Shown here one piece after another: positions 1 through 64,000 of a DNA stretch of 64,000 nucleotides. Position 1 is the first letter of the stretch, and every line of letters begins with the position of its first letter. The notes under the pieces are model-generated. The model had not been told where the DNA came from. It ran no database searches and saw only the letters and a list, made by a program, of their open reading frames with translations. The DNA comes from Chamaelirium japonicum (Eukaryota > Streptophyta > Magnoliopsida > Liliales > Melanthiaceae), in assembly GCA_947650365.1 (NCBI GenBank), contig OX393555.1:11079840-11143839 (forward strand). Direction: 5' to 3'. The position numbers and the translations under genes were made by a program.

Positions 1-2
1 TG

Positions 3-2342
3 CTTCTCTCTGCGTCTGTTCCTCACTCCTACTGGGCTGAAGTTGTCATGACGGCTGTCCACCTCATCAATATCACTCCGTCGTCTGCTCTGTCCGGTGC
101 CACCCCTTACGAGCACCTTCACTCCAGTCCACCTGACTACTCTCTTCTTCGCACGTTTGGCTGCACGTGCTTCGTTCTTCTTCCTCCCCATGAGCGCACC
201 AAACTTTCTGCGAGGTCTGTTAGGTGTGTTCACTTGGGGCTCAGTCGTGAGCACAAGGGGTATCGCTGCTATGATCCCTTAGCTTGTCGGATCCGTGTCT
301 CCCGTCACGTCTCTTTTGTTGAGGATGTCCCGTATTTTGCACCTGAGTCTCGGGATCTTTCCTTGCCTCCTGCGTCATCCTCCTCGCCCTCCTCACATCT
401 CCACATCCCTGTTCTACCCCCGGTTTCTGTTGCCCCATCCACGCCTACTCCACCACCACCACCACCTCCTCAGTCTCCACCTCCACCACCACCACCACCT
501 CCTCAGTCTCCCTCGCCACCTCCACCACCACCCATTACTCGTGTCTATGTACGTCGGTCTGCAGCTCCCCCTCCAGAGTCGGTTCACACTGGTACTCCCT
601 CGCCTGATGCTGCTGCCCCCTCCTCCCCAGTCGTGGATCCTGCTCCTATTCGGCGCTACCCAGCGCGCGACCTCACCCTCCTGACAGATATGACTACTCT
701 CCTGACAGGTTTGGCTACTCTGCTTTTCCTTCTGACTCTCCTGACTCTTCTGGCTACTCTGTCAGTGTCTCCTATTCACCATCCTTTCAGGCCTTTCTTA
801 CTGTTATACACACATCGAGAGCCCCAATCGTACCGTGAAGCAGCGTTACATCCAGAGTGGCGGCAGGCCATATCAGTTGAGCTTGAGGCTTTTCAGCGGA
901 CTCAGACCTGGGAGTTGGTGCCTTGTCCCTCCGGGGTGGTGCCTGTTAGCTGCAAGTGGATATTCAAGGTCAAGACTCGACCTGACGGATCCATTGAGCG
1001 GCACAAGGCTCGCCTCGTTGCTTGCGGCTTCTCCCAGGAGTATGGGATTGACTACGAGAAGACGTTTGCTCCAGTTGCTCGGATGACTACTGTGCGCACC
1101 CTCTTAGCTGTGGCAGCTGCTCGAGGGTGGCCTCTCCATCAGATGGATGTCACCAATGCGTTTCTCCACGGTGATCTCTCCGAGGAAGTCTACATGGCTC
1201 CTCCTCCGGGCACTTCAGTTCCTCTAGGGCACGTGTGTCGGTTGCGCCGAGCCATCTATGGGCTCAAGCAAGCCCCTCGTGCCTGGTTTGAGCGATTTCG
1301 CAGTGCAGTTCTGGCCGCCGGTTTTGTTGAGCGTCACTCCGACTATGCCTTGTTCACTCGCTCCTCCAGTCAGGGCATTGCAGTTCTTCTCCTCTATGTG
1401 GATGATATGATCATCACTGGGGATGACAGTGCCACCATTGCCTCTCTCCAGCGGCACCTCCAGAGTCAGTTTGAGATGAAAGATCTGGGAGCTCTTCGCT
1501 ACTTTTTGGGCCTTGAGATTGCCCGGTCAGCTCGTGGTCTGTTGGTCTCCCAGCAGAAGTACATCTCCGACATCCTTGCTGATGCTGCTCTTACTGACAC
1601 GCGCACTGCTGATACACCCATGGAGCTCAATTTGAAGCTTCTCGCTACAGACGGTGAGCCGCTCCAGGATGTCTCCCGCTACCAGAGGCTGGTTGGGATG
1701 CTCGTCTATCTCACCATGACCCGGCCAGACATTGCCCATGCTGTTGGCATTGTCAGTCAGTTTGTTCAGGCTCCACGGTCAGTACACTATGCAGCTGTTC
1801 TTCGGATTATCCGCTACCTCCGGGGTACCATCACCCGTTCACTACTGTTTCCCTCCACCTCTCCGTTGGTGCTGCGTGCCTACTCCGATGCAGATTGGGC
1901 AGGAGATGCAGCCACTCGTCGATCGACTACAGGCTACTGTGTGTTTCTGGATGATTCACTGATTTCGTGGCGCAGCAAGAAGCAGGAGTCTGTTGCTCGC
2001 TCCAGCACCGAAGCCGAATACAGGGCTATGGCTTCCACCACCGCCGAAATTGTCTGGCTTCGCCGCCTTCTGCTCGACTTGGGAGTGGTGATATCCGGGC
2101 CCACCCCGCTCTTCTGTGACAACCGGAGTGCTATTCAGATTGTTAGCAACCCGGTCTTCCATGAGCGAACAAAGCATATTGAAGTTGATTGTCATTATGT
2201 TCGCCAGGCGTTCATCGACCACACCATCTCCCTGCCTTTCATTTCCTCATCGGAGCAGACTGCTGATTTTCTGACGAAGCCCCTGACGATTGCTCGCTTC
2301 CGACATTTTCTAGGCAAACTCTCGGTTCATGATCCACCGTGA
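3..2342 (+). CDS. Ty1/Copia polyprotein, C-terminal part (integrase end, RT, RNase H)
   Basis: This is the 3' part of a Copia polyprotein, which reverse-transcribes element RNA and degrades the RNA strand of the hybrid inside virus-like particles. The frame is open from base 3, so the start and the integrase catalytic core lie left of the window; the ATG at 48 is internal. In order, counting from that ATG, one sees the integrase tail, a long proline-rich linker (about residues 105-205), the RT domain beginning near WELVPC, the RT active site YVDD at about 450-453, and RNase H with YSDADWAGD near 612 and SSTEAEYRA further on. There is no internal stop across 2.3 kb, unlike the sister copy at 14-21 kb, so this copy is younger or under recent constraint. 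A polypurine tract and LTR follow directly. Copia identity is certain; the lineage was not assigned. Confidence 0.95.
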   Translation, partial: LLSASVPHSYWAEVVMTAVHLINITPSSALSGATPYEHLHSSPPDYSLLRTFGCTCFVLLPPHERTKLSARSVRCVHLGLSREHKGYRCYDPLACRIRVSRHVSFVEDVPYFAPESRDLSLPPASSSSPSSHLHIPVLPPVSVAPSTPTPPPPPPPQSPPPPPPPPPQSPSPPPPPPITRVYVRRSAAPPPESVHTGTPSPDAAAPSSPVVDPAPIRRYPARDLTLLTDMTTLLTGLATLLFLLTLLTLLATLSVSPIHHPFRPFLLLYTHREPQSYREAALHPEWRQAISVELEAFQRTQTWELVPCPSGVVPVSCKWIFKVKTRPDGSIERHKARLVACGFSQEYGIDYEKTFAPVARMTTVRTLLAVAAARGWPLHQMDVTNAFLHGDLSEEVYMAPPPGTSVPLGHVCRLRRAIYGLKQAPRAWFERFRSAVLAAGFVERHSDYALFTRSSSQGIAVLLLYVDDMIITGDDSATIASLQRHLQSQFEMKDLGALRYFLGLEIARSARGLLVSQQKYISDILADAALTDTRTADTPMELNLKLLATDGEPLQDVSRYQRLVGMLVYLTMTRPDIAHAVGIVSQFVQAPRSVHYAAVLRIIRYLRGTITRSLLFPSTSPLVLRAYSDADWAGDAATRRSTTGYCVFLDDSLISWRSKKQESVARSSTEAEYRAMASTTAEIVWLRRLLLDLGVVISGPTPLFCDNRSAIQIVSNPVFHERTKHIEVDCHYVRQAFIDHTISLPFISSSEQTADFLTKPLTIARFRHFLGKLSVHDPP

Positions 2343-2355
2343 GTTTGAGGGGGAG

Positions 2356-2496
2356 TGTTAATGTACATACAGTCGGGTCGGGTTTACTGTACAGTCGGGT
2401 CGGATTGTATAGATATACATGTACATATATTGGGCTTGAGTCCCTTAATGGAATGCATTCTATTCCTCTCCAAACCCTAGCCGTCATCTCCTAACA
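2356..2496 (+). repeat. 3' LTR of the Copia element (141 bp)
   Basis: The LTR starts TGTTAATG directly after a purine tract (2347-2355) that follows the polyprotein stop, and ends CTAACA. It aligns along its whole length with the 140-bp LTRs of the minus-strand Copia copy at 14082-14221 and 18906-21447, which fixes both borders. The partner 5' LTR is outside the window, so the target duplication cannot be checked. Confidence 0.9.
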
Positions 2497-2791
2497 ACAA
2501 TAAAGTATCCAAGATTCTATTACAATCCAAAACAAAAAAGTCACAAAACATATCATTTCTACTATAGGCTACAGAGACTCCCAGTACAATTCTCCTCCAT
2601 ATCTTTCTAAGACTATCTTCATTAGCCTTAAACTGCACCTCCTCATCACACTTTACGTCTGTCTCCTCATCCGATATAAAATCTTCTTCATGAAATTCTC
2701 TAACTTCACGGGATGAAGAGCTACCACCAACGTTTTTAGAACTTCTCCTAGGCACTAGAACACTATCCGCTCCTATCGCTTCTCCAATCAT
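2478..2791 (-). pseudogene. hAT transposase C-terminal fragment
   Basis: A 104-residue frame holds PRRSSKNVGGSSSSREVREF followed by an acidic EEDFISDEETD stretch. This matches the usual tail of plant hAT transposases, a serine-rich linker followed by an acidic end. The catalytic core and the hAT dimerisation region are not present. The last residues run into the neighbouring Copia LTR. It is a dead fragment; family recognition is from memory and moderate. Confidence 0.45.
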
Positions 2792-3123
2792 TTACCAAGT
2801 AAGTCTCGAACCGGCGTCGACCACTTCATCATTTTATTCATCATCACCACTATCAACACTATACGTCTACTCCTCGCTTTTTCCCCCTTCCATCTTATTG
2901 ATGATCTCGGCATTGAATTGGACATATATTAGGTTTAAAAAAAATAACAGCCTAACCCGCCTGAGCCTCCTAGACCTGCCTGGGCCCGCCTAGTCTGCCT
3001 GGGCGGCCACCTAGCCCCGCCTAGGGGCTTGGGCCACTTTTCTGCACCGCCTAGGGGCTAGGCTAGGCCGTGGGGGACCTTCTAGCGCCAAGGTGGCCGC
3101 TTGGGCCGCTTTTTAGAACACTG
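2497..3123 (-). mobile_element. hAT transposon remnant, interrupted by the Copia LTR
   Basis: The right end reads, on the minus strand, CAGTGTTCTAAAAAGCGG, a typical plant hAT terminus. It is followed by a GC-rich subterminal stretch (about 2940-3110) with repeated GCCTAGG-type palindromic words. The minus-strand ORF further left looks like a hAT transposase C-terminus, so most of the transposase has been deleted. The left end is lost at the Copia LTR, suggesting that the Copia element landed in this hAT copy. The assignment rests on remembered hAT end and tail motifs. Confidence 0.5.
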
Positions 3124-3195
3124 CCGGTTAATCTTGGTGTTCTTGTGTGTTTGATTGATGTTAAATTTCTCTGTGGTGTGGTCTTGGAATACTTC

Positions 3196-3525
3196 TGTGA
3201 CGACCAAGATCGAATAGGCCAAGAGCCAAGACTCCTGAGGCTGAGATGCCAAGATGGATGAGGTGAGGTGAGATGAGGTGTACAAGGCCACGAGTTAGCC
3301 CCACATTGCCTGGAGAGAAGGAGATCCTGAGTTACTTATATAATTTTTCCTCCCAAACATAGAAGACGCGTTTTAAAACCGTGCGCCACTACGGAATTCG
3401 TAAGAACTCCGTAATTAAGCGTGCTCGGGCGAGAGTAGTACTAGGATGGGTGACCACCCTGGGATGTTCTCGTGCGGGCATGGGCAGAGCGGACAATTTC
3501 TTATGTGTTTGGGGCGGATGTTACA
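3196..3525 (+). repeat. Cassandra 5' LTR
   Basis: It begins TGTGACGACC and ends GGATGTTACA. It carries a 5S-like segment at 3403-3475. It differs from the 3' LTR by about 14 substitutions and lacks one GAGGT unit of a short GAGGT/GAGAT repeat. Confidence 0.92.
3403..3475 (+). other. 5S rRNA-like domain in the 5' LTR
   Basis: The segment AGAACTCCGTAATTAAGCGT and the following GGGCGAGAGTAGTACTAGG match the 3' half of plant 5S rRNA, including the internal control region used by RNA polymerase III. Relative to the 3' LTR copy there is a G-to-A change in the A-box-like GTTAAGC and an A-to-T change near the 3' end. The 5' third of a 5S gene is not recognisable, so this is not a 5S gene. Confidence 0.85.
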
Positions 3526-3528
3526 AAA

Positions 3529-3541
3529 TGGTATCAGAGCC
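3529..3541 (+). other. Primer binding site (tRNA-Met type)
   Basis: TGGTATCAGAGCC lies three bases inside the 5' LTR and is the usual complement of the initiator tRNA-Met 3' end in plant LTR elements. Confidence 0.85.
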
Positions 3542-3605
3542 GGTTCTCCTCGGGATGGGGGGGTCTAGCCCTACACGAGGACGTGTAGCCCTAAGGGGGG
3601 TGGAT

Positions 3606-3940
3606 TGTGACGACCAAGATCCAATAGACCAAGAGCCAAGACTCCTGAGGCTGGGATGCCAAGATGGATGAGGTGAGGTGAGATGAGGTGAGGTGTACAA
3701 GGCCACGAGTTAGCCCCACATCGCTTGGAGAGAAGAAGATCCTGAGCTACTTATATAATTTCCCCTCCCAAACATAGAAGACGCGTTTTAAAACCGTGCG
3801 CCACTACGGAATTCGTAAGAACTCCGTAGTTAAGCGTGCTCGGGCGAGAGTAGTACTAGGATGGGTGACCACCCTGGGAAGTTCTCGTGCGGGCACGGGC
3901 AGAGCGGACAATTTCTTGTGTGTTTGGGGCAGATGTTACA
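3606..3940 (+). repeat. Cassandra 3' LTR
   Basis: Same ends as the 5' LTR, preceded by a purine-rich tract (3593-3605). It is followed at once by the target duplication ACTTC. Confidence 0.92.
3818..3890 (+). other. 5S rRNA-like domain in the 3' LTR
   Basis: This copy reads AGAACTCCGTAGTTAAGCGT then GGGCGAGAGTAGTACTAGG, GATGGGTGACC and CTGGGAAGTTCTCGTG, closer to real plant 5S rRNA than the 5' LTR copy. Both pol III internal-control-region parts are recognisable. Confidence 0.88.
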
Positions 3941-3945
3941 ACTTC

Positions 3946-4528
3946 GATTCTCGACTGATCTTGTGTTTTTCTTCCGCCGTCGCAACACAACACTCATCTT
4001 CAACAAGTCCATGGAAGCATAGGAACAATGCACGTGTATTTTGAGCAAGAAAGATTCACGTCAATCTCAATAGCTTCGATAAGCGGGGACCCATCGAATG
4101 ATAAAACCTGAGGTTTTGGTTAACAATCATGACTCATGGTGACATGTGAGCAACTGATAAACTTCCTGGTTGCATATAGTGATCTTTATCTATGTTTACG
4201 TGAAAAAACCCCCACAAATACTAGGAAGAATATAAATGATTGATAATGCACAGGATGACATCATCTCGAAAACAAGAAATACACATACCAAAGGTCTCTA
4301 TTTCCTGTTTGGTAGGACCATATGAATCATTTAAATCTTTATAAAAACACATAACTAGCTAGCAACAGTAAGCAAGCTGCATTTTAACATCCAAAAATCT
4401 GTGTTATGACCTATACATACATGATACATGACACAAGTAGATGAGACCAGATTGGCATTTTCATGAAAAATTATAGCTATATGATCATAAAGAAAATTGA
4501 AAAAATGGTGCTTCCTGTGGATACATAC
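3946..4528. other. Presumed intron of the minus-strand host gene
   Basis: No transposon or homology-supported gene was recognised. The 5' splice site GTATGT (minus strand) of the exon to the right opens into this stretch. Confidence 0.4.
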
Positions 4529-4890
4529 ATTTATAGGACTTGCTCTGGGGGAAGGGTAACATTTATCTAAATGAGCCTCCGAATAATGGGCAGGAGAATT
4601 TTCAGTACACTTGACGGTGCTCTTGTCAATTTCCTCAAGGCTGTGAGATTGATTCATATTGTTATCCTGATGACCTGAATCAACTTCATGAGTTGCTTGG
4701 TGTGTTATCTGAATTTTAGCATCTTGCATTGGTGATCCCACGTCAGATCCAAAAGTAGCCCTGGAGGCGCGACCAGTGACAGTAGGGGAGCTAGCTAGAT
4801 ATTGGTCGAAAGTTGTGCGATATAGTGAGAGAAGATATCGTTCCATTTGTACAACTTCCAGCTCAAGAATTGCGATCTCCTCGACTAACT
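4529..4890 (-). CDS. Host gene exon: MIP1-type leucine zipper (DUF547 protein family)
   Basis: The minus-strand frame reads ELVEEIAILELEVVQMERYL then LSLYRTTFDQYL, which is the signature of the leucine-zipper domain found at the N-terminus of plant MIP1/DUF547 proteins. That domain forms coiled coils with partner proteins; the biochemical role of the family is poorly known. The exon can be bounded by an acceptor TTTCAG ending at 4891 and a donor GTATGT starting at 4528. It then starts with two bases of a split codon and ends in phase 0. The following 90 or so residues are polar and disordered, as in the family. The C-terminal DUF547 domain should lie further left, outside the window. The frame stays open on both sides of the proposed borders, so the exact ends are inferred. 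Confidence 0.72.
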
Positions 4891-7106
4891 CTGAAACAGG
4901 CTGAATGGCACACATATCAATGTTAAGAGGTTGGAGAGCTAGATAAGAAAACTTTATGAACAAAGTTAGAAAAGTTAATAATTATAGGCATACATGTTTA
5001 CATCAGCCATGTAATACATGACCTAAATAGTACACTGGTGAAAAAAGGGTCCAAGACAAACAAATAAAATTCTAGTCAAATGAAACTTAATAGAAATTGC
5101 AAATGGCATGGTAATACTTGACATTAGCTGTAGAAAACGATTTGAAGTGAAGGCATTGTGAAGATAATATCATCAACAACAGTAACGTGTTTAAGGAAAT
5201 GTTGGCAATATTTTAAAATACCATCTTCTAAAACAAAAAAAGATTGTCTTCAATTCAACAAAGAATAAGTTTCTCATAGAATTGACTATGTATCAAGGAC
5301 CTTTACTAATAGCTGAACAAATAGTAAAAAAGAAAAGCTACCATAACCATAATAACCATCAAGCCTCACCCCATCTATCTGGGGTTAGCAGTAAAAAGGA
5401 AGAAAGTAAACCCAAACTCTGAAGTTTATAAACATGTGTTCATTATTTCATAAAGTCAGTTTGACAGTGTGAATCCCTTCAAAGAAAAAAGTTTGATGGT
5501 GTGAAAAAAGAAAGAATGGTGCCAAAGACCTGTGACTAAAATGGGTGCTTCTTGCCTTTATTTGGTGGCAAAGACCAATGATTAATTAAGAAAAAAACGG
5601 TCGACATGGGAGGTTGTGAAAGGTGAGGTAGAAAAGATAGTAAGAGTAAGTTAAGTAGAACATGAATGAATGGCAAAGGACACTCCATGAGGTTGGGATA
5701 TACTCATTGCTTATCATTATTGTTTAGCTAGAATCATGGAGAGGATGAGTTATTCAGATGTAAGGTGAAAAAATTCTATATTCTTTGGTCTCTCAGGGAA
5801 TATTGGTGTCTCAAAGAATCATAATGCACCTTGACGTGGAGAACTTCAGCCACACAAAGAGAATATTTCTTTCGCTTGGGTGAAGATCACTACTATCAAG
5901 GTGATGTTAAGCAACTTTCTGAGTATGAAATTTAACGTTTAGAGTCCTACTACTAAGGTTTTAATTAAGCTATTCATGCTTTTTATCAAGGTCTGAAAAT
6001 TCGGGCCCTGATTTGGGTTCTAATCGGGTGAAAAAAGAACCCATTAGGGTTTGAAATCAATCATTTCAGCTAAAAGCATTAAAAATAAATAATTAGAAAT
6101 TTGAGCTTGATTCAGTTGATTTGGATTTGATTCAATCGATTTTGGCCAGGCCCAATTAGGGCTTGATTCAGCTGAATCAAGTCTGACTCGATTGGACCGG
6201 ATATGAACTAGGTCGAATGGGATTCGAATTAGGCTGAACTAGTGAACCAAATCTGAATTGGAGCACATTTCGGAATCGACTTGTGTTTCGGATCGGCCAA
6301 AATCCGAACCAGTTCGATTCGGGTTTTGTACGAACCCTTGAATCATGGTTTTTGTATGCAATTGCATGTGGAGAGAAGTGAAGGGCTTGGTTCTCAGAGA
6401 GGCATCCATACAGTTGGGTGCGACATTATTTATCCATCTAATATGAGAACTCTAAGAATAAAAAAGATAATGCTTGCTACGAAACTGTTATCAAAAGCAA
6501 CTTGAATGTGAAAATTTGGAAGCAAAAGTTCATTAAAGGGAAGTTTTACAAAGGCAGAGATGACTGGGGAGTGAAGTGCCACATGTCAATGTGGGGAGTT
6601 GAGAAATACGTTTTGGGAGATGAAAATGAGGATGAAATTTAAAGATCGAAATGGGTGAGGTGATTGAGTTTTCTTGTGATAATTATTGGAGAAATAAGTA
6701 GCATGGTTTGAGGATTCATCCCAATACGAATTGAAAAGGTTGAATAGGTTCAGATTTTGGCCTAACTGAAGTGAATAGGGTTTAAAATGAATTCATAATT
6801 CTCCATTTGACCTGTCCCAAACAAATTAACCACATTATACAAGGCACAAAAACAACATGAAGGTCTGGATTTGAGCCCTTTGTCCACCATAAGTGGAATA
6901 TTTTATTCACATAGTAACGCGCCTTCAAACTGCTAAAGAGTTCATACTTTGAGCTATCTCTCAGCAGCATTTGATCCCAAATATTAAATCATTCATGACT
7001 TGATAGTTTCTGTTTGATAAGTGTTCAGATCATACTATGATATATTGTCATGATTTAGAAATTCATAATTATGCATCATCATTTCTACAAATTTCACTTT
7101 TTTGAA
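4891..7106. other. Presumed intron; hAT-like remnant at about 5985-6350
   Basis: AT-rich sequence with no coding signal that I trust. Between about 5985 and 6350 there are repeated GATTCGG/TTGATTC-like words and degenerate GAACC/GGTTC ends typical of decayed non-autonomous hAT elements, but neither clear termini nor a target duplication could be found. Confidence 0.35.
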
Positions 7107-7268
7107 TGTTACCTTGAGGGAAGAAACCCTAAAAGGGAAGCCACAAGGGGAGGCCAAAGCTTTCTTGTATTAGGGCACTATGGGCAACATTATACACAAC
7201 CTACAAAGGGTGTGGTCACCAAAGGGTGAGAATACCACACAAAGATCAAGGGAGAGATACATCAAACA
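7107..7268 (-). repeat. 3' LTR (left) of the 7-10 kb element
   Basis: It starts TGTTACCTTG, ends ATCAAACA, and is followed by the polypurine tract of the minus strand. Confidence 0.8.
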
Positions 7269-7571
7269 CCCCCACCCCACCCCCTCAAACTGATGGAGGA
7301 TATAAACTAACATCAGTTTTCCTACAAAAGAAAGGGTAAAGAACATCCAATACCCCCTCCCTCAAACTCAAAGTGCAATTTTACACATAAAAGTTTGCAG
7401 AGGACAAAAGCAAAAATACCAGGCCTACCAGGGAAATCCGGCCAACCTTCAAGCAGAGCAACCGAGGAACAAGCAAGGGTCGCTGAGGACCGGAACGGAG
7501 AAAACTGACGATGAAGGAAGCCAACAATGGAGGAGGCCGAAAAGAGAGACCAGCAGAGAGGTGTGGACGTG

Positions 7572-7950
7572 TGAGACCCCGAAGGAGGCAAGCACTCAGC
7601 TGAAACAAGTACTCGACACCTCTTGGAAAATCTCAATCATTACAGACGAAGAAGAGAGGAAAGAGTAGTAGCTCTAATAAAATAGTGCAATTAGAGAGAG
7701 GATCTGAGAGCTGACACAAGCGTGAACAGAGAGAAGATCTGAGGGCCAGCACGACCGAGGAGAGACCCCAAAGGAGGCAAACACTCAGCTGAAACAAGTA
7801 CTCGACACCTCTTGGAAAATCTCAATCATTACAGACGAAGAAGAGAGGAAAGAGTAGTAGCTCTAATAGGATAGTGCAATTAGAGAGAGGATCTGAGTGT
7901 TGCCACAAGCGTGAACAGAGAGAAGATCTGAGGGCCAGCACGACCGAGGA
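7572..7950 (+). repeat. Tandem duplication, two units of about 190 bp
   Basis: The block starting GAGACCCCGAAGGAGGCAAG is repeated from about 7762 as GAGACCCCAAAGGAGGCAAA, with both units continuing through AGTACTCGACACCTCTTGG to the same CAGCACGACCGAGGA end. The units differ at only a few positions. Confidence 0.8.
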
Positions 7951-9322
7951 GAGAAGATCCAAGAGTCGGCATGAGTCTGACCGGAGAGAGAAGATTCGAG
8001 GACCAACACGACCGAAGAGAATCAGAGAGCCACACAAGCGTGACCGGATAGAGAAGATTCAAGGACCGACGTGACTGTGCAATCGGGGAGAGAAGTCCAC
8101 GAGTCTGCACGGCGTGACTGAAAAGAAGATCTGAGGACCAGCATGACGACCGGTAAGAGAGATCCAAATCATAAGAGGCCTACATATGAACGAGGAGATC
8201 CGATTGGAGGAAGGCCGAATGCCCAGCGTGTGAAGCGCATCCGAGGAAGATGGTGAACGACAGGCGAGAGAAGAAGATGATTCAATAAGGGAATCAGACC
8301 ACACCACCACTGTCGACTAAGAACAAACATCATCGGAGGGGAGAGAGAATCTCGCCGGAAGACGCGTAGTCACCAGAAAATGACAAATCTTTAGCCATCT
8401 AGAAAGAGTAGATCTGTCGTTGTTGGAGCCCAATGCCGGAGTCCACTCCTCCCTCTTTGCCCTCATGGCGAAGCACATGGAGGGAGGAGAGCAATGCATT
8501 AGCATCGAGTGGCAGCGAGATGTTGATGAGACGGAGAGAGCATGAGACCTGTCGTCACCGAGTCCAACAATATCTTCGTCAATGGGGTTATGTGCTTCTA
8601 ATGCGACAAGAAGCGCCACATCGTCACTACTCAGACCGAGCATAAGTGTATCGCCCTACTCCCCGACATCGACTTCGTCATGGCAGTCAACAAGACTGGT
8701 ATAGGCGTGGCCCTCGACGAGGAGATGATGCCTTGTAGTGGTCCCTCACTACAAATCAGGTGGAGATCTGAAGTGTAGGCGAGGGAGGCGAACATGAGCA
8801 TCTCGCCGGAGATCGAAAATCCAGAGTAGGGACCGACTAGGCATTCTGAAAGATATTGCTTGTGGGTTTCTCTGCATCTTCTTCAGTCGTCAGTCGATGC
8901 CGATGAATAGAGGAAGACGGCCAGACGTAGACAAGCAGAGGAGGGGTAGCTGCTAGCCTGTTAGGATGCGGGAGAAGAAGATGTGGAGAAAAAGATGAAT
9001 AGAGGGGTATACCCTATAGTCATTTGGGTAGGATTGGTTATCAGATCGGACTCTAAACTAATTTTAGTTTGATTTATGGTTTGCTAAACAATAGAAGGGG
9101 AGACATCGACACTTGCCCTAAACAGTGTAGATCTGATTTCAAATTCGACCTCAGCGATAGAGGCGGGGTACACCTAGCAGGCCAAGGCGACGAAGGCGAA
9201 GACCCCAAGGCGCCCAAGTCGAAAAAGGCCACGACCCAGCTGAGGAAGCTCGTTGCTGCCAGCAAGCTCACAAAGGTTAAGAACTCTTAGAAGATCCCTT
9301 CTGTCGTTGCCCTGCTCCCAAG

Positions 9323-9845
9323 TAGACCTATCAACGGATCGGATCGAATTAGGCTATATACAAATTTGACTCGTTAAGTAAACGGGCTATCGGATTCGAA
9401 CCGTTATCGGATCATCGGATTAAAAAACCAAATCCATATCCGTTAAGTATGTATCGGATCGGATTCATATCAGAATTCAGTCCATTAACAAGTCTACATC
9501 AGATGGCTGTGATATTGATAAGCATCGAATTTGCAGAACATCAGTCGATTCCAGACTCACCCCCCCCCCCTAAGGGCCAGGATAAAATATGACTCTCGAC
9601 CGTAGAATCATGAGAATCTTTTTTATATTGACCCTAAATCAAATCGGATATCTAATCTAATGATCAATAAAATATAATATACTATATTATAGTTTGTTGG
9701 ATCAGATTCTTAATAGATCGGATTAGCCTAAATCCATATCCGATTTGTTAAATAAACGGGTTATCGGATCGGCCCGTTTTCGGATCATCGGGTTAAAAAA
9801 ACCCCATCCATATCCGGGTCAAGATCCGGTCCATAGACATGTCTA
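9323..9845. mobile_element. Non-autonomous hAT element nested in the LTR element
   Basis: The termini TAGACCTATCAACGG and, inverted, TAGACATGTCTATGG form imperfect inverted repeats. A perfect 8-bp target duplication CTCCCAAG flanks it (9315-9322 and 9846-9853). Subterminal regions are rich in CGGATCGGAT words, typical of hAT. There is no transposase. Confidence 0.85.
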
Positions 9846-10113
9846 CTCCCAAGCTTGCCTCCGGAAAGAAGTTCGACTCCGTCTCAGCAATGGGCAGGGG
9901 AGGTGTCATGATGCAGAGAAGTCTGACCGATCAGAAGAGTCAGTCGGTAAGGGAGACTAGGTTGGACTCTGTCGGCGTGATATCGCGGAACATAGGCCGG
10001 AGGAAAAAGTTTACTATTCCCGGCGTCCTTGAGGTCAGCGGTGGCGACCGAGGAGACCAAGGCTGAGGTGAGAACTCTGAAACCCTAGGCCAAGTAAACC
10101 TGCTCTGATACCA

Positions 10114-10274
10114 TGTTACCTTGGGAGAAGAAACCCTAAAAGGGCAACCACAAGGGGAGGCCAAAGCTCTCTTGTATTAGGGCACTATCGCCAACATTAT
10201 ATGTAAATTACAAAGGGTGTGGTCACCTAATAGTTAGAATACCACACAGAGATCAAGGGAGAGAACATCTAACA
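10114..10274 (-). repeat. 5' LTR (right) of the 7-10 kb element
   Basis: It starts TGTTACCTTG and ends CATCTAACA. The minus-strand primer site TGGTATCAGAGC lies directly to its left. Confidence 0.8.
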
Positions 10275-10715
10275 GTGAAGATTGAAAACGTGTAACTAAT
10301 CCCAATACGCATAACAAAATTGCTTGGTAGTTATGTAATTCTTGGATTAGTATTTTTATTTTTCATCTCATTTTTAATTTTTAATTTTTAGTTTTTAAAT
10401 GGTTTTATTAACCATTATTTTGTCCGAAAATGGCTAAAGCATTTTTGAATCTAAGGTAGAACCCAAAATCCCAAACCATGGTGATTTGATGTTGCCTTGA
10501 TGTTTTCCCAAGTCTATAGGTTTTTCTCTAGCCTGGACACTAAATGGGATTGATGTTATGTGGTGGAAATGCACAAGTCCATTTTGAGAAGAGATAAGCA
10601 TGGAGAGGATGACGACGAAGAATGTTCTTACATCATTGAATATGTAAGATCATCTCTTGTAATGACTTGGATATCAAGATAAAATTCTAGAGGATTCTCT
10701 CTACATCCTTTTAAA

Positions 10716-11192
10716 CATTATTCAAAAACTTGAAAACTTGACTCGACTCAAAAGTTGGATGAGTAACTCGAACAATTCGACTTGGCCCGACTCGATATAT
10801 CTCCTAATTTATGTTGCCCTTCCGATTGAAATTTGAAAAAAATAGTACTTAGGTAGGCCTATACTTTTGGTATTTGCCGATAAATTTGTGGTCCTCATCA
10901 TTCTTAACATGGCACTCTTCTTCCTTTTTTTTTCTATTTTCCTCTTGACCACTTTACTTGGAAATGATAACAAAAGAATGGTAGACCCTTAAATAGAAAA
11001 GGATATCATTTTATTCCTAACTGACTTGACTGAGGTTCTCGGGTCGAGTAACTCACCTTAACTTAGTCGAGTTAAACCACTTACTCGGACAAGCCTGATA
11101 ACATCGAGTTTTCAAACGACTAGACTCAAAATTCAGCCGAATCGAGTAACACGGCCGAGGTTCGAGTTGACTCACCGAGTTTTTGAACCATG
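10716..11192. mobile_element. Non-autonomous hAT element
   Basis: The ends CATTATTCAAAAACTTG and, inverted, CATGGTTCAAAAACTCGG are imperfect terminal inverted repeats. A perfect 8-bp target duplication CTTTTAAA flanks it (10708-10715 and 11193-11200). Subterminal ACTCGACTC-like words occur on both sides. No transposase. Confidence 0.85.
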
Positions 11193-11200
11193 CTTTTAAA

Positions 11201-12234
11201 AGTTACCCTCATCTAGGGAATTCTCCCTGCAGAAACATATTGAACTTAGCCGTCATGAAGTATTAAGATTTTGCATGGACTATTGTATGATCTCATTATT
11301 GATGTTTTTTCTTAGCACCCCTTGGTATCTCAACTAAGGAGGGATAAGGCAGACCTTTACCATTTACCAACTAGAGATGGAAGTGGGATTCGATACCAGA
11401 TTTTGGGTACAAGTGTACAACCCCCCAAGGCATAACCAGCTAAGCTAGCTGATACTTACTGATCTCATTATTTATATTCTTGCTAAAAGAGGGATACAAT
11501 ATGAAGCATGATGTTAGTGTAGAGAAGAATAAGAACATGGGACTTGGTACTGAACTGAAAGCTCTTTTGTATCTTTGAACTTGACTCTGAAAAAAACTCA
11601 TGTCCACAAGTAGGACAGGTAGTTATATGGTTCAAGGCTTTGGGACCTGCATCCAAGGATAAAAGGTCCAAACTATCATGACAAGTGATCCTTCATGCAA
11701 TAAGTGAGCTTTGGAAGGAAAAAAATGTCGTTTTCATAAGAATCTAGTTTTGATCTCGATAGGCTGGGAGAAGAATCAAAATATTGGTTCGAGGGTTTGT
11801 TCAAACCAGAACCAAACAACCAAATCGGTTCGGATTTTGGCCAATCCAAAACAATACACCTACCTAACCTGAGGGTTTAGTTCACCGGTTCAGCCCTGTT
11901 CGGATCCAGTTCACCATGGTTCGGAACCGGTTTACCGAATCATATTTGAAGAAGTGATCAAACCCCTATAGATGTAGCACTGCTTGTTGTCTAAGACTCC
12001 TTTTCATTTTTTTTCTTGTTATATTTTTTCTTGCCCAACCATCTAGATAAGGGTTGAATAATCTTGTTCTATCAGTCCATTTTAGATTAATGGAATTTAA
12101 TCTTTTTGAAAACAATGTGAGCAAACTTATGTCTAACATACTTATTAGTCCATTTAAGATCATAAAAAAAATAAAGGAAGAATATTACGTCAAGTATTTT
12201 GAGAGAGAGAAAAGCAATATGCATGACAAACCCA
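11201..12234. other. Presumed intron; decayed hAT-like patch near 11780-11950
   Basis: No gene is recognised with confidence. GGTTCGG/CCGGTTC words near 11780-11950 suggest an old hAT fragment. A short minus-strand frame with CPTCGHEF is discussed among the findings. Confidence 0.3.
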
Positions 12235-12242
12235 GTTGCATA

Positions 12243-13525
12243 CAAGGTTTAAAACTCGGATACGGGTACCAATATCGGTCGGCACCGAACCGGTTCGTAC
12301 CGGTACCGGCCCTTTTTTTATTTTTTTAAATTATAAAAAAATCTTAAAAAATCTTTAAAAATTCTAAAACATTAGAAAATAAATATTAGACTACTTTAGG
12401 GCCCTAGTTTAGGCCCTTTAGGGACCTTAGGAGTTAGGACTTAGAAGTTAGGGCCTAGGCTAGGCCGCTATGGTTAGTTTTAGGCTTTTAGTCTTTTAGA
12501 AATTTTAGGGTCAGGACTCAGGACTCAGGAGGATGACTATTTAGGGGACAGGGTCACAGGGCTTTAGGGTTTAGGCCCTTTGGTTTATGAATTAGGATTT
12601 TAGAGTTATGAACTTATGAGTCTTATGACTCTTATAGTCTTATGACTTATTATGAGTTTATGACTTATGAGTGATGACTTATTAGAGTTTATAAACTTAT
12701 GAGTCGCGACGTCACCTTATTGCCAGCTCGCCGCTCGTCGCGACGTCGTCTTGTCGCCGGCTCGCCCACTTGTTGTGCCGCTCGTGCTTGTGGCTCGTGC
12801 CGCTCGTTGCGACGTTGCCTTGTTGTTTGTTACTTGTTAGTCGTCACCGCTCGTGCCGCTCGGCCCGCTCGTCGCGACCTCGTCCTCGCTCATCGGTGTT
12901 GTCGGCTCGTGTCACTGTCGGCGTGCCGCTCGTCGCCTCGTCGTGCCGCTCTTTTCTCTCTCTTCTCTCCTCTTTTGTCTCACGCTTCTCTCTTATCTCC
13001 TTTTTTTTCTTCTCTTTCTTTCCTCTCTTCTCTTTTTTCTCACTCCTCTTTTTTCTTGCAACTTTGCAAGTTGTGAAATGTGGAGACTCGAGAGTGGCGG
13101 AGTAGTGATACTGATGGATGGTATTGGTGGTGCAATGGAATGGGTTTGGGGGGGTTTATATAGCCTTCAAATCCCCCCCTCCCACTTAATAAATAAAAGA
13201 TTTGGAGGGACCAAAGCTAATAATGCCCCCCCCCCCTCCACATGCAATGGCTGGGAATGCATGCTCAGCCATGTGGAGGGAGGAATCCAAGGAAAAAAAC
13301 AAAAAAAAAATCAGCCAAAACCCACCCACCCCACTAATGCTGTCGGGTAGGGCCTGAACCGGCCGGTACCGGTTCGTACCGGCCGATACCTACCTGACTC
13401 GGCCGGTTTGGTCCGGTACGGTTTGGTACCGGCCGGTTCAGTCTGATTTCGGTCTCGGATGCTCGACTCGACTCGGCCCCGCCAAAACCGGTACGTACCG
13501 GTATCGACCGAGATTTGAAACCCTG
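12243..13525. mobile_element. Non-autonomous hAT element, 1.28 kb
   Basis: The termini CAAGGTTTAAAACTCGG and, inverted, CAGGGTTTCAAATCTCGG form inverted repeats. An exact 8-bp target duplication GTTGCATA flanks it (12235-12242 and 13526-13533). Both subterminal regions are packed with palindromic GGTACCGGTTCGTACC-type words. The centre contains runs of ACTTATGAG repeats, then a GC-rich CTCGTCGCGACGTC-like block (about 12690-12960), then a pyrimidine-rich block. No transposase domain is seen; the plus-strand frames inside are low-complexity. Confidence 0.88.
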
Positions 13526-13625
13526 GTTGCATATTGATCATCAAACATCATCTTTTCCAGATAATCCCATAATAGAACTTTTAGCAATCCGTATACCTAA
13601 AGTACATTAAAGAAACAACCCCAAC

Positions 13626-13739
13626 CTTTGGTAGCAGAGTTTCATTTGAAGCATCTGAGGAAGTGAAGCTACGACCTGATCCCTTCTCTGGAAAGAATAT
13701 AGAACTCCGATCATGTATTCTTCTCTGTAGGCCGATAGT
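13626..13739 (-). CDS. Candidate host-gene exon (38 codons)
   Basis: On the minus strand an acceptor CATGCAG and a donor AAG/GTTGGG bound a 114-bp open segment. Read in phase 0 it encodes TIGLQRRIHDRSSIFFPEKG followed by SGRSFTSSDASNETLLPK, a polar serine-rich sequence that would suit the disordered N-terminal part of a MIP1/DUF547 protein. A second frame is also open. It lies between transposons, so it is not part of one. There is no homology recognised; the case rests on splice signals and phase only. Confidence 0.35.
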
Positions 13740-14081
13740 CTGCATGATTAAAGATAAGTAGGAAAAGAAAATGTTAGGAAATGAATCGTTTTATTCTAGG
13801 AATGTACAATATAAGAAATTCAATTGCATATTTGTCATCAAAATAATGACATCATCAACTTTTTAAGGTAACTTAAGAACAGAATTTCAGCAATCCATAA
13901 ACTAGAAATACAGTAATGAAATTACCTTTTGTGAGACGATATGTCCAATTTTAGCCATGGGTTTATTATATATACATTTTGATATTAACAAATGAATATT
14001 CCATGTATACTTTTGTGCACAAATAAGGGTATTTTGTCTCTATGTATTCAACATGGAGTGGCTAATATAGTACATGATACA

Positions 14082-14221
14082 TGTTAGAGGATGGAGACTA
14101 GGGTTTAGAGAGAATGGAATGCATCTCATTGAGGGACTGAAGCCCAATATATATGTACATGTATATACACACAACCCGACCCGACTGTATATATAACCCG
14201 ACCCATCTCTATACATTAACA
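14082..14221 (-). repeat. 3' LTR of the 14-21 kb Copia element
   Basis: Plus-strand view starts TGTTAGAGG and ends CATTAACA. The minus-strand polypurine tract GAGGGGGAG lies immediately to its right. Confidence 0.93.
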
Positions 14222-14234
14222 CTCCCCCTCAAAC

Positions 14235-15354
14235 TCACGGTGGATAATGGACCGAGAGTTTGCCGATAAAATACCGGAAGCGAGCAATCGTAAGGGGCTT
14301 CGTCAGAAAATCAGCAGTCTGCTCAAATGATGGAATGAATGGCAAGGAGATGGTGTGGTCGAGAAACTCCTGGCGAACATAGTGACAATCAACCTCAATA
14401 TGTTTTGTCCACTCGTGGAAGACCGGATTGCTAGCAATCTGAATAGCACTCCGGTTGTCACAAAAGAGAGGCGTAGATCCGGATATCACAACTCCCAGGT
14501 CGAGTAGAAGGCGGCGAATCCAGACAATCTCTGCGGTGGTGGAAGTCATAGCCCTGTATTCGGCTTCAGTGCTGGAGCGAGCAACAGACTCATGTTTCTT
14601 GCTTCACCAAGAAATGAGAGAATCACCAAGGAACACACAGTATCCGGTAGTAGAACGGCGAGTGGCTACATCTCCTGCACAATCTGCATCGGAGTAGGCA
14701 CGCAGCACCAACGGAGAGGTGGAGGAAAAAAGTAGTGAGCGGGTGATGGTGCCTCGAATGTAGCGAATAATCCGAAGGACTGCTGCATAGTAAACCGAAC
14801 GATAAGCCCGAACAAATTGACTGATAATGCCAACAGCATGGGCAATGTCTGGCCGGGTCATAGTGAGGTAAACGAGCATCCCAACCATCCTCTGGTAGCG
14901 GGAGACATCCTGGAGTGGCTCACTCACCATCTGTAGAAAGAAGCTTCAAATTGAGCTCCATGGGTGTGTCAGCAGTGCGAGAGTTAGTAAGAGCAGCATC
15001 AACAAAGATTTCGAAGATGTACTTTTGCTAGGAGACCAACAGACTACGAGCTAACCGGACAATCTCGAGGTACAAAAAGTAGCGAAGAGGGCCCAGATCT
15101 TTCATCTCAAACTGACTCTAGAGGTGGCGTTGAAGGGATGTTATGGTGACACTGTCATTCCCGGTGATGATCATATCATCCACATAGAGAAGAACTGCAA
15201 TACCCTGACTGCAGGAGCGAGTGAACAGGGCATAGTCAGAGTAACGCTCAATAAACCCGGAGGCCAGGATTGCACTGCGGAATCGCTCAAACAAGGCACG
15301 AGGGGCCTACTTGAGCCCATAGATGGCTCGGCGCAAACGGCAGACGTGACCTGA
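14235..15354 (-). pseudogene. Copia RT C-terminal part and RNase H, frameshifted
   Basis: Minus-strand fragments in different frames continue the RT of the neighbouring piece. The palm segment LYVDDMIITG is near 15180. An RNase H stretch with AYSDADCAGD, in which the usual W is C, is at 14604-14930. The end segment with FCDNRSAIQIASNPVFHEWT is at 14235-14549. Each aligns colinearly with the intact polyprotein at the window start. At least two frame breaks and several stops separate them, so no functional enzyme can result. Confidence 0.9.
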
Positions 15355-15978
15355 AGAAGCAGGGACGCCCGGTGGAGGAGCCATATATACCTCCTCTGAG
15401 AGATCATCGTGGAGAAATGCGTTGGTCACATCCATCTGATGTAGAGGCCACCCTCGAGCAACTACAACAGCTAAAAGGGTGCGAACGGTAGTCATCCGAG
15501 CCACTGGAGCAAACGTCTCCTCGTAGTCAATTCCATACTCCTGGGAGAAATCACGAGCAACAAGGTGCGCCTTATGCCGCTCAATGAACCCATTAGGTCG
15601 AGTCTTGATCTTGAAGATCCATTTGCAGCTAACATGAACCACGCCAGTGGGACAAGGAACCAAATCCCATGTCTGAGTCCGCTGAAAGTCCTCAAGTTCG
15701 ACTGTCATAGCATGTCGCCACTCTGGGTGTACAACTGCCTCACGATACGACTGGGGCTCCCGGTAGGTGTGAAGAGCTGTAAGAAAGGCCTGATAGGACA
15801 GAGAGTAAAAGACAACAACAGAGTGTCCAGAAGTGTCAGGAGAAACAAGAGTAAACACAGAGTAACCAAACCTGTCAGGGGAGTAGTTATATCTGTCAGG
15901 AGGGTGATGTTCGCGTGAAGGGTAGCGCCGAATAGGACCAGGATCCACGGCCGGAGAGTTGGGAGCAGCTGCAGGCAA
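15307..15978 (-). pseudogene. Copia reverse transcriptase, N-terminal half
   Basis: A 223-residue frame contains WDLVPCPTGVVHVSCKWIFK and MDVTNAFLHDDLSEEVYMAP, the fingers and first palm motifs of Copia RT. It ends at RRAIYGLK where the frame breaks. It aligns residue by residue with the same region of the plus-strand copy near base 900-1270. The break before the YVDD motif shows that it is non-functional. Confidence 0.92.
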
Positions 15979-17019
15979 AGTAGTGCCGGTGGAGACAATC
16001 TCGGTGGGAGGAACTGTGGAGCGACGAACGTAGACACGTGTGACAGGTGGTGGTGATGGAGATGACGGAAAAGAGGGAGGTGGCGGGGGGGGGGAGACAA
16101 GGGAGGTGGAGGTGGAGACGAGGGAGGTGGAGGTGGAGACAGGGAAGGCGAGGAAGGTAGAGGAGGCTCAACCGAGAAGGTGGGCGTGGGAGCAAGATAC
16201 GGAGATAGTAAGGGGATGGTGAGTGGGGGTGACGGCGTAGAAGATAACGTAGGTGGTGAGGGAAAATCCCGGGACTCAGTGGACAAGTACGGGACATGCT
16301 CTACAAAGGAGACATGACGAGAGACACGGATCCGGCAAACCAAGGGATCATAGCACCGATAGCCCTTGTGCTCCCGACTGAGTCTTAAGTGAACACACCT
16401 AACAGACCTAGCAGAGAGTTTGGTGCGCACATGGGGAGGGAGGAGGACGAAACACGTGCACCCAAAGGTACGAAGAAAAGAGTAGTTAGGAGATGTGGAG
16501 TAAAGCCGCTCGTACGGGGAAACATCAGAAACAGAGGAGGACGGAGTGATGTTGATGAGGTGAACAGCGGTCAGGACAGCTTCCGCCCAGTAGGAATGTG
16601 GAACAGAAGCAGACAGAAGTAGAGCTCGTGCTGTCTCGAGGACATGACGATGTTTACGCTCGGCGACTCCGTTTTGTTCATAGGTGTGGAAACATGACTG
16701 TTGGTGAAAAGTGTCGTGAGTCTGAAGGATCTCACGCATCTCAAAGGAGATACTCCTGGGCACAATCAAACCGAAAAGTCTTAATGTGCCGACCAAACTG
16801 AATGTGAAGCATAGTAGTGAAGGTCCTGTAAATATGAAGAATCTCGGAACGGCGACGCATAAGATAGAGCCAGGTGCAGCGGGAGTAATCATCTATGAAG
16901 CTCACATAATACAAAAAACCAGTAAAAGAGGCAACTGGAGCAGGACCCCACACGTCAGAGTGCACGAGATCAAAAGGGGCGCTAGAACGGAAAACACTAG
17001 TAGAAAAAAGAAAGAGCAA
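15705..17019 (-). pseudogene. Copia integrase, frameshifted
   Basis: Two overlapping minus-strand frames together show the integrase core: FDLVHSDVWGPAPVASFTGF, then FIDDYSRCTWLYLMRRRSEI, then, after a frame break near 16750-16890, the tail with VAERKHRHVLETARALLLSA and a proline-rich linker. The core contains the first two acidic catalytic positions of the DDE triad. The frame change in the core means the enzyme is dead. Confidence 0.9.
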
Positions 17020-17600
17020 GGTGATTTGCTAATCGACACCCAGTGCAGATAGAGAGAGGGATGAAGGACACCCGACCCAAAGTGCCAAAGTGAAAAACGC
17101 TTTGGAGTCGATCACTGGATATGTGACCTAACATTCTGTGCCACAAATCAGCATCAGAGGTAACAGACAGAGCTGACGGAGTGGAAGTGGGAACCTTAAG
17201 ATGATCCAACTGATAGAGTTCCCCTGCTCTACAACCCAGCCCACTTCTCTGACCCGTCCGCAGATCCTGCACAGAACAAGAAGAAATAAATATAACGATC
17301 AGGCCCGAGTCACAAAGAGAAATAACAGATATTAAGTTAATGTTTAATCGGGGAGCAAGGTGAACACGAGGTAAGGTTAGGCGACCAGTGGGATCAGAGG
17401 TAGGGGTGATGGATCCACACTGCGACATGGGTACACGAGTCCCGTCAGCAGTGTGGATCCCCAGGTGGGTGGAAGCAGGGCTACAGTCCGTGAATACAGA
17501 AATATCAGAGGTAAAGTGGCAGGAGGCACCCGAGTCGAAGATCCATGGAACAGTAGTACCCAGAGTGGCAGAGAGACTGTGATCTGTCGAAGAGCTGGTG
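16997..17600 (-). pseudogene. Copia protease and GAG-pre-integrase region
   Basis: The minus-strand frame contains WIFDSGASCHFTSDISVF, the aspartic protease active-site motif, around 17540, and then DADLWHRMLGHISSDRL, the GAG-pre-integrase motif with its HxxxH-type start. The frame is open from at least the protease site to 16997 and then shifts into the integrase. The frame to the right is broken, so gag and protease are no longer linked. Confidence 0.85.
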
Positions 17601-18059
17601 GAGACAAGGTATCGAAACAGTAACTCCTCAAAGCGTTGGAGGCGGTCGGAGTAAGACCGAGACTGAGCAGAAGTACCCGGAGTGGCAGAGAGACTGTGAT
17701 CTGTCGAAGAGCTGGTGGAGGCAAGGTATCTAAACAGTAACTCCTCAAAGCACTAGAGGCGATCGGAGTAAGACCGAGACGGAGCAGGAGTGGTGGCAGG
17801 CGGTGCTGGAGTGGGGAGATCAGCGGCAGCAGCAGTCTCGCCATCATGGCGGAGGGGACCCTGACGACATCCATAGTCGACTGACGTGGTGGAGGGACGT
17901 AGCCCGAGAATACCATCAAAACGAGGAGACGGAGGGACTCGACGATCAGCTAATGTGTGCAGGCAGTATGGAAACCAAGAGATGCTGTAGAAAGCCATAC
18001 CCCTGAAGTACGGGGGCAAGCCGACACAAAGGAGGTCCTGGGCAGTCCGGAACAGAGGA

Positions 18060-18640
18060 GACGGGCCGGAGGGGGGGCCTGCAGTGAAGGAACGGTGGGG
18101 CGATGGGGGTGGCAGGAGGGGGCGGTGTGGGTTGCAGGGGGGGCAGGAGGGGGCAGCGGGGCTTCAGAAGGTGCAGGAGGAGGCGACGGGGGCTTCAAGG
18201 GGTGCAGGAGGGGGCGGCGGGGGTTGCAGGAGGTGCAGTAGGGGGCGACGGGGCTGCCGAAGTGTTGGAGGGGCTGCCAAAGTGAGAAATCGTGTGCAGG
18301 AGGGTGTTAGAGGGGCTGCCAAAGGGGGGAATCGGGTGCAGGAGGGGGCTGGAGGGGCTGTCGGTGCGGGTGAGAAGGGAATAGAGGACTGGAGGGGCTG
18401 TCGGAGCGCTGGAGAGGCTGCCAGAGGGAGGGAATCGGGTGCTGGAGGGGCTGCCGGAGGGGGGAATCAGGTGCAATCGGGTACTGGAGGGGCTGCCGGA
18501 GGGGGGGAATCGGGTGCAGGAGAGGGCTGGAGGGGTTGCCGGAGTGCTAGAGGGGCTGCCGGTGCGGGAGGAGCTGCCAGAAGGCTGAAGGAGGAGGAGG
18601 AGGTGTAGGCCGACTGGGGTGCAGGAGGGGAAGGCCGGAG
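18060..18640 (-). repeat. Degenerate minisatellite in the Copia 5' coding region
   Basis: Irregular repeats of GGAGGGGCTGCCGGAGGGG and GAATCGGGTGCAGGAG-like words, 25-45 bp apart. Read on the minus strand they give proline/alanine/serine-rich peptides, and on the plus strand glycine-rich ones. A normal gag with a zinc knuckle is not recognisable; this array occupies the place where the gag start would be. Confidence 0.65.
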
Positions 18641-18686
18641 GAGGCCGGTGCCGGAGGAGTCGCCTTCACCGCAGAGAAACCCTAGA

Positions 18687-18905
18687 GCTCTGATACCATG
18701 TTAGATACCCTCACACCCTAAAACCCGGGTCGTAAAGGGAGGTCCACAGAGGGTGTTATTAAGCAGGTGTTAGGTGTCCCCTTTACTGATGTGGGACTAA
18801 TCGGTGGACTTCCTTAACACCCCCCCTCAAGTGGAGCACACGGAGCGAGGCACAATCGGAAGGGGCCGCACCCGGAGGGAGACAATGAACTCAGCTCTGA
18901 TACCA
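18687..18905 (-). repeat. Extra LTR-interior segment wedged at the Copia primer site
   Basis: In element orientation the order is: Copia 5' LTR, primer site, 70 bp, polypurine tract (18820-18831), a different 121-bp LTR (18699-18819, ends TGTTAAGG and CTAACA), then a second primer site (18687-18698). The 121-bp LTR resembles the TRIM LTRs at 55740-55848 and 58580-58688, not the Copia LTR. The two primer-site junctions share AGCTCTGATACCATGTTAGA. Confidence 0.75.
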
Positions 18906-19017
18906 TGTTAGAGGATAAAGACTAGGGTTTGGAGAGCATGGAATGCATCTCATTAAGGGATTGAAGCCCAATATATATGTACATGTATACACTCACAACC
19001 CGACCCGACTGTACATA
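18906..19017 (-). repeat. Copia 5' LTR, left part (interrupted)
   Basis: 112 bp matching the first 112 bp of the 3' LTR. The remainder resumes at 21420 after the nested element and its target duplication ACATA. Confidence 0.92.
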
Positions 19018-19500
19018 TGATGCAGGCGCGCGTCGTCCAAGAGCGGTTGATGAAGACGATGCTATCTTTTTTTTTTGTATTTTCTTTGTAACGGGATAAC
19101 TAGTGATACGGAATTACCGAGAGGAAGTGGCGGAGGGGGTAAGAACCGTGACAGAGAAGAAAAGACTAGAAGCTTAGATGAGAGGGGGCCTGAAATCCAT
19201 CAGGATACAAGGTGGGGACTCAAATCCATGAGCCAACGAAGGCATCCGCCATCAATTTTCATTCATCATAATCTCTCTTCAATGGTTACAATGGGGGCCT
19301 TTAAATAGGCTAAAAGAAAAGATAAAAATGGCAACAAATTTAAAAGCCAATAAGTATCCTAACAACTTGCCTAAAATAAAGATCTCAAATAAAAAAAAAA
19401 AAGATATTAAAAGATATCATAATAGATATCCTGCCTTATCCATCCATGGCAGGTTAGGATGGGCCTTCGGGTGGGCCAACGGGCTTGGGCCCAAGTCGGA

Positions 19501-19974
19501 TCACATCATTCGCTTCCGCTGCGAAGAACTCGCCCTCAAGTTCATACGGTAAAGCGCAATCATCATCGAGGTTTTCACCGATGTGGTATCTGTCGTCAGG
19601 AGCTGATGATGGAGGCTCAACAAATGATGTCTCACTACACCGAAATCATCACCGAGGTCCCATGAGAAGGTATCATTACCGTCGATCGGAAAACATACGT
19701 CAAAGTAGTGCTGGGGTAGACGACAGAGTCGGATCGTAATATCAGACCGCTGCGATAGCTCAAACATCGGCTCACCTGAACGGAGGTAGAGCTGAACAAA
19801 CACTGTAGGCACCAATAGTCGGTCTAGCCCAAGAAAATTAATCTGCTGAAGCTCGGCTAGAGAGACCATCTCGAAAGAATCCGCAGTAGGTGGTAGCATG
19901 ACGGGCGGCAGAAGATCCTCTGGAAGGGGGAGCTCGCCTGCTGGTGGTGGTACTGGAGGTGATGGTTCCACCAA
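19501..19974 (-). CDS. Hypothetical ORF (157 aa) of the nested LTR element
   Basis: The frame begins with a proline-rich stretch (PSPPVPPPAGELPLPEDLLP) and continues with a better-mixed sequence containing SFEMVSLAELQQINFLGLD and LYLRSGEPMFELSQRSDITI, then runs a few codons into the 3' LTR. I do not recognise it. The composition after residue 35 looks like real protein rather than chance translation. It could be a gag remnant or a piece of captured host gene. No zinc knuckle or protease motif is visible. The chosen ATG is simply the first in frame. Confidence 0.35.
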   Translation of the reverse strand: MVEPSPPVPPPAGELPLPEDLLPPVMLPPTADSFEMVSLAELQQINFLGLDRLLVPTVFVQLYLRSGEPMFELSQRSDITIRLCRLPQHYFDVCFPIDGNDTFSWDLGDDFGVVRHHLLSLHHQLLTTDTTSVKTSMMIALYRMNLRASSSQRKRMM

Positions 19975-20002
19975 AGATACAACTGGAGGAAGCTCTGTAG
20001 GT

Positions 20003-20630
20003 GGTGGAGCGAGAGGAAGGGCCGGCTTGCGGTGGACGGGCGGGCTGATATTATTGGGTCTGTTTTATTGGGCTGATATTATTGGGGTTTTGAAGTTGTA
20101 GGGTCTTATTGGGTTTGTTTTTGTAAACGGGTTGGATCCGAATTCAACTCGGGTTCAGCACTTAAGTGCACAATAGCAACTAGAAAGGTTGGAGATTTGC
20201 GGACTGTTGGATGGGGATCTAAGGGTTGTGGTGGGGGAGTGAATTGGGGAAAAAGGAAAGGGACTAAAAGGTAAAAAATTAGGGCTTTATTCTTGTTTGT
20301 TTTGTTGGCAAATATGGAAGGAAGAAAAGGGGCGGCTGCTGTAGCTGAGAGCAAAAGGGTCGGCTGCTGTAGCTGGGAGCAAAAAAAAGGAGCGGCTGCA
20401 GCTGGGAGCAAGCAAGGTACGTTTCCTCTTTCCTTTCTCTCTTCTTTCCTTCTTCTTTTCTTTCCTTTTCTTCTCTTTCTTTCCTTTTCTTTTTCTGCTG
20501 CTATCACAGATCTGATAACAGATCTGGTTTTTTTTTTTTTGGCTGCGGGGTGCGAGGGAGCACGGGACAGAGGGTGGTGATTCAGCGGGTGGAGCGAGAG
20601 GAAGGGCCGGCTTGCGGTGGACGGGCGGGC
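20003..20630 (+). repeat. 43-bp direct repeat pair inside the nested element
   Basis: The 43 bp at 20003-20045, starting GGTGGAGCGAGAGGAAGGGC, recur without visible change at 20588-20630. The 540 bp between are unrelated. Confidence 0.85.
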
Positions 20631-21419
20631 GGCAAAGGAGAGGGGTTCGGTTGAAGGAGGTTTCCTTTCTCTTCTCTTTTCTTCTCTCAACAGATCTGAT
20701 CTCTCTCTCTCTCTCTCTTTTTTTTTTTTTTTCAAGATCTGATCTCTCTTCTTTTTTTTCTTTTTTTTTTTGTTGGGATTGTAGGGCGATGTACCAGAAG
20801 AAGATGACGCCGAATCGGTGAGGATGGTGACGATCGAACGGTGACTATGACGATGGACGACGACGATCGAAGCGAAGATCGTTCGTGGTACGGAAACGCC
20901 ACGAAGCCCGAAGCTCTGATACCAACTTGATGCAGGCGCGCGTCGTCCAAGAGCGGTTGATGAAGACGATGCTATCTTTTTTTTTGTATTTTCTTTGTAA
21001 CGGGATAACTAGTGATACGGAATCACCGAGAGGAAGTGGCGGAGGGGGTAAGAACCGTGACAGAGAAGAAAAGACTAGAAGCTTAGATGAGAGGGGGCCT
21101 GAAATCCATCAGGGTACAAGGTGGGGACTCAAATCCATGAGCCAACGAAGACATCCGCCATCAATTTTCATTCATCATAATCTCTCTTCAATGGTTACAA
21201 TGGGGGCCTTTAAATAGGCTAAAAGAAAAGATAAAAATGGCAACAAATTTAAAAGCCAATAAGTATCCTAACAACTTGCCTAAAATAAAGATCTCAAATA
21301 AAAAAAAAGATATTAAAAGATATCATAATAGATATCCTGCCTTATCCATCCATGACAGGTTAGGATGGGCCTTCGGGTGGGCCAATGGGCTTGGGCCCAA
21401 GTCGGATCACATCAACATA

Positions 21420-21447
21420 TAACCCGACCCATCTCTATACATTAACA
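21420..21447 (-). repeat. Copia 5' LTR, right part
   Basis: 28 bp ending CATTAACA that complete the LTR broken by the nested element. Confidence 0.9.
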
Positions 21448-21919
21448 ATACCTAAGATCCATAGGAAATTGTCTTTACAAGTCGACACCGACTGCTCGTA
21501 TTTTCTGCTACAGGCCCGCATCACCACCCTCTTTATACGGGTATCACCTAAAAAGTGAGGTAATTGTATGTAATGGCTGGTCTATGTGTAGCATAGGCAA
21601 CAATAAGCCCTTATGAGGAGATGGGGGGCTTGGATACATGATGAAGCATCGATAAAGAGGAGCTATACTTGGATTTAAGTAGTGAGAAGGGATTTGATGA
21701 CAAGTTCTACTTTAAAGGAATTTTGGACAGGAACTAATTATGTAGTAATAGGATACCCAGCCACTAGATAGTGGGGAGATGCGTCTCATTATACTTGTTT
21801 ATAATATACTACACCAACACATACAAGAGGCTCACACTGTCACACATTGATTTGTTGAATATTAATTATGAGAACAAACATCTATTATAGACTTGTGATC
21901 TTTTTTCTTTACCCATTTG

Positions 21920-22290
21920 TTGTAGTGTAAGACAAGGGTGTAATACAACAGTGTGATTGTTTTCAATACCTTGGATGTACTACACACAATAATGAAGATA
22001 CAGATTAGGACATATCCCATAAAATTAAAGTATGTTGGATGAATTAGAGAGGAGCTTCAGATGTGCTATGCAAGCAATACATGCCCTTAAGAAGCAATAC
22101 ATGCACTTAAGAATTAAGGGCGAGTTTCGCAAGACTACAATAAGGCCCACCACGTTGCATAGGTCAGAAAATTGGTCATAAAGAGAGCGGAAGCACACAA
22201 GATGGGCATCACAAAGATGGATATGGGAAGGTGGATGATGTGACAAGATTAGGACGGATAGGATTGTCTATTGCTGAGGTCACAATTCTT
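21920..22290 (+). pseudogene. RTE-clade LINE, C-terminal remnant
   Basis: Reading through several stops on the plus strand gives CFQYLGCTTHNN, then DISHKIKVCWMN and RGASDVLC, and later fragments around KRAEAHKMG and DKIRTDRIG. This is the conserved C-terminal part of plant RTE-type LINE reverse transcriptases. All parts are frameshifted or stopped. The length and both ends are undefined. Confidence 0.7.
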
Positions 22291-23389
22291 CTTGGATCCC
22301 ACCACATGTTTCTGCATTGATTATGGATATGGCATTGCTATGCTTCTTTTAGTGGTATCGTAGATTGCCCATGAACTTACTTTATCACTAGATTACACCT
22401 TCATTATTTGAACTTGCCAGCTACTCCGATGCCTCAATGTGCTCATGATCACTTTATGGCAATATCTCAGATGCATCATTGTGCTCATGCCCCCTTCATT
22501 AAGGCAATATCTCGAGTGTTTTCTCAGTCATTTTCCAAACTCAAGAGGCCATCACTTGCACAATCTTGCTCATACATTGACTACCAGCAAATTTACTACT
22601 CACTCAATGGTCATTTTATCATTTTTGTGAAAATTCTTAATGGAAAATCCACGTAAAGTTTGAAAAAGGAGGGGGGGGGGGGGGGGGGGGGGGCACAAAG
22701 AGCATTTCATCCTAAAATATGCACATACATTCATCAATATAGATATATTATCTGTTCTCGGTACTGATGCATTCTTTTAATTTCTTGAACGAGTCTACAC
22801 ATTCTGTATATATTGAGTTAGTATATACATGCGCCATTCATATAGTGGATATGCACATTTGGTTATGAAATTTGTATCACCTATTAGCCTGCATGCCCTA
22901 CTTCTTCAATCCAACACTCGCTACTCAAGTTTCATTTAAAAAAGGAATTATTTCTTGAAGAGTGGTACTTACATGCAGTTAAACAAGTGAAATACCTAAA
23001 CCTCAAAAAAATTTCTCCCAATAATAATCATTTGAATCAGAATCCGAATTGAATATAAGTATTTCCAAAACATAAGCATGATTAATATTGAGAATGATGT
23101 CAACTAATTATAAAGTGAACTGACATTTTGTTTCTAGTAATAAAAAAACTAATTAAAAAGAGGGTTTACAAGTTCCATAAGTTTATACCTAAAAGACGAT
23201 AACGCAATGTGTCCTAATTTGTACATATCAACAATTTAAAGAAATCTTAAATGTAAAAATGCATGCCTTTGGTAAAGTACTAAGCACATCTGGGACTAAA
23301 CCAATTTCTAGACCAAAGGGAGGTAGTAAGAAATTACTATAACTACAAAAAATAGAGCATTCACTGAAAATATGAGTTGGATTGCTTAC
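22291..23389. other. Presumed intron, AT-rich, with a G23 run
   Basis: No recognised gene or element. A run of 23 G lies at 22671-22693. Confidence 0.4.
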
Positions 23390-23450
23390 AGGATTGTGAT
23401 AGGATAGCCGAGGTGAGATATTTAAAACGTCATCATACACTCCTGACACA
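23390..23450 (-). CDS. Candidate host-gene exon (20 codons)
   Basis: On the minus strand a strong acceptor (CTCTTTTTCAG) and donor (GTAAGC) bound 61 bp encoding VSGVYDDVLNISPRLSYHNP after one leading base. That leading base and the phase-0 end fit directly between the start exon at 26763-26853 and the candidate at 13626-13739. It is an alternative to, not compatible with, direct use of the 25-bp candidate at 24761. No homology was recognised. Confidence 0.3.
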
Positions 23451-24760
23451 CTGAAAAAGAGCATGCAATTATGTAAGAATGTGAAGCTGAAACCTTTATC
23501 AATAATGCTTTCAACAAAATAGAAACCCTCAAAATGTCAGAAATATAAGTCATTAGTCCATGAAAAACTATAGCATTGAGATTCAAAGCATTCTCATAGA
23601 ATGAGGTACAGAAGAACCTGGGTTGGCAACTAGAAACCCATGCTCTTTTACTGGTTCAGTTAAAAATGTTTTTCGTTTCAAAACACAGTGAAATTATCAA
23701 CAATTCTATCCAAGAACTTCTCACTCTATGTTTGGCTCCCATCAAGGATTGGTTAGATATATTGATAGAATTCTCAACTGATGGTGCATTATATATAAGG
23801 CTTGCCTTTTATCTATATTTCAATATGAAATGCACGAACAACAGAACAATCTTCAATCAAGATTCAAGTTAACTTCAAAATAAATTGCAGCACAAGTACG
23901 AACATGTATAAATATAGGAAAATAAAAAATAGAAGACATGAGGAAAGAGTATAGATATCTTTCAAATGCATGTATTCGACACATAAGAGACCTGCTATTG
24001 AAAAGCTTTGACTAATTCCAAGGAAAGATGGGTCAAATGGTGCAAAGAAAATTTTTGTGTAATGAAGAACAAGAGAACAATATGGAAATGGTAAACTACA
24101 ACCCTTAAGTAGCTATCTTTTCATTTAAAACAGATAAGATCTAGGTAATGGATACTAAGTTCATGATTGACATATTCACAACAAAGGACTGATGTTTGTC
24201 ATGAAATGAGAGTCTCACTATATAGGCAATTCAATCCCGCATATCTACTAGACAGTTTTCTTAAAGGAAAATTCATTTTTAAGTCAATTTGTAACTAAAT
24301 TAACCCAAGTAAACATACCCAACAATTTTTCCTTCAATTGGTAGCATCAACATTCCTCCACTACTTCAAATTTGTTATTCAAGGACTTCAAAAATTCAAT
24401 ACATACATTTAGGGTTGCCATCTGCTACTTATGTTAAAGAAAGCCATTATAAGTTAAGCCTGTCAAATTGGAAAGACAACATAACCTACTACTACATGGT
24501 TAAGGTGTAGGTGGACATATATTGGAACCTTTATAGGCACCGATTCTTCTAAATTCTTCCGATGTATTGATAAGAATTCTGAAACCGTTTGCAAAATATC
24601 TCAAGCTATCCAATATCTTCCTTTTTTATAGAATAACCATTAAATTTGTAAAACATAGAAAATGTCTAACATAGTTCAGATAAAATCGGAACACAGTTAT
24701 GATATCAGTTTGTTTAGGCTTAATCCGTGATAAATGTTACATATATTATACAAAAATCAC
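23451..24760. other. Presumed intron
   Basis: AT-rich, with no recognised gene or transposon. Confidence 0.35.
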
Positions 24761-24785
24761 CTCTTGCTCTTGAACTATTTTATTT
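24761..24785 (-). CDS. Candidate micro-exon of the host gene (25 bp)
   Basis: Acceptor TTTCTTACAG and donor GAG/GTGATT on the minus strand bound 25 bp that complete a split codon and add NKIVQEQE. Following the arginine-rich end of the start exon this would give a basic stretch leading into a coiled coil, plausible for a MIP1-type N-terminus. Very short, so chance cannot be excluded. Confidence 0.22.
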
Positions 24786-24993
24786 CTGTAAGAAACAGAG
24801 CAATACTTTACTTTTCTAAGCCTAGTCAATACCGAACAAAAAATCCAGCAAGTCAAACAAGAACTGCATAACAAACAACTCTGGTCAGGAAATTCATTTG
24901 TTGCAAGGTAATCTCACAGGATAATCCGGCTTTAGGCATAGAGATGATATGTCAACATTCCTTTATGAATTCTTTCTTATTTTTAGTAGATAA

Positions 24994-25235
24994 GGGGGTG
25001 TTTGGCATCATTCCGGAATAGTCCGTTTCTATTCCCAGTTCCAAATTTTAAAACTAACGGATAGCATTTGTTCCGGTGGAATGAAGGACTTGGGAACGAT
25101 AATACATCACTCCATCCATTTCTATGCTAACCGGAACGTTGAGTCATTGAATTACATTAGAAATAGTAATTGACGGGAAAACCTCTTCTAGATGAGGTTT
25201 AAGCGGAATAGCTGTTCCTTGTGCCAAACACCCCA
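24994..25235. mobile_element. Tourist-like (PIF/Harbinger) MITE, 242 bp
   Basis: The terminal inverted repeat is GGGGGTGTTTGGCA on the left and TGGGGTGTTTGGCA inverted on the right. The target duplication TAA lies at 24991-24993 and 25236-25238. Size, termini and trinucleotide duplication all fit Tourist-type MITEs. Confidence 0.85.
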
Positions 25236-25439
25236 TAAATTACTAACACTACTATCAAAATTTAACAAAGTATAGATAACAAATAGTACATAAAACAATG
25301 CATGTTGACATATGTACATCCGAAGAATGGATTACTGCTTATCAATACCAAAACCATGTTAAAAAAGATGTACCTGATTCAGTGGTTGTTCACTTTTGGT
25401 AGTTGCTAGATGTTATTTCCTATAGCTATGAGCAACAAA

Positions 25440-26400
25440 GATGCTACCACTAGACCAGTCCCTATCCTGTGGACCCTGTGGGAAGAATGGGATGATTGAC
25501 TCTTGTGTGAGCTCCTACATGCACCAAATATTAACACCCTAGGCGAAGACGGTCCTTGGGCGAACCAATGATCCTTCGGCTCTCAAGTCAGTCAAGAGCT
25601 TGAATGTAGTTGCAAACTATGGAAATCCTCCCTTACCTGGTGGCCAAAGGGCTACTTTTACACGAGAGGTGGTGGGGAGAAGTATTGTAGCGTCTGCACC
25701 GGCATCACCGTCCACCACGACACAATCTTTGCCCGTGGTTGGTGTGGACTGTGAAGGCGTAATTGCAGAAAAGTCTCCAGCCATTACCAATGGTCTGGCA
25801 CAGGCGTTACTAACTTACCGCAGATGAGGACGAGAATCACAATCTTTGGGTTTTAGTCAGTGTGATAGGATTGTTGCACTGTAGAAGCAGGAGCCCAACA
25901 CAAAAAGGGTGAATTGCAAACACATAACAATCGTATTCATGAATAACAGAAAGCCACAAGCACAAGACAATGATTTACGTGGGAAACCCAAATCAGAAAA
26001 AAGCACGATCGCCGACGATCGAAATCGACTATAAAGTCGAGGATCAACATAAGGGGCAAGCAATAGCTCCCTAAACGAATAAACCCTATTCGCATTAGAA
26101 TTCCTCCTCTCAATGAACTCGTCGAAATCTTACATAATGATCCCAGCCCCTGAAACACCCTTTACATACATAGTCTTAGGGAAATTACAGAAATAATGAT
26201 CCTGGTCTCTTCACACCCTTTGGCCACAAGGGTGCCAATCAAACTGAGCCAAACTGAGGATGTCTAGACCGGACCTTGCTCGGAGGCCGGCTGTATCCTG
26301 AGTAGGTCACTTGCTTACCATCATCCTTTGGCCCTTAATATCGATGTTTTAAGTCAGAGTCACGCCATGTTAGGGAGTCAGTGGTCCCATGTGTCAAAAT
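25440..26400. other. Probable transposon-derived stretch with a short ORF
   Basis: The plus-strand ORF at 25600-25827 (75 aa, starting MNVVANYGNPPLPGGQRATF) has composition like the start of plant LINE ORF1 or gag-type proteins but no domain I can name. From about 25850 the sequence has GTGGGAAACCC and hairpin-like CGATCGCCGACGATCG words found in some LTRs. Borders were not found. Confidence 0.3.
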
Positions 26401-26762
26401 TTGGCTCGACCACGTGGTCGATGGGATGGGTTTATTTGCACCACCTACATATACAACAAACATGATCTCTAACTATATATTTATTTTCTCTGTTCTAAAG
26501 CCTGCAACAGTTTGCGCATTCCAACATCTATATGCCCATAATGTTTTACCATTAGTTCTCCCTTCCAAACAAGAACAATTTGACTTCAAAATACCTCTCA
26601 GCGCCCAATTCTACTACCTATGCAATTCACCAATGTTCATCAAGCAATTGTGCTTCTGATTAGCAGAAAGAAATCGAACGGGTGATATTTTTGTCAGCAG
26701 AACACCTCAAAAAACCTAATGCTTAGCAACTATAAACAGAGAATGCTGATCATAATGCTTAC

Positions 26763-26853
26763 CTCCGCCACCGTCTCTGCCGATTCGAAGAACAATGAGG
26801 CGAGGAGCAATAAACGCCCGCCATTCTCATATACTCCTCTTCCATCGAACTCC
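26763..26853 (-). CDS. Host gene start exon (ATG at 26845)
   Basis: The minus strand has an ATG at 26845-26843 followed by 27 codons, MEEEYMRMAGVYCSSPHCSS then NRQRRWR, and a clean donor GAG/GTAAGC at 26762. A possible acceptor AG lies at 26855-26854, so the exon would start a few bases before the ATG. The basic NRQRRWRR end resembles the N-terminal arginine-rich stretch that precedes the coiled coil in MIP1/DUF547 proteins. It ends in phase 2. Together with the untranslated exon to its right it looks like the 5' end of the same minus-strand gene that carries the zipper exon at 4.7 kb, which is an inference from orientation and protein type. Confidence 0.45.
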
Positions 26854-27155
26854 CTAATTTTTTCCTAGTATGCATCCCTCACTTCTGAAAATCATGAGAA
26901 CACATCATAATATGTTACAACATAACCCCCCCCCCCCCAAAAAAAAAAAAATTAAAAATTAAAAATCAATCAGCAGCACTTTTCCAAAAACTTATAACAG
27001 CAACAAATGGGTTCAGATTCCCTCAAGACAATCATTAGAACAAGAACATAAGCAGAAGATTCACTAGATCCACCAAAATCCAAGGCTACCCAGAAGAAGC
27101 AAAAGACCCATGAAAACCATATTCGAAATGAGTGGGAAGGGGGAAGAAGCCTCAC

Positions 27156-27300
27156 CTTAAAGAGTCCAACAACTGTCCATCGCAAACCCTTCACGTGAAT
27201 CTAGGAAAAAGGAACGCCTGAATCTCTCTATCTCTCTCTAGATAGATAGTTATAGAGAGAGAGAGAGTCCTAAACTTCACAAAACTCTCCTTGAAACGGA
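27156..27300 (-). other. Candidate 5' untranslated exon with CT microsatellite
   Basis: On the minus strand a CT-rich stretch (CTCTCTCTCTCTATAACTATC-like) leads to TTCACGTGAAGGG and a donor AAG/GTGAGG at 27155. CT-rich leaders and a leader intron are common in plant genes. The right border, and hence the promoter, is not determined. Confidence 0.35.
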
Positions 27301-27769
27301 GAAGAAAACAAAGGATCTGCTAGAGGACATTGCAGACAGAGATGGGGTAAGCTGTGCGGAGGGGACAAACGGCCATAAAGGCTGGTAACATATTGGCAGC
27401 CCCTTAAGTAGTCATCCAGACAAGAAAATCTCTGAGAGAAAAGATGACCCACCATGGATTAGTGAAAAGACTTACATTAGGTGAATAGAATCAGTAGTTG
27501 TGATAATGGCAGGAGCAGGTGCTTTGTTAACAGCCCCCCATGGATTACTCTGCAAAGAGACAGAGAGAGAGAGGGTCATCCCTAACCACCATTACAGATT
27601 AGGAGGAGACTTGTCAGTGAGAACAAGCATCAAACAGTGGGGTGATGAGATTATATCTAATGGGTGATGCTCACAACCAATCCATCCCCATTGGAATCCT
27701 CCAAGAAGGCCATGGTCTTTCTTCAACTAATGGATAAACAGTAATCTCACACAAATCCCTCCAGTTGGA

Positions 27770-28460
27770 TTTTTAATGTTGGCACCCAGTTAAGTTTTAA
27801 AAGTTTTTTAATTCTAAACTACCCCTGTCCCTAATCACTAGTACATCGGATATTCCCTACCTCCTTTCCTACACCTCCTACAACAACCCCAGCCCCATCC
27901 ACCGCCCTCCTCCCTCCTTCCTTCTCACCCCTTTCTCATTTTTTGTCCTCATTCCTCATCTTCTTCTCTATCTAAATCCTAACCCAATCAGGAAGTGTTG
28001 ATGGATGCAAACCGACATTGTCATTGCAATATTGGCATATTGCCATCGACACTGGCATTTTCTTATTTGGAGCTAATGTCAGTGAGTTACAACCGATATT
28101 GCAATGGCAATTTTTGGTCTGTATCCATCGATACCTCTTGGTTGGGTTATGATTCAGATGGGCAAAATGAGCATTAGGAAGGAGGAGAAAGAATAGGGAT
28201 GAGTACTAGGATGAAGTAGGAGGAAAAAAATCCAAGGAGGTAGGAGGCGGCAAAGGGCAAAGGAGGAAGGCTTGAACGAAGGTTAGGAATAAGGGTATTT
28301 CAGGATTATCTAGGGCGGCATTACAAATCCACCTAAATGGGTTGGGTGCCAAGATTATCTTGGGTGACGACACTAAAATCCTGGGTGCAAATAGCATGAC
28401 GGCCGAAAATGGATGGTAGTGGGATTGCATTGCCCTTATAAAATCTGGGTGTCATTTTTG
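27770..28460. mobile_element. Foldback element, imperfect long inverted repeat
   Basis: The left arm (about 27770-28050) and right arm (about 28060-28460) are diverged reverse complements. Examples are TAACCCAATCAGGAAGTGTT against, inverted, TAACCCAACCAAGAGGTATC, and GGCACCCAGTT near the left end against TGACACCCAGATTTTA inverted at the right end. No coding content; target duplication not identified. Confidence 0.5.
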
Positions 28461-28718
28461 GAAAGAAAGGGATCTGATGGAATCCTAATTAGATATTGGG
28501 GGATGTCACATTGCATGAATGCAGTAACCAGCAATCCAAGATTGTGGATCTTTAGGCAAGGTAATAACAGCAGGGGATGAGGTCATCAGCTAGTATGGGC
28601 TGGCTGAGTGCTGGCTTTGGCAGCACAAGTCCATCTCCTGTGACTTGACCAGATTACCCCTTGCCCTTTGGTTGTGATTCTTATACAGTGTATTAAGATT
28701 ATAATGTGCCCTCCTGTG

Positions 28719-29244
28719 TAGGGGTGGCAATGGGTCGGGTCGGGTCGGGTCGGGTTCGGGTCGGGTCGAGACATATGTATAAGGGCAAAACACCCAATCC
28801 GAACCCGACCCGTTTAATAAACGGGTCAAAAACGTAAACCCAAACCCGACCCGCCTAATAAACGGGTTGACCCGACCCGACCCGTTTAACCCGTTTACTA
28901 AACGTGTCGGGTCGTGTCGGGTCGGTTTGGTTCGGGTTGGGTCAACAGAACCCATGTAAACCTGTCGGGTTGGGTCAAGACAAGTCGGATTGGGCCGGGT
29001 TTGATCGGGTTGGGTCGGGTTGGCTCGGGTCGGCTCGGGTCGGGTTGACACGACCCATTTGTTAAACGGGTCAAGTCGGGTCAATCGGGTTATAAGGCCA
29101 AACCCGAACCCGACCCATTAAATAAATGGGTCAATCGGGTCGACCCGTTTATGACTCGAACCCGTTTAGGCCAAACCCAAACCCGCTAACTTCGGGTCGG
29201 GTTCGGATCGGGTTGGCGGGTCGGGTCAAGAATTGCCACCCCTA
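28719..29244. mobile_element. Non-autonomous hAT element, 526 bp
   Basis: Perfect ends TAGGGGTGGCAAT on both sides in inverted orientation. A perfect 8-bp target duplication CTCCTGTG flanks it (28711-28718, 29245-29252). The interior is filled with GGGTCGGGT and AACGGGTC words, the hallmark of this abundant plant hAT family. No transposase. Confidence 0.92.
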
Positions 29245-29451
29245 CTCCTGTGTGGAGATCCATTGTATGTACCTTGTGGGTCATCTGTATTATTATGCCA
29301 ACTGCAGGGGAGCCCAGTAGATGGTAGGTACCTTTCTCTACAAATAGAGGGCCTGCGGTTCTGGTGATCTCATGGTGGTTGGTCCTGATTTGTATGTAAA
29401 CCACCCCCCCTCCCCGGACCACCTGGGTATTGGGGGGGGGGTTACTTATAA

Positions 29452-29700
29452 GTGGTATCAAAGCTTCGGGTTGGTCCAAACCCATGCCCCGATTTAATGA
29501 AAGAGGTGGAGTATGTTTCGCCCCCAACCATTCTTTGCAGGCGCTCATGCACTCCGAGCGCCAATTGGCCCCTCAAACCCATGTGAGGAGAGGGAGTATG
29601 CTTCGCCCGCTAGGCCCTCGTGGGAGGGGGAGATTTGTTGATATTAGTCCCACATCAACTGGGGACGGACAACAATCGACTGTCTAGTGGACCTCTTTTT
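29452..29700 (+). mobile_element. LTR-element remnant: primer site, short interior, LTR start
   Basis: TGGTATCAAAGC near 29453 resembles a tRNA-Met primer site. After some 165 bp a purine tract (GTGGGAGGGGGAGAT) precedes TGTTGATATTAGTCCCACATC, a common plant LTR start. The left LTR would lie to the left and be split by the 28.7-kb hAT. Likely a TRIM-sized element cut short on the right. Confidence 0.45.
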
Positions 29701-30289
29701 TTATTTTGAGAAATCCTCTTAGAGTGGGAAGGTTTGGCTTAGAGCCCAACCAGTATATTAATAAGAAATAAAAATATTACAATAAGTAAAAAAAAAATAG
29801 ATCAGATATGGAAGAGCTACAAGTCCCTTGAAGTTGGCCGGACCACATGATAGTCGTATCAGACACTAGTCCGAGCCCGAAGCGGATCCATTGCCTGAAA
29901 ATCACACCATCTTTGTAACCGAAATACTTCGGTGGAGAGGCCTTATCGCATAGCGTCATGAGGATGCCTATCACTGCGTGCTATACCAAAGAAATGGTCG
30001 AGGGTCCCATTGCAAGTCGTGATATCACATGCGGTGATAGGCATCCCCACGGCGCTATGCTATAAGGCCTCCCCATCGAAGACTTCCACTTCTTTGTGAT
30101 CTTCCCCCCATCTCTCTAGCAATAGTAGGGGAGATGTTGAGTTTGGCATCTCTCAATTTAATAAGGGACCGAATGTTGGGTTAGAGGGGAGCACCAAGGA
30201 TGAGCCACCCGTGAATCGTGATCCACATCAATAGCAAGAGGAGGAAAAAAACAAGGGAATTTTCTGTGAGGTTTGTAAAATATCCTTTT
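29701..30289. other. Unassigned repeat-like sequence
   Basis: The start (CTCTTAGAGTGGGAAGG ... ATTAATAAGAAATAAAAATA) resembles the 3' region of some plant LINEs in minus orientation, but no RT or RNase H is readable. Confidence 0.25.
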
Positions 30290-30299
30290 CATCAGTTGA

Positions 30300-30520
30300 T
30301 CTAATATGTGGCCAAACAACTGATGTTTTGGTGAGAAGGTTATGAGTTCAACTCCTCCTCCCTTCAACTTATTCAGGAGTGAAGTGAGAATTGTGGTTTC
30401 ACCCCCGAAATGATTAGTCTGAGTCTAAAGTGAGCCATTGCCTGAAAGGTTTCAAGACACTCGTCAATCTCAATAATAATAATAATAATAATATTAATAT
30501 TAATAATAAATATTATTATT
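30300..30520 (+). mobile_element. SINE-like element with AAT tail (copy A)
   Basis: GGTTATGAGTTCAACTCC resembles a pol III B box. The body (GCCATTGCCTGAAAGGTTTC, then CAATCTC) ends in an AATAAT run. A diverged second 3' part with an A tail sits at 30640-30731. Confidence 0.45.
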
Positions 30521-30923
30521 AATAATAAGGATAAATTATACTTTGTCTTTCTAAAGTTTAGCTCAAAAACACTTAACCCTTCTATAGTTAAAAAACTATA
30601 TTTTGTCCCCTTCAAGTCAGATTAAAATTACCAAATAATGGGGCTTTACTTCCGGTGGGATTAGTTTAAGCCTGAAGTGGGCCATTGCTCGAAAGGTTTC
30701 GGAACACCCGTTGATCTCAAAAAAAAAAAGAGAAAATTAAATAGTTGACAAAGGGGTATTGAGCTAACATTTCAAACTTTAGGGCACGATTTTCGGACAA
30801 AATAAATTGGGGGGGGGGGGGGGGGGGGGGTTTAAGTGTTTTTTAGCTAACATATTTAGATTGAAAGCAATCTTGATAATCTTTAATAATATATGAACAA
30901 AATAAATTTCTTTGATTTATTAT

Positions 30924-31110
30924 AAGAAAAATGCTATACAACCCGAAGGTTTTTTTGAATCCGCTCGGCCCGATTGAAATAGCCGTGTACGAATGATGGG
31001 GGTAAAGATTTAAATACCTTAGTTGAGATTCAACCACCACTCATAGACGGCCACATCAATCTAGCTGAGTGGAACCCGAAAAACCTTCGGGCTGAATAGC
31101 ATTTCCCTTA
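30924..31110. mobile_element. MITE, AACCCGAAGGTTTTT family (copy 1)
   Basis: Inverted ends AAGAAAAATGCTATACAACC and, at the right, GGCTGAATAGCATTTCCCTT. The same family occurs at 44430-44609 and 52941-53126. Confidence 0.65.
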
Positions 31111-31563
31111 TTATAACTATGATGTGTGTATTTGGACTGATATGGTTTACACTTGGATAAGTTTGCATCCATTTGATAGGAGTTCAGATGTCCTCTAGTC
31201 GGTCGCCCCCAATAGGTGGGTCTAATTTGTATCACAACCGCATGCAGTCAGCTGGAGTACTGTTCAATTCGAGTTGCCTACTATTGTGTGGGTGTGACGC
31301 GCACGGGCCCATCGATTGACCGAGGCCGATCGACTGGAGTAGATCCGAACTCATTTGATAGCTGAGTTGTTGTTGCATGGCTCACTAGTGGCCAGTGGTC
31401 CCGGGTTTAATGTCCATTATGGATATTTTCGCTCGGTGTTGCGGGTGCTCGTGGTGGGCCTGTTTTCTCAGCTTGCGAGGCGACTTCTTGCCAACTTCAC
31501 TCCGGTGGTGACTTCTTCGTGTCTGGCTAGGGGTCTAGTACTGCTTGTAGGACGGGTGTGGGG

Positions 31564-31972
31564 TAGGGGTGGCAATAGGTCGGGTCGGGTCTAGTTTCGG
31601 GTCGGGTCCAAAACCCCTAGACCCGGACTCAACCCGTTTAACTAATATCCTAAACCTGTACCCGACCTGTTTATATACGGGTAGACCCTTTAAACCCGTT
31701 TACTACACGGGTTTATTCAGTTCACCCAATCCGACCCGATCCGACTCGACCCGACCTAACCCGATAGACCCGCTGATATTGCGGATAGACCCTACCCGAC
31801 ACGACCCGTTGAATTTTAAACGGGTCTTCCCGGATCTACCCTAAATCCGGACCCGACCCGTTTATTAAACGGGTCTATCGTATCGACCCGTTTACAACCC
31901 GAACCCGTTTAGCCCTGACCCAAACCTCCTAACTCCGTGTGGCCCGTGTGGGGTCCGAAATTGCCATCCCTA
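31564..31972. mobile_element. Non-autonomous hAT element (duplicated copy A)
   Basis: Starts TAGGGGTGGCAATAGG and ends ATTGCCATCCCTA; interior CGGGTC and AACGGGT words. It shares its flanks with the copy at 45061-45516, so both derive from one insertion that was later duplicated. Confidence 0.8.
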
Positions 31973-32159
31973 CTAATAACCTCTTCGAAAATTGATCAGT
32001 TATACGGTTAAGATAGGAGTCCCTGCACCCATGGAGCCACCAATATCTGCCATCTACGAACATCCAGTACAATCACAAAGACATGCAGGCTCCCACACTA
32101 GTTCAAAAAAAAAAGAAGGTGAGATTGCAGTTGGTCCACTGAATAAACTGATCCCCTCA

Positions 32160-33960
32160 AAAAAAAAAAAGGTGAGATTACACCAAGTAAATTGATCCCC
32201 TCGAAATCCCAAGTCACGCATACTACATTCGTTGATCATATCCAGGAATTCAATAACTCCTCCAGACCAAGAAACAGGAACCCCACCTTCCTTATCATCA
32301 AGGGAAAGAATACAATCACCTCTCAAAAAAAAAAAAAAAAAAAAAAGGGAAAGAATACAATTGAAATCTCCCAGTAACAGCCAGGGAAGAGATGATGGCC
32401 TTAAGGAACATAGTTCCGACCAAAGTTGACGTCTAATCCTTCGATCAGTACTGGCATATACAACTGTAACCAACATCGGCCGTCGCCAAGGAGTAGTGAA
32501 TAAATTAAGCCTGCAGGATAATATGACTAACCTGGCCAACTTCCGATCACCACAAGCACATAATAACCCCCGAAGCACCATTTACCAGAATATGGGCAAA
32601 ACTATAGTTTCTCCTAAATAACCTGCAAAATCTATTTATTTTGGTCTCTGCCAAATGACTTTCAACCAACAAAACCAAAAGAGGTTTATGATTCTGTAAC
32701 AGAAATTTAAAATAACCAAGGGCAGAAGGCCTCAAAATTCCTCTACAGTTTCAAAAAAGGACTATCATTTTGGTAGGGCGGAGAGCAAGCCAGTTGGGAC
32801 CTTCCCATCCCTCTTAGATTTCTTCAAAAGAAGATGATTTATGCCCAAGGTCTCCTTGATGACAGGTCTCACTTTCACCTTTGAGCTTCCATGGGGACGA
32901 CGACCTGCAGAAGTCGAAACAGATGGACCTCCTTCTTCCGAGGAACTCTCTTCACCATTATCATCATCTGCATTTAGAGTAGGGTATCCCGACGTCTGTG
33001 GGTGCAAAATCTGGCTAACACCCAACGATGGGACCCGCAGCCCTGCATGGGATCCATGAGCACGATGGTGGGACCTGCAGCCTTGCTTGGGATCCACTAG
33101 TACGACAGTGGGGCCCGCAACCCTGCCTGGGGCCCACTTGCATTATCTGGGGTATAGTAAATCCCCCCGGAAATTTACTAAACCCTGGGTATTCTAGGGA
33201 ATATTCCTGGAATATTTTCTAGATAAACCAAACCACTATAAATAGCAAACCCTGTAAATTATTCCTGATCCCAAAATCCAAATACGAATCCCACTTTCTG
33301 TTTTCTAGAGCTCCCTGAGCCTTCTGGTTTTCAGATTTCCTCTCCACCTTCTGTCATCTTATAAGAAGCACTCCTCGGCCTGTCGAGAGTAGCTCTACTT
33401 CATTCAAAGATAGTGGATCCAAAGGTTGCATCTTTCCGCACGGAGACGTAGGCTTCGGCTGAACTCCGTCATCACTCCTTGTGTCAGCTCTTTCTCTACT
33501 CTACAACACTTGTGTGACAGCCTAGCAAGTTACAACTCAGCGCTTCGAAGCACACCACATCCCTAATGGTCAAACCTTCAATCGACTATTGGCGGAGGGT
33601 CACGTACGACGACCAATGAAATCCTCCCCCACAATATCTGGGGTGTCGAGAGTAGCATGTTCGCCTCTTGGACTGCCTCTTAATGAATGTCAATGGACTG
33701 GTCACCCTGTGGAGGAGGAATTAGTTCATCGAGAGGTCCTGGATAATCTTTTAAAAAGAGGTGTGGAAGGAGAGAAGCTCTGTGGAATTTCAGGTTGAAT
33801 CTCAGTCACTGGATCCATTAGAACCTCATCCGAAGAGTTTGGATGCACTTGGTCTTCTTCCATAGAACGAGAACAGCCTGAGCTGGCATAAATCTCATCG
33901 AGGAGACTAGAGGTGGTCCCCCCAACGACGGAGAGACATCTGGGGGTTTATCGGTGGACG
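32160..33960 (-). pseudogene. L1-type LINE, 5' fragment (ORF1 end and endonuclease), copy A
   Basis: Minus-strand frames show the C-terminal part of an ORF1-like protein (SSSEEGGPSVSTSAGRRPHG, 32765-33097). They also show an apurinic endonuclease fragment: LVLLVESHLAETKINRFCRL near 32650 and LLGDFNCILS with FLDMINECSMRDLGFRGDQF near 32200-32350. The pieces align with the LINE at 47-51 kb. All RT and downstream parts are missing, and poly-A insertions break the endonuclease. Confidence 0.85.
32997..33633 (+). mobile_element. Solo LTR of a Gypsy-type family (637 bp)
   Basis: Starts TGTGGGTGCAAAATCTGG and ends CCTCCCCCACA. It contains ACTATAAATAGC as a likely TATA region and CACGGAGACGTAGGCTTCGG, shared with the LTR at 46414-47032. 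It interrupts the LINE fragment between ACGTC and ATATC. The sister LINE reads ACGTCTGGGGTG without interruption at 51096, proving the insertion. Confidence 0.9.
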
Positions 33961-34184
33961 AGCCCCCCCCCCCTATTCCTCATTTAAGGTCTACAACATA
34001 GAAAAATGAAAAAACAAGTTGTGACCAAAATTAATGAAGATGTTAGTTAGATAACTCATTAAGAAAATAAAAAAAAATCAAACTTTTACTAGCTTATAAT
34101 ATCAATAATATAGTCTTAATCACACATGCATTACGCATGTCTATGGGCTATAGCTAGAATGATATTGCAAATCGGAATAGCATA

Positions 34185-34800
34185 TGTGGGGGGAAATTTC
34201 CGAGCCGCCTTGATCGGGAACCCCGCCCCACAGCCTTGATTAAATTTGATGGTTTGTAGAGTTAGAGAGATGGGAGAGTAGATAGAGAGAGTAAAGAGTG
34301 ATGACACGAGGATTGATGACGGAGTTCAGTCTTACGACTTACGTCTCCGGGCGAGAGGTGCCACCTGATCTTCACTATAATTTGAATATAAAGGGTTGAG
34401 CGTTCTCTCGACAGGCCGAGAGAAGCTTCGTACAGTGGGGTTGCACGGAGCAACTAGAAGAGAACAAGGTAGGGAGAATAGAGGGCTCTGGCTCTGGCTC
34501 TGGATCCTCTCTTCCTCTGATCGAATGACCAACCCCCCTCCTGGATGCCTTGGGGGTCCTTTTATAGCGTAGGCACGTGCCCGATATGGCAGTGATGATG
34601 TGGCGCTGATGACGTGGCACTGGTTCTGGGCCTCCTTACTGGGCCCTTATTGGGCCGTTGTTCGGGCCCAATAAGGGGTAGGGCTTGATCTGCGAGCCTC
34701 GTAGAGTGGGCCCATGTGAGCCCAGGCGGGCTTACCCATTTGGGCCGTTGTGCGGGCCCATGCTGCTTTGATCTGGTCCGGTACAATTTTTGCACCCACA
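34185..34800 (-). repeat. 3' LTR of the gag-only element
   Basis: Plus-strand view begins TGTGGGGGGAAATTTCC and ends TTTTTGCACCCACA. It shares CGACAGGCCGAG with the solo LTRs of related families in the window. Confidence 0.93.
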
Positions 34801-34929
34801 GTTACCCCCTCCCAGTCGGGTCAGGACCCCCTGGGTCGGCTGGGATTCCATGGTGCAAACGCTTTAGGATCCTGGCGCGGTTGGCGAGGGTTGTCGGTGC
34901 CGCGGTTCGTATTAGCAGAGCCTTCTTCC

Positions 34930-35270
34930 GCCGATGCCGAGACCCTTTTTGGCGCGAGCCAAAAAGTCTCGGTTTTGCGAGGGGGTGTTTCCGAAAAAAC
35001 AGTGCGTTTTCCGACCGAGTGGATACCGAGAGGGTACCGAGTGCATACCGAGTGGGTACCGAGAGCATACCGAGTGGTTACCGAGACCCTTTTGGTGCAA
35101 GCCAAAAAGTCTCGGTTTTGCAAGGGGGTGTTTCCGAAAAACCAGTGCGTTTTCCGACCGAGTGGATACCGAGAGGGTACCAAGTGCATACCGAGTGGGT
35201 ACCGAGAGCATACCGAGTGCATACCGAGAGCATACCGAGAGGGTACCGAGAGCATACCGAGAGCCTTTTG
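34930..35270. repeat. 11-bp TACCGAG repeats and an enclosing duplication
   Basis: A block of roughly 140-150 bp starting with AGCCAAAAAGTCTCGGTTTT occurs twice (about 34940 and 35100). Each contains a run of 11-bp units of the form TACCGAGNGNN. Confidence 0.85.
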
Positions 35271-35387
35271 GTGAAAGAAAAACTTTTTTATCTTTTTCCT
35301 TTCTTTCTTTCTCTCTTTCCTTTCTTTGCTTCTCTCTTTCTTTTTTTGTTTTTCTCTTTCCTTTCTTGTTTTTGTTTTGCTTGTGCT

Positions 35388-36470
35388 CTACACAGGAGAA
35401 TGGGGCCCGGCAAGTGAATGGCGCATCCCGTGAGGCTCTCTTTCCATTCTCTCTCTCTCTCCTTTTCTGTTTTGGCTCACATTCACGTGAGACTGCAGCC
35501 CGTTCAGCCCGTGCAGCCCGCTATCTCTTTCCTTTATCTCTCTCTCTTTCCTTTCTCTCTCCCTCTGTTTCTCCTTCACGTGAGAGCGTGAGAGAGCAGC
35601 TCTCTGTTTTTTTTTTTTCTTTTCTTTGTTGTTGGCGCAGTACAGCAGCGGCAGCGTAGAGGCCGCCCACGCTTCGGCGGCACATCCGAGTCGTAAGGGA
35701 GGGCCGGCTTCTCCTTCCTCGACCGCACCAGCCCGCCTGCCATGCTCCCTGTTGCTGGACAGAGCGAAGGCGAGGGCGGGGGAGCCGGTCATCATGACCT
35801 TCAACTCCTCGAAGGTGACCATCCCGTCGCCGTCCCGATCCACGCCGTCGACCATCTTCCTGCACTGCGCGACCGTTGCGGCCTCCCCGATGCTGCGGAG
35901 CACCCGGGCGAGCTCCTCGGCGGAGATGGAGCCGTTGCGGTTGAGGCCGAAGATGGAGAAGGCGTGCCACAGGTCCTTGAGCGCCGCCGCCGGGTTGACC
36001 CTGGCGGTGTTGAGGTCGACGAACTCGCGGAGGCTGATGTAGCCGTCGCCGCCGGAGTCGGCCTCCGACATCATCCGGCGTAGATCCTCCTCGGACGCCG
36101 GGTGGCCGAGGCTTTCGAAGATGGCCGCGAGCTCGGAGGAGGAGATCTTGCCGTCTCCGTTGGAATCGAACTTGATGAATACCCGCTCCATCTCCTCCTC
36201 CGGAGTCGAAGACGATGTCGGCGTCGCTGAAGCCGACGACGGAGAGCCCGGCGTCGACGGAGTCTCTCCTTCTTTCTCCGTTGTCTTGACCGGCACTGGG
36301 TGGAGGAGCACACGTGGGTCTTCATTGCCGGGTGGAAGAGCCCGTGTGGGGGGAATGGGAGTCGGATCTCCCCCCTCCACCTCCTCTTCGTTGCTGCGCA
36401 TAACGAGGGAACACATGTGGGGTTCGTCGTCGCTAGGTGGATGAGCGCGTAGGGGGGGTTGGAGACTCAA
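35388..36470 (-). CDS. Calmodulin-like EF-hand protein gene carried by the LTR element
   Basis: Calmodulin-like proteins bind calcium through EF-hand loops and pass the signal to targets in cytosol or nucleus. This 360-residue frame has four EF-hands. Loop 1 is DSNGDGKISSSE (about 102-113), loop 2 DSGGDGYISLRE (138-149), loop 3 GLNRNGSISAEE (175-186) and loop 4 DRDGDGMVTFEE (211-222). Loop 3 has G instead of D at position 1 and probably binds calcium poorly or not at all. Normal family members of this type end soon after the fourth hand; here the frame runs another 130 residues of arginine-rich and low-complexity sequence, so the native stop seems lost. The first 90 residues are disordered and possibly not native. 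There is no intron. It is GC-rich and encoded in the sense direction of the element, between array and 3' LTR, so it is best read as a transduplicated host gene. Expression is unknown. Confidence 0.8.
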   Translation of the reverse strand: MSLQPPLRAHPPSDDEPHMCSLVMRSNEEEVEGGDPTPIPPTRALPPGNEDPRVLLHPVPVKTTEKEGETPSTPGSPSSASATPTSSSTPEEEMERVFIKFDSNGDGKISSSELAAIFESLGHPASEEDLRRMMSEADSGGDGYISLREFVDLNTARVNPAAALKDLWHAFSIFGLNRNGSISAEELARVLRSIGEAATVAQCRKMVDGVDRDGDGMVTFEELKVMMTGSPALAFALSSNREHGRRAGAVEEGEAGPPLRLGCAAEAWAASTLPLLYCANNKEKKKKKQRAALSRSHVKEKQRERERKEREIKERDSGLHGLNGLQSHVNVSQNRKGERERMEREPHGMRHSLAGPHSPV

Positions 36471-36709
36471 GAGATATCGGTTTTGAGGCCGGGCTGGTTG
36501 GTTGATCAGTTTTCAGGGTGCATGAAACCCGTGTCAATCGGAAGACCGTAGCTCCATTGAGTTGAAACCGATCAGTTTTGAGGTGATTACTACCGATCGG
36601 ATCTGATGTAGAGAGGTTGGATGCCAATCAGATCTGAGGGAGAGAGGTTAGCTGCCTACTCGATCTGAGGAAGATAGAGGCGTTCGGGAGGGTTCGTCCG
36701 ACCCCCCTC

Positions 36710-37435
36710 CTCTCTCCGTCCGGGTCGGCTGCGCGATGTGAGGTGTACCGTCATTACTGTGTAATTATTCTGATGCTAGTCTTCGAAGAAAAAGACCTTG
36801 AGACCCTCTGACAGTCATAACTTTTCATACGCATGTCGGATGAATGCGTATAAGGTGCCATTGCGTAGGCATCGAAGAAACGGTCAAAGTGGACGTGAAA
36901 CATTGTTCGCCTTGACGTGTAACTTTTCCGTTGCTCAGCTTCGGAGATAAGGCACTCGAAAACCTCTGACAGCCATAACTTTTCATACACGTGTCGGCTC
37001 AACGCGTATAAGGTGCCGTTGTGCCGGTGCCGAAAAACCGATCAAAGTGGATGTGGAACATCGTATACCTTGACGAGTAACTTTTCCGGTAATCACCTTC
37101 ATAAAGAGATGACTCTAAAGAACACGTTGACCGAGTGTCCTACGCGCGTCTTGAAGAGGCATCGATACGCGGTAACTCATTCGTCTCTGTTCGACACCCA
37201 ACTGCACCTAGTTACTGTATTCACTAGGGACTGCAGTCGGGCCCTAGTGATGACGCGGCGGTTACCACGAGTCCACCCCCAGATAAGAAGGAGGAATTTT
37301 GCTTGTGAAGTTTGTACGGCCAACTCAATAGGTTAAGTTGAGATGCTATTCAACCAACCCAATGGAAGATAACTCTTCGTCTTTGGCTGATCCTTGCGTG
37401 CGAATGCCACTTGAATTGGATTGACTAATAAGTTT
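36710..37435. other. Spacer of the gag-only element
   Basis: Contains a diverged duplication: CATAACTTTTCATAC occurs near 36828 and 36972, each followed by a GTCGG, GCGTATAAGGTGCC motif. No coding signal. Confidence 0.5.
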
Positions 37436-38515
37436 GGATGGCGCCGAGCACCCCCCCTCTCAGTTTTCCGTCGAAATCGAGGGGTGGGCTGCTGACGGTG
37501 TGCCGTCGCACCCTCCCCACTTGGTTTTTCTGCGAAACCGAGGGGGGGCTGCTTGTTGATGTCGACACATACCCCCTCTTGGTTTTCTGACGAAACCGAG
37601 GAGTGGTTGTAGCTGATGGTGTGCCGTCACCCCTTCCCCACTCGGTTTTTATGCGAAACCGAGGAAGGGCTACTTGTTGATGGCGACACACATCCCCTCT
37701 CGGTTTTCTGACGAAACCGAGGGGTGTGCTGATGGTGTGCCGTCACCCCCTCCCCACTCGGTTTTTGTGCGAAACCGAGGGAGGGTTGCTTGTTGATGCC
37801 GACACACACCCCCTCTCGGTTTTCTGACGAAACCGAGGGGTGTGCTGCTGATGGTGTGCCGTCACCCCTTCCCCACTCGGTTTTTGTGCGAAACCGAGGG
37901 AGGGTTGCTTGTTGATGCCGACACACACCCCCTCTCAGTTTTCTGACGAAACCGAGGGGTGTGCAGCTGATGGTGTGCCGTCACCCCTTCCCCACTCGGT
38001 TTTTATGCGAAACCGAGGGAGGGCTGCTTGTTGATGCCGACACACATCCCCTCTCGGTTTTCTGACGAAACCGAGGGGTGTGCTGATGGTGTGCCGTCAC
38101 CCCCTCCCCACTCGGTTTTTGTACGAAACCGAGAGAGGGTTGCTCGTTGATGCCGACACACACCCCCTCTCGGTTTTCTGACGAAACCGAGGGGTGTGCT
38201 GCTGATGGTGTGCCGTCACCCCTTCCCCACTCGGTTTTTGTACGAAACCGAGGGAGGGCTATTTGTTGATGCCGACACACATCCCCTCTCGGTTTTCTGA
38301 CGAAACCGAGGAGTGTGCTGATGGTGTGCCGTCACCCCCTCCCCACTCGGTTTTTGTGCGAAACCGAGGGAGGGTTGCTCGTTGATGCCGACACACACCC
38401 CCTCTCGGTTTTCTGACGAAACCGAGGGGTGTGCTGCTGATGGTGTGTCGTCACCCCTTCCCCACTCGGTTTTTGTGCAAAACCGAGGGGAGGCTGCTTG
38501 TTGACGCCGACACCC
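37436..38515. repeat. Tandem array of about 118-bp units with paired hairpins
   Basis: About nine units. Each has two short inverted repeats: CCTCTCGGTTTTCTG with CGAAACCGAGG, and CACTCGGTTTTTGTG with CGAAACCGAGG. The spacer GATGGTGTGCCGTCACCCC recurs in all. Units differ by point changes and small indels. Confidence 0.92.
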
Positions 38516-38999
38516 CATTATTGGGGCTGCTAGAAGAGGCCAAAAAGTGTCGGTATTGAAAATAGTGTATTTTTCGAATTTCAGCCCCATTTGAAACCGA
38601 CACTTTTTTGGTAAAACTCTGGCGCGCGGGGATGTCGGCGAGGGACAACGCTATATTTGAGGGGGTTTCTTAGAGATGATCTAGAATGACGCCGCTTGAT
38701 GGCCAGCCGGTCTTCATCCAATGTATTACCGTACCTGGTTACTGTATTCACCAGGTACTACGGTCGCGCGAGGGTGTTGACTTGGCCAGGATCAAGGAAG
38801 CACCATTTTATCCTGTGTTACCCACCGTCGACTGCACCAGTGTGGAGACACGCACTGACAGAGTCAGACCAACCACCCCCTGACCGGCTTGGAACCGTTA
38901 GTCGTCGAGAAAAGGTGATGGCCATTGACAATCTAATGCTTAGACCTGAGTGACAAGACTAAGCCTGGACTTTTGATCAAATGCCAATACGTCGGCGAC

Positions 39000-39712
39000 G
39001 ACGTCTCGGACCTTGTCTTCGAATGCCGAGAGCTGGGCCTTGGGCTTGTAGAGTGTTAAGGCGTTGGTCGCCTCGAACTTTGTCTTCAAGTGCCAAGGGC
39101 TGGGCCTTGGGCTTGTAGAGTGCCGAGGCGCTGGTCGCCTCGGACTTTGTCTTCAAGTGCCAAGGGCTGGGCCTTGGGCTTGTAGAGTGCTGAGGCGCTG
39201 GTCGCCTCGAACTTTGTCTTCAAGTGCCAAGGGCTGGGCCTTGGGCTTGTAGAGTGCCGAGGCGCTGGTCGCCTCGGACTTTGTCTTCAAGTGCCAAGGG
39301 CTGGGCCTTGGGCTTGTAGAGTGCCGAGGCGCTGGTCGCCTCGGACTTTGTCTTCAAGTGCCAAGGGCCGGGCCTTGGGCTCGTAGAGTGCCGAGGCGCT
39401 GGTCGCCTCGGACTTTGTCTTCAAGTGCCAAGGGCTGGGCCTTGGGCTTATAGAGTGCCGAGGCGCTGGTCACCTCGGGCTTTGTCTTCGAGTGCCAAAG
39501 GCTGGGCCTTGGGCTTATAGAGTGCCGAGGCATTGGTCACCTCTGACTTTGTCTTCGAGTGCCAAGGGCTGGGCCTTGGGCTTGTAGAGTGCCGAGGCGT
39601 TGGTCGCCTCGGACTTTGTCTTCGAGTGCCAAGGGCTGGGCCTTGGGCTTATAGAGTGCCGAGGCGTTGGTCGCCTCGGACTTTGTCTTCGAGTGCCAAG
39701 GGCGTCTCCTTA
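39000..39712. repeat. Tandem array of 67-bp units, about 11 copies
   Basis: The core CTGGGCCTTGGGCTTGTAGA and GAGGCGCTGGTCGCCTCGG recur every 67 bp. Eleven TTGTCTTC words were counted. Confidence 0.92.
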
Positions 39713-39784
39713 AACTTGGTGCATGTCAAAGCGACGTTTGCCTTGGACTCATTCTCTTCGCCTCGGATAAGTATAGTTGATAGT

Positions 39785-40563
39785 TTAGCTTGACCTGGAT
39801 TGTCAGGAGCATTTTTATCTGACTTTCGCCTTGAAAGGGCGTAGCCGAATTGCCTTCGAGCTTCCGACTTGAATGGGCGGAATCGAAGGTCTTTGGTTGA
39901 CCTGGGTTGCCAGGAGTCTTTTATCGGACTTTAGCCTCGAGAGGGCGTAACCGGATTGCCTTCGAGCTTCCGACTTGAACGGGCGGAGTCGAAGGTCTTT
40001 GGTTGACCTGGGTTGCCAGGAGCCTTTTAATCGGACTTTAGCCTCGAGAGGGCGTAGCTGAATTGCCTTCGAGCTTCCGACTTGAATGGGCGGAATCGAA
40101 GGTCTTTGGTTGACCTGGGTTGCCAGGAGCTTTTTAATCGGACTTTAGCCTCGAGAGGGCGTAGCCGAATTGCCTTCGAACTTCCGACTTGAATGGGCGG
40201 AATCGAAGGTCTTTGGTTGACCTGGGTTACCAGGAGCCTTTTAACCGGACTTTAGTCTCGAGAGGGCGTAACCGAATTGCCTTCGAGCTTCCGACTTGAA
40301 TGGGCGGAATCGAAGGTCTTTGGTTGACCTGGGTTGCCAGGAGCCTTTTTATCGGACTTTAGCCTCGAGAGGGCGTAACCGAATTGCCTTCGAGCTTCCG
40401 ACTTGAACGGGCGGAATCGAAGGTCTTTGGTTGACCTGGGTTGCCAGGAGCCTTTTTATCGGACTTTAGCCTCGAGCGGGCGTAGCCGAATCGCCTTCGA
40501 GCTTCCGACTTGAATGGGCGGAATCGAAGGTCTTTGGTTGACCTGGTTTGCCAGGAGCCTTTT
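39785..40563. repeat. Tandem array of about 107-bp units, about 7 copies
   Basis: The core GACCTGGGTTGCCAGGAGC, then TTTAGCCTCGAGAGGGCGTA, CTTCGAGCTTCCGACTTGAA and GGGCGGAATCGAAGGTCTTT recur about every 107 bp up to the region just after the gag gene. Confidence 0.92.
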
Positions 40564-40726
40564 TTTTTTGCCTTAATATGGTGGAATCGAAGTTCGGGAG
40601 ATTTGATTTTGAGAAAAAAAGGACACTTTATTGATATAACAAAGTTGCAGTTACACTTTTTCAGAGGTTGCCCCGCGGCATCCACGTATTACATTGACTT
40701 TCTTTTCTCCACTGCTGCAACCTCTC

Positions 40727-42379
40727 CTACTCTCGACCTAGTTCCTTATTAGCGAGGTAACCATCGAGCCGCCCTTCTTGGATCAGGTCTTCGATGTGAT
40801 GCTTTAGCTTTCGACATGTAGAGGTTGTGTGGCCATGGCTGCGATGAAACTCACAGTAGGCCGTCGTATCTCCCGCCTGGTCGGAATTTGGAGGGAGAGG
40901 CTGTGGCCACTTGCAAAAGGGCTCGTTCTGTAGATAGGCGAAGATGTCTTCAATGGAGGTGTTCAACTCAGTGAACACCCTTTGCTCCCTTGGAGTTCGT
41001 CTCTTTTCCGCTGGAGGGGCTTTTGGATCTTCATTGTACCTTTTGGCCTGGGCCTTTTGGTCGGACGCAGCATGGACAGACTTCTTGTAGCGTGCTTCAT
41101 TAGGGGCTTCATCATCCTTCTTATGTCGGGAGTCACGAGACTCGCGGGGCTCGCGTAATCTTCTGGCCCGCTGATTGTCTTCCACCTCTATCTCCCGCTG
41201 TACGCGCTTGAACATCGCTTCCAGGTTACTGGGAGGATGTCGGATGAAGTCGGTGTAGACGTGGAGCTCTGGCCGGATAGCATTCTGGAATGCCAGCACG
41301 ATGGCCTCCTCATTCTGGGACCGACCGGTGAGCTCAGAGTGCTCATTACGAAACCTCATTGTGAAGCTCCTTAGAGACTCATCGGAGCCCATCTTCAGCC
41401 TGTAGAGTGTATCCAGCTTCTTTTCCGGCTTTAAGTTTAGCCGATAATGGTCCATGAAAAGTTCAGCCAACTCTTTGAAGGTGGCCACCGTACCGGTAGG
41501 CAGCGTGTGGTACCAGTCGAGGGCAGGTCCCTCGAGACTTCCTGCGAACATACGACAAAGGATATGATTCTCATACTCATACGGCGTCAGGGCCTGCTTG
41601 TAGGCTAGGATATGGAGAGCAGGGTCTCCCTTGATGCAGTTAAACTTTGGCAGGCTCAGTGTTCGCCATCCCATAGGAAATGGTGTTGCAAGAACCTTGG
41701 GATGCAGTGGCCCCACCGAGGTGATTAGCTGCCTACGGTCTTGATGTCGGCGTCCCACATCGGCAGTATGCCTTAGTTGGTTGAGCAGCTCACGGGCATC
41801 TGTTGCTTTCGCGTGCGAAGGGATAGAATGTCTAGTAGATCCCGTTGACTGAAGTGATCCTTCTCCACGATAGCTGGGCGCACCGTTGACATCGAGGCGA
41901 TCCCACACTGTTTGCCTTGGTGCTTGTGTGGATACCTGACGCATCTCGGTACGCGGCACATGTGGTTTTTCGAGGTGATGACTCACGGCTGGGCAAGTCC
42001 TTGGTTGGTCTTCATCAGTAGCTAGAGAGTTGTGGGCCACAACCCCTGCTCTTTCAACCGCCTTCTTTAGGGAATCCCTCTCTTGCTCGAGGGCTGTGTT
42101 CCTCTTGAGGAGGTTCAGCAGCTGGAAATCAGCAGTCGAAATTTGGTATGTAGCTGAACCGTTATCTCCTTGGGTGGCGTGCTCTTTGCCAGATCGACGC
42201 CTCGGGGATGACGGGTCTCGCCGATCGCTGTGCCCTTCTGGATGGCTGCCTTGCGGCCCCGGCCGCTCCCGAACATTTCTTCGGTTGGTTGCAACCGAGA
42301 CTTCTTGTTCTTCTTCGATCAGCATATCATTTGTTCGTTTAGCACCCGCCTTTGGTGGGTTGGTGCTGGCCTTCACCAT
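40727..42379 (-). CDS. Gypsy-type Gag polyprotein (550 aa)
   Basis: Gag forms the virus-like particle in which element RNA is packaged. The frame starts MVKASTNPPKAGAKRTNDML and has a charged, disordered first 200 residues. A retrotransposon-gag core then contains FNCIKGDPALHILAYKQALT, MFAGSLEGPALDWYHTLPTG, LFMDHYRL and SLRSFTMRFRNE (about 245-355). The C-terminal zinc-binding-like YCEFHRSHGHTTSTCRKLKH is at about 510-530. It ends shortly after with ELGRE and a stop; in autonomous relatives the frame would continue into protease. The uninterrupted 1.65-kb frame, with decayed neighbours all around, suggests recent function. The primer site lies about 130 bp upstream in element sense. Confidence 0.93.
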   Translation of the reverse strand: MVKASTNPPKAGAKRTNDMLIEEEQEVSVATNRRNVRERPGPQGSHPEGHSDRRDPSSPRRRSGKEHATQGDNGSATYQISTADFQLLNLLKRNTALEQERDSLKKAVERAGVVAHNSLATDEDQPRTCPAVSHHLEKPHVPRTEMRQVSTQAPRQTVWDRLDVNGAPSYRGEGSLQSTGSTRHSIPSHAKATDARELLNQLRHTADVGRRHQDRRQLITSVGPLHPKVLATPFPMGWRTLSLPKFNCIKGDPALHILAYKQALTPYEYENHILCRMFAGSLEGPALDWYHTLPTGTVATFKELAELFMDHYRLNLKPEKKLDTLYRLKMGSDESLRSFTMRFRNEHSELTGRSQNEEAIVLAFQNAIRPELHVYTDFIRHPPSNLEAMFKRVQREIEVEDNQRARRLREPRESRDSRHKKDDEAPNEARYKKSVHAASDQKAQAKRYNEDPKAPPAEKRRTPREQRVFTELNTSIEDIFAYLQNEPFCKWPQPLPPNSDQAGDTTAYCEFHRSHGHTTSTCRKLKHHIEDLIQEGRLDGYLANKELGRE

Positions 42380-42508
42380 CGAGCGTGTTGATGTCGGCGT
42401 GATGCAGGCGTTGAGGTTGATTTGGAGGAGGACTTGTGGCTCGTCACCACAAGTTGAATAGGAGTCGGTAGAGGTGTGGGTAAGACCTCTATCGATATCC
42501 CACAGACG

Positions 42509-42519
42509 GCGCCAAAGAT
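42509..42519 (-). other. Primer binding site of the gag-only element
   Basis: On the minus strand TTTGGCGCCGTC follows the 5' LTR by a few bases; TGGCGCCGT is a frequent primer-site start in plant Gypsy elements. Confidence 0.8.
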
Positions 42520-43135
42520 TGTGGGGGGAAATTTCCGAGCCGCCTTGATCGGGAACCCCGCCCCACAGCCTTGATTAAATTTGATGGTTTGTAGAGTTAG
42601 AGAGATGGGAGAGTAGATAAAGAGAGTAAAGAGTGATGACACGAGGATTGATGACGGAGTTCAGTCTTACGACTTACGTCTCCGGGCGAGAGGTGCCACC
42701 TGATCTTCACTATAATTTGAATATAAAGGGTTGAGCGTTCTCTCGACAGGCCGAGAGAAGCTTCGTACAGTGGGGTTGCACGGAGCAACTAGAAGAGAAC
42801 AAGGTAGGGAGAATAGAGGGCTCTGGCTCTGGCTCTGGATCCTCTCTTCCTCTGATCGAATGACCAACCCCCCTCCTGGATGCCTTGGGGGTCCTTTTAT
42901 AGCGTAGGTACGTGCCCGATATGGCAGTGATGACGTGGCGCTGATGACGTGGCACTGGTTCTGGGCCTCCTTACTGGGCCCTTATTGGGCCGTTGTTCGG
43001 GCCCAATAAGGGGTAGGGCTTGATCTGCGAGCCTCGTAGAGTGGGCCCATGTGAGCCCAGGCGGGCTTACCCATTTGGGCCGTTGTGCGGGCCCATGCTG
43101 CTTTGATCTGGTCCGGTACAATTTTTGCACCCACA
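42520..43135 (-). repeat. 5' LTR of the gag-only element
   Basis: 616 bp, about three differences from the 3' LTR. On the minus strand it starts TGTGGGTGCAAAAATTG. Confidence 0.93.
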
Positions 43136-43379
43136 GCATATATGTTAAAAAAGTCATGGATGTAGTTTTGGTTCTTTCTTTTACCATTATGGCCAAGTAT
43201 TTCATTGTCATTATATTTTTTAAAAGCCCTTAACTTAGTCACCCCGAACCACGGTATCACCTTAGTTCGGGGTTTGGCTATCGACACATGTTATTTCCTC
43301 TCCTTTGGACGATTTTGGATTGTTGAGATCTACAGGCCACCGGTAGAACACCCCAGGGGGCTCCCATTATAAGGGCTGG
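43136..43379. other. Right flank of the insertion (end of duplicated block copy A)
   Basis: Matches 51590-51830 (TATGTTAAA, GTCATGGATGTAG, TACCATTATGGCCAAGTA). It therefore continues the block that was interrupted at 34184. Confidence 0.85.
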
Positions 43380-43795
43380 TGTGGGGGATGATCTTCGTGC
43401 CGACCCGAAGACTCCGCCCAACCAGTCAATCGAGTCGAGTCGAATGTCTGATCGAACGTTTGTCTAGTCTGCAGGTTCGGAGGTTGATGTCTTCGAGTAC
43501 TAACTTTGAATTAGAAAATAGAGAAATAGCATATCGACACAAGATATGATCTCGGAGTTCAGCCGAAACCTACGTCTTCATGCTGTAAGGTGCAACCTGA
43601 ATTCACTAACACTTTACTCAAAGTGATCTCGACAGGCCGAGTATCACCAATCTCTTCGAAAAGCAGATCGAGGGGTTAAGGTGTCAGAGCTCTGGGTTTT
43701 TTGAAAGTCTGATTCAGAAATCAAATATCCGATCTTATTGCATTTGTCGGGTCAACTATTTATAGAGTTTTCAGTTGACATAATATGGGGCCAAA
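43380..43795 (-). mobile_element. Truncated solo LTR of the 46.4-kb LTR family
   Basis: Starts TGTGGGGGATGATCTTCG and aligns with the reverse complement of 46414-47032 for about 410 bp, including ACCCGAAGACTCCGCCCAAC. The far end is missing. It sits exactly between the two duplicated blocks. Confidence 0.8.
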
Positions 43796-43990
43796 ACTAT
43801 CAGGAATAGGAGAGCTGGCAAAACAACTGATGTTTTGGTGAGAAGGTTGTGAGTTCAACTCCTCCTCCTCTTAATTTACTCAGAAGTGAAGTGAGAATTA
43901 TCGAGTGGATCAACAGGTTTCACTTCCGAATGATAAGTCTGAGCCAAAAATGGGCCGTTGCCTGAAAGGTTTCAGGACACCTATCGATCT

Positions 43991-44048
<58 letters not shown>

Positions 44049-44429
44049 AAGGATAAATTATACTTTATCCCTCTAACGATTAGCTCAAAAATGCTTAACC
44101 CCCTATAGTTAGAAAACTACATTTTGTCCCCTTCAAGTCAGATAAAAATTACCAAATGATGGGGCTTCACTCCCGGAGGGATTAGTCCGAGCCTGAAGTG
44201 GGCTATTGCCCGAAAGGTTTCAGGACACCAGTCTATCTCAAAAAAAAAAAAACCAAATGAGGAAATTAAGTAGTTGACAAAAGACGTATTGAGCTAACAT
44301 TTCAAACTTTAGGGGGCGATTTAAAACAAAATTAACTTAGGGGTGGGGGGGTTAGGGGTTTTTAGCTAACATATTTAGATTGAAGCAATCTAATGTATGA
44401 ACGAAATAAATTTTCTTTGATTTTACTAT

Positions 44430-44609
44430 AAGAAAAATGCTATATAACCCGAAGGTTTTTTTGATTCAGCTTGGCCCGATTGACTTAGCCGTGTACTAAG
44501 TGATAGGGGTAGATATTTAAATGGGATTCAACCATCACTCATAGACAGCCACATCAATCGGGCCGAGCGGAATCGAAAAAACCTTCTGGCTGAATAACAT
44601 TTCCCTTAT
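44430..44609. mobile_element. MITE, AACCCGAAGGTTTTT family (copy 2)
   Basis: Same ends as the copy at 30924-31110 and present through the block duplication. Confidence 0.65.
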
Positions 44610-45060
44610 TATAACTATGATGTGTGTTTTTGGACTGATATGGTTTACACTTGGATAAGTTCGCAAGTTTGCATCCATTCGATAGGAGTCCGGATGTCCT
44701 TTAGTCGGTCGCCCTAGTAGGTGGGCCCAATTTGCATCACAGCCGCATGTAGTCAACTGGAGTACGATTCAATTGGGGTCGCTTACTATCGTGCGGGTGT
44801 GAGACGCACGGGCCCATCGATTGACCGAGGCCGATCGACTGGAGTAGATCCGAACTCATTTGATAGCTGAGTTGTTGTTGCGTGCCTCACTAGTGGCCAG
44901 TGGTCCCGGGCTTAATGCCCATTATGGATATTTTCGCTCGGTGTTGCGGGTGCTCGTGGTGGGCCTATTTTCTCTGCTTGCCAACTTCACTCCGGTGGTG
45001 ACTTCTGATGGCTTCGTGTCTGGCTAGGGATAGTACTCAGCTCGTAGGACGGGTGTGGGG

Positions 45061-45516
45061 TAGGGGTGCCAATGGGTCGTGTCGTGTCGGATCGGGTTCG
45101 TGTTGTGTCTAGTTTCGGGTCGTGTTCAAAACCCCTAGACCCGGACCTGACCCGTTTAACTAATCATGTCTAGATCCTAAACCTGTACCCGACCCATTTA
45201 TAAATGGGTAGACCCGATAAGACCCATTAAACCCGTTTACTACACGGGTTTATTCAGTTGACCCAATCCGACTCGACCCGACCTGACCCGATAGACCTGC
45301 TGATACTATATATTGCAGTATTGCATTGCGGGTAGACCCGACCCGACCCGTTGAATTTTAAACGTGTCTTTCCGGATCTACCGTGTCCAGACCCTAAACC
45401 CGGACCCAACCCGTTCAATAAACGGGTCTATCGTGTCGACCCGTTTATGACTCGAACCCGTTTAGACCTGACCCAAACCTGCTAACTCCGTGTGGGGTCC
45501 GAAATTGCCAGCCCTA
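45061..45516. mobile_element. Non-autonomous hAT element (duplicated copy B)
   Basis: Starts TAGGGGTGCCAATGGG and ends ATTGCCAGCCCTA, with GGGTCGTGTCG-type words. Shares both flanks with 31564-31972. Confidence 0.8.
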
Positions 45517-45927
45517 ATGAATAGCCTCTTAGAAAATTGATCAGTTATACGGTTCAGATAAGAGACCCTACACCCATGGAGCCACCAATATCTGCCATCT
45601 ACGAACATCCAGTACAATCGCAAAGACATGCATGATTCCCACACTAATTTTTTAAAAAAATAGGAGAGACTGTAGTAGGTTCATTTAATAATGGTGATCT
45701 ATTAATTGTTGGTCCCGACACAAGTAATATATCATAAAAGATACATCGTAAAAGATGTAATTGCAATAGGTCCAACAGCTTATAAAATAACACATATGTC
45801 CTTCCATTTACTATATTGTTAAATCGGCTTCATAACACGACAAAAATGATTCAGAATTCTAATTCCGAAACGTTTTTGTCGTGTTGTGAAACTCTAACCC
45901 TACTTCTATACCCTAAATGGTGAACCC

Positions 45928-45988
45928 TAATCTTAACCCTAACTCCATACCCTAAAGAGTGAAACCTAACCTAACCCTAACCCTAACT
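45928..45988 (+). repeat. Short interstitial telomere-like repeats
   Basis: Degenerate CCCTAA units such as CTTAACCCTAACTCC and CTAACCCTAACCCTAACTG. Only a handful of units, so not a chromosome end. Confidence 0.7.
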
Positions 45989-46099
45989 GAAATCACTGTA
46001 GCAGTTTGAAATCACTATAGCAACAGTGACACATTGATTTATGTGGAAGAGTATCTCATGGGCATATTTGGTATTTTGAAAAAAAAAGTTAAATAAAAA

Positions 46100-46330
46100 A
46101 CGGTAAGCAAAGGATTTGGGACACCTATTGATGCCCGTCAATGGACCGGGCCTAGGTAAGCCTGGGCTTGGACCTTACATATTGAGCCCGGACCTTGGCC
46201 TTTAAGAGTCTAAAATCCTTTAGCCCTAGACCGACCCTTTGAGGCCCCAGGCCAGACCCGGGCCGGACTTGGGCCTGTATACATAGCTCTACTATCCAAC
46301 TTATCCATAGACCTACATGAGTTCAGAAAG
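46100..46330. mobile_element. Probable decayed hAT fragment
   Basis: GGGCC-rich words (ACCGGGCC, GGCCCCAGGCC, GGGCCGGAC) resemble subterminal repeats of the 53.3-kb element. Termini not found. Confidence 0.35.
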
Positions 46331-46413
46331 TTATCGGATGGGTGTCCTTCTGGGATTTAACGGGTCGGGCCAGGATGGGTGTCTTTCTGAGAGGGCCTAA
46401 TTGATATAACAAC

Positions 46414-47032
46414 TATGGGTGCAAAATTTGGCCAGTGCCCGACAACGGAACCCACCAGCCCTGCCTGGGGGGTCCACAGAGATGACAACGGGACCCACCA
46501 GCCATGTCTGGGAGGTCCACTGAGATGACAACGGAACCCACCAGCCCTACCTGGGGGGTCCACAGAGACAATAGCGGGACCCACAAGTCCCCGCCTGGAT
46601 CCCGACAACAGCTTTAGAAAACCACCATTTACCCCAGTTCCCGTCCAAAAAACCCTATAAATAGCAGACCCGACAAGTGTAATAGATTGAATATCTGATT
46701 TCTGAATCAGACTTCCGAAAAATCCAGAGCTCTGACATCCTAAAGTTTTGATCTTCTTTTCGAAAAAAACCCGGTGACACTTGGCCTGTCAAGGTCACTC
46801 CAGTTCAAGTGTTAGTGAATTCAGGTTGCTCCTGATAGCACGGAGACGTAGGCTTCAGCTGAACTTCGAGATCACACCTCGTGCCAATAATCTTTCGACT
46901 ATTCAGAAGTTCAACTTCAAATCACCACTATTCGAACCGACAAACTAGACAAATGTCCGATCGGACTTTCGACTCGACTCGATTGACTGGTTGGGCGGAG
47001 TCTTCGGGTCGACACGGAGATCATCCCCCACA
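46414..47032 (+). mobile_element. Solo LTR of a Gypsy-type family (619 bp)
   Basis: Starts TATGGGTGCAAAATTTGG (first G mutated to A) and ends ATCATCCCCCACA. Flanking pentamers ACAAC and CCAAC are a near-perfect target duplication. A likely TATA region CCTATAAATAGC lies inside. Confidence 0.85.
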
Positions 47033-47363
47033 CCAACTTTCTGATGTCTAAAAGAAAAAAAAAAGTGAAAAGTTTTTTTTTTTTGGTACAATGAGGAAAC
47101 ATCATGCGGACATGACTTGTAGATCAGCTACAACGAGTGACCTTACTTCCTCTAGGAGACAGGATTATCAAAAATTTGCCATACCTGAAAAACGAGCATG
47201 CTTCGACAGAAGGTCAGCAGCAGAATTAGCACAACGAGGGATCCATTAAAGGGATATGCATCTTTCAATTATTGCCATAGGGAGCGACAATGAAGAACCT
47301 CATCAAATTTGCCCGATTCAAGACCTTTCGCCAGAATAATAGCCTCAAGGAGTTGCTGAGAAT

Positions 47364-47991
47364 CTAGGCCAATAGTAACATTGCAAGTTTCCGCAGAACC
47401 AACTCCTCCAATAAACCTTTCAAAGCATATAGTTCAGCGTGAAAAGATGTGTGCACTCTACATGGAAAGGCACATGCCGCCACTAGCAAGCCATCGGATT
47501 GAGCGAGGATCCAAGCACTCCCTGCCAAAAAAGAGGAAGATTGAAAGGATCCATCCGTCCAAGCGAACATGGAGTCTGCATTAGTTTCTATCCCTGGTCG
47601 ATGGTTACGAAAAACATAGTGCGGAACATAGTGTTTGGCGTCAAGCATAGACGAAAATAACCTCGAAGTGAAGGAGAGGGATCCGTGGTTGAAAGTTTTT
47701 TCACACCTAAGTTTCCACAGGGTCCAACACCCCCAAGCTAATAACTCCCTGGTGGAAAGATAGGGCTGTCTCGACTCAAGCGAAAATAAGTCATACTGAA
47801 GGAAGGATAAGTCTAGAGAAATCCCCACATAGGATTGAAAAAGATTTCAGAGCCTGGCAGCTGTAGTACATGCGACAAGGACGTGCATAATATCTTCTTC
47901 TTCGGCTCCACACAAAGGGCATTGGACAAATCCCATACCAATACGACGATGGAGCAAGCTTGTCGGCAAAGCCTAATGGGCTAATTTCCAT
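47364..47991 (-). pseudogene. LINE zinc-binding domain and RNase H
   Basis: The minus strand reads QCPLCGAEEEDIMHVLVAC near 47900, the zinc-binding region after plant LINE RTs. The next frame has FAWTDGSFQSSSFLAGSAWI and FHAELYALKGLLEEL, the D and E positions of a plant-type RNase H (RVT_3). A frame change separates the two. Confidence 0.88.
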
Positions 47992-48228
47992 AGGAAATAT
48001 TTGATACGGAGTGGGACTCTAAAGTTTCAGATAGCCTACCAAGGAGCGCCAAGTAAGGAGGGAGGGATATGTTGGACCGTCAACCCCAGAGCCTCTATCA
48101 TTTTTCTATATTTAGGAGGAGGATAGTAAGTAATAGAACTGGCTCTTCTTCCAGCCTTAAGCATAGCCCGAAAATATTGCCGAGGACAATCTTGGACTTG
48201 CGGCAGTTCAGGACTCATTTTCTAAATT

Positions 48229-49654
48229 TTATTTATCTCGAACTACCGAAACCCACCAAGAGTCTTCCCAAGTAATCAGAGTACACAGATTTTTGATCAT
48301 GAGATGATGTTGATGTTGTGAAAGAAGCCAAATGCCTAGTCCCCCCTCATTCTTAGGTTTAGTTATTCTATCCCACCCTATGAGATGCAATTTCCTTTGG
48401 ATTCCTTGGTGCCCCCAAAAGAAATTCCGAAAGCACTTCTCGATAGACTCTATAACACCGAGAGGAACAGCAATAGAGGTGAGACTATAAGTAGGTATAG
48501 CCTTAAGCACCGATTGAATGAGAATCATCCGACCCGCTTAAGAGAGACAATGGGATTTTCATCCTGATAGCTTTTCAAGCACCGTAGAGGTAAGACATTT
48601 GTACTGAGCACTAGGGACATGCTTCCCGTCAATTGGAACTCCCAGATGTGTCCAAGGTCCAGTCTGGAGTGGCATGCCAAGAGCCCTACAAATATGTTTC
48701 TATTGACAGCTTGGGAGACTTGGCGAAATTTTTATTTTCGATTTGCTGGGGTTAATTCTAAGACCAGTTTGTTGTTCCACTGTTCGAAAACCGAAGACCT
48801 CAAGCATCCAACAAAGAAGCCTTAGTAACCAGCAAAAAATCGTCTACATAAGCCACAGAAGTGATAGTAGAAGAATTTGGAGATAACTGAAGACCCGTTT
48901 TATCCCCATGTTGTAAGCACATGTCCAGTTCAATTTGAATAATCTGAGAAACTAAAAGGAATAAATATGGAGATAACGGATCACCTTGCCTAAGGCCACA
49001 GGTAGGAGAAAAAAAATCCGTCGATTCTCCATTTATCAGTAGTGCGAGCGAAGTAGAGGATACACACGTCATAATTCATATCTGAGCAAATCCCATTTGA
49101 AAGAGGATTAATTCAACAGCCTCCCAATTTACCCTATCAAAAGCCTTCTCAATATATGCTTTCACAACCATAATTGCTTTACTTTTGGAGCCATTGTGAA
49201 GGGTGTGCATTATTTCTTGTGAAACAATAAGATTATCCTAGATTTGCCGCCCAAGGATAAAGGCATATTGACTTGGTGGTATCAAATGATGTAGAATGAA
49301 TTTCAATCGCGTAGCTATAAATTTATACGTCTGGTTACAGAGACTGATCGATCGATAATTTGTTGGGGAAGAAGGGTTTTCGGATTTAGGCACCAAAATA
49401 ACATGAGTATCATTCCATCCCTTAGGCAGAACTACATTGGAAAAAAATGATTGGATATCTCGGACAAGATCACTACCAATGATGGGCCAAACAGACTTAA
49501 AGAAATCTCCATTGAAACCATCTAACCCAGGAGATTTATTAGAAGGAGCTGCGAGGACAATACTTTTAATTTCTCCTGTCTCCGAAAACCTGGTCAGGTA
49601 AGCATTCATAGACTCAGACACAACCTTCGAGATATGGTGGATCATACTTGGCAT
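48229..49654 (-). pseudogene. LINE reverse transcriptase, frameshifted
   Basis: Successive minus-strand frames give the RT motifs in order: LDGFNGDFFKSVWPIIGSDL and VILVPKSENPSSPTNYRSIS (49238-49654), CGLRQGDPLSPYLFLLV and AYVDDFLLV (48800-49072), and the connection segment FFWGHQGIQRKLHLIGWDRI (48229-48528). All are in separate frames with stops between them, so it is inactive. Confidence 0.92.
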
Positions 49655-50256
49655 TGTAGTCGGATATTTCGTCCAACGTTGCTTGAAATAATGTAGACAG
49701 GCCTCCTTGATCTAATCCTCCTATTGAACTAGCTGACCGTTAAAACGAATAGATCTGATTCGGTTAGTACTCCTGCGGATCTTAGTAGCATTATGGAAAA
49801 ATCTCGTATTAGCATCACCTTCCTGAAGCCACTGTATTCTAGACTTTTGAGCCCACAGTATTTCTTGCTGATAGAGAGCCTCCTTAAACTGCTCCAGAAT
49901 ATTAACATAAGTGAAAGCTTCCTCCTGAGATGGGATCGCCTGAACACCGTGCTGCCCATTTCACGAGATTGACGACCATAAAGAATCTCCGCGCAAGTTG
50001 AGGTCTCCAATTCCACATGCTTGTTCCAAAGAGCTAGGGATCTCCGAATATTTGGAAGGTTGTCTCTATAGGAAGCCCCTTCTATCCAATTTGCTTCGAT
50101 GAGCTCTTTGTAATCATCATGTTTCATCCAGAAATGCTGGAATCTCCAAGGAGCTTGCACCCTATTTTAAGACTCAGGGAAGAAAATGAGAATAGGATTA
50201 TGGTCTGAGGAAACTCGAGAGAGATGTTGAGCAAAGGAATCCTCAAAACCAGATGT

Positions 50257-50872
50257 CTAAGCAGTATTGACGAAACTTCTGTCAAGATGTTCACTAATAC
50301 GCCTCCGGCCTTGACGGTTATTACACCAAGTAAACTGATCCCTCCGAAATCCCAAGTCACACAGACAACATTCGTTGATCATATCCAGGAATTCAATAAC
50401 TCCTTTAGACCAAGAAAAAGGAACCCCACCTTCCTTATCATCAGGAGAAAGAATACAATTGAAATCTCCCAGTAACTGCCAGGGAAGGGACGATGGCCTT
50501 AAGGAACGTAGTTCCGACCAAAGTTGACGTCTAATCCTTCGATCAATACTGGCATATACAGCTGTAACCAACACCTGTCGTCGCCCAGGAGTAGTGATGA
50601 ATAGCTTGAGTCTGCCAGGTAATATGACTAACCTGGCCAACTTTTCGATCATCACAAGCACATAATACCTCCCGACACACCATTTGCCGGAATATGAAAA
50701 AAAAACTATAGTTTCTCCTAAATAACCCACAAAATCTATTTATTTTGGTCTCTGTCAAATGACTTTCAACCAACAAAACCAGAAGAGGTTTATGCTTCCG
50801 TAACAAAAATTTAAAATAGCCAAAGGCAGAAGGCCGCAAATTTCCTCTATAGTTCCAAAAAAGGACTATCAT
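50257..50872 (-). pseudogene. LINE endonuclease
   Basis: Frames contain VLLVESHLTETKINRFCGLF and LLGDFNCILSPDDKEGGVPF with FLDMINECCLCDLGFRRDQF, corresponding to the exonuclease-endonuclease-phosphatase fold that nicks target DNA. It is split by a frameshift near 50700. Confidence 0.9.
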
Positions 50873-51387
50873 TTTGGTAGGGCGGAGAGCAAGGCAGTCG
50901 GGACCTTCCCATCCCTCTTAGATTTCTTCAAAGGAAGATGATTTATGCCCAGGGTCTCCTTGATGATAGGTCTCACTTTCACCTTTGAGCTTCCATGGGG
51001 ACGACGACTTGAAGAAGTCGAAACAGATGGACCTCCTTCTTCCGAGGAACTCTCTTCACTATTAGGATCACTTGCATTTAGAGTAGGGTATCCCGACGTC
51101 TGGGGTGTCGAGAGTAGCTTGTTCACCTCTTAGACTGCCTCTGAATGGATGTCAATGGACTGGTCACCCTGTGGAGGAGGAGTTAATTCATCGAGAGGTC
51201 CTGGATAAGCTTTAAGAAGAGGTGTGGAAGGAGAGAAGCCCTGCGGGATTTCAGGTTGAATCTCAGCCACTAGATCCATTAGAACTTCATCCGAAGAGTT
51301 TGGATGCACTTGGTCTTCTTCCATAGAACAAGGACAGTCTGAGCTGGAGTAAATCTCTGCTGAGAAGACTAGAGGTGTGCCCCCCAA
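50869..51387 (-). pseudogene. LINE ORF1 C-terminal part
   Basis: Two frames (MEEDQVHPNSSDEVLMDLVA and SEESSSEEGGPSVSTSSSRR) precede the endonuclease. Acidic and serine-rich, with no RNA-binding domain visible; recognised by position and by its match to 32765-33097. Confidence 0.65.
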
Positions 51388-51440
51388 CGACGGAGAGACA
51401 TCTGGGGGTTTATCGGGGGACGAGGCCCCCCCCCCCCCCC

Positions 51441-52630
51441 CTATTCCTCATTTAAGGTCTGCAACATAGAAAAATGAGAAAACAAGTTATGTGACCAAAA
51501 TTAATGAAGATGCTAGTTAGATAACTCATTAAGAAAATTAAAAAAAAAATCAAACTTTTACTAGCTTATAATATCAATAATAATAGCATATATGTTAAAG
51601 AGGTCATGGATGTAGTTTTGATTCTTTCTTTTACCATTATGGCCAAGTAATACCTTGTCATTATATTTTTTAAAAGCCCTTAACTTAGTCGCCCCAAACC
51701 ACGGAATCACCTTGGTTCGGGGTTCGGTCATCGACACATGTTATTTCCTCTCCTTCGGACGGTTTTGGATTGTTGAGATCTGCAGGCCACCGGAAGAACA
51801 CCCTAGGGGGCTCCCATCATAAGGGCCGGTTGATCAAACGGGTGGGGACATGTATCGATGGTTGGACCCCGAACCACGGTGATTCTGTGGTTCGGTGCGG
51901 CTATTTTAAGTCATTCGAATTTTTTTACTAGTTAGATATATAGATCATGTGGTTACTTTTGGGTTAGTCCCACATCAGTTGAAAATCAGTCGATTTTACG
52001 GGCTAGAAAGATTTGGAAATGAGGACCACTCATCCATTTGGCATTAATACCTGAGCGGAAGAATTGTTGCAGATCATTCTGGCCGCCAACTAGAAGGCTC
52101 CGGATCCGGTTCTGCCGACACAACAGTACGTGTCCCACTGTCCCATTCTCTCTCAGCTTAGGCTCACCGGATGGTGAGACGAACACAGACCCCTAATTGA
52201 TTTGACTTCAAATTAGGTTTGACACACACACACACTGTGAATCCAATGGTTTCACACTAGAGGGTAATGTTCACCCTCGGCTAACTGAAATTACCCATAA
52301 CTGATAACTGTACTTCAAATTTCATTTCTTGCCACTCCAACCTAAAATGTCGGAACCCTAACCCGTACCCACTCGTCTTCGTTACTCGCCGCCGACGATG
52401 GCGGTGAGTAGCTCTGACTAGAGGTGTTGCTCGCGCCCGTCTCCATCGTCTTCTCATGCTTGCTGTAAGGCGAGAGGGCATTTTGGGGATTCGATCAAAA
52501 AGGCCAGTCCTTTATGCCGAACGGATCATTTGCCTAGAGGCCTCAGGCTAAACTGATTTGTTGTCAGGCATGTTCACCGGACCGATCTGTTGTCAGGAAC
52601 CCTTGACACATTAACCCTTTTTTCGTTTAT
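51441..52630. other. No gene recognised; contains the empty insertion site
   Basis: 51590-51600 reads AATAGCATATATGTTAAAG, the unoccupied equivalent of the 34185-43135 insertion point. GTTAGTCCCACATCAG near 51963 suggests a decayed LTR start. Confidence 0.5.
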
Positions 52631-52808
52631 GAGTAATGTTGTTTGAACAAACTGGTTTGACAATCTCATTGGCAAACTAGACCCATGAAGTGGTGGTGGG
52701 GGTCAGGGCTCAGTGCCTTGGCATTCACACCAAGCAGGCATGCCACCACTCCATGGGTCTAATTTGTCAATGAGATTGTCAAACCAGTTTTTATAAACAA
52801 CATTACTC
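52631..52808. mobile_element. MULE-type foldback MITE, 178 bp
   Basis: About 66-bp inverted arms, beginning GAGTAATGTTGTTT and containing TTGACAATCTCATTGGCAAA, meet at a short loop. Flanking 9-mers TTCGTTTAT and TTCTTTTAT (52622-52630, 52809-52817) are a near-perfect 9-bp target duplication, as expected for Mutator-like elements. Confidence 0.8.
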
Positions 52809-52940
52809 TTCTTTTATGTGGTTCACGAAAGCTTAACCAAACGCAATCTCAACCAATAAGGACAAGGGATTTTCATAAATTGGCCACCATGCAATCTTGT
52901 CTATTTACATATAAACACATGTAAATAAATATTTATATAG

Positions 52941-53126
52941 AAGAGAAATGATATTCAACCCGAAGGTTTTTTCGATTCCGCCCAATATGACTGATGTGGC
53001 AGCGTACAACTGGTGGCGTTAAAGATTTAAATGATGCTAGTGAAATTCAGCCACCAATCGTACGCTGCCACGTCAGTAGTACTGAGAAGAATCGGAAAAA
53101 CCTTCTATCTGAAAAGCATTTCTCTT
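52941..53126. mobile_element. MITE, AACCCGAAGGTTTTT family (copy 3)
   Basis: Inverted ends AAGAGAAATGATATTCAACC and CATTTCTCTT; ATATAG on both sides. Outside the duplicated blocks, so an independent insertion. Confidence 0.75.
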
Positions 53127-53288
53127 ATATAGAAACATCTCAAAACATCCAAATCCTACATATCGACCCCTGCAATTAGTTTGCATCCAAAATAAAGGAA
53201 TAGTCCTAGAATATTTTATTATTATTTTATTAATAAAATGGGAAATGATCAATTTATCCTCATTTTTAATTACTCAAACTAATATAGG

Positions 53289-53827
53289 CCTAAGGCTGGC
53301 AATGGGCCTGGATCCGACCCAGGTCCGATTGTGCCCGAGTCATTTCGAACGGGTTTTGGTCTATATCCAAACATTATATATGGGCTTGGGCTTATTGTTT
53401 AGGTCCGAAACAAAAACGGGTCGGACCTGAGCATGTATAGGTCCGGTCTGAATTCGGCCCACTTTCATATTTGGGGACATATCTTAGAATAAACTTTTCC
53501 TATTTGATTAGATAACAACGATATACTATGAAAAATCTTAGAGCTTTTTACGGTCATTGCTAGCTTGTACAACACTTTATGAAATAAAAATATATAATTT
53601 TATAGAATAAGAAAATAATGTTACAATGCCAAATAAGTACATGGAAGAAAGTTGGTTTTTGAATGCTTTCGGACCTAGGCCCGAATCTTTGATACGGACT
53701 TAAGCATAGGCCTTATCAATAAAGCCCGGTATAAAAACGGGCCAGGCTTGGGCTGAAGAGAAAAATACGGGTATGGATCCAGGCTTGGTTGAGTCTAGCC
53801 CAAGCCCTACCCATTGCCAGCCGGCCT
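53289..53827. mobile_element. Non-autonomous hAT-like element
   Basis: Ends GGCTGGCAATGGG and, inverted, GGCTGGCAATGGG. The interior has AACGGGTC and GGCTTGGGC words. Exact outer ends and the target duplication are unclear. Confidence 0.6.
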
Positions 53828-54050
53828 AACCCGAATTTAACTTGGATCTAACCGGAACTCTTCCCACTTTGGAGGGGTATTTAGGAGATTTAAGTAAAAC
53901 TAAGGATAAACGGAAAAATATTTTTGCATTTTGGATGCCAGCTAACTGCAGGGGTCGATATATAAGACTTGGATGATTTATGGGGTTTATAAGTAAATCG
54001 ATTTAACATGGTTTTAAATGTAATATTGTAAATAGAGAAGGGAAATTTTA

Positions 54051-54295
54051 GGGAAATTTTATTCATACCCCAAAATCTGTAACTAGCCCCTGTCTCCCAT
54101 ACGTATCACAGTAACTTACACAAAAAATTTAAAATACCATTTATACCCTTATCTTATACCCCACATCCAACTAAAACCTAAAACATAACCTTTTTGACAT
54201 CGATTGCAATTGGAAAGAAATTGCAGTTGAGATTTCCTCGATCAGATTCCTCCAAACGAGATCTAACCCTTCGAGCAGTGGGGAAAGAAGAGAGA

Positions 54296-54369
<74 letters not shown>

Positions 54370-54564
54370 CATGGGGCTTTAACATCGGAAAGGAATGGGG
54401 TATGATCAAGATGGGGTGTGCCATTTAACTGGGGTATATTCAAGGTGGGGTGTTAGAGGGAAGGATATTTCTGGGATAGAATTGGGGTATGATCAAAAAA
54501 AGTGTTCAAGTTTGTTGGAAGTGGAGGCTAATTACATATTTTTGGGGTATGAATAAAATTTCCC
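54051..54564. mobile_element. MITE with internal CT microsatellite (copy 1)
   Basis: Both ends read GGGAAATTTTATTCATACCC in inverted orientation. A CT run occupies 54299-54366. Confidence 0.8.
54299..54366 (+). repeat. (CT)34 microsatellite
   Basis: 68 bp of uninterrupted CT. Confidence 0.98.
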
Positions 54565-54847
54565 AAATTTTATTCATACCCCAAAAATATGTAATTAGCC
54601 CCCATTTCCAACAAACTTGAACACACCCCGTTTTCTTTAATCATACTCCATTTCTATCCCAAAAATACCCTTCCTCTTATACCCCACCTTAAATACACCC
54701 AAGTTAAATGGCCCGCCCCATCTTGATCATATCCCATTCCTTTCCGATGTTGAAGCCCCATGAGTATAGGGTACCCCATTCTTTTATGATGTTGAAGCCC
54801 CATGAGTATAGGTCGGGTACCCCATTCCTTTCTGATGTTGAAGCCCC

Positions 54848-54933
<86 letters not shown>

Positions 54934-55182
54934 TCTCTCTTCTTTTCCCATTGCTATAGGGGTTAGATCTCGTTTGGAGGAATCCGATCGGGGAAATCTC
55001 GACTGCAACTTCTTTCCAATTGCAGTCGATGCCCAAAAGGTTATGTCTAAGTTTTAGTTGGAAGTGGGTTATAAGATAAGGATATAAATGATATTTTAAA
55101 TTTTTTGTTTAAGTTACTGTGAAACTGATGAGAGAGAGAGAGGGGCTAGTTACAGATTTTTGGGGTATGAATAAAATTTCCC
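54565..55182. mobile_element. Same MITE family, inverted copy with GA microsatellite (copy 2)
   Basis: Abuts copy 1 directly. It is a diverged reverse complement of copy 1 with some extra repeats (GGTACCCCATTC twice). Right end GAATAAAATTTCCC. Confidence 0.8.
54850..54930 (+). repeat. (GA)40 microsatellite
   Basis: 81 bp of uninterrupted GA, the inverted counterpart of the CT run in the neighbouring MITE. Confidence 0.98.
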
Positions 55183-55314
55183 ATAGAGAATTGCAAGGAT
55201 CGATCGGTAAAAACCCATAAGAATTAATTAATTTAGGCTATGTAATCATATCTCTGACTCTACGATTCAATTCCTACCACCCCGAGATCCATTACTCGAT
55301 GGTGGATGCGCAAC

Positions 55315-55690
55315 CGTGTCCAAAACCTCTAAATCCGGACCCGATCCGTTTAACTAATCGTGTATGGACCCTAAGTCCATACCTGACCCGTTTATAACGG
55401 GTAGACCCGTTAAGATCCGTTTAAATATTCATTCATGGGTGTCCCGATCACAGCCATCCGTTGAATCCATCACTCATTGTGATCGGATGCTAGGTAAACC
55501 TGACCCGCACGACCCATTGATTTTTAAACGAGTCTTAAACGGGTCGAAGACAAAATCCGAACCCGACCCGTTTACTAAACGGGTTTGTCGTGTCGACCCA
55601 TTTACGAGCTGAACCTGTTTAACCCAGATCCGGAACCACTAATTTCGTACCGGATCTGCCATGGCAAGCCCAAAATTGCTAGCCCTATTG
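55315..55690. mobile_element. Decayed hAT fragment
   Basis: CCGGACCCGATCCGTTTAAC, AACGGGTAGACCCG and an end AAATTGCTAGCCCTA match the TAGGGGTGGCAAT family; the left end is lost. Confidence 0.6.
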
Positions 55691-55739
55691 CTGACAGTAG
55701 CTTAGCATGTTCATGTCTTCATGTAGTCCAACCCCTCAC

Positions 55740-58688
55740 TGTAAATACCCTCATGCCCTAAAACCAGGGTTGTAAGGGGAGGTCCATAAAAGGTATATGA
55801 GGATGATCGTTGCCTATCCCCAAGCCAATGTGTAACTAAATCCCAATAAATCTCCCCCTCTCACTAAGGCCGGGGGAAAAAGGCAACTCCCCCTTCTCAC
55901 ATGGATTCGTGGGACTAACTGGCGCTCAGCAGTCACAAGCACCTGCAAGGAGCCCTTGGTGTGAAAATAAACGCACCCCTATTCCACCAAATCGGCCTGA
56001 GCTTGGGCCAACCTGGGCTCTGATTATTGGATTTGGTAGGCTATGATATCGGCCCAACTCCGACATAGCATGTTAGGACTACTTGGCGCTCAAGTAAGGG
56101 CCGGTTTCATGGAGACGAAGGAACCCACATCTATAAATGTAGGTCCACACCTCAATAGCTAGAAGCGGCGGATAAATCAAGACCTGTGAATGATACCAAG
56201 ATGAGGAGGTCAGGAGGCCTGAGGGGAGGCTGCAGTACTGCGCCTCCCCTGGGTGATTCGAGTCATCAGAGGCGAAGCTGAAGTGCGTGGCTCTTGGAGA
56301 TCGGCAGGCAACCGATGCATACCAAGGCTGGGGACCCCCACCCACGGCTAGTAGGTGGAGCGAGAAAGGTTGGGGGTCCAGCCAGAGGTCAGAGTCGACA
56401 ACGAGGCACCAGGAGGACATCTGTTGCATGACAGTCACACTTGCAGTCGATGCTCGAGCGAAATACTCGCAGAGGGGACCGGGACGGCTCGAGCGCCCGG
56501 GTGAAACCTGGACCAAAGGCTGGGGGAGGTCACGGTTGAGAGTCATTTCCCCGGTGGTGGTTCGGGTTGCCGGAGGAGATCTCGAGGGAGGATGGTAGAG
56601 TACCCTCTCCCATAGGGCGGATCGAGGCAGAGCGACGCGATGGAACGAGCATGTGCAGGTGCCGGATCAAGAGGGAGCACCTCAATGGAACAAATCCAAT
56701 GACAGGCATTTGTTTCAATCGTCAACGAGCAGACTAATGGAGGTTGATGATGGAGGAGTCGACGGGCATTTGGTTGCTTACGAGCGCTAGGAACACAAGG
56801 GCGTGATGTATGGTCATGTGGACCAGAGTGCTGGGAGCGGTGGTGGCAGGCACACCTGCAGTATAGCAGGGTACTAGTCAGTGGACGGATGACGGAAAAA
56901 GGAGACGCTGGTTGTTGTGGCGGCTAGACTCACATGCGAGCACATTGTGGTGAATCAGAATGCAGAAGACAATATCGAGTGTTGGTCGACATGCAATAGC
57001 TTGGGAGCTGCGAAGGGCATGGGCAACGACCCAGTAGCGAAGCAAGGGCGTGGATTACAACAGGGTCAACAGGCAATAGACTGGAGCGCAAGGGCGTGGT
57101 AGATGGTCGAACGGACCAGCGTGCCGAGTGTGGTGTACGGTCACCAGAAAATTGTATCTGTGAATGTATCCCGGCCGACGAGTGAATCACATTAAAAGGA
57201 ATTGTATCAGCTATGTTTGTTATCTCCTTTATCACTTGTGTTTTGAACAACAAATGGTATCAGAGCTCTGGGTTATAGTTCAGGGAACAAGTGGTAGCAG
57301 AGCGATTAAATGGAGAGCAGTCGGATCCAAGAAGTTGAAGACTTCCCTGATCATGGTTTGTGGGGGGATTGTTGGGTTTGGCAGCCCATGAGTTAGGTCC
57401 AACTCCAACACGGCTCGATAGGATTACTTGACACGTAAGCAAGGGTTACTTTCAGGCGAAGGGACCCACCTATATAAAAGGAGGGCCACACCTCACGAGC
57501 TAGAAGTAGCGAATGAATCAAGACCCGCGAGTGACGCCGAGAGGAGGAGACCAGGAGGCTCGGGGAGAGGTCGCGGTAGAGCACCTCCCCCTGGGTGATT
57601 CAAGTCATCGAAGGAGAAGCCAGGGTACGCAGCTCTTGGCGATTGGCAGGCGATCGATGCATAGCAAGGTTGGGGAACCTACCGACCGCTATCCGGTGGA
57701 GCGAGGAAGGCTAGGGGATCCACCCCATCAGAGGACTAGAGGCCAAAGTTGACGACAAGGAACCAGAAGGACGACTACTGCATGACCACCAGCCAAACAC
57801 CCACAGTCGGTGCCTTGATGAAATGCTCACAGAGGGGGCCGTGATTGCTCGGGCGCATGGGCACTCGGTAGGCGGTGCAGGTGAAACGTGAAACAGAGGC
57901 CAGGGGAGGTCGCAGTTGAGTGTCGTTTCCTTGGGGGGTGGTTCGGGTCGTAGGGGGAGAGCTCGAGGTAGGAGGATACAATGGAGTACCCTCTCCCTCA
58001 TGGTGTATTGAGGCAATCGTAGCAGAGCGTCACGATGGAATGGACATGTGCGGGTGGATGATCGAGGGCGAGCACCTCGATGACACAAGTTCATTGACGG
58101 ACAACTGTTTCATGCTCCGCTAAGTAGGCTGATAGAGGTTGATGATCACCAGGTTGAAGATGGAGGTGTCGACGGGCACTATGGTCGCTGATGAGCGGTG
58201 GGAGTGCAAGGGTGTGGTGTATGGTCAGGCGGACCGGAGCGTCGGCCATGGTGGCGGCAAGCACAGCCGCAGGTACATCTGCGGTGCATCTAGGTGCCGA
58301 TAGTATCAAGCGTTTACCGATGGAAAATAGTTTGGGAGCCGCGATGGGCGCGGGGCAAGGCTGTGGATTACAGCATGGTCATCAACGAGCGATGGATCGG
58401 AGTGCAAGAGCGTGGTAGATGGTCGGGCAGACTAGAGTGTCGGGCGTAGTGTATGGTTACCAGAAAATTATATCCGTGAATGTATCCCGGTCAACAGGTT
58501 AATCAAATTACAAGAAATTATATTGCCTATGTTTGTTTTCTCCCCTATCGCGTGTATTCCGCACAACACTGATACCATTTGTGGATAGCCTCACGCTCCA
58601 AAACCCGGGTCATAAGGAGCGGTCCACTTGAGGGTATATGAGGATGATCGTTTCCTGTCCCCGGTTGATGTGGGACTAAATTTCAACA
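55740..58688 (-). mobile_element. TRIM element split by a larger LTR element
   Basis: 109-bp LTRs (55740-55848, 58580-58688) enclose about 170 bp of its own interior. A minus-strand purine tract follows the left LTR and a primer site GGTATCAGAGC precedes the right one; the primer site itself is cut by the nested insertion. Flanks CTCAC and CTAAC are a near target duplication. Without the insert the element is about 400 bp. Confidence 0.75.
56025..58568 (+). mobile_element. LTR element with 1.2-kb LTRs and a 117-bp interior
   Basis: LTRs 56025-57252 (1228 bp) and 57370-58568 (1199 bp) align throughout with moderate divergence. The right LTR starts TGTTGGGTTTGGCAG and both end AACA or ACAACA. 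Interior 57253-57369 holds a primer site TGGTATCAGAGC (57255-57266) and a purine tract TGTGGGGGGAT. A perfect target duplication CTGAT lies at 56020-56024 and 58569-58573. TATATAAAAG near 57471 is a likely TATA box. The short ORFs inside the LTRs show no domain. Confidence 0.85.
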
Positions 58689-61242
58689 CTAACAAATCAC
58701 GATGTCGGGTACTAAGGAAAGCTAAGATTGTAATTATCCATAAAATTTCTCTCTCTAGATCTGAGTTGGATTTTTTTTTTTTTTTTTTAAGAGATACACA
58801 TGTATTGGTTAGATGCGGCGCCTATTAGAACACTTGCGCCAGAGAGACCATGATTCGAAGCCTATCAACCAAACAAGAATTTTTCATCGCCAAAGACCTA
58901 GCCTTGTTTTTGCACACTATTTATATCTCACACAGCGTAAGATAAAACCCAAGATTCGATCCTACGATCTCAGGAGAGGAAACAACGGGTTAACCACTAA
59001 AAGTTACTGCATCCTAATTAGGATCCATTAGATTGTGGTTGGATGGTGTTTTTAAGAAGTTTAAATGCATTCAAAGAAGAATTTAACCTATATGCTATTT
59101 CTCATTTCTGATTCATGTAGGGTGTACATATATTTCTGTGAATATATAAAAAGGAAAAAATTCCCCTGGTTGAAGGAATAATATATCTTGGGTGGGGCCG
59201 TGTCGACCCGTTTATGACTCGAACCCGTTTAGCCCTGTCCCAGACCCGCTAACTTCGTGTCGGGTCTACCATGTCGGGTCCGAAATTACCAGCCCATGTC
59301 ATAATCCCCTTGAATGAAGGAAAATATATATCTCCGATACTGATAGCCCAGTTGGTAAGGCCTACATAACCCATGGACTTGGTAAAGTGTTCGAATACGT
59401 GCGACGACGTATTTTCTCTAGCTCTCTAATGATGGGTCTTCCTCTTATCTTACAGTTTGTTTGGTTCTATACAGTTGGCACTACAAGGTGCAGTGGAGAC
59501 TTAATGGTGCAGTTGGAACACACAACTTTTTACATTGTGTTTCCATGGATTTTGTACATGCATGATCGAGTTGGAACTTCTATGGCTTCTGAAAACTACG
59601 AGCCAAGCAACGAACGATGCTAGTGTTGGCTCCCGTGTTTCAACTGCAACAAACTAAATAGGGCCTTAGTGGCGAGCTTTTCTATCAGTGGGATTATTAA
59701 AAATCAGGATGTTTTTGTCGCACCTATATAGGGTTAGTTTCGATCCTTGGTCTATCTTGTGGAGGCATACTAATAGTTAATGTATCTCGGACGGCAGTTG
59801 CCACCGCCGCCGATGAATAACGATGGATAGCGAGCAGTGGTAGCGGCGGCGACGCACGATGGTAGACGACGGTGGCAGACAAATTTCCCGGGCACCATCG
59901 GGAGCCGAGCCCGTGAACAGATTCAAGCCGAAAGGGACCAGAGGAATAGAAAGGAGAGGACCGGGTCCGGGAGACATTGTGCTCTGTCCCTTTTATGTGT
60001 GGAAAAAGTAGGGGAAACACAACCAGCTGGCTTGATCCAACCACTATGGGCCAAGGCCAGGTTGGAAGTGGGCCCAGTATTTGGGTCAGCTTTTGGGTCC
60101 TATGTTATGTCGAGACAAGGAATGTACTATTCCAGATGTCGAGACCGACAAGGATATCGAAGGTATCTTGTCACGCGTGGCGTTATAAGGGCCGCGACTG
60201 TTGGGCCCATCTCCAGTTCGGATCCATTTGCCCGTGTGCGTGTCCTCTTCCATGAACACAATGTTCTTTGGGCCACCACATCTTTCACTCCAGAAGGTAA
60301 AAGGAGCAAGGGCCCCACTAAGTAGTTCTCCAATAGACATGAAATCTCCACCCCCCCCCCCCCCCCCCCCCACATCCTTCAGGGAGAGGCGTCGGGCAAG
60401 TTTGTCGTTGTTACCGGCTGTCATGCTTATTGGTTGTTCTCGACCGACATGGTATGTAGAGACATATCGATCAGTTAGGACTGATCGACAACGGTGTCGG
60501 TAGGAAAAGACTGACACGTTCGTCAGTCGTTCCTGACTGACATTGTGTATGGAGATATGTTGGTCGGGAGCGACTGACAACCATGTCGGTTGGAAGCGAT
60601 CAACACATCTCCAGGAAGGAGGAAAGTGAGGGGGGGGGGGGGGGGGGGTAAAAGGAAGAGTGCGACAACAAAGGCGGCAATTGGTTGTACGAGACCGGTG
60701 GCAGTGGGGTGCATGAGACCGAAAACTCATTTAGTGGAGGCTGTGATGCCCTTATCAATATGCCTGGAAAGTCTTGAGGACACATCTACCATTTAATTTG
60801 TTATTGAGTTGGGGGCCCTGGTAATTTTATGAGTGCCAGTTGATCCATATCCTCCAAACAATATGAATATTACTGTCATCTACGTGCATGTACTTAGGGC
60901 CATGATGTTATTAAGCGACAACAATCTTCAACTTGGGAGGAAAATTGTTGATCTTTCAAGTCATTATCATCAACCCTAAATCCTAGCCCATCAAGGAGGG
61001 ATCAATTATAAAAAAGATTGATTGGATTTTTTTGACCGATTATCGACCCAACCCTATAAAATTGGTGCCAAAAAACTGACCAAAGCAAAGGAACATGTTT
61101 TCCAAATAATCTATAAGGCTAGTTGATTGACACGAAGGCCTACCTTATTGTTTGCCCAATACTCATGTAAAAGTATAGCTTTAAAATGTTATATTTACTA
61201 AAATGGAGCGCTAAGTCTTAGAGAATCAATTAACCTAAGCCC
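58689..61242. other. No gene recognised; hAT end fragment at 59190-59300
   Basis: 59190-59300 has GTCGACCCGTTTATGACTCG and CCGAAATTACCAGCCC, a piece of the TAGGGGTGGCAAT hAT family. C21 at 60351-60371 and G19 at 60630-60648 flank a stretch with repeated GACTGAC/ATGTCGGT words. The frames here are chance translations. Confidence 0.45.
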
Positions 61243-61480
61243 TGTTGGGCTTGGTAGTGTTCGACCCTACTCCGGCGTGGCCTGTTAGGGTTACCCAGTG
61301 CATATACTTTGTTTCTAAGAGGCGAAGTAACCCACCTTTATAAAGAGGGGACAAGCACACCTCCAGAGATAAAAAACAACATTGTACGGCGGAAGATCCA
61401 CCTACACGTGTGCGTACAGGAGAGGAGGGGGTCGAGAGGTCAAGGCCCGGGGGGAGGGCACGGACATGTGCGGGTGCCGG
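61243..61480 (+). mobile_element. LTR fragment related to the 56025-58568 element
   Basis: Begins TGTTGGGCTTGGTAG and follows the same order: GGCGAAG, CCCACCTTTATAAAGAG, CACACCTC. It breaks off after about 240 bp. Confidence 0.6.
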
Positions 61481-61806
61481 GTGTTGAAAAAAATGGTCAA
61501 GAAACGGAAAAGAAACTCACAAAATAACACAACATGACATAGGCTGAGGCACGTGCATGTGTTTTCTTTAAAATATAATTTGTACCCTATAGTCACTGAT
61601 AGGTCTCCTTGCGAAATGAATCCCAGGATGCAATAGTCTTGTAGGACTGCACTCAGCACTTGTGAAGAACCCACTTAGATGAATGTGGATACAAAATTTT
61701 CTGGTAGAAAAATCAACACAATAAAAAGAATTTCGGAGTGATCAATTACACTAATTGAAGTTCATCCAACTCTCGTTCGTAGTGAGTTATGGGCCTTGAT
61801 ATATAG

Positions 61807-62065
61807 GGCTCGAAGCACTCCTTTATATCAAACAGCAATGATTCGCATCCTCCTCGTGTCACGCTAAGTGCAAAGCGTGCCGGTCTCTAAGCGCTTAATC
61901 GCACTTTACACTAAACGCATAATCACACATCGCACGGCTCGAAGCACTCCTTTATATCAAACAGCAATGATTCGCATCCTCCTCGTGTCACGCTAAGTGC
62001 AAAGCGTGCCGGTCTCTAAGCGCTTAATCGCACTTTACACTAAACGCATAATCACACATCGCACG
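61807..62065 (+). repeat. Perfect tandem duplication, 129-bp unit
   Basis: The unit starting CGAAGCACTCCTTTATATCA at 61811 is repeated from 61940 with no difference seen. Confidence 0.95.
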
Positions 62066-62068
62066 CTC

Positions 62069-62955
62069 GGTGCGTTACACCTCGCCGCATAAGCTAATTT
62101 TCTCTTTTATTTGAAAAAAATAGCTCCCGATAGGGTTTGATCACTAACCTAGCTCCTACCTTGTAAGCCTCAACACTAACCAAGGAGTCACAACCATCTT
62201 GTTGTAACCTTTCCCCTTAAAATAGTTAAATATTAAAGTCATTTTCAAAATCTCCAATAATCCCCCATTATTTTCAAAATACATATTTAAAAAAAAAAGA
62301 TGATTTGTTTTTTAAAACAAAGTTTTCTCTTTTTCTGCCAGAATGTAATTAATTATGTATAAAGATATGCATATTTTGATTTGAACCTATCCTTAGTGTA
62401 AGCATCTCAAAGTTCTATCAGAATTCTAGTAGCTACAGTTTTGAACTAGCTATCCCTATATGATAGTACCAGAGACACCACACACATAATTACTATGTAT
62501 TAGTGATTACATATTTATATTTCTCACTTAGCACCGTTAATAATTTTGTACTTTTTTTATTTTTATGAATTGAATACTCCCTGAAAGAATTCCAAACTCC
62601 CATGAGAGATGACACCACCTCTACGTTCATATAGATAAAGTTCTTCCGGTATTTCTGTTATATTATGAAAATAGACTGACCTCATTATGAGTTTAAAAAC
62701 TCATTCCTTCAAAACTGTAACATCCAACACCATTCTTTCTAGATAAGGTTTCTCAATAGTATTTTAGTGCTGATAACCATTCACGCATCAATGACTTATT
62801 TTTACCTATTGAACCTAAGATCTAGTGGTCGACTGGAGTTAGGTTGGATTTCCATCACCGGTGAATCTATCGTATAGGAATTTTAACCCTTTCCTTTTAG
62901 ATATTGATCTTATCAATTTTTTTATAAGAGGCTTGTGTAAGGATCGATCAAGTTC
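62069..62955. other. AT-rich, nothing recognised
   Basis: No ORF, repeat or element border supported. Confidence 0.5.
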
Positions 62956-64000
62956 TCACTTTTTTTTTTTTTTTTTTTTTTTTTTGGGTACATTGGATGG
63001 GTCATAACTATATGACCAGGATATCTTCAGATACAAGGGCCTGTAGCCCAGGTGGGAAGTTCTGCTCCCAGTACCCACCAACCCCAGAACGTCTGGCCTG
63101 TTGAGCCAACCAATGAGATGCCGAATTGGCCGCCCTAGGAACCCACTGTATGACTACATCCTCAAGTCGTTGCCAAGTATGCATACACGACCATAGCACA
63201 TCCCGTTGCTCCTCTGATCGAGCCACCCCCAACACGAGCATATCCCGAGCGAGCCTGGCATCTGTCATAACAACCACCTTTCCACATTCTCGTTGGTGGA
63301 GCTCCTCCAAGGCGCCCTTAATTGCCCATACCTCCGCTAGAAGTGGGGAAGAAACCTGGATAACGAACGAACATGCCGCTAGCAACGAGCCCATTGGGCT
63401 AGTAAGGACCCACGCTCCACTAGCCACCTCCCCCTCAGCTCGGAACGCCCCGTCTGTCCATACCAGAAATTCTGGTCGACGCCTCGCCACCCGATGACCC
63501 CGTATCTCCATCTGAGCCTGAACACAGCACCATAACTCCTCGAGACCCGACTTGACCGCAGCCTCCACCCGACGAACGGGTGTCCGGAACAGAGTATCGC
63601 AACGAAGTTTCCACAAGACCCACAAACACATTGCCAAGATCTCACCGGGTAATGGAGTCCTCTGAACCAAATCGGCCTTCGATACAATGAGAAGGTGCTC
63701 CCAATTTTTAAACTCCACTCCTGTCACCTGGCCCACCTGGACCCAGAAATCCTGAGCACCAGGACAATCCCAAAATACATGCTGAATGTCTTCCTCCGGC
63801 TCTTGGCATCGTGGACACACTACAAACCCCCACCGTAACCTCCTTCGTAGAAGAGAGGCCGTGGGAAGGGCCCCATGCCAAACCTTCCACAAAAACACCT
63901 TAACACGGGGTGGGATTCGCAGTTGCCAAACATGGGCACCCTCCCAATCCGATTGGTGTGCAGAAGAGGACAATTGCTCATCAAGAAGAGTACATAGGAG
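62956..64000 (-). mobile_element. L1-type LINE 3' end, running off the window
   Basis: Minus-strand LINE with its poly-A tail seen as a run of about 26 T ending near 62985 and coding sequence directly inside it. The 5' part is outside the window. Confidence 0.88.
63008..64000 (-). CDS. LINE ORF2 C-terminus: zinc-binding domain and RNase H
   Basis: The frame is open from the window edge to the stop at 63008. The zinc-binding region has CPRCQEPEEDIQHVFWDC (about residues 53-70 counted from 63973). A plant-type RNase H follows with VWTDGAFRAEGEVASGAWVL (D about 174), LLAEVWAIKGALEEL (E about 214), VVMTDARLARDML (D about 238) and a C-terminal SASHWLAQQARR. All catalytic acidic positions are present. 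This end is uninterrupted, so this LINE is much better preserved than the one at 47-51 kb; whether its RT is intact cannot be seen. Confidence 0.92.
   Translation of the reverse strand, partial: LLCTLLDEQLSSSAHQSDWEGAHVWQLRIPPRVKVFLWKVWHGALPTASLLRRRLRWGFVVCPRCQEPEEDIQHVFWDCPGAQDFWVQVGQVTGVEFKNWEHLLIVSKADLVQRTPLPGEILAMCLWVLWKLRCDTLFRTPVRRVEAAVKSGLEELWCCVQAQMEIRGHRVARRRPEFLVWTDGAFRAEGEVASGAWVLTSPMGSLLAACSFVIQVSSPLLAEVWAIKGALEELHQRECGKVVVMTDARLARDMLVLGVARSEEQRDVLWSCMHTWQRLEDVVIQWVPRAANSASHWLAQQARRSGVGGYWEQNFPPGLQALVSEDILVI

Follow-up and report, generated by a model that had tools for sequence, protein, structure and literature searches.

The analysed window is a 64,000-nucleotide stretch of contig C7 in the repeat-rich assembly of Chamaelirium japonicum (1.52 Gb, 3,253 contigs), and it contains a real LTR retrotransposon of 8,951 bp on the minus strand (34185..43135). 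The two LTRs are 616 bp each and differ by three transitions and no gaps (0.5% divergence), and a GCATA duplication flanks the element on both outer sides. Because the element lies on the minus strand, as do all features given below, the LTR at 42520..43135 is the 5' LTR and that at 34185..34800 is the 3' LTR. A primer-binding-site-like TGGCGCCGT (42506..42514) starts 5 nt past the 5' LTR and presumably matches the 3' end of a plant tRNA-Asp. The gag ORF (40727..42379) encodes 550 aa, with Pfam Retrotrans_gag above the cut-off (E 4.7e-09) and Ty3_capsid below it. Repeat analysis resolved three tandem arrays, with periods of 107 bp (39812..40646), 67 bp (38868..39837) and 116/119 bp (37449..38590, limits approximate). 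These are followed by a conserved left flank (36790..37440), which has at least 46 genome matches, from 40 scored of 1,074 candidates, and by a variable cargo slot (approximately 35346..36748) whose limits are the points where copies stop aligning. Inside the slot, a calmodulin-like (CML) fragment of 517 nt (35750..36266) is surrounded by a chimeric ORF (35388..36470; 360 aa from TTG, 342 aa from an ATG at 36416). An A12 run (35607..35618) stands after a piece fused to the CML fragment and is succeeded by purine-rich linkers, and a polypurine tract GGGAGGGGG (34805..34813) lies just ahead of the 3' LTR. The LTRs with three differences, GCATA, the primer site, the purine tract and the 550-aa gag had all been described in the original prediction and were confirmed, together with an EF-hand ORF on the gag strand between the arrays and the 3' LTR; two corrections apply: everything lies on the minus strand, and two of the four EF-hands have lost loop residues of the donor, as set out below.

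In the window element, 94 stop-to-stop frames (at least 50 aa) were compared with Pfam, which gave gag and EF-hand families with a few marginal matches (E 0.008-0.05), and no pol family. A pol hidden in another frame, which had been named beforehand as a refuting observation, was thus not found in these frames of the element. The LTR query had 3,753 candidates in the genome, of which at least 40 were scored as matches, at 96-100% identity, so the family is large and this count is a lower bound. Further copies were taken from 11 places where two same-strand LTR matches lay <10 kb apart, and both LTRs were present in all of them. The 12 LTR pairs, window included, are young (K2P 0-0.008), with identical pairs in L012 and L015. 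A perfect 5-bp duplication was found in 11 of the 12, and that of L018 could not be seen. As judged from its sequence, with the pol scan covering the window element, this element belongs to a young family of gag-only type (TR-GAG) with other genomic copies, as had been predicted.

Gag is under purifying selection between copies, again in line with the original prediction. With L015 and L016 set aside, seven copies were compared with the window, and their distinct substitutions comprised 122 nonsynonymous, 113 synonymous and 3 stop changes versus 151.3, 78.5 and 8.2 expected, and none of 1,000 simulations reached the observed number of synonymous changes. The full-length frame is open in five of the seven; L009 has one stop, and L017 has frame breaks and two stops. 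Gag is mostly or wholly missing in L018 and L019 and mostly missing in L015 and L016. No gag-pol fusion was found among the best 150 of 17,732 gag-core candidates (longest open frame, 777 aa), a search that leaves room for a partner of lower identity or for a separate pol frame. These 150 matches are 93-100% identical, and 17 carry an in-frame stop (counted by eye).

The slot that follows the tandem arrays, ahead of the 3' LTR, differs in content among copies. Across the 11 paired-LTR copies, CML was present in three (L009, L012 and L019; 95-100% coverage of the EF-hand part) and other content in eight (0-21% coverage), in which the parts neighbouring the slot still match the window. The EF-hand segment, whose presence in all copies the original prediction had proposed to check, is thus carried by some copies only. 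A Pfam scan was made of 19 non-CML slots (the eight paired-LTR copies and 11 left-flank matches; frames of at least 75 aa whose three commonest residues made up <55%), with the CML-bearing L009, L012 and L019 left out. Sense matches were Exostosin_GT47 in four ORFs (confirmed singly in L010, L059 and L060), SOR_SNZ (PDX1; E 1.6e-77, assigned to L053 by eye), an O-methyltransferase in L014 (dimerisation domain, E 1.4e-18; nearest solved structures, caffeic acid O-methyltransferases), Ribosomal_S5_C (uS5) in L016 (E 2.8e-17), an AdoHcyase (SAHH) fragment in one of the 19 slots (E 1.1e-11), and, more weakly, DIOX_N (L018) and DUF936 (L059). Antisense matches were F-box-like (E 1.2e-08) and KIB1-4 (E 8.2e-14) in L015, PPR_2 (E 2.5e-13; assigned to L053 by eye, where one frame scanned alone gave no match), and, more weakly, NF-Y/histone (L018) and 3'-5' exonuclease (L013). 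More than one donor per slot was seen in L010 and L060 (GT47 and HD-ZIP-like), L053 (PDX1 and PPR) and L018, with names given partly by eye; the HD-ZIP-like piece of L010 was named in this way and had no match in the Pfam scan. In 11 of 12 elements the cargo lies inside both LTRs and the target-site duplication. It derives from host genes outside the element, with donors at L063 (CML), L066 (uS5) and C6:39620959-39622124 (AT-hook-like). These results show a hypervariable slot that holds different host-gene fragments in copies with their own LTR pairs.

To follow the window's own cargo, the CML stretch was searched in the genome. It was found at 28 loci inside elements of the same LTR family, window included, and LTR matches adjoin all 28; a separate local CML gene was therefore rejected. 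Outside the elements, the search found L047/L063, a single locus that has no LTRs, along with weaker paralogs. L063 holds an intact CML coding sequence with ATG and stop and a reading frame without intron, and, at 96% identity to the window fragment, this gene elsewhere in the genome is identified as the donor; the intact parent gene that had been sought was thus found. All 28 copies start at the same point, 54 nt past the donor ATG. The 19 copies of group II run past the donor stop, cover some 130 nt of the 3' UTR and end at an A-run. The nine copies of group I, the window's lineage, end 8 nt before the end of the donor coding sequence, where a different piece with its own terminal A-run is joined to them. 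Compared with the donor, all nine group I copies carry D to G at position 3 of the EF2 loop, and D to G and D to N at positions 1 and 3 of the EF3 loop.

Distinct substitutions in CML comprised 74 nonsynonymous, 35 synonymous and 1 stop changes versus 69.6, 39.1 and 1.3 expected when identical base changes are placed at random, with the donor as reference and donor-branch changes included. Pairwise counts (nonsynonymous:synonymous) in group I were 104:32 versus 394:128 sites. Those in group II (1495:797) look mildly constrained when taken alone, and the spectrum-matched test gives this no support. Inside the CML region, the 28 copies have one premature stop and frame-breaking gaps in two (L037, L045). 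The CML substitutions fit neutrality, with no sign of purifying selection. The original prediction of a captured calcium-sensor gene with four EF-hands holds in that an EF-hand ORF is present and its CML sequence is host-derived; it fails in that EF2 and EF3 are altered at Ca-binding loop positions and the ORF represents a truncated piece rather than a transduplicated or otherwise captured working gene.

The AT-hook-like cargo bears on how such fragments entered. This piece, named by eye and without a match in the Pfam scan, is continuous over 529 nt in L051. An intron of roughly 0.65 kb, bounded by GT..AG, divides its donor on C6 (98%) into query 1-452 and 451-510, and the spliced donor reads CCCTGG/GCTC, the same as the cargo. 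In a paralog on C7 (74%), the match breaks at that query position too. Among the places listed, nine are intron-free over all 529 nt and one over 305-529; family membership, by nearness to left-flank matches, was checked for L051 and C11:29268183 only. The 5' edge of the cargo coincides with a TAAG in the donor that may be an acceptor-like site. Because the cargo precisely lacks the donor intron, RNA-mediated capture is shown for it, and with this single intron loss at least one cargo, the AT-hook-like one, was copied from spliced mRNA. The uS5 cargo and its donor (98%) match as far as the base immediately preceding GTAAAA, and the match to a paralog reaches GTGAGT, a boundary that would be consistent with splicing. 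The continuation of uS5, CTGGTCTTCAAAGAAGG, was not placed as an exon in 2.5 kb of downstream donor DNA, where its best match was 13 nt adjoining AG with two bases off.

The slots are strand-biased in their purine linkers and A-runs. On the sense strand of 22 slots (33,872 nt), tracts of at least 15 nt amounted to 2,737 nt for purines versus 155 nt for pyrimidines, and single-base shuffles gave about 9 and 4 nt, respectively. There were 22 A-runs of at least 9 nt, in 15 of the 22 slots, and no T-runs; since the slots are related by descent, these purine and A-run counts are partly non-independent. GAGAGAAAGGAAAG was present in 21 of the 22 slots. At the A-run, the CML 3' UTR meets an A-rich flank also present in L050; the donor 3' UTR has its own A7CAAGTC at this junction, so the A-run is no proof of a poly(A) tail. 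The AT-hook cargo leaves at GAAGAG into a GA linker. Left parts are common and then diverge in L016/L017, L056/L059, L050/L057 and L010/L056/L060. Slots tend to change toward the 3' end, but not always, because L052/L060 have a right-hand piece in common and L019/L056 an internal one. Cargo pieces recur across slots in different combinations.

We consider it probable that this young gag-only family has a hypervariable cargo slot filled by reverse transcriptase (RT) template switching onto packaged host mRNA. The Gag particle would package host mRNAs along with element RNA, and pol would be supplied in trans by a partner element. Minus-strand synthesis would enter from the 3' LTR, and RT would jump where the template is rich in purines or in A (linkers of the element, A-runs or poly(A), and GA-rich spots in host mRNA), switching onto host mRNA and then back to element RNA upstream. 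Copies with common linkers could then recombine and shuffle their cargo, and the cargo of the window element would be a passenger under drift, a piece of CML cDNA. The antisense pieces (PPR, F-box/KIB in L015, and the weaker NF-Y and exonuclease matches) argue against this view in its simple form, as minus-strand switching does not predict them; they may call for antisense RNA, for switches made while the plus strand is synthesised, or for events at the DNA level. Whether the slot is dedicated to gene capture, with the purine linkers as RT landing pads and the selected Gag packaging host mRNA, is a more speculative matter, and we rather doubt it. The linkers may perhaps serve as extra plus-strand primer tracts. 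If true, the family would still be shuffling exons at the RNA level and amplifying the combinations as mosaic cDNAs.

Other explanations were weighed against template switching. The diversity of the slot could come mainly from recombination among old members, each with one ancient capture, so that capture is rare and inactive now. Pieces that recur in different combinations, and CML, uS5 and HD-ZIP-like pieces that are each present in many places, agree with this, and we give it a modest chance of being right. However, the uS5, AT-hook and CML cargoes are 96-98% identical to their donors, so those captures are not ancient, and L012 and L015, each with identical LTRs, still differ in cargo. Capture of genomic fragments at the DNA level, by gap repair, ectopic recombination or nested Helitron/MULE insertions, would account for cargo in both orientations, but appears unlikely given the precise absence of the donor intron from the AT-hook cargo and the confinement of A-runs to the sense strand; no TIR or Helitron ends were noticed in passing.

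The two remaining explanations are far less credible. That a single element transduplicated one CML gene and kept it as a functional calcium sensor is very improbable. The EF-hand frame is open in the window, and stops and frame breaks are rare across the 28 copies, but the neutrality test, the group I pairwise counts, the changed Ca-loop residues in nine of nine group I copies, the lost start codon and the absence of CML from eight of 11 paired-LTR copies led us to reject it. An assembly artefact, in which collapsed or chimeric repeats mimic slot variability, might be feared in a repeat-rich 1.5-Gb assembly of so many contigs. It is scarcely believable here, as perfect duplications are present in 11 of 12 LTR pairs and the same cargo junctions recur at many separate loci, and the finding of CML at 28 element loci with LTRs beside all of them argues against misassembly.

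Gene capture by LTR elements is already known. In maize, 425 LTR elements carry captured fragments from at least 189 captures (PMC2774510), and 672 captured genes in rice and 1,343 in sorghum are given in PMC3726574. TR-GAG elements, as described in PMC6022998, have LTRs with only a Gag domain (or GAG and AP) inside and were recently mobile. The window element resembles them in its LTR pair, duplication, PBS-like site, PPT and Gag as sole domain besides the EF-hand cargo, and differs from that description in its long tandem arrays and variable host-fragment slot. Its gag sets it apart from LARDs, which have no coding domain. Maize Bs1, an LTR element with pieces of three host genes (PMC13317346), is similar in carrying several host genes' pieces; Bs1 is described as one chimeric arrangement, whereas here many family copies have different fragment sets in the same slot. 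In maize, PMC2774510 reports no LTR element in which fragments of two or more standard nuclear genes are combined, unlike L010 and L060, which join GT47 and HD-ZIP-like pieces, and L053, which joins PDX1 and PPR (partly by eye). Transduced genes are usually sense according to PMC7264820, whereas some cargo here is antisense. In Retand/Tat elements, tandem arrays lie in a long 3' region ahead of the 3' LTR, some members are non-autonomous, and antisense TRP28-type ORFs are reported (PMC11963269). The three arrays of the window element recall them, but neither pol nor its RT was found in it, and host fragments here are both sense and antisense. Pack-MULEs and gene-carrying Helitrons carry many host-gene fragments family-wide (PMC13317346); the present family is a similar shuffling vehicle, but is an LTR element with RNA-level capture. 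No prior description of a family-wide cargo slot was found in the open-licence PMC literature, outside which most subscription journals lie, and such a mosaic slot in a gag-only family appears to be a new form of the known capture by LTR elements.

Captured genes in plant LTR elements are usually catalogued one at a time, and the entry of the fragments is seldom traceable. Here one young family shows many captures at a fixed place, and the three traced cargoes are still 96-98% identical to their donors. The fixed slot, close donors, spliced junctions and readable linkers make template switching, mRNA packaging and the role of the purine tracts directly testable. Within this one family, the selected gag beside the neutral CML cargo forms an internal contrast that provides a built-in comparison.

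At G000:C1:22113987-22114633 in the C. japonicum assembly, calmodulin-like (CML) and ribosomal protein uS5 fragments adjoin, which suggests a further slot with two donors in the gag-only family. In the slot of locus L016, a glutamine-rich ORF (YDYYGQQQPQQQ) lies upstream of the uS5 piece and is fused to it directly, without a purine linker; this is perhaps a fusion of two host mRNAs. The AT-hook-like cargo, named by eye, was matched four times on one strand at an exact spacing of 4,303 bp in G000:C4:59951998-59965435, and this region looks like a tandem array with element cargo inside. At another locus, L061 (G000:C4:87082000-87087000), a CML paralog gene (79%) and the start of a family copy lie on opposite strands, separated by about 1.2 kb. 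Every in-frame stop listed in the gag core was TAG (17 of 150 rows, by eye, among the best 150 of 17,732 candidates).

In the window, the element is surrounded by three direct repeat pairs (31207-31476/44712-44981, 32598-32897/50702-51001 and 43135-43380/51585-51830; 91-94% identity across the pairs), which suggests that it is nested within older repeats. Other ORFs recognized by eye were a Copia-type pol ORF of 764 aa (48-2342, plus strand), a shorter related ORF (15705-16892, minus strand) and one similar to the terminal, RNase H-like part of a LINE (63008-63973, minus strand).
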